Positions 1 through 57,175 of a DNA stretch of 57,175 bases are shown piece after piece. Numbering within the stretch: the stretch's first letter is position 1; each line of letters opens with the position of its first letter. The stretch spans positions 1-57,175 of the forward strand of contig JAMPAP010000001.1 in the NCBI GenBank assembly GCA_023667185.1. Reading direction: 5' to 3'. Under the pieces are notes generated by a model. It had not been told where the DNA came from. It saw only the letters and a list, made by a program, of their open reading frames with translations, and ran no database searches. This DNA comes from Lachnoclostridium sp. GTDB lineage: Bacteria > Bacteroidota > Bacteroidia > Bacteroidales > Muribaculaceae. The position numbers and the translations under genes were made by a program.

Positions 1-9
1 CCGAAATTT

Positions 10-90
10 GATATCTTTTTCAGTGGCCTCCGCAAGCTCCGGGTGGGGTTACACTGACCCCCGGCTCTCCGAGCCTCCTTCGAAGATATC
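10..90. repeat. Inverted repeat enclosing GC-rich stem
   Basis: GATATCTT at 10-17 is exactly complementary to AAGATATC at 83-90. Between them, CCGG at 39-42 can pair with CCGG at 61-64 and a G run at 45-48 with a C run at 58-62. The whole could fold as one RNA or be a decayed palindromic repeat. Direction and function are unknown. Confidence 0.4.
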
Positions 91-279
91 TTAACTGCAT
101 TGCATTTATGTGGGGTAACTTTGCTAAAGCAAAGCGCTAAAGCGATGACTGACAACGACGACGCTCCGCGCCTGAGATTAGTTTTACACTCCGCCTTTTC
201 TATTTTAACAGCATTGTCCCTCGGCGCTCGGCGGCGTTCTTTCGATGTGATATGGGTGCTATTGTTTTTCTTACAGGAA

Positions 280-315
280 GCAGCCGTGCTTCGAGGGGGG
301 TCGAAACACGGCTGC
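280..315 (-). terminator. Hairpin downstream of RNase G gene
   Basis: GCAGCCGTG at 280-288 pairs with CACGGCTGC at 307-315. The stem continues inward through TTCGA/TCGAA with one C-A mismatch to a six-G loop, about 15 bp in all. It lies 45 bp past the RNase G stop codon. No clear U tract follows on the minus strand, so intrinsic termination is likely but not proven. Confidence 0.55.
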
Positions 316-359
316 AATAGGGTAGATGGGAACGGATGAGTCGGCTTCCGAAGGAAGAC

Positions 360-1982
360 TCACTCTTCATTATTCCTTAGCTTGGATTTGGTTTTGGATT
401 TAGAGGCGGATGAACTCATATCCTTTTCCTCTTTGAGGTCAATTTCGTTACGATCGTTGTCGATAACCTTGTATTGGAGATAGGCGAGCGACTGGTCAGG
501 GAGGATCGAGAAGTGGAATCCGTAACGCATACGCCATTTGAGATACATCGATATAAGTCCCTTCTTGAGATAAGCATCGACGAAGGGGTGGACATACATC
601 GTGAAGCCTTTTACTTTAAGGTGATTTACAAGGTATTCTATTTTTTCGAGAAGAGTGTCAGTGAACAGCAACGAGGGCTGGACTTCTCCCTTGCCGTAGC
701 ACGACGGGCAGGTCTCGGTGGTGACGATATCCATCACCGGACGCACGCGCTGGCGCGTGATCTGCATGAGCCCGAATTTGCTGAGCGGCAGGATATTGTG
801 GCGTGCACGGTCATGAGCCATCACTTCGCGCATGTGGTCGTATAGCTTCTGGCGATGCTCGGCTTTGTTCATGTCAATGAAGTCGATGACGATGATGCCG
901 CCCATGTCGCGGAGGCGAAGCTGGCGGGCTATTTCGTCGGCGGCGCGCAGGTTCACTTCGAGGGCATTGCTTTCTTGGTCAGGGGCAGCCTTGGAGCGGT
1001 TGCCGGAGTTGACGTCAATCACATGAAGTGCCTCGGTGTGTTCAATGATGATATATGCGCCTGACTTGAATGAAACGGTCTTGCCGAATGACGACTTGAT
1101 CTGCCTGGTGATGTTGAAGTGATCGAAGATAGGAATCGCGTCAGAGTATAGTTTTACGATATCCTTGCGGTCAGGAGCGATCAGACTGACGTATTTTACG
1201 ATCTGCTCATAGACATCAGGGTCGTTGACGTGGATGCTTTCGAAATCAGGGTTGAATACATCGCGGAGCATACCTACGATACGGCTTTCTTCTTCAAATA
1301 CGAGTGCCGGTGCAGTTGCTTTGCGAGCCTTGGCGAGGGTACGTTCCCAGCAGGCGATGAGAGTCTTGAGCTCATGATTGAGCTCGGCCACACGTTTTCC
1401 TTCAGCTGAAGTGCGTATAATCACTCCGAAGTTTTTAGGCTTAATACTTTCAACGAGCTGGCGGAGGCGCACTTTTTCTTCGGTGGTTTTGATCTTCTGA
1501 GAGATGGAGATTTTGTCACCGAAGGGAATGAGCACCATGTAACGGCCAGTGAAAGTGATTTCGGTGGTCAGACGGGGACCTTTTGAAGAGATGGGTTCTT
1601 TGACGATCTGCACCAAGAGCTGCTGTCCGGGCTGGAGTACGTCAGTGACAGTGCCATGCTTGTCAATGTCGGGCTGACGTTTGAGGCGTGAGATAGAGAG
1701 TTCGGGATCCTTTTCGTCGAGCAGCTGCTTGACGAAAGCGGAATAGGTAGCGAATTGAGATCCAAGATCGAGATAATGAAGAAAAGCGTCTTTGTCGTAG
1801 CCAACATTCACAAATGCGGCATTCAGGCCCGGCATCATCTTTTTGACTTTGGCCAGGTAGATGTCGCCGACAGCATAAGCGATGTTTCTTGACTCCTTCT
1901 GGAGCGAGACAAGGCGGCTGTCCTCGGTAAGGGCTATGGAGACCTCACCGGGCTGTACGTCTACAATTAATTCACTTTTCAT
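360..1982 (-). CDS. rng: Ribonuclease G (RNase E/G family)
   Basis: This is a 540-aa endoribonuclease of the RNase E/G family, acting in the cytoplasm on rRNA precursors and mRNA. An S1-like RNA-binding region occupies roughly residues 35-130. The two metal-binding catalytic aspartates of the family are visible in VIDVNSGN (Asp near 323) and VIDFIDMN (Asp near 367). CPSCYGKG near 425 is the zinc-link motif. The length suits RNase G rather than RNase E, and there is no long disordered degradosome scaffold. It is the last gene of a minus-strand group that begins with HU and a 29-codon basic protein. The start at 1982 gives the normal N-terminus. No promoter of its own was recognised, so co-transcription is likely. 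Confidence 0.95.
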   Translation of the reverse strand: MKSELIVDVQPGEVSIALTEDSRLVSLQKESRNIAYAVGDIYLAKVKKMMPGLNAAFVNVGYDKDAFLHYLDLGSQFATYSAFVKQLLDEKDPELSISRLKRQPDIDKHGTVTDVLQPGQQLLVQIVKEPISSKGPRLTTEITFTGRYMVLIPFGDKISISQKIKTTEEKVRLRQLVESIKPKNFGVIIRTSAEGKRVAELNHELKTLIACWERTLAKARKATAPALVFEEESRIVGMLRDVFNPDFESIHVNDPDVYEQIVKYVSLIAPDRKDIVKLYSDAIPIFDHFNITRQIKSSFGKTVSFKSGAYIIIEHTEALHVIDVNSGNRSKAAPDQESNALEVNLRAADEIARQLRLRDMGGIIVIDFIDMNKAEHRQKLYDHMREVMAHDRARHNILPLSKFGLMQITRQRVRPVMDIVTTETCPSCYGKGEVQPSLLFTDTLLEKIEYLVNHLKVKGFTMYVHPFVDAYLKKGLISMYLKWRMRYGFHFSILPDQSLAYLQYKVIDNDRNEIDLKEEKDMSSSASKSKTKSKLRNNEE

Positions 1983-2019
1983 CGTAAAAACAATAAGATA
2001 TGGCCTCTCGGCTTACTTA

Positions 2020-2087
2020 ACACAAAGAACAAAACCCTCGCATCAGCCGGCGAGCCGGAATCACTGAGCCGTGTTTTGTTCTTGTGT
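2020..2087. repeat. Long inverted repeat upstream of rng
   Basis: ACACAAAGAACAAAAC at 2020-2035 is nearly perfectly complementary to GTTTTGTTCTTGTGT at 2073-2087, with one extra A. The enclosed segment can form a nested CTCGC/GCGAG hairpin. The element lies between the 29-codon gene and rng, so in minus-strand mRNA it is a structured rng leader. It could be a terminator, an RNase processing site or a site of feedback by RNase G. Confidence 0.6.
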
Positions 2088-2101
2088 GTTATCAACGCCA
2101 G

Positions 2102-2123
2102 GGGTGTCGAAAATGCAACACCC
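2102..2123 (-). terminator. Small hairpin after the 29-aa gene
   Basis: GGGTGT at 2102-2107 pairs perfectly with ACACCC at 2118-2123 across a 10-nt loop. It lies 13 bp past the stop codon of the small basic protein gene. No U tract follows, so it may only pause or stabilise the 3' end. Confidence 0.35.
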
Positions 2124-2136
2124 TTAAAGAGAGAAA

Positions 2137-2226
2137 TTATTTCTTCTTATGACGATTTTTTCTCAGGCGTTTTTTGCGTTTGTGGGTAGCCATTTTATGG
2201 CCTTTTCTTTTCTTTCCGCTGGGCAT
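2137..2226 (-). CDS. 29-aa basic COX24/bS22-like protein
   Basis: A 29-codon gene encodes MPSGKKRKGHKMA followed by a Lys/Arg tail ending KKRLRKNRHKKK; about half of its residues are Lys or Arg. This sequence type is typical of Bacteroidota and resembles the AURKAIP1/COX24 family (mS38, mycobacterial bS22), so a small ribosomal protein is the best guess. The reading frame is ATG to TAA, and the gene sits between HU and RNase G on the same strand. An internal Met at residue 12 is an alternative start that would leave 18 residues. The family link rests on recognition of the basic motif, not on an alignment. Confidence 0.85.
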   Translation of the reverse strand: MPSGKKRKGHKMATHKRKKRLRKNRHKKK

Positions 2227-2289
2227 AATTACTTATTTAAACGGTTATATATAATATAATGTGGTAAAAGATACTTAGGGAAACCTGAA

Positions 2290-2571
2290 TTAGTTGTTAC
2301 CCTTAACTTCTTCCATGAACACTTTGGCAGGCTTGAAAGCGGGGATGCGGTGTTCGGGGATGATGATAGTAGTGTTCTTAGAGATGTTGCGGGCAGTCTT
2401 CTCAGAACGAACTTTGATGATGAAGCTACCGAAACCACGGAGATACACGTTCTCACCGTTGGTAAGAGAATCCTTAACTACTTCCATGAATTTCTCGACA
2501 GTTTCGAGAACATTTGCTTTGTCAATGCCTGTAGATTTGGCAATTTCGTTGACGATGTCAGCTTTAGTCAT
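2290..2571 (-). CDS. hup: HU-family DNA-binding protein
   Basis: A 93-aa nucleoid protein of the HU/IHF family, which binds and bends DNA as a dimer. The N-terminal helical dimerisation part (MTKADIVNEIAKSTGI) is followed by the LRGFGSF signature and a basic beta-arm ending in the family's FKPAK motif near the C-terminus. It is full length. It lies 63 bp upstream of the 29-aa protein gene in the same direction and may be the first gene of that transcription unit. A hairpin (about 2612-2630) lies in its leader. Confidence 0.95.
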   Translation of the reverse strand: MTKADIVNEIAKSTGIDKANVLETVEKFMEVVKDSLTNGENVYLRGFGSFIIKVRSEKTARNISKNTTIIIPEHRIPAFKPAKVFMEEVKGNN

Positions 2572-2611
2572 TGCTTTATAAGTTTATTGAGTTGGTTTTA
2601 TTCAAAAATTT

Positions 2612-2630
2612 AGCCCGTAATGGAGGGCTT
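2612..2630. promoter_or_regulatory. Hairpin in the HU leader
   Basis: AGCCC and GGGCT flank an 8-nt spacer upstream of the HU start. On the minus strand an AAATTTTT tract follows, giving an attenuator-like arrangement, but the stem is only about 5 bp. A weak -7-like GATATTTG lies further upstream near 2645-2655. The rest of 2572-2744 is AT-rich with nothing else recognised. Confidence 0.3.
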
Positions 2631-2744
2631 TAGATTTTTCACTGCAAATATCGTAACTTTTTTTTAATTAACATATATAATTCGATTATTTTTTTCAATA
2701 AAGTTCAATCTTTTACCATCTTATGAGATAAGACAAGAAATGTA

Positions 2745-2776
2745 TTTGGTAAGATTATGAAAAATTTGTAAATTCG
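2745..2776 (+). promoter_or_regulatory. Bacteroidota-type promoter for folP-cdaA
   Basis: TTTG at 2745-2748 and TAAATTCG at 2769-2776 are separated by 20 bp, matching the -33/-7 consensus with one mismatch in the -7 box. Transcription would start near 2780, giving a leader of about 16 nt before the folP ATG. Confidence 0.65.
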
Positions 2777-2795
2777 CCTGAATTTTTTAACTATC

Positions 2796-3641
2796 ATGTT
2801 TGAGCCATTTTCGTTAAACATATCAGGGAGGATCGTTGAGTTTGACCGTCCGGCAGTGATGGGCATACTTAATGTCACGCCCGATTCGTTTTACGGCACC
2901 AGCCGCACCATGAGTCGTGAAGATATCTGCCGTCGAGTCAGCCTTATGCTTGAGGATGGCGCTGATATCATCGACATAGGCGGCTACTCCACCCGCCCCG
3001 GCGCGCCGGAGGTCAGTCAGGAGGAGGAGCTGCGCCGTGTGATGTCAGGTATGGAGGTCGTAAGAAGCCTTGCTCCCGAGGCTATAATATCTGTGGACAC
3101 ATTTCGCAGCAGCGTGGCTCGCAAAGCCGCCGAAGAATTTCAAGCCGATATAATCAACGACATTTCAGGCGGCGACATGGACGAGAAGATGTTTGACACC
3201 GTGGCTGACACCGGAGCAGCTTACATAGCGATGCACACCCGCGGCTGTCCGGCTACAATGCAGCAGCTGACTGATTATGATGACGTTGTCGCCGAGGTGA
3301 TAAGCTCGCTTTCAAGCAAGGTCAGAGAGCTGGCGCTCCGCGGTGTGGCCGACGTAATAGTGGACCCAGGGCTCGGATTCGCAAAGACGGTGGAGCAAAA
3401 CTACTATCTGCTCGAGGCATTAGAGGCGATAAAGTCCACTCTTGAGCGACCGATACTCATAGGGTTGTCGCGCAAGTCAATGATAACCAAACCCTTAGGC
3501 ATAACTGCCGACGAGGCTCTTGCACCTACAACCGCTCTCAATCTTGCCGCTCTCGAAAGAGGAGCTTCCATCATACGTGTTCACGATGTCAAGGAAGCGG
3601 TAATGGCAGTAAAATTGTATATGATGTTAAAAGGATTATGA
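2796..3641 (+). CDS. folP: Dihydropteroate synthase
   Basis: A 281-aa TIM-barrel enzyme that condenses 6-hydroxymethyl-dihydropterin diphosphate with p-aminobenzoate in folate synthesis; it is the sulfonamide target. The signature MGILNVTPDSF is near residue 24, followed by DIIDIGGYSTRPG, VDTFRS, INDISGG, VDPGLGFAK and GLSRKS, all in the usual order. The length is normal. The stop overlaps the start of cdaA (ATGA), a pairing common in Bacteroidota. A good promoter lies just upstream. Confidence 0.96.
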   Translation: MFEPFSLNISGRIVEFDRPAVMGILNVTPDSFYGTSRTMSREDICRRVSLMLEDGADIIDIGGYSTRPGAPEVSQEEELRRVMSGMEVVRSLAPEAIISVDTFRSSVARKAAEEFQADIINDISGGDMDEKMFDTVADTGAAYIAMHTRGCPATMQQLTDYDDVVAEVISSLSSKVRELALRGVADVIVDPGLGFAKTVEQNYYLLEALEAIKSTLERPILIGLSRKSMITKPLGITADEALAPTTALNLAALERGASIIRVHDVKEAVMAVKLYMMLKGL

Positions 3642-4420
3642 TTCAGATAGGATTACGTGACATATTCGATATAGCCATAGTGGCTCTTCTGCTTTTTTAT
3701 CTTTATAAGATAATGAAGGAGAGCGGTACGATCAACATATTTTTCGGAGTGCTTGCCTTTATCGTCGTGTGGCTGCTTACGTCGCAGATTCTCGGGATGA
3801 AGCTCATAGGCTCAATTCTCGACAAATTCATGGGGATAGGTCTGCTCGTGCTCGTGATACTGTTTCAGGATCAAATAAAACGATTTCTCGTAGAACTCGG
3901 CGACCACAAGCGATGGCGCTTCCTGAAGAAAATACTCCATCACCCTGACCCTGATACGAAAGCCCAGACACGCAAGAATGTGCTCCCGATAGTGTATTCG
4001 TGTATCAATATGTCAAAATCGCGCACCGGAGCGCTCATCGTGATAGCCCAGGAAATGTCGCTTGAGAGCTATGAAAAGAGCGGCGATATCATCGATGCCG
4101 ACATCAATGCCCGATTGATAGAAAACATCTTTTTCAAGAACTCTCCGCTCCACGATGGAGCCATGATCATCGACAAAGGCCGCATCAAGTCAGCCGGATG
4201 TATTCTCCCTGTAAGTCATGACCGCAACGTACCGCGCTCATTGGGACTGCGTCACCGCTCGGCTCTCGGAATAGCTCAGGCTACCGACGCTTTTGCCATA
4301 GTGGTTTCAGAGGAAACGGGCAACATATCAGTGGCTTACCGTGGTGTGCTCACCACCCGCATCTCTTCCACCGAACTTGAACAACGCCTGTCTGAAGCCC
4401 TCGCCTTCGATATGAAATAA
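3638..4420 (+). CDS. cdaA: Diadenylate cyclase (CdaA/DacA)
   Basis: This 260-aa membrane enzyme makes c-di-AMP from two ATP. Three hydrophobic segments occupy about residues 10-80. They are followed by the DAC domain, with HDGAMII (DGA near 173) and LGLRHRSALG (RHR near 205), the two hallmark nucleotide-binding motifs. The ATG overlaps the folP stop, implying translational coupling. c-di-AMP controls osmolyte and wall homeostasis in other phyla; its targets here cannot be read from the sequence. Confidence 0.95.
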   Translation: MIQIGLRDIFDIAIVALLLFYLYKIMKESGTINIFFGVLAFIVVWLLTSQILGMKLIGSILDKFMGIGLLVLVILFQDQIKRFLVELGDHKRWRFLKKILHHPDPDTKAQTRKNVLPIVYSCINMSKSRTGALIVIAQEMSLESYEKSGDIIDADINARLIENIFFKNSPLHDGAMIIDKGRIKSAGCILPVSHDRNVPRSLGLRHRSALGIAQATDAFAIVVSEETGNISVAYRGVLTTRISSTELEQRLSEALAFDMK

Positions 4421-4486
4421 TAAGCGGGCGAACAAATTCTGGCCGCAAAGCGTTATATAGTCTGAGGGATATTTTTTTGTATATTT

Positions 4487-5887
4487 ATGAGTGAAATTAC
4501 TAACGATAAAACCAATACCGCCAATTCAGCAGGCAGTTCTACAGAAAACCTTGGAGTAAGTCCGATAGGGAAACTGCTGATGCAATATTCCATACCGGCG
4601 ATCATCGCAGCCGTTGCCACATCACTATATAATATTGTTGACTCAATATTTATTGGTCGTGGTGTAGGTGCAATGGCCATAGCCGGACTCGCAATCACTT
4701 TTCCGCTCATGAATCTTGTGGTGGCATTCTGCACTCTTATCGCCGTAGGCGGTGCCACGATCAGCTCCATATTTTTAGGGCAGAAAAACTTTGACCGCGC
4801 TACTGACGTGGTCAACAACGTGATGACCCTCTGCCTTATCCACTCTCTAGTCATCGGCAGTATAGCCCTGATATTCCTCGACCCTATCCTGACATTTTTC
4901 GGCGCCACACCGGAGACAATCCCCTTTGCGCGCGAATTTATGAAGATAATTCTTTACGGAACCCCCATAAGCTATGTGTTTATCGGCCTCAACAACCTGA
5001 TGCGAGCCACTGGTTACCCACGCAAGGCCATGATCTCGGCACTACTGTCAGTGGTGGTCAACATCATCCTTGCGCCGCTGTTTATCTTCAAATTCGGCTG
5101 GGGTATCAAGGGAGCCGCTATTGCCACCATTTGCGGGCAGTCGACTGCATTCGTATGGGTGCTCTACCATTTCCTTTCGAAAAAAAGCTCCATCCACTTC
5201 CGCGCTGACAACCGCTGGCTCACCCCTGCAATTATCAAGCATATTTATTCGATAGGTCTTTCGCCATTCCTGATGAACGTAACAGCTTGTGTGGTAGTGA
5301 TATTCATCAACCACGCGCTGCTGAAATATGGCGCCGCTGATGGTAATCTTGCCGTAGGTGCGTATGGCATATTGAACCGAACGACCATGTTTTTTGTTAT
5401 GATAGTGTTCGGTGTGACACAAGGTATGCAGCCTATTCTGGGTTACAACTTCGGTGCCGGCAACTTCAAGCGAGTCAACCAGACACTCCGAATCGGTATA
5501 TGGCTTGGCGTAGCCATTACAACAATAGGATGGATCATCACTGAATTGCTCCCCGATACGGTAAGCTCCCTCTTCACCGTCGATCGCCAGCTCATCGACA
5601 TAGCTCGCGCAGGATTCCGCATCTACTTCATCGCTTATCCGGTGGTTGGCTGCCAGATTGTGATACAGAACTATTTCCAGAGTATCGGCAAACCTAAACT
5701 ATCAATATTTCTATCTCTGACACGACAATTACTCTTCTTGATTCCGTTCCTGATATTCCTGCCCCGATATTACGGTATTGACGGTGTATGGGCATCAATG
5801 GCCGGAAGTGACATAATAGCTTTCATATTCGCAGTCGTGACTCTTATTATTGCGACGCGCCGATTTGAAAAAGCATATAAACACTAA
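4487..5887 (+). CDS. MATE-family efflux transporter
   Basis: A 466-aa integral membrane protein with about 12 hydrophobic helices in two similar halves, as in multidrug and toxic compound extrusion (MATE) antiporters. The N-terminal half begins with IGKLLMQYSIPAIIAA and contains VDSIFIGRGVG; the second half contains QGMQPILGYNFGAGN, a typical MATE loop. The substrate cannot be predicted. It is preceded by 66 bp with an AT-rich segment but no clean -7 box. mgsA follows 11 bp later, so the three genes to 7931 may be co-transcribed. Confidence 0.92.
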   Translation: MSEITNDKTNTANSAGSSTENLGVSPIGKLLMQYSIPAIIAAVATSLYNIVDSIFIGRGVGAMAIAGLAITFPLMNLVVAFCTLIAVGGATISSIFLGQKNFDRATDVVNNVMTLCLIHSLVIGSIALIFLDPILTFFGATPETIPFAREFMKIILYGTPISYVFIGLNNLMRATGYPRKAMISALLSVVVNIILAPLFIFKFGWGIKGAAIATICGQSTAFVWVLYHFLSKKSSIHFRADNRWLTPAIIKHIYSIGLSPFLMNVTACVVVIFINHALLKYGAADGNLAVGAYGILNRTTMFFVMIVFGVTQGMQPILGYNFGAGNFKRVNQTLRIGIWLGVAITTIGWIITELLPDTVSSLFTVDRQLIDIARAGFRIYFIAYPVVGCQIVIQNYFQSIGKPKLSIFLSLTRQLLFLIPFLIFLPRYYGIDGVWASMAGSDIIAFIFAVVTLIIATRRFEKAYKH

Positions 5888-5898
5888 TTTAGAATGTT

Positions 5899-6345
5899 AT
5901 GAAAAAACGTCTTACAATCGCACTTGTTGCACATGACCAGCGCAAGGCTGACATGGTATCGTGGGTAAAGTACAATGCACCCCTGCTTTCACAGCACCAC
6001 CTCATCTGCACAGGCACCACCGGCGGCCTCATCCAGGAGGCGTTCGACGAACGCGGCATTCCGGCCGATGTAGAGCGCATGAACTCCGGGCCTATGGGCG
6101 GTGACGCTGAAATCGCCGCTCTGGTGGTGAAAAATGAGATTGATCTCGCCGTATTCCTTATCGATGACCTAAATCCCCAGCCTCACGAAGCCGACATTCA
6201 GATGCTTCTCCGCCAATGCCGCATCCACAATGTCCCCATCGCCTGCAACCGTATAAGCGCTGACCTGATGATTTCATCTACACTTTGGGACGATGAAGAC
6301 TATGTGCCTATGGATCAAACATATATTAAATTTGACCGCCAATGA
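5899..6345 (+). CDS. mgsA: Methylglyoxal synthase
   Basis: A 148-aa enzyme converting dihydroxyacetone phosphate to methylglyoxal and phosphate, a bypass of lower glycolysis. The family motifs are visible: ALVAHDQRK near residue 8, the phosphate-binding CTGTTGG near 37-43, GPMGGD with the catalytic Asp near 69, and FLIDDLNPQPHEAD with the active-site His near 96. It is full length. It overlaps the next gene by 4 bp (ATGA). Confidence 0.95.
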   Translation: MKKRLTIALVAHDQRKADMVSWVKYNAPLLSQHHLICTGTTGGLIQEAFDERGIPADVERMNSGPMGGDAEIAALVVKNEIDLAVFLIDDLNPQPHEADIQMLLRQCRIHNVPIACNRISADLMISSTLWDDEDYVPMDQTYIKFDRQ

Positions 6346-7931
6346 TAGAGGAGATTCAACTCCGCACTGACCCGCGGACGGCCGCCATCGAAAAAGAGTT
6401 GATGCGCGAGGCCGCCCGTGCTTTGCATATATCAGCTGAGCGCGTGAAAGCCGTGGTGATACGCCGCCGTTCCATCGATGCAAGGCAGCGCCGCGTGATG
6501 GTCAATCTTGCAGTCAAAGTTTACATAGATGAGACACCCTCCTCTACTTCTATAATGACACCGGTAATTTACAACCCGGTGCCAGATGACGCTCCACAGG
6601 TGCTGATTGCCGGGGCTGGCCCGGCCGGGCTTTTCGCAGCTCTCCGACTTATTGAGATGGGCATCCGTCCCATCATCTTCGAGCGGGGTAAAGATGTGGA
6701 TTCGCGCCGAAAGGATATGGCTCGCATCTCACGCGAAAATGTCGTCGACCCTGACTCCAATTACTGCTTCGGAGAGGGTGGCGCCGGAGCTTACTCTGAT
6801 GGCAAGCTCTATACCCGCAGCAAAAAGCGCGGCAATATCGACAAAATCCTGAATATCTTCTGCCAGCATGGAGCTTCAGAAGATATACTGCGCGATGCTC
6901 ACCCTCATATCGGCACTGACCGCCTCCCGGTAGTCATCAAGTCGATGCGCGAGACAATATTGCGCTGCGGAGGTGAAGTTCACTTCTCCACAGCCGTGGA
7001 TCGGCTACTCATTGAGGATAATCAGGTCAAGGGGATAGTGACCCGTGACGGAGACGAATATTTCGGTCCGGTAATCCTTGCCACAGGTCATTCAGCCCGC
7101 GATGTCTACCGAATGCTCGACGCTTCAGGCATCAAGCTGGAAGCAAAAGGATTAGCTATCGGAGTACGCCTTGAGCATCCCCAACATCTGATTGACTGCA
7201 TCCGCTACCATTCCCCGCAAGGCCGAGGCAAATATCTTCCTGCTGCCGAATATACGATGTTGACACGTGTGGACGACCGCGCTGTGTATTCTTTCTGTAT
7301 GTGTCCGGGCGGATTTATCATCCCGGCAGCAAGCGGTCAGGCCCAGCTCGTGGTCAATGGTATGTCGCCATCCAACCGCGGCACGCGATGGGCCAACTCC
7401 GGCATGGTCGTGGAAATATTACCTGAAGATGTCCCGGGTGACAACGTGCTGAAAATGATGGACTATCAGGCTGATATCGAACGCAAATTCTGGGAAGAGG
7501 CCGGACGGACTCAAAACTCGCCTGCGCAGCGAATGACTGACTTCGTAGATGGTCGCCAGTCATCATCCCTGCCCGAGTCATCTTACGCTCCCGGCATCCA
7601 TTCATCGCGTGTTGACCGGCTTCTACCCGAAGGTATAAGTCGCCGTCTGCGCGAAGGTTTCAAGGAATTCGGCCGCAAAAACCGTGGTTTCCTCTCCCCC
7701 GAAGCTGTAGTTATTGGAGCCGAGACACGCACTTCGTCCCCAGTAAGAATACCCCGTGATGAAGAAAAGCTAAGTCATGTAGAGATAAGCGGTCTTTATC
7801 CTTGCGGCGAAGGCGCCGGATATGCAGGTGGTATAGTTTCGGCCGCTATCGATGGCGAACGATGCGCCGATGCAGTCACAGCTCTTCTTCGAGGAAATTC
7901 ACCTCATCAAGAAGCTGATGAGCTATCGTAG
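6342..7931 (+). CDS. NAD(P)/FAD-dependent oxidoreductase
   Basis: A 529-aa flavoprotein of the large family usually annotated as FAD-dependent dehydrogenase or aminoacetone-oxidase-like. An N-terminal region of about 80 residues precedes the dinucleotide-binding motif GAGPAGLFAA near 91. CFGEGGAGAYSDGKL near 143 and a C-terminal GEGAGYAGGIVSAAIDG segment that closes the FAD site are characteristic. The substrate is unknown. Its start overlaps mgsA. Its last 56 bp overlap the 3' end of the convergent gene on the minus strand, so both C-termini share DNA. Confidence 0.88.
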   Translation: MIEEIQLRTDPRTAAIEKELMREAARALHISAERVKAVVIRRRSIDARQRRVMVNLAVKVYIDETPSSTSIMTPVIYNPVPDDAPQVLIAGAGPAGLFAALRLIEMGIRPIIFERGKDVDSRRKDMARISRENVVDPDSNYCFGEGGAGAYSDGKLYTRSKKRGNIDKILNIFCQHGASEDILRDAHPHIGTDRLPVVIKSMRETILRCGGEVHFSTAVDRLLIEDNQVKGIVTRDGDEYFGPVILATGHSARDVYRMLDASGIKLEAKGLAIGVRLEHPQHLIDCIRYHSPQGRGKYLPAAEYTMLTRVDDRAVYSFCMCPGGFIIPAASGQAQLVVNGMSPSNRGTRWANSGMVVEILPEDVPGDNVLKMMDYQADIERKFWEEAGRTQNSPAQRMTDFVDGRQSSSLPESSYAPGIHSSRVDRLLPEGISRRLREGFKEFGRKNRGFLSPEAVVIGAETRTSSPVRIPRDEEKLSHVEISGLYPCGEGAGYAGGIVSAAIDGERCADAVTALLRGNSPHQEADELS

Positions 7932-8424
7932 CAGTAAGGCGGCTCGAGCGAGAGAGCTCGGCCTCGGCAAGTCGGCGAGCTGTGCCGGTATTGCCACTTA
8001 AAACATTGAACATCAATCGTAACGCTGCGTATCGGGTAAGCTCCCGGCTCGAACAAGCAGCCTCTTCTGCTACCTCAGTAGCCTCAGGCATCTTCCGTAA
8101 CAGCTTATGACAGAGAATATCCACTTCCTCCACGCTTATGCAGATGTCGATCCACTCTCCGGCCATCGTGGCTGTGAGCGACTCCACGGGATATATCATC
8201 GGCGCGAGCAAGCGGCTTTCACGGCAGGCGACATCATCGCGAAGACGGATAGCCATCTCCGCATCTGTCCCCGTTTCTGCCGCTATCTCCATCAGCTGAG
8301 GAAGATTAAGGCCGAAAATTATCTTATGTGGCAGGCCACCCTTGCGCAGAGCATCGGCTACCACGCCATTACGCATCGCAAACATCCTGCGCTTCAACTG
8401 TTGCATTTCATTAAACTTCTCCAT
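7876..8424 (-). CDS. Helical HEAT-like protein, alkylation-repair fold
   Basis: A 182-aa protein without signal peptide or membrane segment. It is predicted to be almost entirely helical, with repeated short helices such as RLRDDVACRESRLLAPMIY and SSRELTRYAALRLMFNV. This resembles the small Bacteroidales proteins grouped with the DNA alkylation repair (AlkD-like HEAT) family; the assignment is tentative and no catalytic residue can be named. Its 3' end overlaps the oxidoreductase gene by 56 bp in convergent orientation. A -7-like box on the minus strand (8432-8439) lies only 8 bp before the ATG, predicting an almost leaderless mRNA. Confidence 0.75.
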   Translation of the reverse strand: MEKFNEMQQLKRRMFAMRNGVVADALRKGGLPHKIIFGLNLPQLMEIAAETGTDAEMAIRLRDDVACRESRLLAPMIYPVESLTATMAGEWIDICISVEEVDILCHKLLRKMPEATEVAEEAACSSRELTRYAALRLMFNVLSGNTGTARRLAEAELSRSSRLTATIAHQLLDEVNFLEEEL

Positions 8425-8431
8425 AACACCG

Positions 8432-8439
8432 CAAAATTA
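8432..8439 (-). promoter_or_regulatory. -7 box for the HEAT-like gene
   Basis: The minus strand reads TAATTTTG, an exact TAnnTTTG match, ending 8 bp before the start codon at 8424. No TTTG was found at the right spacing upstream, so the promoter call is partial. The divergent gene's start at 8451 is only 11 bp away. Confidence 0.4.
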
Positions 8440-8450
8440 CTAAAAAATAT

Positions 8451-10745
8451 ATGAAACGTATAATATCCTTCATAGCTATTCTGACAATAGTCATGAGTAT
8501 TCGGGCCGATGAGACCTGTTCGGTAGGACTTGTGCTCAGTGGTGGTGGTGCCAAAGGTATCGCCCATATAGGTGTGATTCAGGCACTTGAGGACAACAAT
8601 ATACCTATCGACTATATCACCGGCACTTCTATGGGGGCTATTGTAGGTTCGCTTTATGCTTCAGGTTACACTCCGGCCGAGATGCTACAGCTGATAGGCT
8701 CCCAAGGGTTTGCTGACTGGTCGACCGGTAAGCCGGATGCTGACGCTATCACATATCTCCTTATCCCTGAGAAGACTCCGGCATTTTTCAATCTAAACTT
8801 AGGGGTGAACGACTCATCGAAAATATCCACGATGCTACCGACGAGTATCATCAACCCGCTCCCGATGAACTTCGCTTTCCTTGAACTCTATTCAGCTTAC
8901 ACAGCGCAGTGTGACCGCAACTTTGACCGGCTCTTTGTCCCTTTCCGCTGCGTGACCTCAAACGTGTTTGACAAGCATAAGGTGGTGCTCCGCTCGGGCA
9001 ACCTCGGCGATGCCGTCAGGATGTCGATGTCATTCCCTATGGTCTTTGAGCCTATCGAACTCGACGGACTGCCGATGTACGATGGTGGTATCTATGACAA
9101 TTTCCCGGTGGACGTGATGATGACCGAGTTTGCCCCGGATGCCGTGATAGGAATCGACGTGTCTACTGCCAGCTCGCCGCAGACCCGCAACATGCTTGAC
9201 CAGATGGAAGCGATGATAATGCAACCTGACCACTATCCTTTTCCTGACGACAAGGGCGTCTACATCCACATAAATCTGAGCGAGTTCGGGCTTCTTGACT
9301 TCCCAAAATACAAGGAAATCTACGACATCGGCTACGCCCGAGGACTCGAGATGATGGACTCCATCAAATCAAAAGTCAGTTCACGTATCCCGGCACTTAC
9401 ACGAAAGATACGTCGCGAGACATTTAAATCCATGACACCGGAGGTAATCTTTGACTCGATAAAAGTCACTGGAGCCAAACCGCAGCAAAATGCTTATATC
9501 GCTTCACTTTTTCACCGCGCCGAGGCCGATACATTCGGGTTGCACTTTGCCCGCAAGGCCTACTATCGCGCCATTGCGCCGGGGCGTCTGATGAACCTTG
9601 TCCCCTACCCCGTCTACAACCCTGCCGACTCAGCATTCACGCTCAATCTCAAGGCTCTCGTGAAAGACCAATTCTCACTCGGTCTCGGAGGATATATCTC
9701 ATCGTCGACCAACTCGATGCTTTTTCTCACCGGTGGATATAACACATTGAGTTTCAATTCTATGTCGGCCACCGCAAACCTTTGGATCGGACAAAGTTAC
9801 CTCGCCGCCACCGGTGAGCTGAAACTACTTTTCCCCACAGCTACACCCTCGGAATGGCGGCTCCAAGTGGAGGCAACCCAGCAGAAATTCACTGAAAGCG
9901 AAAAATTGTTTTTCGAGGCTCTGTCGCCCAACTTTGTGACCAAATCAGAGGTCATAGCCCGCACATCCTACTCAATTGCGTCATCACGTCAATCAATCTC
10001 ACGCATCAGCTTAGGATATGGCCACCTGACTGACCGCTTCTTTGCCCGAAACGCCCAAGGCATCCCGGTGGAAAACCGCGCCCGCAGTATCTGGGACTTA
10101 GGCTCGGCCTCATTAGGATGGATATTTAGTGATATCGATAACGCCTTAGCTCCCACCGAGGGAAGCTTTATTGACGTACAAGCCGCGTATATATTTGGCC
10201 GTCAACACTATAAAATCGAGAATTATGATCTCGGAGAGCATGACACCCCATTCAGGCATTGGCTGCAGATTAAAGCCAAAGCTTACCATTTCTTTGATCT
10301 CTCCCGCCATTTCAGCCTCGGCCTCTCGGCCGAAGGCGTACTCTCAACCCGTAAGCTGCTTGCGAGCTATGACGCCTCGATAATCGCTGCTCCGGCCTTC
10401 AACCCCACGGCAGCCACTTACGACTCATTCAATCCCCGGCTTCGTGCCAACACATTCATAGCTGCCGGACTGCTCCCGGTATGGAAAATCTCTCAGATGT
10501 TTCAACTCAGAGGCTCGTTCAGCGCCTTTGTGCCATATAAACGCATAATCCTTGACCAAGATTCTTTCCATGCCACTTACAGCAAAGCATTTGACAATCT
10601 CGACTTCATAGGCGAAATATCGGCAGTGATAAATCTGCCCTTCGGCAACATCCGCGGCTATGCCCAGTATGTCACTACCCCCGGCGAAAAATGGAACGTA
10701 GGCATCTCCATCGGCACCTTCATCCTCGCCCCCACTTTCTTTTAG
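8451..10745 (+). CDS. Patatin-like phospholipase with Omp85-type barrel
   Basis: A 764-aa exported protein. After a signal peptide (about residues 1-19) comes a patatin domain with the oxyanion loop GGGAKG (31-36), the nucleophile GTSMG (Ser near 60) and the catalytic Asp in DGG (near 211), so the Ser-Asp dyad is intact. A short POTRA-like linker (about 320-390) leads into a C-terminal region rich in alternating beta strands ending in FILAPTFF, as expected for an outer-membrane barrel. The layout matches PlpD-type (type Vd) phospholipases and the common Bacteroidota patatin/BamA-like proteins. The lipase may be surface exposed or face the periplasm; this cannot be told here. The stop codon lies at the edge of a degenerate repeat. 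Confidence 0.92.
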   Translation: MKRIISFIAILTIVMSIRADETCSVGLVLSGGGAKGIAHIGVIQALEDNNIPIDYITGTSMGAIVGSLYASGYTPAEMLQLIGSQGFADWSTGKPDADAITYLLIPEKTPAFFNLNLGVNDSSKISTMLPTSIINPLPMNFAFLELYSAYTAQCDRNFDRLFVPFRCVTSNVFDKHKVVLRSGNLGDAVRMSMSFPMVFEPIELDGLPMYDGGIYDNFPVDVMMTEFAPDAVIGIDVSTASSPQTRNMLDQMEAMIMQPDHYPFPDDKGVYIHINLSEFGLLDFPKYKEIYDIGYARGLEMMDSIKSKVSSRIPALTRKIRRETFKSMTPEVIFDSIKVTGAKPQQNAYIASLFHRAEADTFGLHFARKAYYRAIAPGRLMNLVPYPVYNPADSAFTLNLKALVKDQFSLGLGGYISSSTNSMLFLTGGYNTLSFNSMSATANLWIGQSYLAATGELKLLFPTATPSEWRLQVEATQQKFTESEKLFFEALSPNFVTKSEVIARTSYSIASSRQSISRISLGYGHLTDRFFARNAQGIPVENRARSIWDLGSASLGWIFSDIDNALAPTEGSFIDVQAAYIFGRQHYKIENYDLGEHDTPFRHWLQIKAKAYHFFDLSRHFSLGLSAEGVLSTRKLLASYDASIIAAPAFNPTAATYDSFNPRLRANTFIAAGLLPVWKISQMFQLRGSFSAFVPYKRIILDQDSFHATYSKAFDNLDFIGEISAVINLPFGNIRGYAQYVTTPGEKWNVGISIGTFILAPTFF

Positions 10746-10788
10746 TGACGATTACAAAAAGTTTACCACGTTATTTTTTAAACGCCAC
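10745..10788. repeat. Degenerate copy of palindromic element
   Basis: GTGACGATTA at 10745-10754 is followed by AAAAGTTTACCACGTTATTTTTTAAACG-type sequence to 10788. This closely matches the two ends of the 161-bp palindrome at 17490-17650 brought together by an internal deletion. It starts within the stop codon of the patatin gene. It is best read as a solo or deleted copy of the same repeat family. Confidence 0.55.
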
Positions 10789-11087
10789 TTAATCGCCATT
10801 AATCTTTGATGATGAGGGCAGACTTTCCGTAACGATTTTCCCAATCGAGCAACTTGCTGTAAATCTTTCTTTTCATCATGCTGTTTCACGTTTTCGAGGG
10901 TAAATGCAAATTAATTTATGTTATAGTATATAGGGTCTAATTGGAGGAATGTGTTGCAAAACTATTCTCAGGCGCGGAAAGCCGTCTTTGTTAATCATGA
11001 CTTTAGCACCATGTCTTAGCGAAGCGCTAAAACGGTTATTGACGATAGCGCCCTAAAGGGCTTATCCCAACAGCGTTATACCTAAAC
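10746..11087. other. Intergenic region with decayed elements
   Basis: This gap holds the degenerate palindrome (10745-10788), the start of a dead AAA-ATPase gene (10799-10879), and a perfect small hairpin TTAGCG-AAG-CGCTAA at 11016-11030. It ends in the pgk terminator. Between 10880 and 11010 nothing further was recognised. Confidence 0.5.
10799..10879 (-). pseudogene. Remnant of DUF4143-type AAA ATPase gene
   Basis: The minus strand reads 26 codons starting MMKRKIYSKLLDWENRYGKS and continuing ALIIKD before a stop. This looks like the first residues of the Bacteroidales AAA-family ATPases with a C-terminal DUF4143 domain, which typically begin MKRKIYxxLLxWK and then run into a Walker A motif. 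The Walker A and everything after it are missing; the frame stops just before a degenerate repeat. Gene decay, possibly by a repeat-associated deletion, is inferred. Confidence 0.6.
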
Positions 11088-11121
11088 ACGGGGGACGCTG
11101 TCAAATGACAACGTCCCCCGT
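11088..11121 (-). terminator. Terminator of pgk
   Basis: ACGGGGGACG at 11088-11097 pairs perfectly with CGTCCCCCGT at 11112-11121. The loop itself contains TGTC/GACA, so an extended stem of about 14 bp with one mismatch forms. It lies 22 bp beyond the pgk stop codon. U-rich sequence after it is short on both strands. Confidence 0.75.
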
Positions 11122-11142
11122 TTATATGAGTTAAAAGATTGC

Positions 11143-12399
11143 TTATTTCTTGGAGCCACGGATAGCTGCGATACCGGGAAGTTCCTTGCCCTCGATAGCT
11201 TCGAGAAGTGCACCACCACCGGTAGATACGTAAGACACCTTGTCAGCAAGGCCAAACTTATTGATGCAAGCTACTGAGTCGCCACCACCGATGAGCGAGA
11301 ATGCGCCTTTGGCAGTTGCTTCTACGATAGCATCAGCGATAGCGCGTGAACCTGCAGTGAAGTTGTCAAATTCAAACACACCGGCAGGACCATTCCAGAG
11401 AATAGTCTTGGCGTCTTTGATAGCATTTGCGAAGGCTTCGCGACTCTTGGGGCCGGCATCCATACCTTCCCATCCTTCGGGGATTTCCATTACGGAAACC
11501 ACCTGAGTGTTGCAGTCGTTGCTGAAAGCGTCACCGGCTACACAGTCAGTGGGAAGCACGAGCTTAACGCCTTTGGCTTTAGCTTTTTCGATGATATCAA
11601 GAGCGAGGTCGAGCTTATCGTTCTCGCAGATTGAGTTACCGATATTTCCGCCGAGAGCTTTAGCGAAAGTGTAAGTCATACCACCACAGAGGATAAGGTT
11701 GTCAACCTTCTCCATGAGGTTTTCGATAATACCGATCTTGGTAGAAACTTTAGAGCCACCCATGATGGCAGTGAAGGGACGACGGATGTTGCTGAGGATG
11801 TTGTCAACGGCGTTAACTTCTTTTTCCATCAGGTAACCGAGCATCTTGTTGTCATCATCGAAATAGTCAGCTATAACGGCAGTAGAAGCATGACGACGGT
11901 GAGCAGTTCCGAAGGCATCGTTCACATAAACGTCGGCATACGAAGCGAGAGTCTTGGCAAACTCTTTCTGACGCTCTTTCATTTCTTTCTTTGCAGCATC
12001 GTAGCCGGGATCGGCTTTGTCAATACCTACGGGTTTACCCTCTTCTTCCGGGTAGAAACGGAGGTTTTCAAGAAGAAGCACCTGACCGGGCTTGAGATTC
12101 TTGGCCTGGTCAGCAGCCTTAGCACAATCGGGAGCAAATTCCACTTCAGTACCGAGAGCCTTGGCTACGGCATCTTTTATCTGACCGAGTGAGAGTTTGG
12201 GATTTACTTTTCCTTTGGGCTTGCCCATGTGGCTCATGATGATGAGCGAACCGCCATCGGCAAGAATCTTTTTCAGAGTAGGAAGCGCACCACGAATACG
12301 GGTATCGTCGGTGATATTACCATTTTCATCCAGGGGCACGTTGAAGTCCACGCGGACGATAGCCTTTTTACCGGCAAAATTGTACTGATCGATAGTCAT
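11143..12399 (-). CDS. pgk: Phosphoglycerate kinase
   Basis: A 418-aa cytoplasmic glycolytic enzyme transferring phosphate from 1,3-bisphosphoglycerate to ADP. The N-terminal signature [13 protein letters not shown] is near residue 15, with [20 protein letters not shown], the hinge region [22 protein letters not shown] and the C-terminal nucleotide motif [10 protein letters not shown] all present and in order. The length is normal for the family. It is a single-gene unit with its own promoter (12436-12466) and terminator. The predicted small RNA gene lies directly upstream on the same strand. Confidence 0.97.
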
Positions 12400-12435
12400 T
12401 GATAATAGTATTTAGAATTGACTTTATATTTGACG

Positions 12436-12466
12436 CAAAATTACTGAAAAATTTCTCTATTACAAA
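12436..12466 (-). promoter_or_regulatory. Bacteroidota-type promoter for pgk
   Basis: On the minus strand TTTG (12463-12466) and TAATTTTG (12436-12443) are separated by 19 bp, an exact consensus match. The start site would be near 12432, giving a leader of about 33 nt. This makes pgk independent of the transcript that ends at 12516. Confidence 0.75.
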
Positions 12467-12515
12467 AAGATTCCCACCACCCTTAAGACTTTTTAATGAA
12501 TATAACTTTGGAAAT

Positions 12516-12580
12516 AAAAAAAGGTTGTCTCCCGACAACCAATCTTTGTTAACCTTAAATCTAATACCATGAAAAACACA
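12516..12580 (-). ncRNA. Predicted small RNA of about 65 nt
   Basis: On the minus strand a complete small transcription unit is visible. A consensus promoter (12584-12615) is followed by about 40 nt of A/U-rich sequence containing ATTAGATTTAAGGTTAAC. It ends in a perfect 7-bp hairpin, GGTTGTC/GACAACC (12523-12540), and seven U residues. No ribosomal or tRNA fold is apparent. The only open frame through it is out of register with any known family. Because pgk has its own promoter just downstream, a free-standing RNA is more likely than a pgk leader, although read-through attenuation cannot be excluded. Confidence 0.65.
12523..12540 (-). terminator. Intrinsic terminator of the small RNA
   Basis: GGTTGTC at 12523-12529 and GACAACC at 12534-12540 form a perfect 7-bp stem with a 4-nt loop. 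It is followed on the minus strand by seven U residues (12522 down to 12516). This is the cleanest intrinsic terminator in the window. Confidence 0.85.
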
Positions 12581-12583
12581 ATG

Positions 12584-12615
12584 CAAATGTATAGCATATC
12601 TCAATTCCCACCAAA
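12584..12615 (-). promoter_or_regulatory. Promoter of the small RNA
   Basis: On the minus strand TTTG (12612-12615) and TACATTTG (12584-12591) are spaced by exactly 20 bp, a full match to the Bacteroidota primary sigma consensus. No coding region begins downstream before the terminator at 12540. The remaining bases from 12616 to 12732 are AT-rich with nothing recognised. Confidence 0.75.
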
Positions 12616-12732
12616 TATTTTGGACAAAATACTTAGAATTTTAACATTATTTTTATCATACTGTAAGTTTTCAGCGGTTTTACATTGATTTTTGCAGGAA
12701 AACGCCATTTTTTATGACATTTTGCAAGTAAG

Positions 12733-12770
12733 ACAGAGCAGCTCTACCTCTATCGGTAGAACTGCCCTGT
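12733..12770. terminator. Terminator after the triple esterase gene
   Basis: A 16-bp stem with two mismatches is formed by 12733-12748 and 12755-12770 around a 6-nt loop. It lies 45 bp beyond the stop codon of the minus-strand esterase. The minus strand continues with a weakly U-rich TCTTACTT; the plus strand has a stronger CACTTTTTAA, so it may work in both directions. Confidence 0.6.
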
Positions 12771-12814
12771 TAACACTTTTTAATAAATTATTTATCTTAT
12801 TACTATTCAACCTA

Positions 12815-15622
12815 TTACGACCCATAAGGACGGTCAAGTTGCACAAAAACAGCCCTCGGCCATACGAATTTGTCAGGGTCGTCAGGATTAGCCGGGTCAT
12901 AACCGGGAAAATCCTTGATATGAGGAGCAAGTTCCGGGGCGGCTTCAGGCAGGCCTTCGAGGATACATTTGGCGATCTGAGTGGCGCCGTATGGGTTGAA
13001 ATGGGTGTTATCCTCCAGGGCGGTAGTCTGTCCGGTGAAAGTTCCGGCGGGATAGTGCACAAATGCACGTTTTGATCCTTCGGTACCAAGGGCCTTATAC
13101 AGCTCTTTTGTCATGCCGTTGAGCTCGATCAGAGGCACACCTTCGCGTTCGGCAACAGCCCGCATTGCATCGAGATAGTCGCCATGGGTATCTTTAACCG
13201 TTCCGTCGTCGTTAAATTGGCGGCGGCACGCCGGGGTGACAAATATAGGATTCAGTCCGGCCTTACGGGCGCGGTCGATGAAAATCTTGAGGTCGTATGA
13301 GAAGTTGTACCATGCGCCTGACCCGGGGGTACGCTCCTTCTGGTCATTATGGCCAAACTCTATAACAACATAATCTCCCGGCCGAGCCATCTTCATCACC
13401 TTTTCGAAACGCTTCTTGTCAAGGAACGATGATGCACGCTCGCCGCTCTCGGCATGATTGGAAATTGCAATTTTGTCGTCGAAATATCGGGGAATAATCT
13501 GTCCCCACGAAGCCCATGGCTCGTAAGTCTGATCGACTACGGTAGAGTTTCCGCAGAGGAAGATGGTTGTGACGCTATCGCTTTCGGCTACCGGGCGGAT
13601 GGTGATCGATTCCACAGCGGGTGCATCGCCGGTAAATTCGAGCGTCAACTTATCGTCCCATGACAGTGTGCCCTGCTCACGAGGATTGATTTTGACATTC
13701 ATATCGGGAGTAATCTCCGGCGTGCGCTTGGCTACGACGAACGACTTCTCCACAAACTCCCCCTTGCGGGTAGTAACATCCTGAAGCATAAGGCGTCGGC
13801 TCTCGGCACGCACGGTGGTCGACGACGGGTGTTTCTTATCGCCGAGACGCACGGTGACCATATAGTTACCGTCCTCAGGCACACGGGCTGAGAAGTAGAA
13901 TGGTTTAGTCTGGCCTTTGACAGGCCGGGTATCGAAATCAAATCCATAGCCGGTAATTGGATCATAATCTCCTGTTTCGGCCATAATGAAATTGCTCTTG
14001 GCCGGGATGAGGTAATCAGCCAAAGTGGATCCTGAAGCGACAATGCCTTCAGCCACTCCGTCGGCATTAAGGCGGGCTCCTTCAAGAGAAGTATGGGTAT
14101 GGTCGCCACGAAAGTAAGGTGCGGTAGCCTCTTTACCGAGATAGTTAAGTTTCTCGCCGGTACGCTGATTGAGGTCTACGAGAGCTACTCCGCGTGATGC
14201 TGCGGCGCTACGAGCCCAAGAGGAGAATGTATTATCGAGAGATTCCACCTTGCTGCCTGACCATCTGTTGCGTGGCGATGGCGTGACTACCACAGGGATT
14301 GCGCCCTTTTCGAGAGCATCGTCGATGAATTTGCGAAGATACCATCCGTAAGTATATACCACCTCATAGCGGCCGTTACTTTCCATTTTATAGACCTTGC
14401 TTTCCGAGCCGGCGCCGGGGAGTTCACCGCGAGCCTTTCCGCGCTCGATGTCACCACCATCGTTATGGCCAAACTGCATCAGCACATAGTCGCCGGGGCG
14501 AAGTGCGCGATAAATCTTATCCCATCGTCCTTCGTTAAGGAATGTGCGGGCACTGCGGCCGGCTATGGCATGATTTTCGATGGTGATACGTGTGGTGTCA
14601 AACTTCTCATCGAGTACGCTGCCCCAGCCCCACTGACCATCCTCGTCAGTTTCCTGATTCTTCACAGTGCTGTCTCCTATCACAAACACTACAGGAGCAT
14701 CACCCTTGCGCGAAGCTCCGGTAATGGTATCCTCCACTGCAGGAAGCAAATAATTCTTCAGTTCCAGATTATCCGCAGCAATTATACCCTCCACTGCACT
14801 CTCGGCGTTAACTCTTGCGCCTAAAGTGGAAGTATGGATTTTGTCAAGATAAAACATTGTGGCGGTTTTATCCTTGCCAAACTTCTCGTATTTGGAGGCA
14901 GTGATATCATTGAGGTCGATAAAGGGGACACCCTTTTCGAGAGCAATTGTACGAGCCCATAATCCGTATGTGGTATCCACGCGGGTGATGTGGCGGAATT
15001 TCTTATCGTCGTAAGCAAGGCGTGGAGTAAGCGACATTAATATAGGGGTAGCGCCCCGACCTTTTACCTGATCGACGTAGCGGCGGAGATATTCGCCATA
15101 GGAATATACAGTCTCAGGATGACCGGTTTCTTTAATCACGACATTGAGGCTGTCATGTCCGATGCCGGGAATTGTAGCGCGTGCACGTCCGCTATCATAC
15201 GGGCCGTTATCATTATGGCCAAGTTCTATAATGACATAGTCACCCGGGCGGACACCCTTCAGTACATCAGGCCATAGGACATTATAGAATGTACGAGTGC
15301 TCATTCCGCCAAGTGCGTGATTCTCTACGGTGATTTTCTTCGGGTCAAAATACTCGTGCATAAAAAATCCCCAGCCCCACTGTCCATTGTTGCCGTTACC
15401 GAGAGTGCCGGTGCGCATGGTGGAGTTGCCTACAAGAAATAATACAGGATTATCACCTGTGCGGGTTGAGCCCGAAACCGGACGCGCTGTCAAAGCCACA
15501 GAAATACTGTCGGGCGTGTTGTCAACCACGCCATTGACATCCGCCATAGGAGCCGGGACAGCACCATATGCTGCAATCCCAAGAGCCATGGCTGACATGA
15601 GAAAAAGAATCGATTTATTCAT
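12815..15622 (-). CDS. Secreted triple-domain SGNH esterase (pectin acetylesterase type)
   Basis: A 935-aa exported protein (signal peptide about 1-20) with three tandem SGNH hydrolase domains of the rhamnogalacturonan acetylesterase type (CE12-like). The nucleophile motifs are GNST (Ser near 67), GDST (near 318) and GNST (near 693). Each is followed by a GHND block III (near 135, 385 and 757) and a DxxH dyad (DKIH near 260, DHTH near 507, DNTH near 871). All three therefore look catalytically complete. A beta-rich spacer of about 140 residues separates domains two and three. It should remove acetyl groups from pectic rhamnogalacturonan outside the inner membrane. It is a single-gene unit, with its promoter overlapping that of yqeY. 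The triple arrangement is unusual. Confidence 0.9.
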   Translation of the reverse strand: MNKSILFLMSAMALGIAAYGAVPAPMADVNGVVDNTPDSISVALTARPVSGSTRTGDNPVLFLVGNSTMRTGTLGNGNNGQWGWGFFMHEYFDPKKITVENHALGGMSTRTFYNVLWPDVLKGVRPGDYVIIELGHNDNGPYDSGRARATIPGIGHDSLNVVIKETGHPETVYSYGEYLRRYVDQVKGRGATPILMSLTPRLAYDDKKFRHITRVDTTYGLWARTIALEKGVPFIDLNDITASKYEKFGKDKTATMFYLDKIHTSTLGARVNAESAVEGIIAADNLELKNYLLPAVEDTITGASRKGDAPVVFVIGDSTVKNQETDEDGQWGWGSVLDEKFDTTRITIENHAIAGRSARTFLNEGRWDKIYRALRPGDYVLMQFGHNDGGDIERGKARGELPGAGSESKVYKMESNGRYEVVYTYGWYLRKFIDDALEKGAIPVVVTPSPRNRWSGSKVESLDNTFSSWARSAAASRGVALVDLNQRTGEKLNYLGKEATAPYFRGDHTHTSLEGARLNADGVAEGIVASGSTLADYLIPAKSNFIMAETGDYDPITGYGFDFDTRPVKGQTKPFYFSARVPEDGNYMVTVRLGDKKHPSSTTVRAESRRLMLQDVTTRKGEFVEKSFVVAKRTPEITPDMNVKINPREQGTLSWDDKLTLEFTGDAPAVESITIRPVAESDSVTTIFLCGNSTVVDQTYEPWASWGQIIPRYFDDKIAISNHAESGERASSFLDKKRFEKVMKMARPGDYVVIEFGHNDQKERTPGSGAWYNFSYDLKIFIDRARKAGLNPIFVTPACRRQFNDDGTVKDTHGDYLDAMRAVAEREGVPLIELNGMTKELYKALGTEGSKRAFVHYPAGTFTGQTTALEDNTHFNPYGATQIAKCILEGLPEAAPELAPHIKDFPGYDPANPDDPDKFVWPRAVFVQLDRPYGS

Positions 15623-15647
15623 GATCTATTTAAGGTTCAATTTTCAT

Positions 15648-15679
15648 TTTGCAAAAATAGCAAAAATATCGTATATTTG
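15648..15679 (+). promoter_or_regulatory. Promoter for yqeY-serS
   Basis: TTTG at 15648-15651 and TATATTTG at 15672-15679 are separated by 20 bp, a full consensus match. Transcription would begin near 15683, about 33 nt before the ATG at 15716. This rules out an upstream TTG start at 15677, which would lie inside the -7 box. Confidence 0.75.
15652..15668 (-). promoter_or_regulatory. -7 boxes for the triple esterase
   Basis: Two exact minus-strand TATTTTTG boxes (15652-15659 and 15661-15668) lie 30-40 bp before the esterase start. They overlap the spacer of the divergent yqeY promoter. No properly spaced TTTG was found, so which box is used is unclear. Overlap of divergent promoters implies mutual interference. 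Confidence 0.45.
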
Positions 15680-15715
15680 CGGTCTGAAAAACCGAACTTG
15701 AATAAACTTATCAAT

Positions 15716-16168
15716 ATGGATCTTTTTGACCAAATATCGGCTGACATCAAAACTGCGATGTTAGCGCGCGAAAAAGTTCGCCTCGAGACTCTCCGCGGTA
15801 TCAAGAAAGAGTTTCTCGAAGCCAAGACTGCCAAGGGTGGCGACGGCACTTTGACTGACGCTCAGGCTACAAAAATTCTTGCCAAGATGGCAAAACAACG
15901 TCGGGAAACAGCCCAGATCTACGACGAGCAAAACCGTATAGACCTGCGTGACAACGAGCTCGCCGAAGCTGCCGTAATCGAAGAATACCTGCCCAAACAG
16001 CTCTCTGACCAGGAGCTCACTGCAGTGATCTCCGAAATTATCACCCGCACCGGTGCCTCTTCAATCAAAGAAATGGGTAAGGTGATGGGCATAGCATCCA
16101 AAGAGCTCGCCGGAAAAGCTGACGGTAAGGTAATATCTGAAAAAGTAAAACAGCTCCTAAACGCATAA
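15716..16168 (+). CDS. yqeY: GatB/YqeY-domain protein
   Basis: A 150-aa helical protein of the GatB/YqeY family, related to the tRNA-binding C-terminal part of the amidotransferase subunit GatB. Typical segments are MDLFDQISADIKTAMLA at the N-terminus, EEYLPKQLSDQEL in the middle, and KEMGKVMGIASKELAGKADG near the end. Its role is not established, though a link to tRNA or aminoacylation is plausible because serS follows 11 bp later in the same transcription unit. The ATG at 15716 was chosen over an upstream TTG because that TTG lies inside the promoter. Confidence 0.9.
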   Translation: MDLFDQISADIKTAMLAREKVRLETLRGIKKEFLEAKTAKGGDGTLTDAQATKILAKMAKQRRETAQIYDEQNRIDLRDNELAEAAVIEEYLPKQLSDQELTAVISEIITRTGASSIKEMGKVMGIASKELAGKADGKVISEKVKQLLNA

Positions 16169-16179
16169 TCCATATCACA

Positions 16180-17451
16180 ATGCTGACACTACAACAAATC
16201 AAAAACGACCCTCAGCTGATTGTGGATCGTTTGGCCGTAAAAGGTTTTGACGGTCAGGGAGTAATCGATGAGATTCTCGAACTCGACATCCGCCGCCGCG
16301 CGCTACAGCACGACAATGACACCCGTGCTGCCGAGCTTAAGAAATATGCTGACTCTATCGGCAAACTCATGAAAGAGGGTAAGCGCGACGAGGCCGAGCA
16401 GGCCAAGGCCGAAGTTGCCAAGCTCAAGGATGCACAAAAGACCATAGCCGAGCAGCTCGATGAAGTTGAGCGCAAGTCGACCGAACTGCTTCTTACCGTC
16501 CCCAACATACCCTGCGCTGACGTACCCAAAGGCACTTCGGCAGCCGACAACGTAGTTGAAAAAACCGGCGGCCCGATGCCCGAGCTTCCCGCCGATGCAC
16601 TATGCCACTGGGATCTTGCAAAGAAATATAACATTATCGACTTTGACCTCGGTGTGAAGATTACAGGTGCCGGCTTCCCCGTATATATCGGCAAGGGTGC
16701 CCGCCTGCAGCGAGCCTTGATCCAGTTCTTCCTCAATGAAGCCGGTAAAGCCGGTTACCTTGAGATTCAGCCTCCTTACGTAGTCAACGAAGCCTCAGGC
16801 TACGGCACAGGCCAGCTCCCCGACAAAGAGGGTCAGATGTACTTCGTCAACGAAGACAAACTTTACCTCATCCCTACCGCTGAGGTACCAGTCACCAATA
16901 TCTATCGTGACGTAATCCTGACCGAGGATGAGCTTCCCAAGAAAAACTGCGCCTACTCCGCCTGCTTCCGCCGCGAAGCCGGTAGCTACGGCAAGGACGT
17001 GCGCGGACTCAACCGTCTCCACCAGTTTGACAAGGTGGAGATCGTGCGCATCGAGAAGCCTGAAAACTCTTACGCAGCTCTCGAGGAGATGAAAGACCAT
17101 GTCCAGGGATTGCTCGAAAAGCTCGGTCTGCCCTGGCATATCCTTCGCCTCTGCGGCGGCGACATGAGCTTCACCTCTGCCATAACTTTTGACTTCGAAG
17201 TATTTTCCGGCGCTCAGAAACGCTGGCTCGAGGTATCATCCGTCTCCAACTTCGAGACCTATCAGGCCAACCGCCTCAAATGCCGCTACCGTGGCTCGGA
17301 CAAGAAGACCCATCTCTGCCACACCCTCAACGGCTCGGCTCTCGCCTTGCCCCGCATCATGGCAGCCATTCTTGAAAACAACCAGACTCCTGAAGGTATC
17401 GTAGTTCCTGAATGTCTTCGCCCCTATACCGGATTTGATATAATCGACTGA
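16180..17451 (+). CDS. serS: Seryl-tRNA synthetase
   Basis: A 423-aa class II synthetase charging tRNA-Ser with serine. The N-terminal two-helix coiled coil that grips the tRNA long arm occupies about residues 30-105, with the Lys-rich KYADSIGKLMKEGK turn. Class II motifs follow: the TAEVPVTN region, motif 2 around FRREAGSYGKDVRGLNRLHQ and motif 3 around NGSALALPRIMAAILENNQ. The length is normal. The downstream gap holds two large palindromic elements, the first apparently inserted within its terminator. Confidence 0.97.
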   Translation: MLTLQQIKNDPQLIVDRLAVKGFDGQGVIDEILELDIRRRALQHDNDTRAAELKKYADSIGKLMKEGKRDEAEQAKAEVAKLKDAQKTIAEQLDEVERKSTELLLTVPNIPCADVPKGTSAADNVVEKTGGPMPELPADALCHWDLAKKYNIIDFDLGVKITGAGFPVYIGKGARLQRALIQFFLNEAGKAGYLEIQPPYVVNEASGYGTGQLPDKEGQMYFVNEDKLYLIPTAEVPVTNIYRDVILTEDELPKKNCAYSACFRREAGSYGKDVRGLNRLHQFDKVEIVRIEKPENSYAALEEMKDHVQGLLEKLGLPWHILRLCGGDMSFTSAITFDFEVFSGAQKRWLEVSSVSNFETYQANRLKCRYRGSDKKTHLCHTLNGSALALPRIMAAILENNQTPEGIVVPECLRPYTGFDIID

Positions 17452-17467
17452 TACCGATAAATAATAA

Positions 17468-17677
17468 AAAAACGTTGCAACGGGAGATATGTGACGATTA
17501 AAAAATAAGTTGGTAAAATTTTCGTAATGTTATTTGTGAAGATTTGCTTTTGAACAAGCATGAGTTTAGCGAGCTAAATGATTGTTTGGAAAAAGTGAAG
17601 ATTTATAAATAACATAGAAAAGTTTACCAAGTTATTTTTTAATCGTCACAAACAATGTCGCACGTTGCAACGTTTTT
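17468..17677. terminator. Split serS terminator arms
   Basis: AAAAACGTTGCAACG at 17468-17482 is perfectly complementary to CGTTGCAACGTTTTT at 17663-17677. The right arm's T tract is just what an intrinsic terminator for serS would have, but the arms are now 180 bp apart with a palindromic element between them. Insertion of that element into the terminator loop is inferred. CGTTGCAACG is also self-complementary. Confidence 0.5.
17490..17650. mobile_element. MITE-like palindromic element 1
   Basis: About 47 bp at 17490-17537 is nearly perfectly inverted at 17604-17650. The outermost TGTGACGATTAAAAAATAA is exact on both sides. The centre contains a perfect small hairpin, TTTAGC-GA-GCTAAA (17565-17578). 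There is no open frame of note. The whole can fold into one long hairpin in RNA or single-stranded DNA. A deleted copy is seen at 10745-10788. No transposase is linked, so mobilisation in trans is assumed. Confidence 0.7.
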
Positions 17678-17681
17678 AGAT

Positions 17682-17853
17682 TATAAGTAAGTGAGCAGAA
17701 TTATTCATAGTTATAATGTGAGCAGGACAATGGATGATTTTGCTTTTATGACGAAGGCGCATAGCCGTAGCTCTGTAACTGAGGAATAAGAGCAAAAGCG
17801 CCATTCGTAATGCTTATAGGATAATTATGAATAATTCTGCTCACTTACTTATA
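17682..17853. mobile_element. MITE-like palindromic element 2
   Basis: A 33-bp inverted repeat (17682-17714 and 17821-17853) with a single mismatch bounds a 106-bp core. The core is itself partly self-complementary: ATGACGAAGGCGC near 17748 versus GCGCCATTCGTAAT near 17799. The sequence is unrelated to element 1. It ends 20 bp before rbfA and could affect rbfA expression, since no other promoter is evident there. It has no coding capacity. Confidence 0.7.
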
Positions 17854-17872
17854 TTTAATTAATGTATTTTAT

Positions 17873-18220
17873 ATGGAATCTACACGTCAAGCCAAAATAT
17901 CACGACTTCTTCAGAAAGAACTCAGTGAAATATTCCGCGCACAGACCGCCAAGACCCACGGCACACTTGTGACCGTAAGCGCCGTAAGAGTATCGCCTGA
18001 CCTATCGGTCGCAAAAGCTTATCTGTCAATATTCCCATCTGACAAAGCTCAGGAAGTGCTCGAAAACATCAAGCGAAGCGCCAAAACTATTCGCTACGAG
18101 CTCGCTCAGAAAGTAAGATTCCAGCTCCGCAAGACACCTGATCTTACCTTCTTCATTGACGACTCGCTTGATTATCTCGAAAACATCGACCGACTGCTCG
18201 ACGACAAGACCGCCGACTGA
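17873..18220 (+). CDS. rbfA: Ribosome-binding factor A
   Basis: A 115-aa KH-fold protein needed for late maturation of the 30S subunit. Typical features are the start MESTRQAKISRLLQKELSEIF, the central VTVSAVRVSPDLSVAKAYLSIF beta-alpha region, and LRKTPDLTFFIDDSLDY near the C-terminus. The length is normal. Its TGA overlaps the ATG of the following permease gene by one base, an arrangement common in Bacteroidota. Confidence 0.95.
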   Translation: MESTRQAKISRLLQKELSEIFRAQTAKTHGTLVTVSAVRVSPDLSVAKAYLSIFPSDKAQEVLENIKRSAKTIRYELAQKVRFQLRKTPDLTFFIDDSLDYLENIDRLLDDKTAD

Positions 18221-19446
18221 TGCTTTCGCTCCGCATAGCTCTCCGATATCTCTTTGCCCGCAAGAGCCACAACGCTGTCAACATCATATCGCTCGTATCG
18301 ATGGCCGGTGTTGCAGTGGCGGCTCTGGCGATGATATGCGTATTGTCAGTTTTCAACGGATTTTCTGACATTGCAGCTTCGCGACTCTCGATGATCGATC
18401 CCCAGATTAAGGTCACCCGCGCTGATGGCAAGGTAATAGAAGATGCTGATTCGGTGATATCCATTGTCAAGGCAGTGAAAGGTGTAGCTGAAGCTTTGCC
18501 CTCGATTACGGGTCAGGCTCTTGCCATTTACGAAGATGCACAACTTCCCGTAATGGTCACCGGCGTACCCGGCGACTATTCCAAGGTATCGGATCTCACC
18601 TCCACAATTATCGATGGCGAGATGCGGCAGGCTGATGAATATGGACGGTATGCGACGCTAAGCGTAGGTGTAGCTCTGTCTTTGGGTGCACGCCCGTCAT
18701 TCGACAACGTCATCCGCATTATGGCTCCCCGACGCTCAGGACGCATCAATCCGGCGCTTCCGCTTTCGTCGTTTGTCGCTGACACATTGATTGTAAGCAG
18801 CGTATATCAGTCAGAGCAGGCCGAATATGATGTGGATCGCATCGTCATTCCTATTGAGGATGCGCGGCGACTGTTTGAATACACCTCCGAGGCCTCGTCA
18901 ATAGATATCGCCATGGCTGAGGATGCCAACCCTAAAGGCGTATTAAGCGACATCTCGCTGGCGCTTGGCAATAATTACATCGTGGCCGATCGCTTTCAGC
19001 AGCAGGAAACGGCATTCCGTATGATTACCATAGAAAAATGGGTAACATTCCTGATGCTGACTTTCATATTGATAATGGCATCATTCAACATCCTGTCGAC
19101 AATGTCGATGCTTATAATTGAAAAACGCCACAGCATATCCATCCTCTCTTCACTTGGCGCTGACGATTCGGTGATAAGGCGGATATTCCTCAATCAAGGA
19201 TTTCTCATTTCAGTCGTTGGCGGTATCGGCGGTCTGATTGTCGGAATAATTCTTGTGGTGCTTCAAGCCACATTTCATATAATAGGACTTGGTGGCGATC
19301 CGTCGCAGATGTCTATTGACTCTTATCCCGTCAGGCTTGCAGCAGGCGATATAGCCATAGTGGCTGCGATAGTAGTCGTCATTGGACTTATTTCAGGTAT
19401 AATCTCCGCCTCACGTATCAACACCTCACCCGTCCCTTCAGCATAG
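18220..19446 (+). CDS. FtsX-like ABC transporter permease (LolC/E type)
   Basis: A 408-aa inner-membrane permease with the MacB/LolCDE layout. There is one N-terminal transmembrane helix (about 20-45), a periplasmic domain of about 220 residues, then three helices (about 270-400). IISLVSMAGVAVAALAM and the FtsX-like segment SILSSLGADDSVIRRIF are diagnostic. Lipoprotein release toward the outer membrane is the likely job. No LolD-type ATPase is adjacent, so its partner must be elsewhere. It is translationally coupled to rbfA. Confidence 0.88.
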   Translation: MLSLRIALRYLFARKSHNAVNIISLVSMAGVAVAALAMICVLSVFNGFSDIAASRLSMIDPQIKVTRADGKVIEDADSVISIVKAVKGVAEALPSITGQALAIYEDAQLPVMVTGVPGDYSKVSDLTSTIIDGEMRQADEYGRYATLSVGVALSLGARPSFDNVIRIMAPRRSGRINPALPLSSFVADTLIVSSVYQSEQAEYDVDRIVIPIEDARRLFEYTSEASSIDIAMAEDANPKGVLSDISLALGNNYIVADRFQQQETAFRMITIEKWVTFLMLTFILIMASFNILSTMSMLIIEKRHSISILSSLGADDSVIRRIFLNQGFLISVVGGIGGLIVGIILVVLQATFHIIGLGGDPSQMSIDSYPVRLAAGDIAIVAAIVVVIGLISGIISASRINTSPVPSA

Positions 19447-19480
19447 ACACAATCAATCACATTTATATTATATACTGACA

Positions 19481-21628
19481 ATGTTTTTAACTCGTAATCA
19501 GATTATCGCACTCATGGCTACAGTGACATGCCCGCTGCTCAGCGGTTGTGGCAGCAAGTCAGCCTCGGTTTCGGGTCCTTATCCCGAAGCCCCGTCAGAC
19601 AACACTGTCGATACCATCTTCGGAATGGTGGTAAATGACCCCTACCGTCCTCTTGAAAACGACACGGCTGCAATTACTACCCAATGGGTTGAGGCAGAAA
19701 ACGCTCTCACTCAGGACTATCTCAGCCAGATCCCCTTCCGTCCAGCCATCAAGGATCGCCTGACTCGCCTTAACAATTACACCAAGCGTTCGCTCCCCTC
19801 TCACGGCAAGGACGGCAAATATTACTTCTCGGTAAACGATGGCCTGAAAAATCAGGCCGTGATCTACCGCTCGGCCACTGCTGACGGCAAAGACGCCGAA
19901 GTATTTCTTGACCCAAATACTCTCAGCGATGACGGAACTGTAGCGCTTACCGGTGTTTATCACAGCAAAGATGGTAAATACACCGCTTATACTATCTCGC
20001 GCTCCGGCTCTGACTGGACTGAAATATATGTACTCGATACAGCTACAGGCGCCCTGCTCGATGACCATATCGAATGGGCCAAGTTTACTGATGCCGCATG
20101 GGATGGCGAGGGCTTTTACTATAGCGCCTACCCTCGCCCTGAAGCCGGTAAAGAGTATTCTAACGCTAACGAAAATCACCAGATCTACTATCACAAGATA
20201 GGCACTCCACAATCTGAAGACAAAATAGCTTTTACTGACCCTGCTCATCCGTTCCACTTCCATCAGGCCCAGGTGGCGGGTGATGACGGCACTCTATTCG
20301 TGCTCGACGGCGGCGAAGGTATCGGTGAAGGTATCCGTATGCTCAAAGATGGCAAATGGATCACCATAGAGCCTACTCAAGACTATACCCACAACATCAT
20401 CGACGTAATCGACGGAAAGATTTACATTCTTACATCTTATGGTGCTCCCCGCAACCGCATCATGGTGGCCGACGTAAATAATCCCGCTCGCGAAAACTGG
20501 AAAGAGCTTATTTCTGAAGCTGACGGCGTGATTTCGGCTGCTGATTTCTCAGGCGATGATCTCGTAGTGGTCTACGAAAAGGATGCCTCAAATCAGGTGG
20601 AGATATTTGACATCGAAGGTAAAAAGAAAACTGATGTCGAGCTCCCCGGACTCGGCTCTACAGGCATCAGCGTAGACCGCAAGCACCCCGACGAAATGTT
20701 CTACTCATTCACTTCATTCACTTCACCCGCTGCAATCTACAGCTTCGACAAGGCCACCGGCAAGAGCGACCTGCTGTTTATGCCCAAAGTCGATGGCGTG
20801 GACTTTAGCGATTACGTCACCGAGCAGGTATTTTACCCCTCGGCCGACGGCACAAAGATACCTATGTTCCTCACTTACAAGAAGGGTCTGAAGCGCGACG
20901 GCAGCAATCCTGTTTACCTTTACGGATACGGCGGTTTCAACGTTTCACTTCCTCCCGGATTCTCGCCCAACCGTATGCTCTGGCTTGAAAACGGCGGCAT
21001 CTATGCCCAGACCAACCTTCGCGGAGGTTCCGAGTATGGCGAAGAATGGCATCAGGCCGGCATCAAGCAAAACAAGCTCAATGTGTTTAACGACTTCATA
21101 TCTGCTGCCGAATATCTTATCGACGAAAACTGGACAAAGCCTGAGCTTCTGACAATCGAAGGCGGCTCGAACGGCGGTCTGCTCGTAGGTGCAGTGACCA
21201 ATATGCGTCCTGATCTATTTAAGGTGGCAATTCCCCGCGTAGGTGTTATGGACATGATGCGCTATCACCTCTTCACCATCGGCTGGAACTGGGCTTCAGA
21301 CTACGGAACAAGCGCTGACTCTCCCGAGATGGCCCGCTATCTGCTCGACTACTCCCCTATCCATAATATCCGTAACGACGGCACACCCTATCCGGCAATT
21401 CTTGTCACTACGGCTGACCATGACGACCGTGTGGTTCCTGCACATTCATTCAAATATGCGGCCACCCTCCAGGCTTCAGATACCGGCTCAGCGCCCAAGC
21501 TTATCCGCATCGACTCCAAAGCCGGCCACGGCGGTGGCAAGCCCATATCCAAGGTCATTGACGAATACACTGATATCTACTCGTTTATCTACGAAAACCT
21601 CGGCATCACTCCTGACGTTAAAAAATAA
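19481..21628 (+). CDS. Prolyl oligopeptidase family lipoprotein (S9)
   Basis: A 715-aa serine peptidase with a lipoprotein signal (LLSGC, lipidated Cys near 23). A seven-bladed beta-propeller region (about 90-440) is followed by an alpha/beta-hydrolase domain. The nucleophile is in GGSNGG (Ser near 563), the catalytic Asp in ADHDDRV (near 646-649) and the His in AGHGGG (near 683). It cleaves proline-containing oligopeptides and is probably tethered in the envelope. The next lipoprotein gene starts directly after its stop codon with no gap, so the two are co-translated. Confidence 0.93.
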   Translation: MFLTRNQIIALMATVTCPLLSGCGSKSASVSGPYPEAPSDNTVDTIFGMVVNDPYRPLENDTAAITTQWVEAENALTQDYLSQIPFRPAIKDRLTRLNNYTKRSLPSHGKDGKYYFSVNDGLKNQAVIYRSATADGKDAEVFLDPNTLSDDGTVALTGVYHSKDGKYTAYTISRSGSDWTEIYVLDTATGALLDDHIEWAKFTDAAWDGEGFYYSAYPRPEAGKEYSNANENHQIYYHKIGTPQSEDKIAFTDPAHPFHFHQAQVAGDDGTLFVLDGGEGIGEGIRMLKDGKWITIEPTQDYTHNIIDVIDGKIYILTSYGAPRNRIMVADVNNPARENWKELISEADGVISAADFSGDDLVVVYEKDASNQVEIFDIEGKKKTDVELPGLGSTGISVDRKHPDEMFYSFTSFTSPAAIYSFDKATGKSDLLFMPKVDGVDFSDYVTEQVFYPSADGTKIPMFLTYKKGLKRDGSNPVYLYGYGGFNVSLPPGFSPNRMLWLENGGIYAQTNLRGGSEYGEEWHQAGIKQNKLNVFNDFISAAEYLIDENWTKPELLTIEGGSNGGLLVGAVTNMRPDLFKVAIPRVGVMDMMRYHLFTIGWNWASDYGTSADSPEMARYLLDYSPIHNIRNDGTPYPAILVTTADHDDRVVPAHSFKYAATLQASDTGSAPKLIRIDSKAGHGGGKPISKVIDEYTDIYSFIYENLGITPDVKK

Positions 21629-22558
21629 ATGAAATTTCTCAACGTCATATCTTATCTATCAGCCGCACTTCTGCTGCAGGGATGCTTTACGGGCGTCGAA
21701 TCCACGCCACGCATCTCTGCCAGCGATGTGCGCCGGGTAGAGACGCCTCCCGCGCCCGAGGATTCTTTCCTGCGGAATGTCATGGCACAACCTTTCGCCC
21801 AGTGGATGCCCGGGAAAAAGTTTAAGGTGGCCGACAATAAGATCCGTCTACTTTTCGGCGCTACAATACCTCAAGGCCGCGATCTGGCCGGCACGCTGCT
21901 GACATTCACCGGATTCAATCCCACCGTCTCTTTCACCGGCGACAAGGTGACTGACCTTTACTTCGTGGACGACCTATTTCCGGCTGACACCATGGTGTAT
22001 CGCGTCAACTTCTCAGCCGACGACCTCCTTTCAGGAAAAGCTCCGGCCGAAATACCTTTCACCGTTGATCTTGACCTTGTCAGCAGAGCCGGGGAGCTCC
22101 TTCTCGGGAAAAAACTTTACATCCTCACACGCAACCGCCGCGATGATAACGACAACATCATCCCGGGACGAAAATTTGCCGCCGTAACCATCGACTCCGT
22201 ACTTCCGGGCAATGCCGTGAACCCGCTAAAGGTAGTTTTCACTGACGACCGCGGCGACAAAGCCTGTGTATTCCTCGCCTCAGGCGACACGAGCAATTCG
22301 CCCCGTACGTTCCGCCATACCTTCTCATTCAGCGACCCTCGCAAACGATATCCGGCGATTTCTGACCATAACTGGGAACTCATCTCCGAGGGTAAGGTGG
22401 CCGAAGGAATGACCCGCGACGAGTGTCGACTTGCGCTCGGCAATCCCGCCACGGTGGATCGCCGCCCCGGCTACAGCTATCTCTACGAACGATGGGGCTA
22501 CGAAAACGGCATATATCTTATCTTTGAAGACGGCTTGCTCAAATCCTTCCGACGATGA
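21629..22558 (+). CDS. Lipoprotein with BamE-like C-terminal domain
   Basis: A 309-aa protein with a lipoprotein signal (LLQGC, Cys near 19). The first 230 residues match no family I can name. The last 50 or so, beginning EGMTRDECRLALGNP and including YLYERWGYENGIYLIFEDG, have the SmpA/BamE-like pattern: a helix that sets up a small beta sheet and the phrase 'x-M-x-x-x-E-x-x-x-x-L-G-x-P'. Function is unknown; an envelope role is inferred from the signal. It follows the peptidase gene directly and overlaps the next gene by 4 bp. Confidence 0.75.
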   Translation: MKFLNVISYLSAALLLQGCFTGVESTPRISASDVRRVETPPAPEDSFLRNVMAQPFAQWMPGKKFKVADNKIRLLFGATIPQGRDLAGTLLTFTGFNPTVSFTGDKVTDLYFVDDLFPADTMVYRVNFSADDLLSGKAPAEIPFTVDLDLVSRAGELLLGKKLYILTRNRRDDNDNIIPGRKFAAVTIDSVLPGNAVNPLKVVFTDDRGDKACVFLASGDTSNSPRTFRHTFSFSDPRKRYPAISDHNWELISEGKVAEGMTRDECRLALGNPATVDRRPGYSYLYERWGYENGIYLIFEDGLLKSFRR

Positions 22559-23322
22559 TGCAACTCACCTTTCTCGGCTCCGGAACATCAACCGGCGTAC
22601 CCACTCCCCTATGCGACTGCGAGGTGTGCCGCTCCACTGACCCGCGCGACAAGCGACTGCGTGCCTCAGTGTTTATCCAAGCCAATGGCCGTAACATTCT
22701 CATTGACTGCGGCCCTGACTTCCGTTACCAGGCCTTGCGTGCAGGAATAGACCGCATCGATGCCGTGCTTGTCACCCACTCTCATTACGACCATGCCGGT
22801 GGTTTTGACGACCTGCGCCCATTCTGCTCACTGATGCCTGACAAGCATCTCCCGGTCTACTGTAAGCAGGATGTTGCCCGGGATTTCCTCCACCATATGC
22901 CCTATTGCTTCAAAGAAAACACTTATCCTAACGTACCACAATTCACTATTCACGAAATTGATGACCGTCCGTTTGACATTGACGGCCTGCAGGTCACGCC
23001 ACTGCCCGTGATGCATCATGACCTGCCCATTCTCGGATATCGTATCGGTGACCTTGCCTACGTGACTGACTGCAAGACCATGCCCGAATCAACCCGCAAG
23101 TTGATACGCGGCATTGACACTCTCGTAATCAACGCATTGCGTTTCAAAGATCATCACTCCCACATGAACATTTCTCAAGCTCTTGAACTGATATCTGATC
23201 TCCATCCACGGCGCACATTCCTCACCCACGCAAGCCACGGCATAGGTCTTCACGCCTCTACAGGTTCGTTCCTGCCCGAAAATGTAGAGTACGCCTTCGA
23301 CACTCTTTCCATCCGGATATGA
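22555..23322 (+). CDS. MBL-fold hydrolase, PhnP-like phosphodiesterase
   Basis: A 255-aa metallo-beta-lactamase-fold enzyme of the PhnP/phosphoribosyl cyclic phosphodiesterase-like group. FLGSGTSTGVPTP at the start, paired cysteines (CDCEVC) and the metal site THSHYDHAGG (near 74-83) are visible. Further ligands follow in MHHDLPILGYR, a YVTDC segment and DHHSHMN. The substrate is uncertain: a cyclic nucleotide or lipid-head-group phosphodiester are both possible. Two consecutive ATGs (22555, 22558) could serve as the start. Confidence 0.88.
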   Translation: MMQLTFLGSGTSTGVPTPLCDCEVCRSTDPRDKRLRASVFIQANGRNILIDCGPDFRYQALRAGIDRIDAVLVTHSHYDHAGGFDDLRPFCSLMPDKHLPVYCKQDVARDFLHHMPYCFKENTYPNVPQFTIHEIDDRPFDIDGLQVTPLPVMHHDLPILGYRIGDLAYVTDCKTMPESTRKLIRGIDTLVINALRFKDHHSHMNISQALELISDLHPRRTFLTHASHGIGLHASTGSFLPENVEYAFDTLSIRI

Positions 23323-23343
23323 ACTTTATCATACCTTAAAGTG

Positions 23344-23366
23344 TTTAAAAAACAGAATTTTTTAAA
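23344..23366. repeat. AT-rich 9-bp palindrome
   Basis: TTTAAAAAA at 23344-23352 is exactly inverted as TTTTTTAAA at 23358-23366, with a 5-nt loop. It lies between two metallo-hydrolase genes. It could be a weak terminator for either strand or an operator. Confidence 0.4.
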
Positions 23367-23377
23367 TACCCAACGAT

Positions 23378-24097
23378 ATGATTAAAGTAACTTATTTGGA
23401 TCACAGCGGTTTCGCCGTAACCACTAAAGATGCCATTCTTGTATTTGACTATACAACCGATCCCGGTCGTCATCTCGAGAAACTTATGCGCGAGCAGCCC
23501 GAGGCTCCCGTGACATTCTTCGTAAGTCACGACCATCCTGACCATTTCAATACCTCAATATTCGAACTTGCTCAAAATCACCATCATGCATACGTACTTT
23601 CAAACGATGTCGACAGCCTCCGCGTCCCTGACAAAGGTCTATCGATAGGCTGGATGAGCAAGGGTGATATTCTTGAACAGATTCCGGGTGTCAAGAAAGT
23701 GGAAGCCTTCGGCTCTACTGACCGTGGCGTCTCATTTGCCATAACAACTCTTGAGGACGAAGTGATATTCCACGCCGGAGACCTCAACGACTGGTCAGGA
23801 TTTGACGAAAAAGAGCATGATGCCCAGAGAGATGCCAACGCGTTCCACACCATCGTCAACCGTATCGCTTCCGAATACCCTCAGGTAAAGGCAGCAATGT
23901 TTCCCGTAGATGTACGCCTCGCTGACAATATGGCCGATGGCGCACGTTATTTCCTGGCCAAAGTAAAGACTGACTACTTCTTCCCGATGCACCTGAACGG
24001 ATCACCCGAGACAGCTTGCGACTTCAAGACATACGTTCCTGAAGGCACCACAGCCGAATGCCTGACCTCTCCCGGTAAATCAGTCCAGCTGAAGTAA
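23378..24097 (+). CDS. MBL-fold metal-dependent hydrolase (UlaG-like)
   Basis: A 239-aa metallo-beta-lactamase superfamily protein. The metal-binding motif SHDHPDHF is near residue 50. A beta-strand with FHAGDLNDW near 130 and FPMHLN near 202 supply further ligands, as in UlaG-like hydrolases. There is no signal peptide, so it is cytoplasmic. It has no obvious sequence relation to the MBL protein encoded just upstream beyond the fold. The substrate is unknown. Confidence 0.85.
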   Translation: MIKVTYLDHSGFAVTTKDAILVFDYTTDPGRHLEKLMREQPEAPVTFFVSHDHPDHFNTSIFELAQNHHHAYVLSNDVDSLRVPDKGLSIGWMSKGDILEQIPGVKKVEAFGSTDRGVSFAITTLEDEVIFHAGDLNDWSGFDEKEHDAQRDANAFHTIVNRIASEYPQVKAAMFPVDVRLADNMADGARYFLAKVKTDYFFPMHLNGSPETACDFKTYVPEGTTAECLTSPGKSVQLK

Positions 24098-24102
24098 CGA
24101 TT

Positions 24103-24134
24103 TTTGCATAAGCCGGATTTTTTCCATACTTTTG
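24103..24134 (+). promoter_or_regulatory. Promoter for leaderless GH10-like gene
   Basis: TTTG at 24103-24106 and TACTTTTG at 24127-24134 are separated by exactly 20 bp. The -7 box ends only 4 bp before the ATG at 24139, so the transcription start should coincide with the start codon or lie within a base or two of it. Confidence 0.7.
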
Positions 24135-24138
24135 CTAT

Positions 24139-25626
24139 ATGAAAAGAATCTTCGGCTTAATCATCATAGCTATTCTCATGACCGGCTGCTGCATGGCTGC
24201 CGGTCATGAGATGCGTGGTGTATGGATAGCCACCGTATATGGCATCGACTGGCCCTCAAGTCAAGGTGACACTGATGCCGTAATACGCCGCCAGCAGCAG
24301 GAGATGACCCGGCTGCTCGACCGATGTGCTGACTTGAAGCTTACTACCATATTTTTTCAGGTGCGCTCCATGAGCGATGCCATGTATCGCTCGTCGTTAG
24401 AACCCTGGAGCCAATATATCTCAGGCAAGCGCGGACAGAATCCGGGATGGGATCCGCTGCTGTGGATGGTAGAGGAGTGTCATGCTCGTGGGATGGAATG
24501 TTACGCATGGATCAATCCCTTCAGGGTAAGCTCCGGTAAAACAGCCGATACAGAATATGACCGCCGATGGCGTAAAAAGGGATGGCTGCTGACTTATGAC
24601 AAATACACGGTCATGAATCCCGGCATTGAAGAAGTGCGCGAGCATATAGTGAATGTATGCCACGAGATAGCTGACAACTATAGAATTGACGGATTGATTT
24701 TTGACGATTATTTTTATCCCAACCGTATTCCCTCTGACAGCTCGGCTCCTGACTATGACTTGTATATCGAGAGCAACCCGGCAGTAAGTTTTGCTGACTG
24801 GCGTCGTAACAACGTCCATAAGCTCGTAGCTGATGTACGCTCGATGCTGTTTGACAATCATCCTGACATTAAATTTGCCATCTCACCGGCAGGAGTTGCC
24901 GGCAAGCATGACACCTCTGCAGGCCGCTGGGGCGTGACCCCGGTAGGCGTAAAAGCTGCTGACTGGCAATGGAATGAAATTTACTCTGACCCTCTCGCCT
25001 GGCTTTATCAAGGTACGGTAGACTTCATATCGCCTCAGCTTTACTGGCCCACAGATCATGCCACAGCTCCATTTCTACCGCTGGCACGATGGTGGGACTA
25101 TTCGTCGTCACGTCACGGCCGACATGCTTACCCATCCATCTCCCTTGCTGACCTCGACAAGAATGTCACCTCCGACAAAATCGCTGACCATCTGCTGCAG
25201 ATCAATCACTCAGCTGAAATGTCCAATCCGGGAATCATCTTTTACAGCGCGCGCTTCCTAAGCAAAATCGGTGATTACCTCTCGGATATATACACTACCA
25301 AAGTTCTGCCCCCGGCTACACCTTGGCGATACCCTCACACATATCCTGCCGTAAACAATCTCAAAAAGAAAGGCTCCCGTCTGACATGGAATCCCGTAAA
25401 ACCATCCTTTGAAAATGCCATTGTGAGATATGCCGTTTATGCCGTCCCTGACGATCTCAGCGAAGAGGAAATCGTTGACATCGAAGGCTCCATTTCTTCG
25501 GAATATCTTCTCGGCATAACATACAATCCGGCTTACGAGCTTGACACCTTACCTCGGGGTAAATTCCGCTATGCAGTGACCGTAGTTGACGGAAATTCCA
25601 CCGAACATCAGGCCGCCTGGCTGTAA
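24139..25626 (+). CDS. GH10-like glycosidase lipoprotein (DUF187/GHL10)
   Basis: A 495-aa lipoprotein (signal with LMTGC, Cys near 17). It has a TIM-barrel domain of the glycosyl-hydrolase-like family 10 type: it begins HEMRGVWIATVYGIDWPS, with FQVRSMSDAMY, YAWINPFRVSSG, GLIFDDYFYP and SPQLYWP further along. A fibronectin-like C-terminal part follows. Related proteins are implicated in cleaving peptidoglycan-linked or other envelope glycans, but the true substrate is not established. Its mRNA is predicted to be leaderless. Confidence 0.88.
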   Translation: MKRIFGLIIIAILMTGCCMAAGHEMRGVWIATVYGIDWPSSQGDTDAVIRRQQQEMTRLLDRCADLKLTTIFFQVRSMSDAMYRSSLEPWSQYISGKRGQNPGWDPLLWMVEECHARGMECYAWINPFRVSSGKTADTEYDRRWRKKGWLLTYDKYTVMNPGIEEVREHIVNVCHEIADNYRIDGLIFDDYFYPNRIPSDSSAPDYDLYIESNPAVSFADWRRNNVHKLVADVRSMLFDNHPDIKFAISPAGVAGKHDTSAGRWGVTPVGVKAADWQWNEIYSDPLAWLYQGTVDFISPQLYWPTDHATAPFLPLARWWDYSSSRHGRHAYPSISLADLDKNVTSDKIADHLLQINHSAEMSNPGIIFYSARFLSKIGDYLSDIYTTKVLPPATPWRYPHTYPAVNNLKKKGSRLTWNPVKPSFENAIVRYAVYAVPDDLSEEEIVDIEGSISSEYLLGITYNPAYELDTLPRGKFRYAVTVVDGNSTEHQAAWL

Positions 25627-25648
25627 AACTTCATCATCAATTCTAAAA

Positions 25649-26464
25649 ATGATACTGTTTCCTAACGCTAAAATCAATCTCGGACTCAACATTATACATC
25701 GGCGTGACGATGGATATCACAATATCGTAACAGTAATGTACCCTACCTCCTGGAGTGACATTCTCGAAATTGTGCCGTCATCGTCAGAAGAAACCACATT
25801 GACTGTTACCGGTCGTGCTGTCGACTGTCCTCCGGAGAAAAACCTCGTAATGAAAGCTTACCGCGCTCTCAACGTCTACACTCCGCTGCCACCAGTCGAC
25901 ATTTTTCTCCATAAGATTATCCCTGATGGTGCCGGACTTGGAGGTGGTTCTGCTGATGCAGCCTTCACATTACGAGGGCTGAACGAACTTTTCGCCCTTG
26001 ACATTCCTGATCACACACTGGCTGAAATAGCTGCCGGAATAGGCGCTGACTGCCCATTTTTCATCTACAACCGCCCGATGCTATGCACCGGCACCGGCAC
26101 TGACATGACCCCGTACGATATCGATCTGTCAGCCTATCGGTTGGCTATCATCAAGCCTCCATGCTCGGTACCCACCCGCGAGGCCTACGCCGGAGTAACT
26201 CCTCATCAGCCTGCCGAGGAATTAACCTCGTTGCTGAGGCATCCCGTCGGCCATTGGAAAGGGCGAGTGGTTAACGACTTTGAGGCATCAGTGTTCCCGC
26301 AATACCCCGTGATTGGTCAGATAAAGGAGCGGCTTTATGACCTTGGAGCTGAATATGCGGCTATGTCAGGTTCAGGCTCGGCAGTATTTGCTCTTTTCAA
26401 TCATGACATTTTGGCAGAGGACTTGTCACGTCATTTTGAAAATTGTACCATGTTTATAGGTTAA
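25649..26464 (+). CDS. ispE: 4-diphosphocytidyl-2-C-methyl-D-erythritol kinase
   Basis: A 271-aa GHMP kinase of the non-mevalonate isoprenoid pathway that phosphorylates CDP-methylerythritol. It starts MILFPNAKINLGLNII, has the GHMP ATP loop PDGAGLGGGSADAAF near 92-106, ADCPFF near 135 and the C-terminal SGSGSAVFALF. The ATG at 25649 was chosen because it gives the canonical N-terminus. A longer frame back to 25586 would overlap the upstream gene and lacks similarity. Confidence 0.95.
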   Translation: MILFPNAKINLGLNIIHRRDDGYHNIVTVMYPTSWSDILEIVPSSSEETTLTVTGRAVDCPPEKNLVMKAYRALNVYTPLPPVDIFLHKIIPDGAGLGGGSADAAFTLRGLNELFALDIPDHTLAEIAAGIGADCPFFIYNRPMLCTGTGTDMTPYDIDLSAYRLAIIKPPCSVPTREAYAGVTPHQPAEELTSLLRHPVGHWKGRVVNDFEASVFPQYPVIGQIKERLYDLGAEYAAMSGSGSAVFALFNHDILAEDLSRHFENCTMFIG

Positions 26465-26527
26465 TAGTGAACGTTATCAGCATTTAATTTGTTGTAAAGG
26501 TAAGATTTTGCCGGTCAGCAACGACTT

Positions 26528-26543
26528 TGGCAACGTTTTTGAT
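26528..26543 (+). promoter_or_regulatory. Sigma54-like box before grpE
   Basis: TGGCAACGTTTTTGAT resembles the -24/-12 consensus TGGCAcg-N4-TTGca, with the invariant GG but GA in place of GC at -12. It lies about 50 bp before the grpE ATG. No TAnnTTTG box or CIRCE element was found in this gap (26465-26592), so an alternative sigma factor or an unrecognised promoter is implied. Experimental support is lacking. Confidence 0.35.
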
Positions 26544-26592
26544 ATATTAATATATGTGTAAACTATATGCCGAAATATATAAAATTCAAAAT

Positions 26593-27204
26593 ATGAGCAA
26601 TCACAATTCTAAAGACAAGCGCGACCTCGCTTCCGAGGGTGCTGAATTATATGATAACGTAGGTGAAGCAGCCACTGAAAATGGCGAACAGACCACCGTC
26701 GAAGAAGCTAATCAGGAAATTAATGCCGAGCTTACTGAAATTGACGCTCTCAAGGAGCAGGTAAGCGCCCTTACGGCTCAGGTAGAAAAGGAGAAGAAGG
26801 AGTATCTTTATCTCATGGCCGAGTTTGACAATTTTCGCAAACGCACCATGAAGGAGAAATCCGAGATCATCAAGAACGCCGCTGAAAAAGCCATGGCCGA
26901 TATCCTACCTATCGTCGATGACTTCGAGCGTGGCATCGAGGCCAACCGCAAGACTGACGATCCTGAAGTGCTCCGTCAAGGCATGGAGCTGATTTACAAT
27001 AAGTTTGTAAAATACTTGGAGCGCAACGGTGTGAAACCTATCGAATCCACCGGAAAGACTTTCGATCCTGATATGCACGAGGCGATAGCCATGGTGCCAG
27101 TCACTGACGAAGACCAGAAAGGCAAAGTTATCGACACCCCGACTAAAGGCTATACAATTAACGACAAAGTTCTCCGCCACGCTAAGGTAGCGGTGGGACA
27201 GTAA
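26593..27204 (+). CDS. grpE: Nucleotide exchange factor GrpE
   Basis: A 203-aa DnaK co-chaperone. The acidic, disordered N-terminus (about 1-50) leads into a long coiled coil (about 50-100, with KEYLYLMAEFDNFRKRT) and then the beta domain containing KYLERNGVKPIE, the DPDMHEAIA motif and the terminal KVLRHAKVAVGQ. The ATG at 26593 gives a standard start; an in-frame ATG at 26554 adds 13 unrelated residues. dnaJ follows 15 bp later. dnaK is not in the window. Confidence 0.95.
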   Translation: MSNHNSKDKRDLASEGAELYDNVGEAATENGEQTTVEEANQEINAELTEIDALKEQVSALTAQVEKEKKEYLYLMAEFDNFRKRTMKEKSEIIKNAAEKAMADILPIVDDFERGIEANRKTDDPEVLRQGMELIYNKFVKYLERNGVKPIESTGKTFDPDMHEAIAMVPVTDEDQKGKVIDTPTKGYTINDKVLRHAKVAVGQ

Positions 27205-27219
27205 TAAATATTTCCTATC

Positions 27220-28392
27220 ATGGCTGAAAAACGTGATTATTACGAAGTGCTCGGTGTAGACCGTAATGCCGATGAGAAGACGCTGAAAAGCGCCTACCGC
27301 AAACTCGCGCTAAAGTATCACCCTGACCGTAACCCGGGCGATAAAGAAGCCGAGGAAAAGTTTAAGGAGGCTGCTGAAGCCTACGACGTGCTGTCCAACC
27401 CCGAGAAGCGTCAGAAATATGACCAGTTTGGTCATAACATGGGTCCTCAGGGATTCCCCGGTGGTGGCAATCCATTCGGCGGCGGAGGTATGTCAATGGA
27501 AGATATATTTGCCAACTTCGGCGACATCTTCGAGATGTTCGGTGGCCGTGGTGGCATGGGTGGTTTCGAAACCGCCGGTGCTCACACTCGTGCTCGCCAG
27601 CGTAAGGGCAAAGACCTACGCGTGCGTGTGAAGCTTACACTTGAGGATATCGCCAAAGGAGTCACCAAGACTCTGAAGATTCCTACTCTCGTAAAGTGCT
27701 CCCACTGTAACGGCACCGGCGCCAAGGACGGCACAGCATTCACCACCTGCGGCACCTGCCAAGGCTCAGGCCACGTGCGCCGTCAGGTTAACTCCATCTT
27801 CGGCCCCACGCAGTCTACCGTCACCTGTCCCCAGTGTCAGGGTGAAGGTAAAGTTATCTCCGAGCAGTGCCACTACTGTCACGGCGAAGGCGTGGAGCGT
27901 AAGGACGAGACCGTAAGCTTCCAGATTCCCGCAGGCGTAGCTGACGGGATGACTCTCACCCTCCGCGGCAAAGGTAACGCTGCCGTGCGCGGGGGCGTAA
28001 ACGGCGACCTGCTCGTGGTGATCGAAGAAGTGAAACACCCCGAGCTAATCCGCGATGGCAACGACGTGATCTACAATCTTATGCTCGATATTCCTACGGC
28101 TGCCCTCGGTGGAGCCGTCGAGGTACCTACAATCACCGGACGTGCCCGTCTTAAAATCCCCGCAGGCACTCAACCCGGCAAAGTGCTTCGCCTCCGCGGC
28201 AAGGGTCTGCCCTCTTACGAGAATCGTGGCGTAGTAGGTGACGAGCTTATTAATGTGATGGTATATATCCCTGAAACTCTTAACGATACCGAGCGTAAGG
28301 CTATCGAATCACTTCAGGGTCAACCTAATATCCAGCCAACCCAATCGGCTAAAGACAGAATTTTTTCTAAACTCCGTCATATTTTTGACTAA
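27220..28392 (+). CDS. dnaJ: Chaperone DnaJ
   Basis: A 390-aa type I Hsp40. The J domain (1-70) contains the HPD motif in [11 protein letters not shown] Gly/Phe-rich segment (about 75-115) is followed by four CxxCxGxG zinc modules ([32 protein letters not shown]; about 147-220) and the substrate-binding C-terminal domain. It is complete and typical. It sits between grpE and htpG in one run of genes. Confidence 0.97.
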
Positions 28393-28406
28393 AAATTATC
28401 TGTATC

Positions 28407-30449
28407 ATGCAAAAAGGACAAATCGGGGTTACTACTGAAAACATATTCCCCGTCATAAAAAAATTTCTATACTCTGACCACGAGATTTTCCTTCGTGAAC
28501 TTGTCTCCAACGCCATTGACGCCACCCAGAAGCTAAAGACTCTCTCTACTTTCGGTGACTTTAAGGGGGAGCTTGGCGAAATGAACGTCAAGGTTACCAT
28601 CGACAAGGAAGCAGGAACTCTCACCGTGTCAGACCACGGTATCGGCATGACAGCCGACGATATCGACAAGTATATCAACCAGATCGCTTTCTCAGGCGCT
28701 GAAGAATTCCTCAATAAATATAAGGATACAGCCAATGCCATCATCGGTCACTTCGGCCTGGGATTCTACTCTGCCTTCATGGTAGCAAAGAAGGTAGAAA
28801 TACGCTCGCTATCATATAAGGAAGGTGCGGAAGGAGTTATGTGGTCATGCGACGGCTCTCCAGAGTACACCATGGAGCCTTACGCTAAAGCTGACCGCGG
28901 TACTGACATCGTGCTTTACATTGACGATGACAACAAGGATTTCCTCGAGCAGCCTCGCATTGACTCTCTTCTCAAGAAGTATTGCCGCTTCCTCCCCGTA
29001 CCCGTAATCTCAGGCAAAGAACAGGAGTGGAAAGATGGTAAATATGTGGATACTGATCGCGACAAGGTTATCAATATCACTGAACCGGCATGGACCAAAA
29101 AGCCATCGGAACTTACTGACGAAGATTACCGCAACTTCTATCACGAACTCTATCCCGGCCAGGAAGATCCCCTCTTCTGGATTCACCTCAATGTGGATTA
29201 TCCCTTCACGCTGACCGGTGTACTTTTCTTCCCTAAAATCAAGAACAATCTCGAGATTCGCAAGGATCGCATCCAGCTTTACTGCAATCAGGTTTATGTC
29301 ACTGACTCTGTCGAAGGCGTAGTGCCCGAGTTCATGATGCTGCTTCAGGGTGTGATTGATTCGCCCGACATTCCTCTTAACGTGTCACGTTCTTATCTGC
29401 AGAGCGATCAGGCCGTCAAGAAGATCTCAGGTTATATCACCAAGAAGGTTTCATCGCGTCTTGAGGAGCTTTTCAAGGCTGACCGAGCTGAGTTTGAGAA
29501 GAAATGGGACGACATCAAGATCTTCATCGAATATGGTATGCTTACTGACGAAAAGTTCTGCGACGCGGCCATGAAATTCACCCTCCTTGAAGACACTGAC
29601 AAGAAATATTTCACACTCGAAGAATATCGCACTCTTATTCAGACCGAGCAGACTGACAAAGATGGCGACGTGGTCTACATCTACGCCACTGACCCAGTAG
29701 CTCAGTTCAACTATATTCAGTCAGCTCAGGAGAAAGGCTATAACGTGTTACTGCTCAGCGGCGAACTCGATGGTCACTTCATCTCCATGCTCGAGCATAA
29801 GATTGACAAGACCCGCTTTGTGCGCGTTGACTCTGACGTGGTTGACAACCTTATTCCGAAAGCTGACAAAAAGGCCTCCAACCTCTCCGGCGAGCAAATC
29901 TCGCTGCTCACAACGCTGTTCCACAGCCGTCTGCCCAAGGTCGACAAAGCCGAATTCCTCATCTCGTTTGAAGACCTCGACCCGGGAGCTAATCCTGTGC
30001 TGATTACCCAAAACGAGTATATGCGCCGTATGAAGGACATGGCTGCCACACAGCCTGGCATGAGCTTCTATGCCGAGCTTCCTGATAGCTATAACCTTAT
30101 CGTCAACACGGGTCAGCCGGTGATCAAGCGTATCCTCGACGAAGCTGAAAAGGCTCTCAACGATAAAATCGAACCCATCAACAAGACTATCGCCGAAAAC
30201 AACGATAAAATCAAAGCTCTTCGCGATGCCGCTCCTGACGGCAAACTCTCTGACGATGATGTCAATCAGGAGAAACATCTTTCCGAGACCGTAGAACATG
30301 ACCGCAAAGAGATCGAGAAAATCGTATCAGGCTATGCCGCTGACCGCAAGGATATCGGTCAAGTAATCGACCTTGCCCTCCTGGCCAACGGACTGCTCCG
30401 CGGCCGCGAGCTCAGCGAGTTTATCCGCCGCTCGATAGCAATGCTCTGA
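28407..30449 (+). CDS. htpG: Chaperone HtpG (Hsp90)
   Basis: A 680-aa bacterial Hsp90. The GHKL ATPase domain (about 1-220) shows ELVSNAIDATQK with the catalytic Glu, DHGIGMTADD and GHFGLGFYSAFMV. The middle domain contains GVLFFPKI and LNVSRSYLQSD, and the dimerisation domain is C-terminal. It is slightly longer than the E. coli protein, as usual in Bacteroidota, with a Lys/Asp-rich helical insertion near 585-640. It ends the chaperone operon and has an intrinsic terminator 16 bp downstream. Confidence 0.96.
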   Translation: MQKGQIGVTTENIFPVIKKFLYSDHEIFLRELVSNAIDATQKLKTLSTFGDFKGELGEMNVKVTIDKEAGTLTVSDHGIGMTADDIDKYINQIAFSGAEEFLNKYKDTANAIIGHFGLGFYSAFMVAKKVEIRSLSYKEGAEGVMWSCDGSPEYTMEPYAKADRGTDIVLYIDDDNKDFLEQPRIDSLLKKYCRFLPVPVISGKEQEWKDGKYVDTDRDKVINITEPAWTKKPSELTDEDYRNFYHELYPGQEDPLFWIHLNVDYPFTLTGVLFFPKIKNNLEIRKDRIQLYCNQVYVTDSVEGVVPEFMMLLQGVIDSPDIPLNVSRSYLQSDQAVKKISGYITKKVSSRLEELFKADRAEFEKKWDDIKIFIEYGMLTDEKFCDAAMKFTLLEDTDKKYFTLEEYRTLIQTEQTDKDGDVVYIYATDPVAQFNYIQSAQEKGYNVLLLSGELDGHFISMLEHKIDKTRFVRVDSDVVDNLIPKADKKASNLSGEQISLLTTLFHSRLPKVDKAEFLISFEDLDPGANPVLITQNEYMRRMKDMAATQPGMSFYAELPDSYNLIVNTGQPVIKRILDEAEKALNDKIEPINKTIAENNDKIKALRDAAPDGKLSDDDVNQEKHLSETVEHDRKEIEKIVSGYAADRKDIGQVIDLALLANGLLRGRELSEFIRRSIAML

Positions 30450-30464
30450 TATTACTTTTTATAC

Positions 30465-30500
30465 GTAAAATCCCGCATCCACTATGGGGCGGGATTTTAC
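30465..30500 (+). terminator. Terminator of htpG
   Basis: GTAAAATCCCGC at 30465-30476 pairs perfectly with GCGGGATTTTAC at 30489-30500 over a 12-nt loop, followed by AATATTTTTAA. It separates the chaperone genes from der. Confidence 0.8.
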
Positions 30501-30512
30501 AATATTTTTAAC

Positions 30513-30520
30513 TATCTTTG
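30513..30520 (+). promoter_or_regulatory. -7 box for der
   Basis: TATCTTTG is an exact -7 match ending 18 bp before the der ATG at 30539. No TTTG is present at the correct distance upstream; that segment is occupied by the htpG terminator stem. Confidence 0.5.
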
Positions 30521-30538
30521 CAGAAATTTTTTAAATAT

Positions 30539-31858
30539 ATGGGAAACATGATAGCTATAGTCGGCCGTCCTAACGTAGGCAAGTCGACACTCTTCAACCG
30601 CCTTACCCAGTCGCGCTCGGCGATTGTAGATGATACCGCCGGTACCACCCGCGACCGCCAGTATGGCAAAGTCGAATGGACCGGAAAGGAGTTTTCACTC
30701 GTCGACACCGGTGGATGGGTTGTCAACTCTGAGGACGTGTTTGAGTCTGAAATCAACAAGCAGGTGGCGCTGGCTATCGAACAGGCCGACGAGATATTGT
30801 TTATCGTGGATGCCATGAATGGTGTCACTGACCTTGACGACCATGTAGCCCAGATACTTCGCCGCTCCACAAAGCCCGTAATTCTCGTGGCCAACAAGGT
30901 TGACGCCGGCGACAGCATCTATAATATCGCCGAATTTTATCGCCTCGGCCTTGGCGACCCATACCCCGTATCTGCCGCCAGCGGCTACGGCACCGGCGAC
31001 CTTCTTGACGAGGTGATGAAACGTATGCCCGAGAAAAACGATACTGACGATGAGAATCTTGACGATATCCCCAAATTTGCAATCGTAGGTCGTCCTAATG
31101 CCGGTAAATCATCAATAATCAATGCGTTTATTGACGAAGATCGCCATATCGTCACTGATATTGCAGGCACCACACGCGATAGCATCTATACGCGCTACAA
31201 TAAATTCGGGTTTGACTTCTACCTTGTCGACACCGCCGGTATCCGTAAGAAAAACAAGGTTACTGAGGATATTGAATATTATTCAGTGATCCGTTCCATC
31301 CGCGCCATCGAAGCTGCCGATGTATGTATTCTTATGATTGACGCCACCCGCGGTATCGAGGCTCAGGATGTAAATATCTTCGGTCTTATCCAGCGTAACA
31401 AGAAGGGACTGGTTGTGGTGGTCAACAAGTGGGACCTTGTGCAGGACAAGTCACAACAAGCTATTGATCATTTCGAGAAAGCTATCCGCGACCGCTTCGC
31501 TCCATTCGTGGATTTCCCCATCATCTTTGCATCGGCCCTCACCAAGCAGCGTATCTACAAAGTTCTTGAGACCGCCGTCGAAGTGTACCAGAACCGCAAA
31601 CGCATAGTTCCCACCTCGCAACTCAACACCGTAATGCTTGAGGCTATATCCGCTTATCCGCCTCCTGCTAATAAAGGCAAATTTGTCAAGATCAAATATG
31701 TCACAATGCTTAAGGATGCGACCGTACCTACATTTATTTTCTTCTGCAACCTGCCACAATGGGTTAAAGAGCCTTACCGCCGCTACCTTGAGAATAAAAT
31801 TCGCGATAACTGGGACTTTACCGGTACACCTATAAACGTATTCATGCGTGAAAAATAA
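30539..31858 (+). CDS. der: Ribosome-associated GTPase Der (EngA)
   Basis: A 439-aa protein with two tandem GTPase domains and a C-terminal KH-like domain, essential for 50S assembly. P-loops GRPNVGKST (about 8-16) and GRPNAGKSS (about 183-191), DTGG and DTAG switch II motifs, and NKVD/NKWD specificity motifs are all present. An upstream TTG at 30518 would lie inside the -7 box, so the ATG at 30539 is preferred. It overlaps the next gene by 11 bp. Confidence 0.96.
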
Positions 31859-33647
31859 TATCCTCAGCAGGGCTTTCCCTTCGGGACTATGGAACAGCCG
31901 GGCCGTTATGGCCTGGCTGACCATAGTCGTAAAGCTTCTTTTATTTGACATCATCTGGTGCTCAGCCACCACTTTCACTGCTTTCCAATTTCCGGAACTG
32001 TATCTCAATACACTGTTGCTAAGCCTCATCCTCGTTTTCCCGGAGATGATGCTCGGATGGCGGCGCACTCAGGCAGTGTTGTTCGGAATCATTGACCTAT
32101 GGCTGGTGTGCAATCTGATGTATTGCCGCACTTACGCTACAGCTATTCCCCTCCCGAGCTATCTCCTGATTGGCAATCTTGCCGATTTCACTGACAGTGT
32201 TCTGGATCAGATCCGATGGATTGACATCCTGTTTCCCATAACCACCGTCATCGGTATCATCTTGCTCTTCAGTCATCGTCAGCCACGAACTACCACCCTG
32301 TCAGAGCGGCTTATTTATCTGGCTTATATAGGAATACTGTTTCTGCTGACTGCCTCGATTAATCTCCTCAAAGGGGGATTTGACAAAAGTTTCGAGGACT
32401 TCTCCGGAGCTAATAACTTCTCTTGCACTACACCGGTTTATACCCTTGCCGGCAAGTTGTATCATGACTATATAAAGTCATCATCGCCGCTGTCGCAAGC
32501 TGATAGTCTGATGGTTAGACAGTGGATTGCAGGTGTGCCGGCAATGGAAGCTCTTCCTGATTCAATAATCGGCCACAAGCGTAATTCAGTAGTATTTATA
32601 CTGTGTGAATCGCTCGAGAGCTGGGTTATCGGCAAGGAGATTAACGGGGAAGAAATAACCCCAAACCTCAACCGTTATGTGGCTGACTCTACGACATTTT
32701 ACAGTTCAAAAGTATTGTCACAGGTAGCTGATGGCCGCTCAATTGACGGTCAGCTGCTGCTTCTCAGCGGTCTGGCACCACTCGAAAGCGGAGCGTGGAG
32801 CATGGACTACGCATCGCAGACTTACTTTACACTGCCACGCGCGATGAAAGAGCTTCGCGGAACTCATAACTATCTGCTCTCGGTGGACAAGGATGTAACA
32901 TGGAATCAGCGCTCAGTAGCCCGCTCCTTTGGTATCGATACTCTTCTGTGCCGTGACAACTGGGTTAATAATCAGCCCGTAGGAACGCGCCGCAAGCTCG
33001 GTGACCGCTCTTTCTTCGCCCAGATAAAATCTAAAATGCAAAGCGGCGAAATATGGCCCGAAGGCGAAAATGCCTTCTTACAGATAGTCACTTATTCGGG
33101 GCATAACCCTTACCGTCTCCCTGACTCTCTCAAGATTGCCGACTTTAAAGGCGAGTACCCTGACCGTCTTGCTGACTATATGGCAATGGCTCGCTTCACT
33201 GATGCCGCCATAGGTGACCTTGTGGATTACATCCGCTCACGCTCTGACTACGATAACACTCTTATCGTCATCACCGGCGACCACGAGGGACTTTCAAGCG
33301 ACGCAACTCTTCTTGAAGGCAATCCGGCCATTGCTGCCATTGGTGAAACCGGTAGATACACCCCCCTAATCATTCTGAATTCTCCCGTCACCGGACACTA
33401 CGATCAAGTCATGGGGCAGATTGACGTCTACCCTACTCTGTTAAATCTGCTCGGTCTTGAAGATTATTCGTGGCATGGCGCCGGACGTAGTGTAGCATTG
33501 ATGCCGACACCCGGATTTGCAGTTAGTCCTTCAGGTAAAATCATAGGTGACACCACCGGTGTAGCTCCTGAAGTAATCAGCCACGCACTTGATGCCCGCC
33601 GCGCCTCTGACCGCATTATCCGCCACAACCTCCTTCAGGAAAAGTAG
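31848..33647 (+). CDS. LTA synthase-like phosphotransferase, Ser nucleophile
   Basis: A 599-aa membrane protein of the LtaS/sulfatase-fold family. Four or five hydrophobic helices (about 20-180) anchor an extracytoplasmic alkaline-phosphatase-type domain. Metal and active-site motifs are LCESLESW (Glu near 254), GRSID (near 296-300), the WNQRS region and TGDHEGL. LtaS has Thr (GRTSD) at the nucleophile position; here it is Ser298, an unusual but chemically plausible replacement. The enzyme probably moves a phosphoglycerol or phosphoethanolamine group onto an envelope glycan. It overlaps der at its start and the convergent PAP2 gene by 13 bp at its end. Confidence 0.87.
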
Positions 33648-34351
33648 ACCTGCACTGCAGCTGCAATAGCAAGGATTATGGCGGTAACTATTCCGGTTAT
33701 TACCGTGACGTCATACACCATAATTCTTGATGTCGCCCCATGGCTTCCACCTATAAGCGGCTGATAGCTTCTTTTTTCCCGCATCTTAAGGCTGATCGAC
33801 CCTACTCGGCAGGCACCCCATGCGCAGAGCGTACCGAACGCTACGCCGATAATCGCCCCTACGAGTATGTCACCAGGATAGTGAACTCCGAGATAATTAC
33901 GTGTATAGCAATTTATTATCGCCCATACAGTGATGAAGATAATATATCTGCTTCGAGGTATTATCCATGCCGTAAATGCCACGAGAGCAAACGAATTTGC
34001 TCCATGGCAAGATGGGAAGCCATAACGCCCGCCGCGGTAGCCATCGACCACCTGCACCAGTGCCGACAAAGGATTATCAAGATTAGCCGGGCGAAGTCGC
34101 TGGAATATCGGTCGAAGCAACGAAGCTACGGTCTGGTCACTCAATGTTATAGCTAACGCAATGCCTATCACGAGGATAAGCACCTGACGGGGATTGAACA
34201 TCCGCGAAAACACATATAGCAGTGTCGCATACATAGGTATCCACACGAAGCGTCCCGTGAAAAGCATCATGAAGCGGTCAAGATACTGCGTATGAAACGA
34301 GTTAAGCCACAGCAGGGCTTCTGAATCAAGGTTGATAAGATAGTCAATCAT
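33635..34351 (-). CDS. PAP2-family membrane phosphatase
   Basis: A 238-aa integral membrane phosphatase. The three PAP2 motifs are RPIFQRLRP (the usual first Lys is Arg), PSCHGANSF (Cys for the usual Gly in PSGH) and RNYLGVHYPGD. About six hydrophobic helices surround them. Candidate substrates are undecaprenyl diphosphate or lipid products such as phosphatidic acid. It starts 1 bp after the stop of the upstream LTA-synthase-like gene, so the two are one unit. The ATG at 34351 gives the normal N-terminus; a longer frame overlaps the upstream gene. Confidence 0.9.
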   Translation of the reverse strand: MIDYLINLDSEALLWLNSFHTQYLDRFMMLFTGRFVWIPMYATLLYVFSRMFNPRQVLILVIGIALAITLSDQTVASLLRPIFQRLRPANLDNPLSALVQVVDGYRGGRYGFPSCHGANSFALVAFTAWIIPRSRYIIFITVWAIINCYTRNYLGVHYPGDILVGAIIGVAFGTLCAWGACRVGSISLKMREKRSYQPLIGGSHGATSRIMVYDVTVITGIVTAIILAIAAAVQVYFS

Positions 34352-34352
34352 A

Positions 34353-36179
34353 TTACATTTGAGAGAGTTTATCGTATAAATGCTGAAGGATGGCTCGCGA
34401 GGCCTTGCTGACGGCCACACTGTCAGGCCCATAGCTAAGGATATCGGCATCGGCATCGCAGTTAAACACCGCCGCATCGCTTCCGGTGACCACTCCGGCT
34501 ATTGACCGCTCTGTGAACACTCCGTAGCGGGGAGAGTTCCCATCAAGCATATTTTTTGAAAATGGGAATACATCGGCTTCAATATCAAGAGCTTCAAGTA
34601 TTGTGGCAGCGATATCGTTCTGCGATCCTGCGCGCGACACTCGCAGCGGCCCGGTGGCAAGTGCACCTCCCGTTATGACCATCGGCACATGATGGCGCTC
34701 GAGCGGGTTTTCAAGATTCTGAGGATACACGCCATAATGGTCAGGGACTATAACTACAAGTGTCTGCGCCCAGCGTGGCAGGTGTGCAAGTGAGTCGACA
34801 AAAGCACCAAGGCAGCTGTCAGTATACGCGAAGGCATTCTTGCGCGGAGAGTCGGCAAACTGTGGATTGGAATACGGAACCTCAAACGGCTCATGGCTAC
34901 TCGACGTCTGTATTACATCGAGCCGGGGCTGATCCCCGGTATATCTGCTTATGTCGCTCAGCGCACGGTTCATCACCAGATGGTCATGAGCTCCCCACTT
35001 ACTGCTTCGCTCAGCAGCAGAGAAATCCTTATCACATATTATATTTTCAAATCCCTGGCTCACAAGATAGGCCTTCATATTGGTGAAATTGATATCACCA
35101 CCATAATAATAGCTCAAGTCCCAGCCGTTATGCTTCAGCTCGCGCGGCCATGAAGGAGTTCGCTCTATTTTATCAACATTTTTCATCAGCGACGTCGACG
35201 GTAATCCGGGGAAACCGCTCATTATCGAGGGCAGAGCACGGTCAGTGCGGAAGCTGCAGGCATAGAAGTTGTCAAAATACAATCCCGTTGCAGCTATCGA
35301 GTCGAGCTTTACCGCTATTGCCTCACCTCCGACTGAAGGCATCAGATGACTTGAAAAACTTTCGAGTATTATCAGCACTATATCAGGCCGCTTGTTCTCG
35401 GTCAGCACAATCGCACTATCTGTCGGCTCAATGGCTATTTTATTAAGCTGATTTATAGCTTCATCAGCCTCCTCTGCGCTCATAAATCTATATTGCTCAT
35501 CCCATCGTCCCTGATGCGAGGCCGAATATATAAGCGAGAACAGAGGGTTCATAGCCGCATGATTGAAATGCTGGTTCTGACTATAATATACGCGTGATAG
35601 ATTCATAGTGGAGACGGTCACTCCTCCGCGAATGGAAAGAAACAGCAATCCAGCAATAACTACCATTGTGGCAGTTCGTTTCCAACCGCCACCCGTAGTG
35701 ACGTCAATTTTCCCGGCTGTATATCGAAGCAATAGATAGACAGCCACGCCCAGGACTATAGTTGCAAGCACGCCCAGAATAATCTCACCTGTCGACGCAC
35801 TGGCCATTGCCGCATCAGGAGAAGTCATGAAATAAAACACCGGAGTCATGTCAAGACGGAACCCCCAGTAGCCATACAGTATCAGATCGGCGACAGTAGT
35901 GGTAGCTATTATTACCGATGAAAAAGCATAGTACACCCTTTCGGCAATAATCATTCCGCGGTTCCACCACCATTGGCCGGCAACGGTAAGCAAAAATGGA
36001 ACTACAGTCATGTAGGCTGCCATTGACATATCCATCGAAAAGCCATGAGACAATATGTCGAGGATATCGCCCATCGATGCTTTTCCCGGATAAAACATCA
36101 GGAACAAGGGTTTCTGAAACACGAAAATGACGAGAAACGCCAGATATGTCACAACCAGCTTAAGCACTATCTTTTTCAT
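34353..36179 (-). CDS. LTA synthase-like sulfatase-fold transferase
   Basis: A 608-aa membrane protein with about five N-terminal helices (about 10-185) and an extracytoplasmic sulfatase-fold domain. LESFSSH holds the metal-binding Glu (near 273) and CSFRTDRALPS holds the Thr nucleophile (near 312). WGAHDHLV and VPDHYGVYP supply His/Asp ligands. Unlike its divergent paralogue at 31848, it keeps the canonical Thr. Transfer of a phosphoalcohol to a glycan or lipid is the likely reaction. The adjacent PAP2 enzyme could process the lipid by-product. Confidence 0.88.
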   Translation of the reverse strand: MKKIVLKLVVTYLAFLVIFVFQKPLFLMFYPGKASMGDILDILSHGFSMDMSMAAYMTVVPFLLTVAGQWWWNRGMIIAERVYYAFSSVIIATTTVADLILYGYWGFRLDMTPVFYFMTSPDAAMASASTGEIILGVLATIVLGVAVYLLLRYTAGKIDVTTGGGWKRTATMVVIAGLLFLSIRGGVTVSTMNLSRVYYSQNQHFNHAAMNPLFSLIYSASHQGRWDEQYRFMSAEEADEAINQLNKIAIEPTDSAIVLTENKRPDIVLIILESFSSHLMPSVGGEAIAVKLDSIAATGLYFDNFYACSFRTDRALPSIMSGFPGLPSTSLMKNVDKIERTPSWPRELKHNGWDLSYYYGGDINFTNMKAYLVSQGFENIICDKDFSAAERSSKWGAHDHLVMNRALSDISRYTGDQPRLDVIQTSSSHEPFEVPYSNPQFADSPRKNAFAYTDSCLGAFVDSLAHLPRWAQTLVVIVPDHYGVYPQNLENPLERHHVPMVITGGALATGPLRVSRAGSQNDIAATILEALDIEADVFPFSKNMLDGNSPRYGVFTERSIAGVVTGSDAAVFNCDADADILSYGPDSVAVSKASRAILQHLYDKLSQM

Positions 36180-36249
36180 TCTCCTGCTAATGCCTCATAG
36201 AAAAAAGTCGGGCGGTACAGCCGTCCGACTATTTCCTGTTATACATTCA

Positions 36250-36819
36250 TTATTGCTTGATTTCATAATAAGGTATATCCACCAGCTTGATATCAAATAT
36301 CAGAGTGGAGAATGGCGGAATTGCTCCCGAAGCTGATGCCCCGTAACCGCTGTTATACGGAATAAGCACCCTGACAGAGTCACCTACATTCATATCAAGC
36401 AGAGCCGCCCACCATCCTTGAATTGTAGACTTGATCTGTGTTCGGAATATCGAGTCGCCCCAGGTCGTCTGCAGATACGATGAGTCAAAGGCCTGACCGG
36501 TATAAAGCGTTCCGCGATATTTCACATCCACGGTAGATGTCAGAAGCGGTTTCAGGTTACCCGCCGTTTTAGAGCGATCATTGAAGTAATGTATCAGTAT
36601 CTCTGTACCGGGATTCCACACCGGAGTAAGGGTTTGATAGAGCGGATTGCCATCTTCATCAACGCTGAACTTCTGTTTCTCAAAGTATTCAGTGTTAGCT
36701 TCGCGCCAATCCTCATATTTCTCCCATGTATTCTTGTCGTCGTCACTGCACGAGGATAGAAACCATGCCATCGACATGATTACCATCGGCAATACCAAGT
36801 AATTTTTTAGTTTAGTCAT
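36250..36819 (-). CDS. FKBP-type peptidyl-prolyl isomerase lipoprotein
   Basis: A 189-aa lipoprotein (signal ending FLSSC, Cys near 24) with a C-terminal FKBP domain. Visible signatures are VDVKYRGTLYTGQAFDSSY, a GWWAALLDMNVGDSVRVLIPYNSGYG stretch (given in parts: GWWAALLDMNVG then VRVLIPYNSGYG) and IPPFSTLIFDIKLVDI. It should catalyse proline isomerisation during folding of exported proteins. A GTG five codons upstream is an alternative start; the ATG at 36819 gives a cleaner signal peptide. It follows the LemA gene on the same strand. Confidence 0.92.
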   Translation of the reverse strand: MTKLKNYLVLPMVIMSMAWFLSSCSDDDKNTWEKYEDWREANTEYFEKQKFSVDEDGNPLYQTLTPVWNPGTEILIHYFNDRSKTAGNLKPLLTSTVDVKYRGTLYTGQAFDSSYLQTTWGDSIFRTQIKSTIQGWWAALLDMNVGDSVRVLIPYNSGYGASASGAIPPFSTLIFDIKLVDIPYYEIKQ

Positions 36820-36836
36820 ACCTTGATGTATCACAA

Positions 36837-37415
36837 TCAGAATTTAACCTCCGGCGCTCTTTGGGCAGAATCATCAGCTTTAAACTGAGGCTCGTCCTTG
36901 AAGCCAAACCAGCCGGCGTAAATCACAGTCGGGAACTTCTTTATAGATGTATTATAAGTTTTTACAGCCTCGGTGTAACGTGTGCGGGCAGTTGAAATTC
37001 GATTTTCAGTACCCTCGAGCTGCACCTGAAGGTCGCGGAAGTTTTCGTTAGCCTTAAGATCAGGATAAGCCTCCGAGACAGCGAGCAGCGACTTCAGAGC
37101 TCCGGTAAGATTATTCTGCGCCTGCTGAAACTTATCAAGAGTCTCCTCATTGAGCTCGTCAGCATTAATATTGATTGAAGTGGCGGCAGCACGCGCTTCG
37201 GTCACTTTTTCAAAGGTCTCACTCTCGTGAGTGGCATAACCTTTTACAGTGTTGACAAGATTAGGTATCAGATCAGCACGACGCTGATACTGGTTCTGCA
37301 CTTCAGCCCATGCCTGCTCCACACCTTGCTTTTCTTCTACAAGGCTGTTATAATTACATGATGTCAGCATCGGCACTAAAGCTGCCAAAATGATAAGGAG
37401 ACGGAAAAGTTTCAT
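36837..37415 (-). CDS. LemA-family lipoprotein
   Basis: A 192-aa protein of the LemA family with a lipoprotein signal (MLTSC, Cys near 20). It has the helical core typical of the family: YNSLVEEKQGVEQAWAEV, RRADLIPNLVNTVKGYA, and AVKTYNTSIKKFPTVIYA near the C-terminus. The biochemical role is unknown; family members are envelope proteins. It lies downstream of glyS and 17 bp ahead of the FKBP gene. Confidence 0.92.
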   Translation of the reverse strand: MKLFRLLIILAALVPMLTSCNYNSLVEEKQGVEQAWAEVQNQYQRRADLIPNLVNTVKGYATHESETFEKVTEARAAATSININADELNEETLDKFQQAQNNLTGALKSLLAVSEAYPDLKANENFRDLQVQLEGTENRISTARTRYTEAVKTYNTSIKKFPTVIYAGWFGFKDEPQFKADDSAQRAPEVKF

Positions 37416-37486
37416 AATCAGTAAGTTTTAGTTATTAACGATTTACACATAATATTTAATAACGTATAAACCGTTAATTTCGTTCG

Positions 37487-39031
37487 TTAACCGAGTTTAC
37501 GGAGCAAGGATGTGAGACTTACAGTATCGTGGATGATCTTGTGAAGGTCTTCCACTTTCACACGTTGCTGCTCCATGGAGTCACGCTCGCGAAGAGTTAC
37601 AGTATTATCCTCAAGTGTCTGATGGTCAACAGTGATACAATAAGGAGTACCTATGGCGTCCTGTCGACGGTAACGCTTGCCTATAGAGTCTTTTTCTTCG
37701 TAGTGGGTTGAGAAGTCAAATTTCAGATCGTTGACTATCTCGCGTGCTTTCTCGGGCAGACCATCCTTGCGTACAAGGGGCATAACAGCGCATTTCACGG
37801 GCGCAAGGGGTGCGGGCAGGTGAAGCACCACGCGCTTATCGCCATTGCCGAGATCCTGCTCCTCGTATGACGAGCAAAGCACCGAAAGGAACATACGGTC
37901 AACACCTATTGAAGTCTCGATAACGTAAGGTGTATAGCTTTCGTTTAACTCCGGATCGAAATATTGGATCTTCTTGCCGGAGAATTTCTCATGCTGCGAA
38001 AGGTCAAAGTTAGTACGGGAATGTATACCCTCCACTTCCTTGAAGCCGAATGGCATCTCAAATTCGATATCCGTAGCGGCATTGGCATAGTGAGCAAGCT
38101 TGTCGTGGTCATGGAAACGATATTTCTCATCGCCAAGACCAAGTGCTTTGTGCCAGCGCAGACGAGTCTCTTTCCACTTCTGAAAATACTCGAGCTCTTG
38201 ACCCGGACGCACAAAAAATTGCATCTCCATCTGCTCAAACTCGCGCATACGGAATATAAACTGGCGAGCAACAATCTCATTGCGGAATGCCTTACCTATC
38301 TGAGCGATACCGAAGGGAATACGCATGCGGCCTGTCTTCTGCACATTAAGATAGTTGACAAATATACCCTGAGCTGTCTCAGGACGGAGATATACCGTCA
38401 TCGCACCATCAGCTGTAGAGCCCATCTCTGTCTTGAACATAAGGTTAAATTGACGTACCTCAGTCCAGTTTTTGGTACCGGAAATCGGGCAAACGATCTC
38501 TTCGTCAATGATTATCTGACGGAGCTCATTGAGGTCATTGGCATTTAGAGCATCAGAAAACCTCTGATGCACGGCATCACGCTTGGCCGCAATCTCGAGA
38601 ACACGAGGATTTGTCGAAAGGAACATCGCCTCATCAAAATTGTCACCGAAACGCTTACGGGCTTTCGCAACCTCCTTAGCAATCTTCTCGTCAAATTTTG
38701 CAAGATGATCCTCGATAAGCACGTCAGCACGATAACGCTTCTTGCTGTCACGATTATCAATCAAGGGATCGTTGAATGCATCCACGTGGCCTGAAGCCTT
38801 CCAGATGGTAGGATGCATGAAAATCGCAGAATCAATACCTACGATATTCTCATGCAGCAGCGTCATAGCGTCCCACCAGTAACGCTTGATATTATTTTTG
38901 AGCTCCACTCCATTCTGACCATAGTCATACACGGCTGAGAGCCCATCGTAAATTTCACTTGACTGAAACACGAAGCCATACTCCTTTGCATGGCTTACTA
39001 TTTTCTTGAATACTTCGTCCTGAGTTGCCAT
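37487..39031 (-). CDS. glyS: Glycyl-tRNA synthetase (dimeric type)
   Basis: A 514-aa class II synthetase of the alpha2 type, distinct from the two-subunit enzyme of many proteobacteria. It shows CPISGTKNWTEVRQFNLMF, TVYLRPETAQGIFVNY, motif 2 around FRNEIVARQFIFRMREFEQME, and ETSIGVDRMFLSVL near motif 3. A C-terminal anticodon-binding domain completes it. It is the first gene of a minus-strand run with LemA, FKBP and the LTA-synthase-like genes. A promoter is present upstream. Confidence 0.96.
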   Translation of the reverse strand: MATQDEVFKKIVSHAKEYGFVFQSSEIYDGLSAVYDYGQNGVELKNNIKRYWWDAMTLLHENIVGIDSAIFMHPTIWKASGHVDAFNDPLIDNRDSKKRYRADVLIEDHLAKFDEKIAKEVAKARKRFGDNFDEAMFLSTNPRVLEIAAKRDAVHQRFSDALNANDLNELRQIIIDEEIVCPISGTKNWTEVRQFNLMFKTEMGSTADGAMTVYLRPETAQGIFVNYLNVQKTGRMRIPFGIAQIGKAFRNEIVARQFIFRMREFEQMEMQFFVRPGQELEYFQKWKETRLRWHKALGLGDEKYRFHDHDKLAHYANAATDIEFEMPFGFKEVEGIHSRTNFDLSQHEKFSGKKIQYFDPELNESYTPYVIETSIGVDRMFLSVLCSSYEEQDLGNGDKRVVLHLPAPLAPVKCAVMPLVRKDGLPEKAREIVNDLKFDFSTHYEEKDSIGKRYRRQDAIGTPYCITVDHQTLEDNTVTLRERDSMEQQRVKVEDLHKIIHDTVSLTSLLRKLG

Positions 39032-39062
39032 ATTTGTGTCACTTAATTTTCAAATCAGATGG

Positions 39063-39094
39063 CAAAAGTAATAATTTTATTCAATTTCCACAAG
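39063..39094 (-). promoter_or_regulatory. Promoter for glyS
   Basis: On the minus strand CTTG (39091-39094) and TACTTTTG (39063-39070) are separated by 20 bp: an exact -7 box and a three-of-four -33 box. A leader of about 28 nt is expected. Confidence 0.6.
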
Positions 39095-39182
39095 TCACCA
39101 CCCGCAAAAGATTCATAAAAGATTAACACTGGTTCCTTTCGAGCTTTTATCTTGTAATTTTTTTTGAGAGGGAATTTTGTCG

Positions 39183-39190
39183 TAACTTTG
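39183..39190 (+). promoter_or_regulatory. -7 box for the metal receptor gene
   Basis: TAACTTTG is an exact -7 match ending 4 bp before the ATG at 39195. A TTTG lies only 16 bp upstream (39163-39166), while at the usual 20-bp spacing there is TTTT. Translation may start at the very 5' end of the mRNA, or at the internal ATG at 39207. Confidence 0.5.
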
Positions 39191-39194
39191 CAGT

Positions 39195-41228
39195 ATGATT
39201 TGCAAAATGAAGACTATATTATGCAGCCTGAGCCTTTTGGCTGCATCTTTTGACATATATTCTCAGGGCTACGAAGAGCCTGATACCACTTTTATGCTTG
39301 ACGAAGTGGTAGCCAAGGCACCGGCCGGTTATCGCAAGCTACGCAGCGTAGCTAACACCGAGCTAATTACCGCTCAGGAGCTTACACGCGCTGCCTGCTG
39401 TAATCTTGGCGAGAGTTTTACTACAAACCCTTCGGTTGACGTCAACTATTCTGATGCAGCTACGGGAGCTCGCCAGATACGTCTGCTCGGACTCGCCGGG
39501 ACTTACGTGCAGATGCTTAACGAGAACATTCCGGCAATGCGGGGTGCAGCCGCGCCTTACGGACTTAGCTATATTCCAGGAACATGGATTCAGTCAATGC
39601 AGGTATCCAAGGGCGCTGCTTCGGTGAAAAATGGCTACGAATCTATTACCGGACAGATTAACATTGAGTTGAAGAAACCCCAAGTAGATCCCTCACTCTC
39701 CGTCAATATGTACTACGATTCTGAAAACAAGCTTGAGGCTAACGTAGGTGGCAATCTCCACCTTGGCAAGAAATGGAGCGCCGGCCTGCTGACCCATTTC
39801 GAGCAGAAATTCACTACTCATGATGGCGACGACGACGGCTTCATAGATATGCCTAAGGTACGACAGATCAACCTGATGCCTCGCGTTGCATACCTCGGCT
39901 CAAGCTATGTGTTTCAAGCAGCGCTCAAGGTGCTTGACGAGCGCAGAGAGAGCGGTCAGGATTCCCATCATTTCCATCCCGCTGATGGTATGCCACGCTA
40001 TACAATCGACATCAAAACCACCCGCCTTGAGGCCTTTACAAAAAATGCTTTTATTTTTGACCGCGAAAACGATGGTAATATAGCCCTCATAGTATCAGGA
40101 TCTTATCATGACAGTAACTCTGATTACGGCATGAGATTATGCGATATTCTGGAGCGCACACTCTACTCTCAGCTGATGTTTGAGCGAAAATGGAATGAGA
40201 TCCATGCCATTAGCGTCGGAGCTACTTTCAACTATGATAATTACCATTACCGCCTGCTGCTCAATCCCGACGATGACCCTACAGCGATACGCCCTCATGA
40301 GCATGAGGCAGTAACCGGGGGATATGCACAATATACGCTGAACCTTGACGAGAAATTGATAGCCATGGGTGGCGTCAGATATGACTTCAGCTCACACTAC
40401 GGCTCGATGTTCACCCCGAGAGTTCATCTGCGATACAATCCATCGGAGGTGGTCTCGCTCCACGCTTCGGCCGGACGAGGCTATCATTCGCCACGTCCGT
40501 ATGCCGAGTATTCTTATCTTTTGGCATCTTCCCGCCGGTTTGACATCGTAGGCAAGCTGCGTCAGGAGTCGGCATGGAATATGGGTGGCGGCACTACGCT
40601 GAGTTTCCACCCGTTTGACCGCGCTCTCACCTTCTCGGCTGAGTATTACTTCACTGATTTCACTAAACAGACGATGGTTGACCTCGATGCCGATCCCCAT
40701 GCTGCACTTATATTCAGCTCGGCCAACCGTTTCTACAGCCACTCCTTGCAACTTGAGGTAAACTGGGAGGCATTTGACGACTTCAATTTCTCGGCGGCTT
40801 GGCGCTTGAATGATGTTAAAGTTGACTATGGCCGCGGCCTTCAGCAGAAGCCACTGATATCGCGCAACAAGGCTCTCTTTACTCTTAATTATGCCCCTAA
40901 TATGGGTATATGGCAGTTTGACATATCGTGTGCCATTAACGGAAGCGGCGTGATGCCTACGCCATACGTGTTTTCATCGACAGGTCAGGAGTCATGGAGC
41001 CGGAAGTTCAAGGCCTACCCTACACTCAATGCCCACATCACTCGCAACTTCCGCCACTGGAGCATATATATAGGTGGTGAAAACCTCACCGGCTACCGCC
41101 AGAAAAGCCCTATCATAGGCGCATCTGACCCTTGGGGCAAGAATTTTGATGCAACAATGATATATGGACCGCTTCACGGTGCAATGTTTTACGCCGGTTT
41201 CCGTTATAATATTACAAAGTATCTATAA
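39195..41228 (+). CDS. TonB-dependent outer-membrane receptor, metal-linked
   Basis: A 677-aa receptor with a signal peptide (about 1-23), a plug domain (about 50-160, with RQIRLLGLAGTYVQML and VSKGAASVKNGYESITGQIN) and a beta barrel ending in an aromatic-rich strand (FYAGFRYNITKYL). It lacks the N-terminal CarboxypepD-like domain of SusC proteins and is short, like siderophore, cobalamin or copper receptors. Histidine-rich loops (SHHFHPADG, HEHEA) and the following Cys-rich metal-binding protein suggest copper or a similar cation or its complex. A second ATG at 39207 also suits the signal peptide. Confidence 0.88.
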   Translation: MICKMKTILCSLSLLAASFDIYSQGYEEPDTTFMLDEVVAKAPAGYRKLRSVANTELITAQELTRAACCNLGESFTTNPSVDVNYSDAATGARQIRLLGLAGTYVQMLNENIPAMRGAAAPYGLSYIPGTWIQSMQVSKGAASVKNGYESITGQINIELKKPQVDPSLSVNMYYDSENKLEANVGGNLHLGKKWSAGLLTHFEQKFTTHDGDDDGFIDMPKVRQINLMPRVAYLGSSYVFQAALKVLDERRESGQDSHHFHPADGMPRYTIDIKTTRLEAFTKNAFIFDRENDGNIALIVSGSYHDSNSDYGMRLCDILERTLYSQLMFERKWNEIHAISVGATFNYDNYHYRLLLNPDDDPTAIRPHEHEAVTGGYAQYTLNLDEKLIAMGGVRYDFSSHYGSMFTPRVHLRYNPSEVVSLHASAGRGYHSPRPYAEYSYLLASSRRFDIVGKLRQESAWNMGGGTTLSFHPFDRALTFSAEYYFTDFTKQTMVDLDADPHAALIFSSANRFYSHSLQLEVNWEAFDDFNFSAAWRLNDVKVDYGRGLQQKPLISRNKALFTLNYAPNMGIWQFDISCAINGSGVMPTPYVFSSTGQESWSRKFKAYPTLNAHITRNFRHWSIYIGGENLTGYRQKSPIIGASDPWGKNFDATMIYGPLHGAMFYAGFRYNITKYL

Positions 41229-41241
41229 TTTAGTATTTCAC

Positions 41242-41652
41242 ATGAAACAGTTTTTTACAATCTCACTCATCGCATTGCTATTCGTTGCATTCAATCCTTT
41301 TGCCGCATCGGCCAAGGAAACAGTAAAAAACGATACAGTGTCATTTACACTCACCCCTCCCCCTACCTGCCAGAATTGCATCAATAAAATCAAAGGTAAT
41401 CTGCGCTTTGAAAAGGGCGTAAAAGATATTGATGTAAATCTTGATACTAAGAGTGTAAGCATCGTATATTCGCCTAAATCCACTGATTCTGAGAAGCTTA
41501 CCAAAGCACTCGGCAAGATCGGCTATACCGCAGCTCCTTATAGCGCCAAAGCTGCCTGCAAAAAGGCTGACGCAGGCTGCTCCGCATGCCCCGGCAAAGC
41601 TGAAAAAGCTTGTCAGGGAGCCTCAAAATCCTGCTGCAAGGACAAAAAGTAA
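41242..41652 (+). CDS. Exported heavy-metal-associated (HMA) protein
   Basis: A 136-aa protein with a signal peptide (about 1-24), an HMA ferredoxin-like domain with metal-binding Cys-x-x-Cys (PPTCQNCINKI, Cys near 43 and 46), and a Lys-rich C-terminal tail with six cysteines (last 33 residues). The HMA fold carries Cu(I), Zn or Hg in related chaperones. It starts 13 bp after the receptor stop codon, so the two probably work together, perhaps in periplasmic copper capture. The ATG at 41242 was selected because it gives a clean signal sequence. Confidence 0.87.
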   Translation: MKQFFTISLIALLFVAFNPFAASAKETVKNDTVSFTLTPPPTCQNCINKIKGNLRFEKGVKDIDVNLDTKSVSIVYSPKSTDSEKLTKALGKIGYTAAPYSAKAACKKADAGCSACPGKAEKACQGASKSCCKDKK

Positions 41653-41655
41653 TCT

Positions 41656-44235
41656 ATGATTCGTCTTCTCCTCCTTCATGTTTTTATCCTGCTTTGCTTT
41701 CTATCATCGATGGCAAAGCCTTACTGTCATGTGGTCAATTACGATGAAGACAGCGGGCTGTCGCAACGCCTTGTCAAAGGCATTGTGCAGGATAACGACG
41801 GAGTGATATGGATAGCTACTTGGAATGGTCTTAACCGCTTCGATGGTAAAGAGTTTGTATCCATCCGTCCTTCACGCGGCGACCTTGCTTCGAAGTTTTC
41901 CAATCGAATAGGAGTGATGAAACTTACTCATGACGGTAATCTGCTGCTACGCATCGACGGCAGGTTACTGTCATTTGATACCCGTACATATAAGTTCACT
42001 GACCTTCATGCTGATATAGAGAAGATGATTGGCGAGCCGTTTTCCGTTCGCCAGATTATACCCACCACCGGGCGCGAGGTTGTCATCCACACTGACGACA
42101 ACCGCTATATACTCATCGGTGACTCAACAGCTAAAATTTCAAATGAGAAACCTTCTCTAAAATATGCATCGTCGGCCAACCGTAAAGTCAACGACATAGG
42201 GCCATATCTCTATAAAAATATGGTTTACTCCAAAGTAGATTCCCTCGGTACAGTATGGCTTATTACCCGTGAAGGAGATATCGTGACAGCACCTTCGACC
42301 GATGGCCCATTCTCAACCATTGGACATATCGATGCACCCGCCGGAACACTGTATTATGCGACTACTGACAGTCAAAATAACATATGGCTTCGCAGCTCGT
42401 CAGGGGTTCACAAGGTTACACTCGGGCATCTTCCTTATCGTGAGATAACGCCACAACACCAGTCGATGATCCGTACGATTTTCCGTGATAGCCACGGACG
42501 GCTGTGGATGTCAGAAAGTGATACACAGCGTGTTGCCGTGTATGATAATATTGACCACTCGCCACGTTATCTCGGCAGTGACGGTGTATTGCACGATACG
42601 CCTGTGGTATTCGGTTCAGGAGTCTACTCATTTTATGAATACCCTGATGGCACAATATGGATAGGCTCGAAACCTGATGGCCTCTTTAGACTGAAACCAT
42701 TATATGATTCTGCCTATTCTATCTCACATCTTAACAACGAGCTTAACGTCTACGACATAACAGCCGATCATAATGGACGGCTATGGATTGCCACAATGGG
42801 TAGCGGTATATTTATTATCGATAATCCGGCAGCATCACATCCGGAACTTCGGAAATTCCCATCGTCGGCAAAATCAGTGCGTCATATTACAGTGTGCAAC
42901 GATTCTCTCGTGTTGGCCGCAACAACGGCCGGACTTCTCGCTATCCGCCCTGATACCATGAAACTCTTTGTGAGCGACCCCTTGGTTACGGGATCTCTCG
43001 GTAATGTCGCGGTGATGGATGCCGTGACAGGCTCAGATGGGTCAGTGCTTGTGGCGACTGAAAGTGATGGCGTGAATATTGTACGTCCCAATGAAGTAGC
43101 ACATGGTCTGGAATGGACTTTCACAAGTAGAAATGCTTCGAGCGGCCTCTCGGATGTAGCTCTCTCAATTGCCCGTGATGGTGAGAAAGCGGTAATCGTA
43201 AGCAACAACAATATATATGTACACCGGAATGGAGATTTTACCCGCGTAGCATCATCATGGCGATCGGCAGGCAGCAAGATACGTTTCAGCGACGGACGTC
43301 CGGTGAAACTTGATGATTCATCATGGATCGTCGGTCATGATAATGGAGCTATTCTTTTTGATGCTATGTCAGCCCCTGATGACGATTTCATTCCCAGAAT
43401 GATGTTTACCCGCGCTAATATCGAAAGTCGTACTGATTCCATCTTTCCTGCGGCATCTGATACAATCATTCTGTCCTCATCCGAGCGTAACATCTCATTA
43501 TCATTTACTGCTCTTGACTATCTTCATGCCGACGAAATATACTATCGGTACCGCATTGACGATGATGATTGGCTCGACATTGGTTCTACCGGTAAGATTA
43601 CACTGCTTGACCTTGTGCCGGGTTCATATAAAGTCGAAGTCAGCTCGATTTCACCATCAGGTCAACCGCTTGACAACTCCGTGGCCATGACTATTATTGT
43701 GACCCCTACATTTTGGGAAACGGGCTTCGCGCGATTCCTTTATGTTGTTATATCACTGCTTATTATCACCGCCGTGATACGGCTGATAGTCTATATACGC
43801 ACCATGAAGCGACAGCAGCGTGAAATACTTGACGCCTACCTTGAGCTCCAGCAGTTGTCATCGACAACTGAGACGGCAAAACCGCATATATCCGAAAATC
43901 TAACCATAGATGATGACGATAAGCTATTAATGGACAGAGTAGTGGGATTTGTCAATACTCATCTGTCAGATTCCGAAGTGACAGTCGATGATATGGCTGC
44001 CGATGTCGGAATAAGCCGCAGTAGTCTCAATCGAAAGATGAAAAATCTGATGGGAGTCTCTCCGGCCGAATATCTTCGAGAAAGCCGTCTGAATAAGGCA
44101 GCAGCAATGCTGACCGATACAACCCTACCTATCAAGGCGATAGCGGCTGATTGCGGCTTCTCTGATATAAACTATTTCGGCAAATGTTTCAAGGCCTCAA
44201 GAGGTATAACTCCGGCCGCTTATCGAAAATCTTGA
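41656..44235 (+). CDS. Membrane one-component regulator (propeller-AraC, SusR-like)
   Basis: An 859-aa sensor-regulator. After a signal sequence, two-component-regulator-propeller repeats of the type IWIATWNGLNRFDG, MWIGSKPDGLFR and LWIATMGSGIF run to about residue 590. A Y_Y_Y domain (YYRYRIDDDDW and following, to about 680), one transmembrane helix (about 690-714) and a C-terminal AraC-type HTH (about 755-859) complete it. The histidine kinase and receiver domains of hybrid two-component systems are absent, as in SusR. It probably senses an oligosaccharide in the periplasm. It converges on the pectin genes and follows the metal genes by 3 bp. Confidence 0.9.
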   Translation: MIRLLLLHVFILLCFLSSMAKPYCHVVNYDEDSGLSQRLVKGIVQDNDGVIWIATWNGLNRFDGKEFVSIRPSRGDLASKFSNRIGVMKLTHDGNLLLRIDGRLLSFDTRTYKFTDLHADIEKMIGEPFSVRQIIPTTGREVVIHTDDNRYILIGDSTAKISNEKPSLKYASSANRKVNDIGPYLYKNMVYSKVDSLGTVWLITREGDIVTAPSTDGPFSTIGHIDAPAGTLYYATTDSQNNIWLRSSSGVHKVTLGHLPYREITPQHQSMIRTIFRDSHGRLWMSESDTQRVAVYDNIDHSPRYLGSDGVLHDTPVVFGSGVYSFYEYPDGTIWIGSKPDGLFRLKPLYDSAYSISHLNNELNVYDITADHNGRLWIATMGSGIFIIDNPAASHPELRKFPSSAKSVRHITVCNDSLVLAATTAGLLAIRPDTMKLFVSDPLVTGSLGNVAVMDAVTGSDGSVLVATESDGVNIVRPNEVAHGLEWTFTSRNASSGLSDVALSIARDGEKAVIVSNNNIYVHRNGDFTRVASSWRSAGSKIRFSDGRPVKLDDSSWIVGHDNGAILFDAMSAPDDDFIPRMMFTRANIESRTDSIFPAASDTIILSSSERNISLSFTALDYLHADEIYYRYRIDDDDWLDIGSTGKITLLDLVPGSYKVEVSSISPSGQPLDNSVAMTIIVTPTFWETGFARFLYVVISLLIITAVIRLIVYIRTMKRQQREILDAYLELQQLSSTTETAKPHISENLTIDDDDKLLMDRVVGFVNTHLSDSEVTVDDMAADVGISRSSLNRKMKNLMGVSPAEYLRESRLNKAAAMLTDTTLPIKAIAADCGFSDINYFGKCFKASRGITPAAYRKS

Positions 44236-44360
44236 AAAAATTTTTCGGTTTGCTGAACTTTTATACAACAACCTTTGTTCTATAATCAAGAGACGGCATT
44301 TTACTGGCTTCATGAAAAAAGCCCTACTACAAAGTTTAAAAATGTAGCACGTTCTCTAAG

Positions 44361-44394
44361 TCCCGCGACCATACCCCTTGGCGCGGGATTTTTT
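44361..44394 (+). terminator. Terminator of the SusR-like regulator
   Basis: TCCCGCG at 44361-44367 pairs with CGCGGGA at 44382-44388 and is followed by six T residues. It is a good intrinsic terminator. The rest of the 44236-44484 gap holds only the opposite terminator at 44429-44462 and AT-rich sequence. Confidence 0.8.
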
Positions 44395-44428
44395 GTATCC
44401 AACCGCAAGTGATCTCTGCAATTGTGAA

Positions 44429-44462
44429 GACAGCCAACTCCCCGGGCGGGGAATTGGCTGTC
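44429..44462 (-). terminator. Terminator of the pectin operon
   Basis: A 16-bp stem with one C-A mismatch (44429-44444 with 44447-44462) lies 22 bp past the pectin methylesterase stop codon. The loop as drawn is only two bases, so the real loop is probably wider. No U tract follows on the minus strand. Confidence 0.65.
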
Positions 44463-44484
44463 ACCATTCACAGATTAATCTAAT

Positions 44485-47400
44485 TTATTTTATCACGACT
44501 TTTTCTACTTTGATATCACCGGAGGCATTTACCATGCGGATGATGTTGACACCCTGGCAAGGCGCCTGAAGCTTGACGCCACGAAGGTCATAAATGTCAA
44601 TGATTGAATAATCAGAGCTGATTTCGGGTGCTACAAGGCCGCTGTTGTTTACAGAACCCTTTGTACTGAGGCCACCGAATTCATTTACAGCCTGGACATA
44701 CAGGTCGTTGGCATTATCATAGTTGACGTTCATCTGGCAGTCAGTAGTGAATCCTACTACTTCATCACCCTTGGTGACGAGATAGCAGATAGCATACTTG
44801 ACAGGCTCCCATGTCAGAAGTCCGGCAGAGTAAGATACCACAGGAGTCTCACACTCCTCTGTCTTAATCACGGGTTCCCAGTTGTCAGAGCCGGAGAGGA
44901 CGTTTTTGACGGTATATTCAGCTGCTTCTTCATCAGTAAGGTGATTCTTGGCAGTGCCGTATACTTTTTTACCATCAGAGTCAGTATAATAATATGTGTC
45001 ACGGCGCTGCGAGAGATCAAGAAGGTTACCATCACCATCGGTAGTGTTCCAGTCAGCCCAGATAGCAGGCAGACCACCCATAGTTTCATACCAGCCGGTA
45101 GCGGGAATAGTTACCTCGGCACGAGTGTTGAGGAATACGGTCTTGGGATAGTTGTGCCAGGGACGGCCGAGCCATACTGTGGTCTTTGAAGGTACGCCGG
45201 GGGCGGTAATAGTACAGTTGTTGAAAACGTAACCCCATTCTACGTCAGCACCATGTGAGGGCGCTACAATATAGCCGCCGCTTTCGCGGATGATATAGAG
45301 GATAGTGTTGTCAACATAGATGTTACCACTATTGTAGATGAAGTCAACAGCGCCTTCGATGAATGAGTTGCGCACATAAGTACGATAGTTGGAGGTAGAG
45401 GTTGTGATCCATGTATCCTGATATGAAAGCATGGCCACATTGTTAAAGATCGAGCGGTCGCCGATGGTATTGAGCGCAAGTGCCTGAGGACCTACGGCCT
45501 TACGATGTCCGTAGGAATTTTCGAGGGTGATGTTTTCAAAGAAGCAATCAGCCGAATTAACCACTACGGTGGCACCCACAGAAACGTGGTAAGCATTGTC
45601 GCCGCCGCAGAGACGATCATGAGTGATAATAGTCTTGTCACGATCCTGACCGATGATGTGCATCATGGGCTTTGAGGCTGGAATGTCAACATGGCCTACA
45701 TATTCACCATTCTTCACAAAGATGAGGTAAGGCTTGATGCGACCATCGGGAGCTGCATCAATAGCATCCTGAAGTGAAGTAAAGTCACCTGAGCCATCTG
45801 CAGCTACGATTACGTCGTAGAGACGGGGTGAGGGCTGAACACGCTCCATAGTTGTGAACTTGGATGTCACTCCGGCAAATTGATTGCCTGAGCGGTCAGT
45901 GATAGCGCCGGCAGGAACCGTGAAGGTGTATTCGGTAGCATATTCGAGACCTGAGTAGTTGTAAACCACACTCTTACCGCTTACGCGGGGAGCAATAACA
46001 TTACCATTGAGTGTAGCATCGCCTGATCCGAGTTTTACTTTTTCGTCAAAAGTAAGGATGATGGAACCGGTGGCTGAAACTCCGTCAGAGCCATCAGCGG
46101 GAATGATGTTGACAAGCTGGGGAGCAGTGTTGTCATCAGCAGCATCTTTATCAGCGAGGATAAAGAGTTCGGCTATGGCAAGGCCGTCATTGTCAGTGGC
46201 ATTACCTACGAGTGCCGAGGAGCGGTCAGGCATGAAGCGTACCCACACTCTCGACTGGTTGGCAGCCTCAGCAGGAAGTGCAAATTCATTGCTGGTCCAG
46301 CCTGACTGGAGATTGTAAGTACCGGCAGTGGTGAAGTTCTCACCGTCGACACTATACTGCATATTATTTACACTATAAGTATTATAGTTCACGCCGAGAG
46401 CGGCTGAAACTACGATATTTGAGTAACCTACGGTAGAGAAAGACACCTCGAAATAGTAGCCATCGGCACGATTGCGCCAGATACGTGCGCCCCACTTGCC
46501 GTTTTCAGCACCGTTGTTGATACCGCGGGTAAGCCAGGTAGAGGTATTGCCGTCAGCATTGCGGAGGCTGAGCAGACCGGCATTGTCTGATTCATCTTTA
46601 TAGTCAGCAGCACGTTGTGAGTTAGGGCTGTCGTAATAGAAATCCCAACCTACGATATAGTCGCATGCAGCAAATGTGGCGGAAATATTCTTCACACCAT
46701 CCATCACCACTTCGCGCTCGGGAGCGGTAGAGTTGTCTTCCCATGATGTGAAGGTAAGGATGCGATTGTTGAGAGTCGTCAGGCGCACTTCGGTACCCTC
46801 CTCGTAGTAATGGACACCGTCGATAACATTGCCCTCGGGGGTATACTGCACAAGGTTTACGTTAGCGCCACCCTCAAGTGTGAGATTAAGTGCATATACG
46901 TTATTGCGGGTATAGACTGCGGTAAGAGAAGTATTGGCTTTAATCTCAAATGAATAAGGATTCTCCGTTGAAACTACAACTCCATTGGCATCGTTCCATG
47001 ACTGGAAATGGTAGCCGAAATTCTCAGTAGCAGATACTGTGATTAGAGTACCTTCTTCAAAGGTTTCTCCGGCAGGCAGGCATTTCAGCTCACCTGCATC
47101 TTCCATGTTTGAGTCGAGAGAAAGTGAGTACATTGCTACAGTCTCCACCGTACCTTTGACATCTCCGGTAACGACTACGTCACCTACACCCACTTGCTTT
47201 GAGTTACCAAGTTTATAGATATAGATTTTCACTTCTACCTCATCTGAAGTGGCGGGAAGAGTTGAAAGATCCAGATTGAATTCAGTGTAAGGTACATCCT
47301 TGTTGTTGCGGTTAGGAGACTGATTGGTAACTAATTTGGTAACCTGACCGTTGACTACGACGTCAACATCAATTGAACCACCGTCAGTACCGTACTTCGT

Positions 47401-47754
47401 AGCATTAAAGCTGAGACTTTTAGGGGCAAAAGTAAGGCCTTTCTTGGCTTTCATGGTAAAGTGAAGAGCACCATCGTCAGAAGGGGTACCCTCATTGTTT
47501 ACCGAAGGCTGGTAAAGAGTCTGGGTATATCCGCCAGTAGTGCGAACTTCCTTGGCCGTCAAGCCGGTTCCTACACTATAAGCTGTGTAGGTGAACAGGT
47601 CAGTGTCAGATACTTCTGCATCTGAAGGATTATCCACGCCCTTCTCAAGCTCCCACTTAAGGGTTACGCCTGAGCGGTCGACCGTCTGTGCCTGAAGGGT
47701 CAGTCCCAGGCACAGAGCGGCGAATATCATAATAAAGGTTTTAAAATTTTTCAT
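44485..47754 (-). CDS. Multidomain pectin methylesterase (CE8)
   Basis: A 1089-aa exported protein (signal about 1-22). In order: a beta-rich N-terminal region (about 25-200), bacterial-repeat domains of the InlB/Flg type (about 205-365), a carbohydrate-binding-like region (about 365-535), a Big_5 Ig-like domain (about 545-635), the pectinesterase right-handed helix (about 645-960), a fibronectin-like segment and a C-terminal tail (IIDIYDLRGVKL to KVEKVVIK) like T9SS sorting domains. Catalytic residues are intact: Gln in GPQAL (near 757), Asp in YQDTW (780) and VDFIYN (804), Arg in LGRPW (864). It de-methylates homogalacturonan. Confidence 0.9.
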   Translation of the reverse strand: MKNFKTFIMIFAALCLGLTLQAQTVDRSGVTLKWELEKGVDNPSDAEVSDTDLFTYTAYSVGTGLTAKEVRTTGGYTQTLYQPSVNNEGTPSDDGALHFTMKAKKGLTFAPKSLSFNATKYGTDGGSIDVDVVVNGQVTKLVTNQSPNRNNKDVPYTEFNLDLSTLPATSDEVEVKIYIYKLGNSKQVGVGDVVVTGDVKGTVETVAMYSLSLDSNMEDAGELKCLPAGETFEEGTLITVSATENFGYHFQSWNDANGVVVSTENPYSFEIKANTSLTAVYTRNNVYALNLTLEGGANVNLVQYTPEGNVIDGVHYYEEGTEVRLTTLNNRILTFTSWEDNSTAPEREVVMDGVKNISATFAACDYIVGWDFYYDSPNSQRAADYKDESDNAGLLSLRNADGNTSTWLTRGINNGAENGKWGARIWRNRADGYYFEVSFSTVGYSNIVVSAALGVNYNTYSVNNMQYSVDGENFTTAGTYNLQSGWTSNEFALPAEAANQSRVWVRFMPDRSSALVGNATDNDGLAIAELFILADKDAADDNTAPQLVNIIPADGSDGVSATGSIILTFDEKVKLGSGDATLNGNVIAPRVSGKSVVYNYSGLEYATEYTFTVPAGAITDRSGNQFAGVTSKFTTMERVQPSPRLYDVIVAADGSGDFTSLQDAIDAAPDGRIKPYLIFVKNGEYVGHVDIPASKPMMHIIGQDRDKTIITHDRLCGGDNAYHVSVGATVVVNSADCFFENITLENSYGHRKAVGPQALALNTIGDRSIFNNVAMLSYQDTWITTSTSNYRTYVRNSFIEGAVDFIYNSGNIYVDNTILYIIRESGGYIVAPSHGADVEWGYVFNNCTITAPGVPSKTTVWLGRPWHNYPKTVFLNTRAEVTIPATGWYETMGGLPAIWADWNTTDGDGNLLDLSQRRDTYYYTDSDGKKVYGTAKNHLTDEEAAEYTVKNVLSGSDNWEPVIKTEECETPVVSYSAGLLTWEPVKYAICYLVTKGDEVVGFTTDCQMNVNYDNANDLYVQAVNEFGGLSTKGSVNNSGLVAPEISSDYSIIDIYDLRGVKLQAPCQGVNIIRMVNASGDIKVEKVVIK

Positions 47755-47758
47755 GTTA

Positions 47759-49663
47759 TCAAAGAATTACTTTTGATGAGACTACTGAACCATCAGTCAT
47801 GAGCGACTTTTTGATGAAGATGCCGTTAGAAGGTTCAACCACGGTCATGCCCTGAAGATTATAATATGTGGTGGAAACCTCTGAGGCAGACGATACTGCT
47901 TCTTCAATGCCGGCATCAGCTGATGAAGCATATCCATGGAAGCGGATGTCAGAGAGGCAAAGAGTCTTGCCGGTAGCCTCACCATTGTACCAGGGGTAGA
48001 AACGGAGACGGAGTGATTTTCCTTCAGGCACAGTGAGCACAGGCTGAATCTTGCCATCCTGCATATTGTTGGCAGGCATCTTGCTCATTGACATGATCAT
48101 AGTAGCGTTAGAGAAGTCATCTTCAGTGGAGTACCATACATGGAGACACATACCATTACCACCGCAACCGCAAACGTAGTAGCTGATTTCGTCGATGTTA
48201 AGTGTAGTGCCGGGCATTGCGGTGATACCGAACTCGATGTAGCGAGTCGACACCTCGTCAATCTCACCTGCCGGCCATTTGTCACCTACAAGGAGGTTGC
48301 GCTGGGTCTTGCGTGATGTGTCAAATCCGGTATAGTCAGGCCAGGTGGTATTGGCATTAGGAGCTGAATACTTCTGGACATACATTTCGCTCCAGTTTTC
48401 AGGAATTACAGTGACCGGACCTTCGGCTGTATATGTATCATCTGACTCAAGACGCCAGTACACATTTACTTCTTCACCACCGGCAAGATCCACACCGGTA
48501 ACGCTTACGGGGATGGTCTTCTCTTTGCCGCCACCTGAAATCTTGATTGTAGCCGTGTTGACGCCGGTCTCGGTGATATTCATGCGGGCATAGAATTTCT
48601 TGATGAGTGTACCGCCATCGTAGGCTATCGAGAGAGATGAAGCCCAGTCAGTGTTATTCTCAGAAATCTCTACAGCGCCTTCAGTAGTGATTGAGACATT
48701 ACCCTTGGCAGGAGTAAGGTCAAAACCGGTAAGGAGAAATTCCTTGTTAAGGGTCTGATCTTTATAGCCTGAGCCGAGATCAGCTGATTCAGGGGTAATG
48801 GAAAGATCGCTGGTAAGGTGAGCATATTCGGTGAAAATGCCGGCTTCTTGACAAAGCTGTACAAATCGGCGTGCGATAAGAGCTGCACCGGTAGCACTGA
48901 GGTGGGTAGAGCCATCGCCGTCACCGAGGATTGAGTGGCAGTCAGAGTCGCCATAGCTGAGGAAGAGCTCGGCAGTGGCTGTGGTAAGATCAATATAAGG
49001 GACATTCATTTCCTCAGCCACCAGCTTCATCTGGTAAGGATAATCCATGGAATGGTCATCGGCTCCTACCTTCTGGCCGGTCTTGATACCGGAAGATGTG
49101 ATTACCGAGAAGCTGTCACCAAGGTCATGGCGACCATTACGCTTGATAGTATTGCCTGAAAAATACATACGGCAGACTGCACCTACGAAGATAGGGGTAC
49201 ATCCGGCCTGACGTGTCTCATTAACATATTTGCGGAGGTAATCCTTGTAAGTGGTGTTGGGGCAAGTGCCGCGATAGTCAGTGGCATTAGCCTGAGTGGT
49301 ATTGCCGACGGAGTTATAGTAAGCTTTGACCTCATCACCGTCCATTCCGGAGGTCTTTTCATCATTGTGAGAGAACTGGATAAGCACATAATCGCCTTCC
49401 TGCATCTGCTTCTTTACTGAAGTCCAGTAAGCAGCCTCCTCGTAGAAGCTCTTGGAAGATGCGCCGTTTTTACCTCGGTTGTTGACTTCGATTCCTTCAA
49501 GGAACTGCTGGAGGTATTGACACCATCCGCGGGTCACGGTTGCTGACTCGTCGTAGTTGGCCATTGTGGAGTCGCCGATAGTGTGTACTTTCTTTGCTTC
49601 AGCAAAGTTTGCTGACGAAAGCACCATGGCGGCTGCGGCCATAAGTGTTGTGAAACGTTTCAT
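47759..49663 (-). CDS. SGNH pectin/rhamnogalacturonan acetylesterase with sorting-like tail
   Basis: A 634-aa exported protein (signal about 1-23). The SGNH domain (about 24-270) has HTIGDSTM (Ser near 32), GKNGASS and FSHNDEK. The usual DxxH dyad reads DGDGSTHLS, so the Asp is one residue further from the His than normal. Beta-sandwich modules follow, and the C-terminus (YYNLQGMTVVEPSNGIFI and on) resembles type IX secretion or surface-sorting tails. It lies 4 bp ahead of the pectin methylesterase gene, in one operon. Removal of acetyl groups from pectin is the likely role. Confidence 0.87.
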   Translation of the reverse strand: MKRFTTLMAAAAMVLSSANFAEAKKVHTIGDSTMANYDESATVTRGWCQYLQQFLEGIEVNNRGKNGASSKSFYEEAAYWTSVKKQMQEGDYVLIQFSHNDEKTSGMDGDEVKAYYNSVGNTTQANATDYRGTCPNTTYKDYLRKYVNETRQAGCTPIFVGAVCRMYFSGNTIKRNGRHDLGDSFSVITSSGIKTGQKVGADDHSMDYPYQMKLVAEEMNVPYIDLTTATAELFLSYGDSDCHSILGDGDGSTHLSATGAALIARRFVQLCQEAGIFTEYAHLTSDLSITPESADLGSGYKDQTLNKEFLLTGFDLTPAKGNVSITTEGAVEISENNTDWASSLSIAYDGGTLIKKFYARMNITETGVNTATIKISGGGKEKTIPVSVTGVDLAGGEEVNVYWRLESDDTYTAEGPVTVIPENWSEMYVQKYSAPNANTTWPDYTGFDTSRKTQRNLLVGDKWPAGEIDEVSTRYIEFGITAMPGTTLNIDEISYYVCGCGGNGMCLHVWYSTEDDFSNATMIMSMSKMPANNMQDGKIQPVLTVPEGKSLRLRFYPWYNGEATGKTLCLSDIRFHGYASSADAGIEEAVSSASEVSTTYYNLQGMTVVEPSNGIFIKKSLMTDGSVVSSKVIL

Positions 49664-49702
49664 GGTTACTATTTATATAACAGGTTAAAAAAATTTCTTA
49701 TG

Positions 49703-49710
49703 CAAATTTA
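49703..49710 (-). promoter_or_regulatory. -7 box for the pectin operon
   Basis: The minus strand reads TAAATTTG, an exact -7 match, 39 bp before the start at 49663. The expected -33 TTTG is missing. A promoter with a poor -33 box is what would be expected of an activator-dependent unit, such as one driven by the nearby AraC-type regulator. Confidence 0.5.
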
Positions 49711-49805
49711 GGGACGAGATGGATAAATGAATGGTGAAATCGGGTAAAAAGATGGTAAATTTGTGTCATGACCGGTTAAATTGATGATAAAACATGGATA
49801 TTTTG

Positions 49806-49813
49806 TATCTTTG
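49806..49813 (+). promoter_or_regulatory. -7 box for the hydrolase-ligase pair
   Basis: TATCTTTG is an exact match ending 8 bp before the ATG at 49822, with ATTG at 49780-49783 about 22 bp upstream. The leader would be about 5 nt. Confidence 0.55.
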
Positions 49814-49821
49814 TAGCCGTA

Positions 49822-50586
49822 ATGAAAACAGCAGAGCTAAACGGACTGAAGGTTGCCTACACCGACAATGGCAGCGGTGACCGCACCATAATATTGATGC
49901 ACGGATGGGGATGCAATTCTTCTACCCTTGCGTCAGTCGAGCGTGTTGCCCTCGCAGCAGGCTACAGGGTGATCAACGTCGATTTTCCCGGATTCGGACT
50001 TTCGGCGGAGCCGGAAGATGTATGGGGTGTCGAGGAGTACACCCGCGTCATCGAGCAGCTGGTCGGGCAGCTCGGGATAGAGCGCCCTGTGCTGTTGGGC
50101 CATTCCTTCGGCGGTCGCGTAGGCATTCTTTACTCGAGCCGAAATGAGGTGGGCAAGCTTATCTTGGTGGATGCTGCCGGAGTGAAGCCCCACCGCAGCC
50201 TCCGCTATTATATTAAGGTATGGAGCTTCAAGGCTTCGAAGGCTATAGTCACTATGGTGATGGGAAAGGAGAAGGCCACCCCGATAATCGACAAGATGCG
50301 CGCCGCAAGAGGCTCAAGCGACTATGCCTCGGCTTCGGCTCAGATGCGGCGTATCTTATCAAAGGTGGTCAACGAGGACCTCTGCAGCGAGATGCCGAAA
50401 ATCAAAGCTCCCACATTATTAATATGGGGCACTGATGATAAGGCCACTCCCCTATCCGACGCCCGCAAGATGGAGCGACTTATCCCTGATGCCGGACTTG
50501 TGGAGTTCGCCGGGTGCGGCCACTATAGTTTTCTGGACAACCCGGGCCAGTTTGCACGTGTATTGACAAGTTTCCTAAACTCATGA
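49822..50586 (+). CDS. Alpha/beta-fold hydrolase
   Basis: A 254-aa cytoplasmic hydrolase. The nucleophile elbow GHSFGG has its Ser near 95, an acid is in WGTDDKATP (near 205-206) and the His in GCGHYSF (near 234). The oxyanion segment MHGWGCNSS is near 26. The substrate is unknown. It overlaps the following MurF-like gene by 4 bp (ATGA), so the two are translationally coupled. The conserved pairing suggests action on the same cell-wall or amino-acyl substrate; this is inference. Confidence 0.87.
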   Translation: MKTAELNGLKVAYTDNGSGDRTIILMHGWGCNSSTLASVERVALAAGYRVINVDFPGFGLSAEPEDVWGVEEYTRVIEQLVGQLGIERPVLLGHSFGGRVGILYSSRNEVGKLILVDAAGVKPHRSLRYYIKVWSFKASKAIVTMVMGKEKATPIIDKMRAARGSSDYASASAQMRRILSKVVNEDLCSEMPKIKAPTLLIWGTDDKATPLSDARKMERLIPDAGLVEFAGCGHYSFLDNPGQFARVLTSFLNS

Positions 50587-52178
50587 TATTTATGACTTAC
50601 ATATTTGCAGCGGCGATACTGATATTCGCCTTGATCAACGTCTGGGTCGAGTTTCGACGCGACGTGATGATGATGCAGCAAAATTCTTACCGTATCGACC
50701 GTTACCGCCGGTGGCTCACAGTCTCGGGCGACACTACATCATATATGAGACTGATAGCCGGAGCAGTTGTTCTGGCATCGTTCACGATAACAGGCACTAC
50801 AACAATAGCCCTAACCATTATAGGATTTGACGCGATAGTCAACAGCGTAAACCTCGCGCGCCGCAAGTACAAGAAACCATTGGTAGTCACTCCTCGTGTA
50901 CGCCGTATTCTGGCTATGATGTGTCTCCTGGCGGTGGTTACCCTTGTCGCAGCCGGCTTGCTGTCAACTCCGGAATATCGTCCGCTTACAGTAACGGCCG
51001 TAGCTCTTGCCATCTACGCATTCTCTCACGTCTATACGATTGCCGCCGTATGGCTGCTCCAACCGGTGGAAAATCATATCAATGCCGGATATTATCACGA
51101 TGCTGAAAAGATACTCCGCTCCATGACTGACCTCAAAGTCATAGGTATCACCGGCAGCTATGGAAAGACGAGCACCAAGCATTACCTTTACCGTATACTA
51201 CAGGAGCAGTTTGACGTAGTGATGACTCCGGGCAGCTTCAACACCACCCTCGGCGTAATCCGCACCATCCGCGAATACATGAAGCCCTACAATCAGATAT
51301 TTATCTGCGAAATGGGTGCCAAGCAGCCGGGTGATATCAAGGAGATATGTGACCTTGTGCATCCCCAGATAGGTATAATCACTGCCGTCGGGGAGCAGCA
51401 TCTTGAATCGTTTAAAACCATCGAGAATGTCCAACACACTAAGTTTGAGCTCGTTGACTCGCTTCCGGCTAACGGACTGGCAGTAGTGAACGATGACTTC
51501 GAATATGTAGCCAACCGCAAGGTAAACAATGTAGAGACCATCCGCTATGCCTGCGACAACACCCGCTGTGCATCTTACATAGCCAAAGATATCACATATT
51601 CAGCTGAAGGAACGGAATTTACGCTCAGCTGCCCCGGCAGTGACGACATTCGCTTCCGCACACATCTCGTAGGAGCCTGCAATGTATCCAACCTCATGGC
51701 CTGCATAATAGTAGCCCTCCGTCTGGGCATGGATGTTGAGAAAATCAAGTATGCCGTAGAGCATATCGAGCAGGTGGAGCATCGTCTCAACATGAAGCGC
51801 ACACCGGGTGGCGTTACAATTATCGATGATGCCTTCAATTCTAACCCTACGGGCTCGGCCATGGCTCTCGATGTACTGGCCTCTATGAAAGGAGGCCGCC
51901 GCATCGTATTGACCCCCGGCATGATCGAGCTCGGCGACCGTCAGGCCGAACTCAACAAGCGATTCGGTGAGAAAATAGCCACGAGTGCTGACATCGCTAT
52001 CATCGTCGGAGAATATAACCGCGATGCTATCGTGGAAGGGATCGAAGCCGTGGAGAAGAGCGACATCAAAGCTCACATCGTGGATAGCTTCGACGAGGCT
52101 CGCCAATTACTTTCCACCATACTTCAGAACGGAGATACTGTGCTTTACGAAAACGACCTGCCCGATACGTTCAAGTAA
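50583..52178 (+). CDS. Membrane-anchored MurF-like Mur ligase
   Basis: A 531-aa protein. Four hydrophobic segments in the first 160 residues (about 5-25, 55-90, 108-125, 135-158) precede a Mur-ligase domain. That domain has the ATP loop GITGSYGKTSTK (about 188-199), ICEMGAKQPGDI, GEQHLESF, and a C-terminal domain with DDAFNSNPTG and GMIELGD. These match MurF-type ligases adding D-Ala-D-Ala, but MurF proper is soluble and has a UDP-binding N-terminal domain not seen here. It more likely ligates an amino acid or peptide to a membrane-linked acceptor. It is coupled to the preceding hydrolase. Confidence 0.85.
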   Translation: MIFMTYIFAAAILIFALINVWVEFRRDVMMMQQNSYRIDRYRRWLTVSGDTTSYMRLIAGAVVLASFTITGTTTIALTIIGFDAIVNSVNLARRKYKKPLVVTPRVRRILAMMCLLAVVTLVAAGLLSTPEYRPLTVTAVALAIYAFSHVYTIAAVWLLQPVENHINAGYYHDAEKILRSMTDLKVIGITGSYGKTSTKHYLYRILQEQFDVVMTPGSFNTTLGVIRTIREYMKPYNQIFICEMGAKQPGDIKEICDLVHPQIGIITAVGEQHLESFKTIENVQHTKFELVDSLPANGLAVVNDDFEYVANRKVNNVETIRYACDNTRCASYIAKDITYSAEGTEFTLSCPGSDDIRFRTHLVGACNVSNLMACIIVALRLGMDVEKIKYAVEHIEQVEHRLNMKRTPGGVTIIDDAFNSNPTGSAMALDVLASMKGGRRIVLTPGMIELGDRQAELNKRFGEKIATSADIAIIVGEYNRDAIVEGIEAVEKSDIKAHIVDSFDEARQLLSTILQNGDTVLYENDLPDTFK

Positions 52179-52184
52179 GTGTCG

Positions 52185-53876
52185 TCATTTGTGGTCGATA
52201 CGCAGGATAAGGGTTTTCTGCCGTGTATCGCAGCTCTTGGTTGACGACCTGTAGATAACCGAGTAGTCGTATGCATCGCCGTAGCGCTTCATAAACTTTG
52301 TCAGATCTTTTTCACCTACAAGGAGATAACCGCCCCGCGGCGAGCGTCCCTGAATAGGCACTACCCTATCGCCGAGGTAGTATCCTGCTGTATAATAGCG
52401 GAGCATCGGAGTATCCACATAACTATATATTATCTCATCGGGCGCGGCGTAACGACTTAACACATTGGCATAACGGATGTCGCTCTTGGAGTTGAGCACC
52501 CCGGGAAGGATAGTCGACGACAGACACCAATAGATAGTGAAAGTCGCTGCGACAGTCCAAATCAGCGTATATGCCTTACGCAATTTCTTTATAGAGGCAA
52601 ACACCATATATGCTGCGCCTACACTTGCTGCAAGACATATCCAGCCCACATAGCTGATTCCATGGTCATAAAGACCGCTGATCATAGCCTCAAGCTCGGG
52701 TGTAAGTCCATGTATTATCTTAGTGAAGTCAACTGACGTGGCCACCACGGTGACAATAGGCACAAGCAGAGCAAGTCCGCCGATAATAGAACCATAGACA
52801 GTTATGGCCTTGGAGCGAATCATAGCAAGCCATATAAGCATACGGGCTACAAGATACGACAGGAAAGGATAAAGTGGCAACAGATACACACTGCGCTTGC
52901 TGGCGGGAATGGTATAGAAAACCAAAGTCACCACAATGGCTACCAGCGACAGCAGGTTAGGTGGTGCCATGGTCTTCAGGTCGTTTCGGATGTGTCCCCA
53001 GTAAGGGGTCTTGATTTTAACAACAAAAAGCGCGAAGATAGCCGGAAGCGTATATGGGAGCATCCCGGCGATCACGGTTATGATATTGTAATACCAGGGA
53101 TTGACATGACTCTCATACGACATCGTACCGAGCATACGGCCGAAATTCTCTTCAAGCACGAGGTCAATTACGGGTTTACCACCTATAATATAAGCAACAT
53201 TTAGCCACAACAGATACCCGGCAAGCGAGGTCAGGCCTGCCAGACCGACAGTCCAGGTCGTACGCCACAGCTTATCGCCACGTAACATAAAATATATCCA
53301 GCAGATCAGACACGGGAGGATCATACCTACGGGTCCTTTTGTCAGAACAGCACAAGTCATCAATATCGTACCCCAAGTTGACATCGTAGGCTTTCCGTCT
53401 TTCTCACGACGACGATTTATGAACAGTATCGCACCCACGATGCAGGCAGTCAACACCATGTCCACGCGGCAGGCCGTAGCTGCACGAAACACTTCAATCG
53501 TGGTGGCCGTAACTGCCGTGGCAAGAGCGGCTAAAAGGTCAGGAAATTTCTCATTCAGCGCTCGACGTCTGACGAAAAGGTACACTCCGATCAACATCCC
53601 GATCGTAGCCAATGCTGATGGAAGCCTTGATGCATATTCATTTACTCCACCTGTAAGCCACGAACACGCTACGATGAGCCATGCCAAGAAGGGCGGCTTG
53701 TAAGGTATGTCGCCACCACAACTTTCAGGCAAGATATAGTTACCTGACTGGATCATTGATACAGCCACGATAGCTTCACGGGGCTCGCCTTTAGTATTAA
53801 AAAGAGTGTCGCCAAGCCATGGAAGGAAGGTAAAAGCTATGACAGCAAACAGTATGAATGGTAAATATCGTCTCAT
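52185..53876 (-). CDS. ArnT-like glycosyltransferase family 39 protein
   Basis: A 563-aa polytopic membrane protein with about 11-12 hydrophobic helices. The first periplasmic loop contains GEPREAIVAVSM and CGGDIPYKPPFLAW, the acidic and substrate loop pattern of ArnT/PMT-type lipid-linked sugar transferases. The donor would be an undecaprenyl-phosphate sugar and the acceptor lipid A or another envelope glycan. Its stop lies 6 bp from the convergent ligase gene, and its ATG overlaps the rmuC stop by 4 bp. Confidence 0.87.
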   Translation of the reverse strand: MRRYLPFILFAVIAFTFLPWLGDTLFNTKGEPREAIVAVSMIQSGNYILPESCGGDIPYKPPFLAWLIVACSWLTGGVNEYASRLPSALATIGMLIGVYLFVRRRALNEKFPDLLAALATAVTATTIEVFRAATACRVDMVLTACIVGAILFINRRREKDGKPTMSTWGTILMTCAVLTKGPVGMILPCLICWIYFMLRGDKLWRTTWTVGLAGLTSLAGYLLWLNVAYIIGGKPVIDLVLEENFGRMLGTMSYESHVNPWYYNIITVIAGMLPYTLPAIFALFVVKIKTPYWGHIRNDLKTMAPPNLLSLVAIVVTLVFYTIPASKRSVYLLPLYPFLSYLVARMLIWLAMIRSKAITVYGSIIGGLALLVPIVTVVATSVDFTKIIHGLTPELEAMISGLYDHGISYVGWICLAASVGAAYMVFASIKKLRKAYTLIWTVAATFTIYWCLSSTILPGVLNSKSDIRYANVLSRYAAPDEIIYSYVDTPMLRYYTAGYYLGDRVVPIQGRSPRGGYLLVGEKDLTKFMKRYGDAYDYSVIYRSSTKSCDTRQKTLILRIDHK

Positions 53877-55225
53877 GAGTTAAGTGTTTTCTGTTGGTCA
53901 GATGGAGTTTCGTCAATATCGTCAGATTCGGTTTCACCGATTAAAGCCTTGGGTAGTGTCTTTGAGGTCTTTACACCGAGTTCGCGGAGCTTTTCGGCGC
54001 GGCTGACGAGGTTTCCGGTGCCATTGCTAAGCTTCTTCATGGCATCATCACAGGCCTTGCGCGTAGTGTCAAGACTACGTTCAATTTTTTGCATATCAGC
54101 CACGAAAGCCACAAATTTATCATACATTTTCCCGGCTTCCTGAGCTATCTTGACTACATTGGCAGTCTGCCGTTCACGTCGCCACAACTGCTCGATGATC
54201 TTAAGCGCCGAGACCAAGTGGGTTGGCGATACTATGAGCACACGCTTGTCGTAGGCTTGCTGCCAGAGCGTTGGTTCAAGCCTCATGGCAGCGATATAAG
54301 CCGCTTCGGTCGGGATAAACATCATCACAAAGTCAAGGCTTTCGTCACCCGGTAATTCATCGTAACGCTTGGCCGCAAGTTTGTCGGCGTGGCGTCTGAC
54401 GGAGTTGACATGTTCACGTCCGGCAGCAGCCCGTATACGGTCATCAGTAGCTTCGGCATATTCCATATAAGCCTTCATCGATGCCTTGGAGTCAATGATA
54501 ACACACCGGTTATCAGGATAATGCACTATCACATCAGGACGGAAACGTGCTCCGGTTTCATCAGTAAGAGCCACACCGTTACTATCGCTCGTAGCTTGAA
54601 TATCATACTCAAATCCGAGGCGCAGGCCTGACTGTTCAAGTATCTTGTCAAGCACCATTTCGCCCCATGCTCCCTGCACGCCGTTGTTACCTCGGAGTGC
54701 TCCGGCCAGTTCGCGAGCCTCGCGTCCCATCGATTCTGACAGGTCTCTGAGATCCTTGAGATGCTCCTTCAGCGAGAAAATCTGACGTGATTCCTCACTA
54801 TAGGTATCCTCTACCTTCTTCTTGAACGCATCAATTTCAGCGCGCAGTGGCGTGAGAATCTCTCCAAGGCGTTCCTCATTCTGCTGTTTAAAAGTGCGGG
54901 AGTTTTGAGTAAGTATTTCATTTGCGAGGTTTCGGAAACGCTCTTCGGCCCGCAGCTGCATCTCCTCAAACTGTTGGCCAAGGAGTTGTAACCGGGTTGA
55001 CAATGAGGAGTTTTCCGTCTTGGCCTTTACGAGTTCATCGGAGAGTTCAGTGATCCGGGCACGCGATTGCTTCAGCTCATTTTCGATTTCCGAAGCATGA
55101 ACCTTAGAAGATGCAAGCTGTTCTTCGTTGACAGCCAGCATCTTGCGACTTTCCGACAAGTTGCGGTAGACCATCACAAGTCCACCGGCAAGCACCACGG
55201 CGAGTATCAGCAGAGCTATCTCCAT
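53873..55225 (-). CDS. rmuC: RmuC-family DNA recombination protein
   Basis: A 450-aa protein with an N-terminal hydrophobic anchor (about 2-22), a coiled coil (about 25-150, Glu/Gln/Lys rich) and the RmuC nuclease-like domain. That domain contains GNNGVQGAWGEMVLDKILEQ, RPDVIVHYPDNRCVIIDSKA (read in part) and VMMFIPTEAAY. The IDSKAS segment fits the restriction-endonuclease-like core. RmuC limits inversions in E. coli, but its exact activity is uncertain. It lies between lepA and the GT39 gene on the same strand. Confidence 0.9.
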   Translation of the reverse strand: MEIALLILAVVLAGGLVMVYRNLSESRKMLAVNEEQLASSKVHASEIENELKQSRARITELSDELVKAKTENSSLSTRLQLLGQQFEEMQLRAEERFRNLANEILTQNSRTFKQQNEERLGEILTPLRAEIDAFKKKVEDTYSEESRQIFSLKEHLKDLRDLSESMGREARELAGALRGNNGVQGAWGEMVLDKILEQSGLRLGFEYDIQATSDSNGVALTDETGARFRPDVIVHYPDNRCVIIDSKASMKAYMEYAEATDDRIRAAAGREHVNSVRRHADKLAAKRYDELPGDESLDFVMMFIPTEAAYIAAMRLEPTLWQQAYDKRVLIVSPTHLVSALKIIEQLWRRERQTANVVKIAQEAGKMYDKFVAFVADMQKIERSLDTTRKACDDAMKKLSNGTGNLVSRAEKLRELGVKTSKTLPKALIGETESDDIDETPSDQQKTLNS

Positions 55226-55234
55226 ATCGTCCTA

Positions 55235-57022
55235 TCAATCAAGTTTTAATACTGCGAGGAAAGCCTTCTGCGGCACCTCTACCGAGCCTATCTGTTTCAT
55301 GCGCTTCTTACCTTTCTTCTGCTTCTCGAGCAGTTTGCGCTTACGCGAGATGTCACCACCATAACATTTGGCCGTAACATCCTTTCTCACAGCCTTGATG
55401 GTCTCGCGAGCAATAATCTTCGCACCGATAGCGGCCTGAATGGCAATGTCAAATTGCTGACGAGGAATCAGCTCTTTCAGCTTTTCACACATGCGTCGTC
55501 CGAAGCTTACGGCATTATCCACATGGGTGAGTGTCGACAGGGCATCCACGCTCTCGCCATTGAGCAGTATATCGAGCTTGACGAGCTTCGACTCGCGGAA
55601 ATCATGGAGGTGGTAATCAAATGACGCATAACCTTTTGAGATACTCTTCAGCTTATCGTAGAAGTCAATCACTATTTCACCGAGCGGCATATCAAAAGTC
55701 ATCTCCATACGGTTGCCGGAGATATATTCCTGCTTGATAAGTTCACCTCGCTTGCCAAGACAGAGGGTCATGATCGGACCGATAAACTCGGCCGCAGTTA
55801 TAATGGAGGCGCGGATATATGGCTCCTCTATATGGTCAATGAGCGTAGGCTCGGGAAGACCGGAGGGGTTGTGCACCTCGGTCATATTGCCATGCTTGTC
55901 ATATACGCGATAACTTACGTTAGGCACCGTGGTGATTACATCCATATCAAACTCACGGCCAAGGCGTTCCTGTACGATCTCCATGTGGAGCAACCCCAGA
56001 AAACCGCAGCGGAATCCGAAGCCGAGCGCCATTGACGACTCAGGTTGGAAAGTCAACGAAGCGTCGTTAAGCTGAAGCTTTTCGAGCGAGGCTCGAAGGT
56101 TCTCAAAATCTTCGGTCTCAATAGGATAAACGCCGGCAAACACCATCGGCTTAACCTCTTCGAAGCCGTCGATGGCCTCTGTGCAAGGACGATCGACATG
56201 GGTCACCGTATCGCCTACTTTCACCTCCTTCGATGTCTTGATTCCCGAGATAATATACCCAACGTTGCCGGCCGAAAGCTCGTCACAAGGGCACATATCA
56301 AGCTTCAAGATACCTATTTCGTCAGCGTTATACTCCTTGCCGGTAGCCACAAACTTCACAAAATCATTTTTATGAATCTTGCCATTTACGATCTTGAAAT
56401 AAGCAATAATACCGCGGAAAGGATTGAACACCGAGTCAAAGATAAGAGCCTGAAGCGGAGCTTCGGGGTCACCTTCAGGGGCTGGAATACGGCTGATGAT
56501 GGCGTCAAGAATTTCGGGTATACCCGCGCCGGTCTTACCACTTGCACGGATAATCTCTGATGGATCACAACCTAATAGATCCACTATTTGATCCTCAACT
56601 TCCTCGGGCTTGGCGCTATCGAGGTCAATCTTGTTGATCACAGGAATTATCTCAAGGTCGTTGTCGATGGCCATGTAAAGGTTAGAAATCGTCTGAGCCT
56701 GAATACCTTGCGAGGCATCTACAATAAGTAGCGCGCCTTCACATGCAGCAATTGAGCGCGACACTTCATAAGAAAAGTCGACGTGTCCCGGAGTGTCAAT
56801 CAAGTTTAAGATGTAGTCCTGGCCGTCCTTACGGTAATTCATCTGAATAGCGTGGCTCTTGATAGTGATACCGCGCTCGCGCTCGAGATCCATATCATCG
56901 AGCACCTGAGCTTGCAGGTCTTTGGCCGCCACCGTATTAGTATATTCGAGCAACCTATCGGCGAGAGTACTTTTGCCGTGGTCAATATGAGCTATAATGC
57001 AAAAATTCCGGATATTTTTCAT
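55235..57022 (-). CDS. lepA: Elongation factor 4 (LepA)
   Basis: A 595-aa translational GTPase that back-translocates or helps assemble ribosomes. It has the G1 loop [13 protein letters not shown] (about 11-23), [28 protein letters not shown], and the LepA-specific C-terminal domain with [17 protein letters not shown]. The length matches the family. It is the first gene of the minus-strand run with rmuC and the GT39 gene. A tandem repeat lies upstream. Confidence 0.97.
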
Positions 57023-57040
57023 CTGAACATTATTTTACTG

Positions 57041-57048
57041 CAAAAATA
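57041..57048 (-). promoter_or_regulatory. -7 box for lepA
   Basis: The minus strand reads TATTTTTG, an exact -7 match ending 18 bp before the ATG at 57022. No TTTG was found at 19-21 bp upstream. Confidence 0.5.
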
Positions 57049-57106
57049 ACAAATTTCCCTGAAATATCCATGCCATAATGACATAACAATACATTGTAAA
57101 CGGGAC

Positions 57107-57175
57107 AAACTAAAAACTAAAAACTAAAAACTAAAAACTAAAAACTAAAAACTAAAAACTAAAAACTAAAAACTA
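57107..57175. repeat. Heptanucleotide tandem repeat at window edge
   Basis: The 7-bp unit CTAAAAA is repeated about 10 times without error and continues to the last base, so its true length is unknown. It starts about 60 bp upstream of the lepA -7 box. A 7-bp unit is prone to slippage and would change spacing by 7 bp per step. No gene is seen on its far side within the window. Confidence 0.9.

Follow-up and report, generated by a model that had tools for sequence, protein, structure and literature searches.

What does the short minus-strand unit upstream of the phosphoglycerate kinase gene (pgk) encode, in which a promoter and a terminator follow each other with no gene between them? The window analyzed here is the whole stretch of 57,175 nucleotides. 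A prior sequence-only reading of it had proposed a separately transcribed RNA of about 65 nt on the minus strand, with a consensus promoter and a perfect hairpin plus seven U residues, and could assign this RNA to no known class. The layout, the length and the absence of an intervening gene were all confirmed from the sequence, and the class can now be given. The features of the locus are as follows.

12584..12615, minus strand: sRNA promoter of the Bacteroidota type, with the -33 element TTTG at 12615-12612, a 20-nt spacer and the -7 element TACATTTG at 12591-12584
12513..12579, minus strand: FopS sRNA, full length relative to RF04319, 5' end GUGUUUUUCAUGG at 12579 (start inferred from the model and the promoter)
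12549..12579, minus strand: 5' region, conserved and single-stranded, which contains the R1' seed (seed role according to PMC11697453); its complement, TTAACCTTAAATCTAATACCATGAAAAACAC, resembles a start codon with its flanks
12516..12540, minus strand: intrinsic terminator, GGTTGTC-GGGA-GACAACC and then TTTTTTT
12436..12466, minus strand: separate promoter of pgk, TTTG-N19-TAATTTTG
11143..12399, minus strand: pgk, phosphoglycerate kinase (PF00162, 503 bits), a neighbor outside the sRNA unit
12815..15622, minus strand: upstream gene with three GDSL/SGNH hydrolase stretches, a neighbor

Minus-strand positions 12579-12513 matched the Rfam family RF04319 (BTncRNA_FopS) across the whole model (positions 1-71 of 71) and scored 82.5 bits, the cut-off being 56. 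The E-value was 1.2e-10 in the scan of the 57-kb window, and this was the sole Rfam match above cut-off within it. The full-length match rules out chance as the origin of the promoter-terminator layout. The minus-strand unit upstream of pgk is a stand-alone FopS-type sRNA gene and belongs to a known family. The RNA is expected to start with GUGUUUUU, and its 5' seed region equals the family consensus at positions 1-31 save for one letter, with differences in the region of position 32. Fold prediction placed one weak hairpin near the 5' end and left the remaining seed unpaired. The ATTAGATTTAAGGTTAAC segment, through which pairing with mRNAs had been proposed, overlaps the conserved 5' stretch at its 3' part; the published R1' seed lies within that stretch (PMC11697453), and the proposal of a separately transcribed pairing RNA is, as far as sequence comparison goes, supported in the form of a FopS sRNA. 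The best joint explanation, which we hold with considerable confidence, is that this FopS sRNA has its own promoter and terminator and probably acts in trans at mRNA start codons, here without the protein RbpB.

The promoter pattern TTTG-N18..21-TANNTTTG occurred four times in the window, where 0.37 occurrences are expected, and none of 100 shuffles reached four. Two of these four occurrences are the sRNA promoter and the pgk promoter; the latter, which the sequence-only reading had also noted, lies at 12466-12436. The terminator stem is a perfect 7-bp helix (12540-12523) with seven T. A simple terminator scan returned 5 sites in 3.5 kb compared with 3.5 in shuffles, and the hairpin by itself is therefore not convincing. 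The fold z-score of the sRNA was -2.38, and 6 of 200 shuffles folded equally well. A further hairpin of ~16 bp, very stable and without a clean T run, is located on the minus strand at 12735-12768, between the GDSL-hydrolase gene and the sRNA promoter; for the stretch 12701-12815, the folding energy is -38 kcal/mol.

To gauge conservation of the unit, we analyzed copies that carry the seed. The exact 23-mer seed was present in at least 120 stretches of a species-genome collection, and the titles among the matches listed include Dysgonomonas, Prevotella, Paludibacter, Tannerella, Odoribacter, Parabacteroides, Barnesiella, Bacteroides and Duncaniella. One Muribaculaceae-like seed-bearing record has the title Pseudoflavonifractor. 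Since the copies were picked by the seed, they serve to gauge the rest of the unit, and conservation of the seed itself is not measurable from them. The -7 box TANNTTTG lies no more than 24 nt upstream of the seed in 154 of the 164 copies with enough flank, compared with 1.0% of random places, and the strict TTTG-spaced promoter in 45 of 164, compared with 0.3%. A terminator-like hairpin with a T-rich tail was detected in 149 of 165 copies, with 70 distinct stems.

For the covariation analysis of this stem, 55 of the 135 distinct sequences were aligned. Pairing was observed in 87.5% of the stem cells (73.7% in shuffles), changes on both sides in 43 cells (10.5 in shuffles), and the covariation score was 0.474 (0.231 in shuffles); none of 500 shuffles reached any of these three values. 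When the stem was slid along the alignment, at most 73.3% of the cells were paired, with a covariation of 0.228. The number of stem pairs with a both-sided change (5 of 7) was not above the shuffles (311 of 500). Misalignment of the Prevotella-type rows within the stem reduces the covariation counts. FopS was matched in 69 of 295 Bacteroidales genomes, 58 of them above cut-off, and these order-wide counts are lower bounds because the strict search filters drop weak matches. All 39 genomes searched from the same family were matched. Conservation beyond the strain, the absence of which would have counted against the sequence-only reading, is thus widespread.

FopS-like RNAs are also borne by four IMG/VR viral contigs (L126:262-341, L130:2244-2323, L131:1373-1448 and L132:2346-2421), with the exact 23-nt seed and a different hairpin; they score 53-55 bits, just below the Rfam cut-off of 56. 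One Caudovirales phage with a FopS sequence is mentioned in PMC11697453. The exact seed was furthermore present in viral contigs L125 (position 1767), L127, L128, L129 and L133, which have neither a FopS terminator nor an Rfam match; on L125 there are genes for an SPP1-type portal, a ParA-like ATPase and a D5-type primase-like protein. The seed in these five contigs could be a phage mimic or part of a different RNA.

The organism's own genome, 2.29 Mb in 43 contigs and 92.95% complete, contains four FopS copies above cut-off, on contigs C11 (the window), C5, C33 and C22. Those at C5:226-293 and C22:223846-223913 belong to a second type, which starts with CAGUUUUU, has an AUUAUUCGUC stem and shows GUAAG following the seed; one other copy has CAUAG and an altered middle. 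The 26 congeners harbored between 3 and 14 FopS matches, with a median of 6. Closely spaced copies were observed at G007:C1:929618-930144, G002:C8:775588-776083, L021 (60 and 340) and L023:3338-5135, about 210-280 bp apart at three of these places, suggesting local duplication. Copy number and place vary within the genus, as would be seen if the window carried a decaying, silent copy. We consider this improbable, as the window copy is the top-scoring FopS of its genome and has a strict promoter, the exact seed and a perfect stem.

The position next to pgk raises the alternative that the FopS copy acts as a cis element of this gene, either as leader, as attenuator or through promoter-proximal interference. 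It lies on the strand of pgk, ~115 nt upstream of the start codon, but the pgk promoter sits downstream of the sRNA terminator. The pgk gene was found in 23 of the 27 genomes of the genus, own genome included, and the upstream region in the 22 other genomes comprised 450 bp in 19 and 228 bp in one, with two lacking a usable upstream region. The FopS seed (at most 4 mismatches in 20) was found upstream of pgk in 0 of the 19 congeners with 450 bp and in 0 of the one with 228 bp, and among the 165 loci listed pgk occurs near a FopS seed at the window locus only. The absence of FopS upstream of pgk in these 20 readable congeners indicates that the pgk-adjacent place is particular to this lineage and that the RNA does not form the leader of pgk. 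Conservation solely as part of the pgk leader had been considered beforehand, and the opposite was found, with conservation of the RNA but not of its pgk neighborhood. A cis role is, in our judgment, marginally less probable still than decay, and pgk looks like a chance neighbor of FopS. A comparison of pgk with phage records gave no match and is uninformative. Regulation of pgk by FopS was rejected because the examined congeners lack FopS ahead of this gene.

Two related sRNAs share features with the 5' end, and we therefore considered whether the RNA could be of the GibS or BTnc231 type instead of FopS. GibS (RF04182; PMC7366714) has the RNA start and the R1 seed in common with the window sRNA, and the 5' end of BTnc231 (RF04180) is partly similar. 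The Rfam scores were 39.6 bits for GibS (cut-off 115) and 28.2 bits for BTnc231 (cut-off 80.4), both far below their thresholds, whereas FopS is far above its own. GibS moreover has a length of ~145 nt, a second seed and a different promoter type (PMC7366714), compared with the ~65 nt predicted here, and an assignment to either family is very improbable. Least probable of all is a small peptide encoded from the conserved AUG at 12570, which lies inside the seed in a reading frame open through the hairpin, as this frame has no stop in the transcript and extends to 12493, the AUG-to-stem distance is spread over all three frames (94, 33 and 22 of 149 copies), a stop within 60 nt is present in 51 of 165 copies and none so near in the other 114, and small open reading frames are reported as excluded for the B. 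thetaiotaomicron FopS copies (PMC11697453).

We return to the reading of a trans-acting FopS sRNA. In B. thetaiotaomicron, nucleotides 1-21 of FopS pair at the start codon of susC-type mRNAs and block their translation, as established by in-line probing, by EMSA with compensatory mutations and by in vitro translation, and the FopS members studied block production of sugar-uptake proteins (PMC11697453). In the window sRNA, the complement of the seed resembles a start region, ATCTAATACC ATG AAAAAC. By analogy with B. thetaiotaomicron, the RNA of ~65 nt would act in trans, with the unstructured 5' end (GUGUUUUUCAUGGUAUUAGAU) pairing across the start codon of mRNAs that begin like ...ATCTAATACC AUG AAAAA..., many of the candidate targets would encode exported or SusC-type outer-membrane proteins, and pairing would keep the ribosome off the target mRNA. 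In this organism, and in nearly all searched family members, such repression would probably proceed without the RRM-1 protein RbpB.

Targets were predicted in ~20% of the own genome, comprising the window and 20 stretches chosen to cover all six SusC genes, with a crude gene call of 306 genes; the own genome has only 6 SusC genes above the family cut-off. Two set-ups were tried, and their p values are uncorrected; the narrow one uses the published nt 1-21. In this narrow test (nt 1-21 against -30..+18), 43 genes reached -12 kcal/mol, compared with 15.3 for shuffled seeds (0 of 100 shuffles reached 43), and gene middles were nearly as good (30 vs 43). The SusC genes ranked 5, 12, 38, 40, 122 and 184 of 306 (p 0.006). 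The wide test (nt 1-37 against -60..+60) gave no separation at -18, with 36 starts, 31 gene middles and 30.2 for shuffled seeds; here the SusC ranks were 28, 39, 61, 115, 141 and 167 (p 0.043). Start-region energies were slightly more favorable for genes given a crude signal-peptide score (p 0.02), an effect not seen in gene middles (p 0.97), and such genes make up 34 of the 41 that start with ATGAAAA.

No near-perfect target was detected in the own genome, where the best non-FopS match to the 19-mer complement has 3 mismatches (one place; the reversed control also gave one). Ungapped comparison of the 29-mer with the six SusC start regions gave no convincing site, the best match being 21 of 29 and off the start. 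Outside FopS, the complementary motif was found at 2, 4 and 13 places with at most 2, 3 and 4 mismatches in the 165 loci listed (~1.03 Mb); the reversed motif gave 0, 0 and 4. The places of the complementary motif include at least one diverged FopS copy of the locus itself (L003), few of them lie at long open frames, and the comparison is not informative. Target prediction lends modest support in the narrow set-up, and weak support in the wide one, to translation-start targets among exported proteins, which falls short of a demonstration.

In B. thetaiotaomicron, the RRM-1 protein RbpB binds and opposes FopS (PMC11697453); this association is a studied property of FopS and stands outside the Rfam definition. 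PF00076 (RRM_1) had no match in the own genome (92.95% complete), and RRM_1 was absent in 26 of 26 congeners, in 9 of 10 other genomes of the same family and in two further ones from the order sample. Single absences may reflect assembly gaps; the 0 of 27 in the genus does not. As a control, the RRM_1 model matched 198 of the 295 order genomes and the Bacteroides control. Among the same-family genomes searched, own included, FopS was thus present in 39 of 39 (E <= 0.001) and RRM_1 in 1 of 39 (G030), which also means that this family (f1) is not entirely without RRM_1. Searches of the own genome for Hfq, ProQ and cold-shock domains gave no match either, the cold-shock model being negative in the Bacteroides control genome too. 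The contrast of 39 with 1 suggests that FopS probably functions without RbpB in this organism, as judged from gene content. The apparent lack, in this organism, of the protein that is known to oppose FopS is the one fresh point beside the known family.

Across the order, 42 of the 69 FopS genomes in the sample of 295 had RRM_1 and 27 did not; at FopS E-values below 1e-6 (59 genomes), these numbers were 34 and 25. As RRM_1 is a general domain, its presence is no proof of RbpB. The 25 strong-FopS genomes without RRM_1 span ten families (f1, f22, f41, f57, f58, f65, f83, f102, f103 and f105), six of which are mixed for RRM_1 (f41, f57, f58, f83, f102 and f103), with none in f1, f22, f65 and f105 among the genomes drawn. 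We give an even chance to the broader reading that FopS is an order-wide Bacteroidales regulator not dependent on RbpB, where Muribaculaceae and, independently, other families lost or never had the RRM-1 partner and kept the multicopy sRNA and its seed; the sRNA would then act bare or with another RNA-binding protein. If this is true, RbpB would be a brake that is optional or was added later to an older sRNA system, the published FopS-versus-RbpB model would cover only part of the family range, and RRM-less Muribaculaceae would offer a natural test of the sRNA's own action.

In the literature collection searched we found nothing on FopS in Muribaculaceae, and its wider distribution may already be printed in the supplementary figures of PMC11697453, which contain a species table; searches on RRM/sRNA distribution in Muribaculaceae or Bacteroidetes and on Duncaniella small RNA returned no title on the subject. 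The gene itself is an ordinary FopS gene, and the missing RRM-1 partner is mildly interesting. A formerly unclassified promoter-terminator unit, from a group that is dominant in the mouse gut, is now tied to a characterized sRNA family. The mechanism is carried over from the work on B. thetaiotaomicron, and transcription, targets and RbpB independence in this organism are inferred.

Compared with FopS of B. thetaiotaomicron, the window sRNA has the same 5' seed, terminator and Bacteroidota promoter, and in both organisms there are multiple paralogs per genome, mostly as stand-alone units. The number of copies differs, with 4 above cut-off in this genome and 14 in B. thetaiotaomicron (PMC11697453), as do the host family, Muribaculaceae, and the host genome, in which no RRM_1 protein was found. 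The window copy adjoins pgk, a place that the congeners examined do not share.
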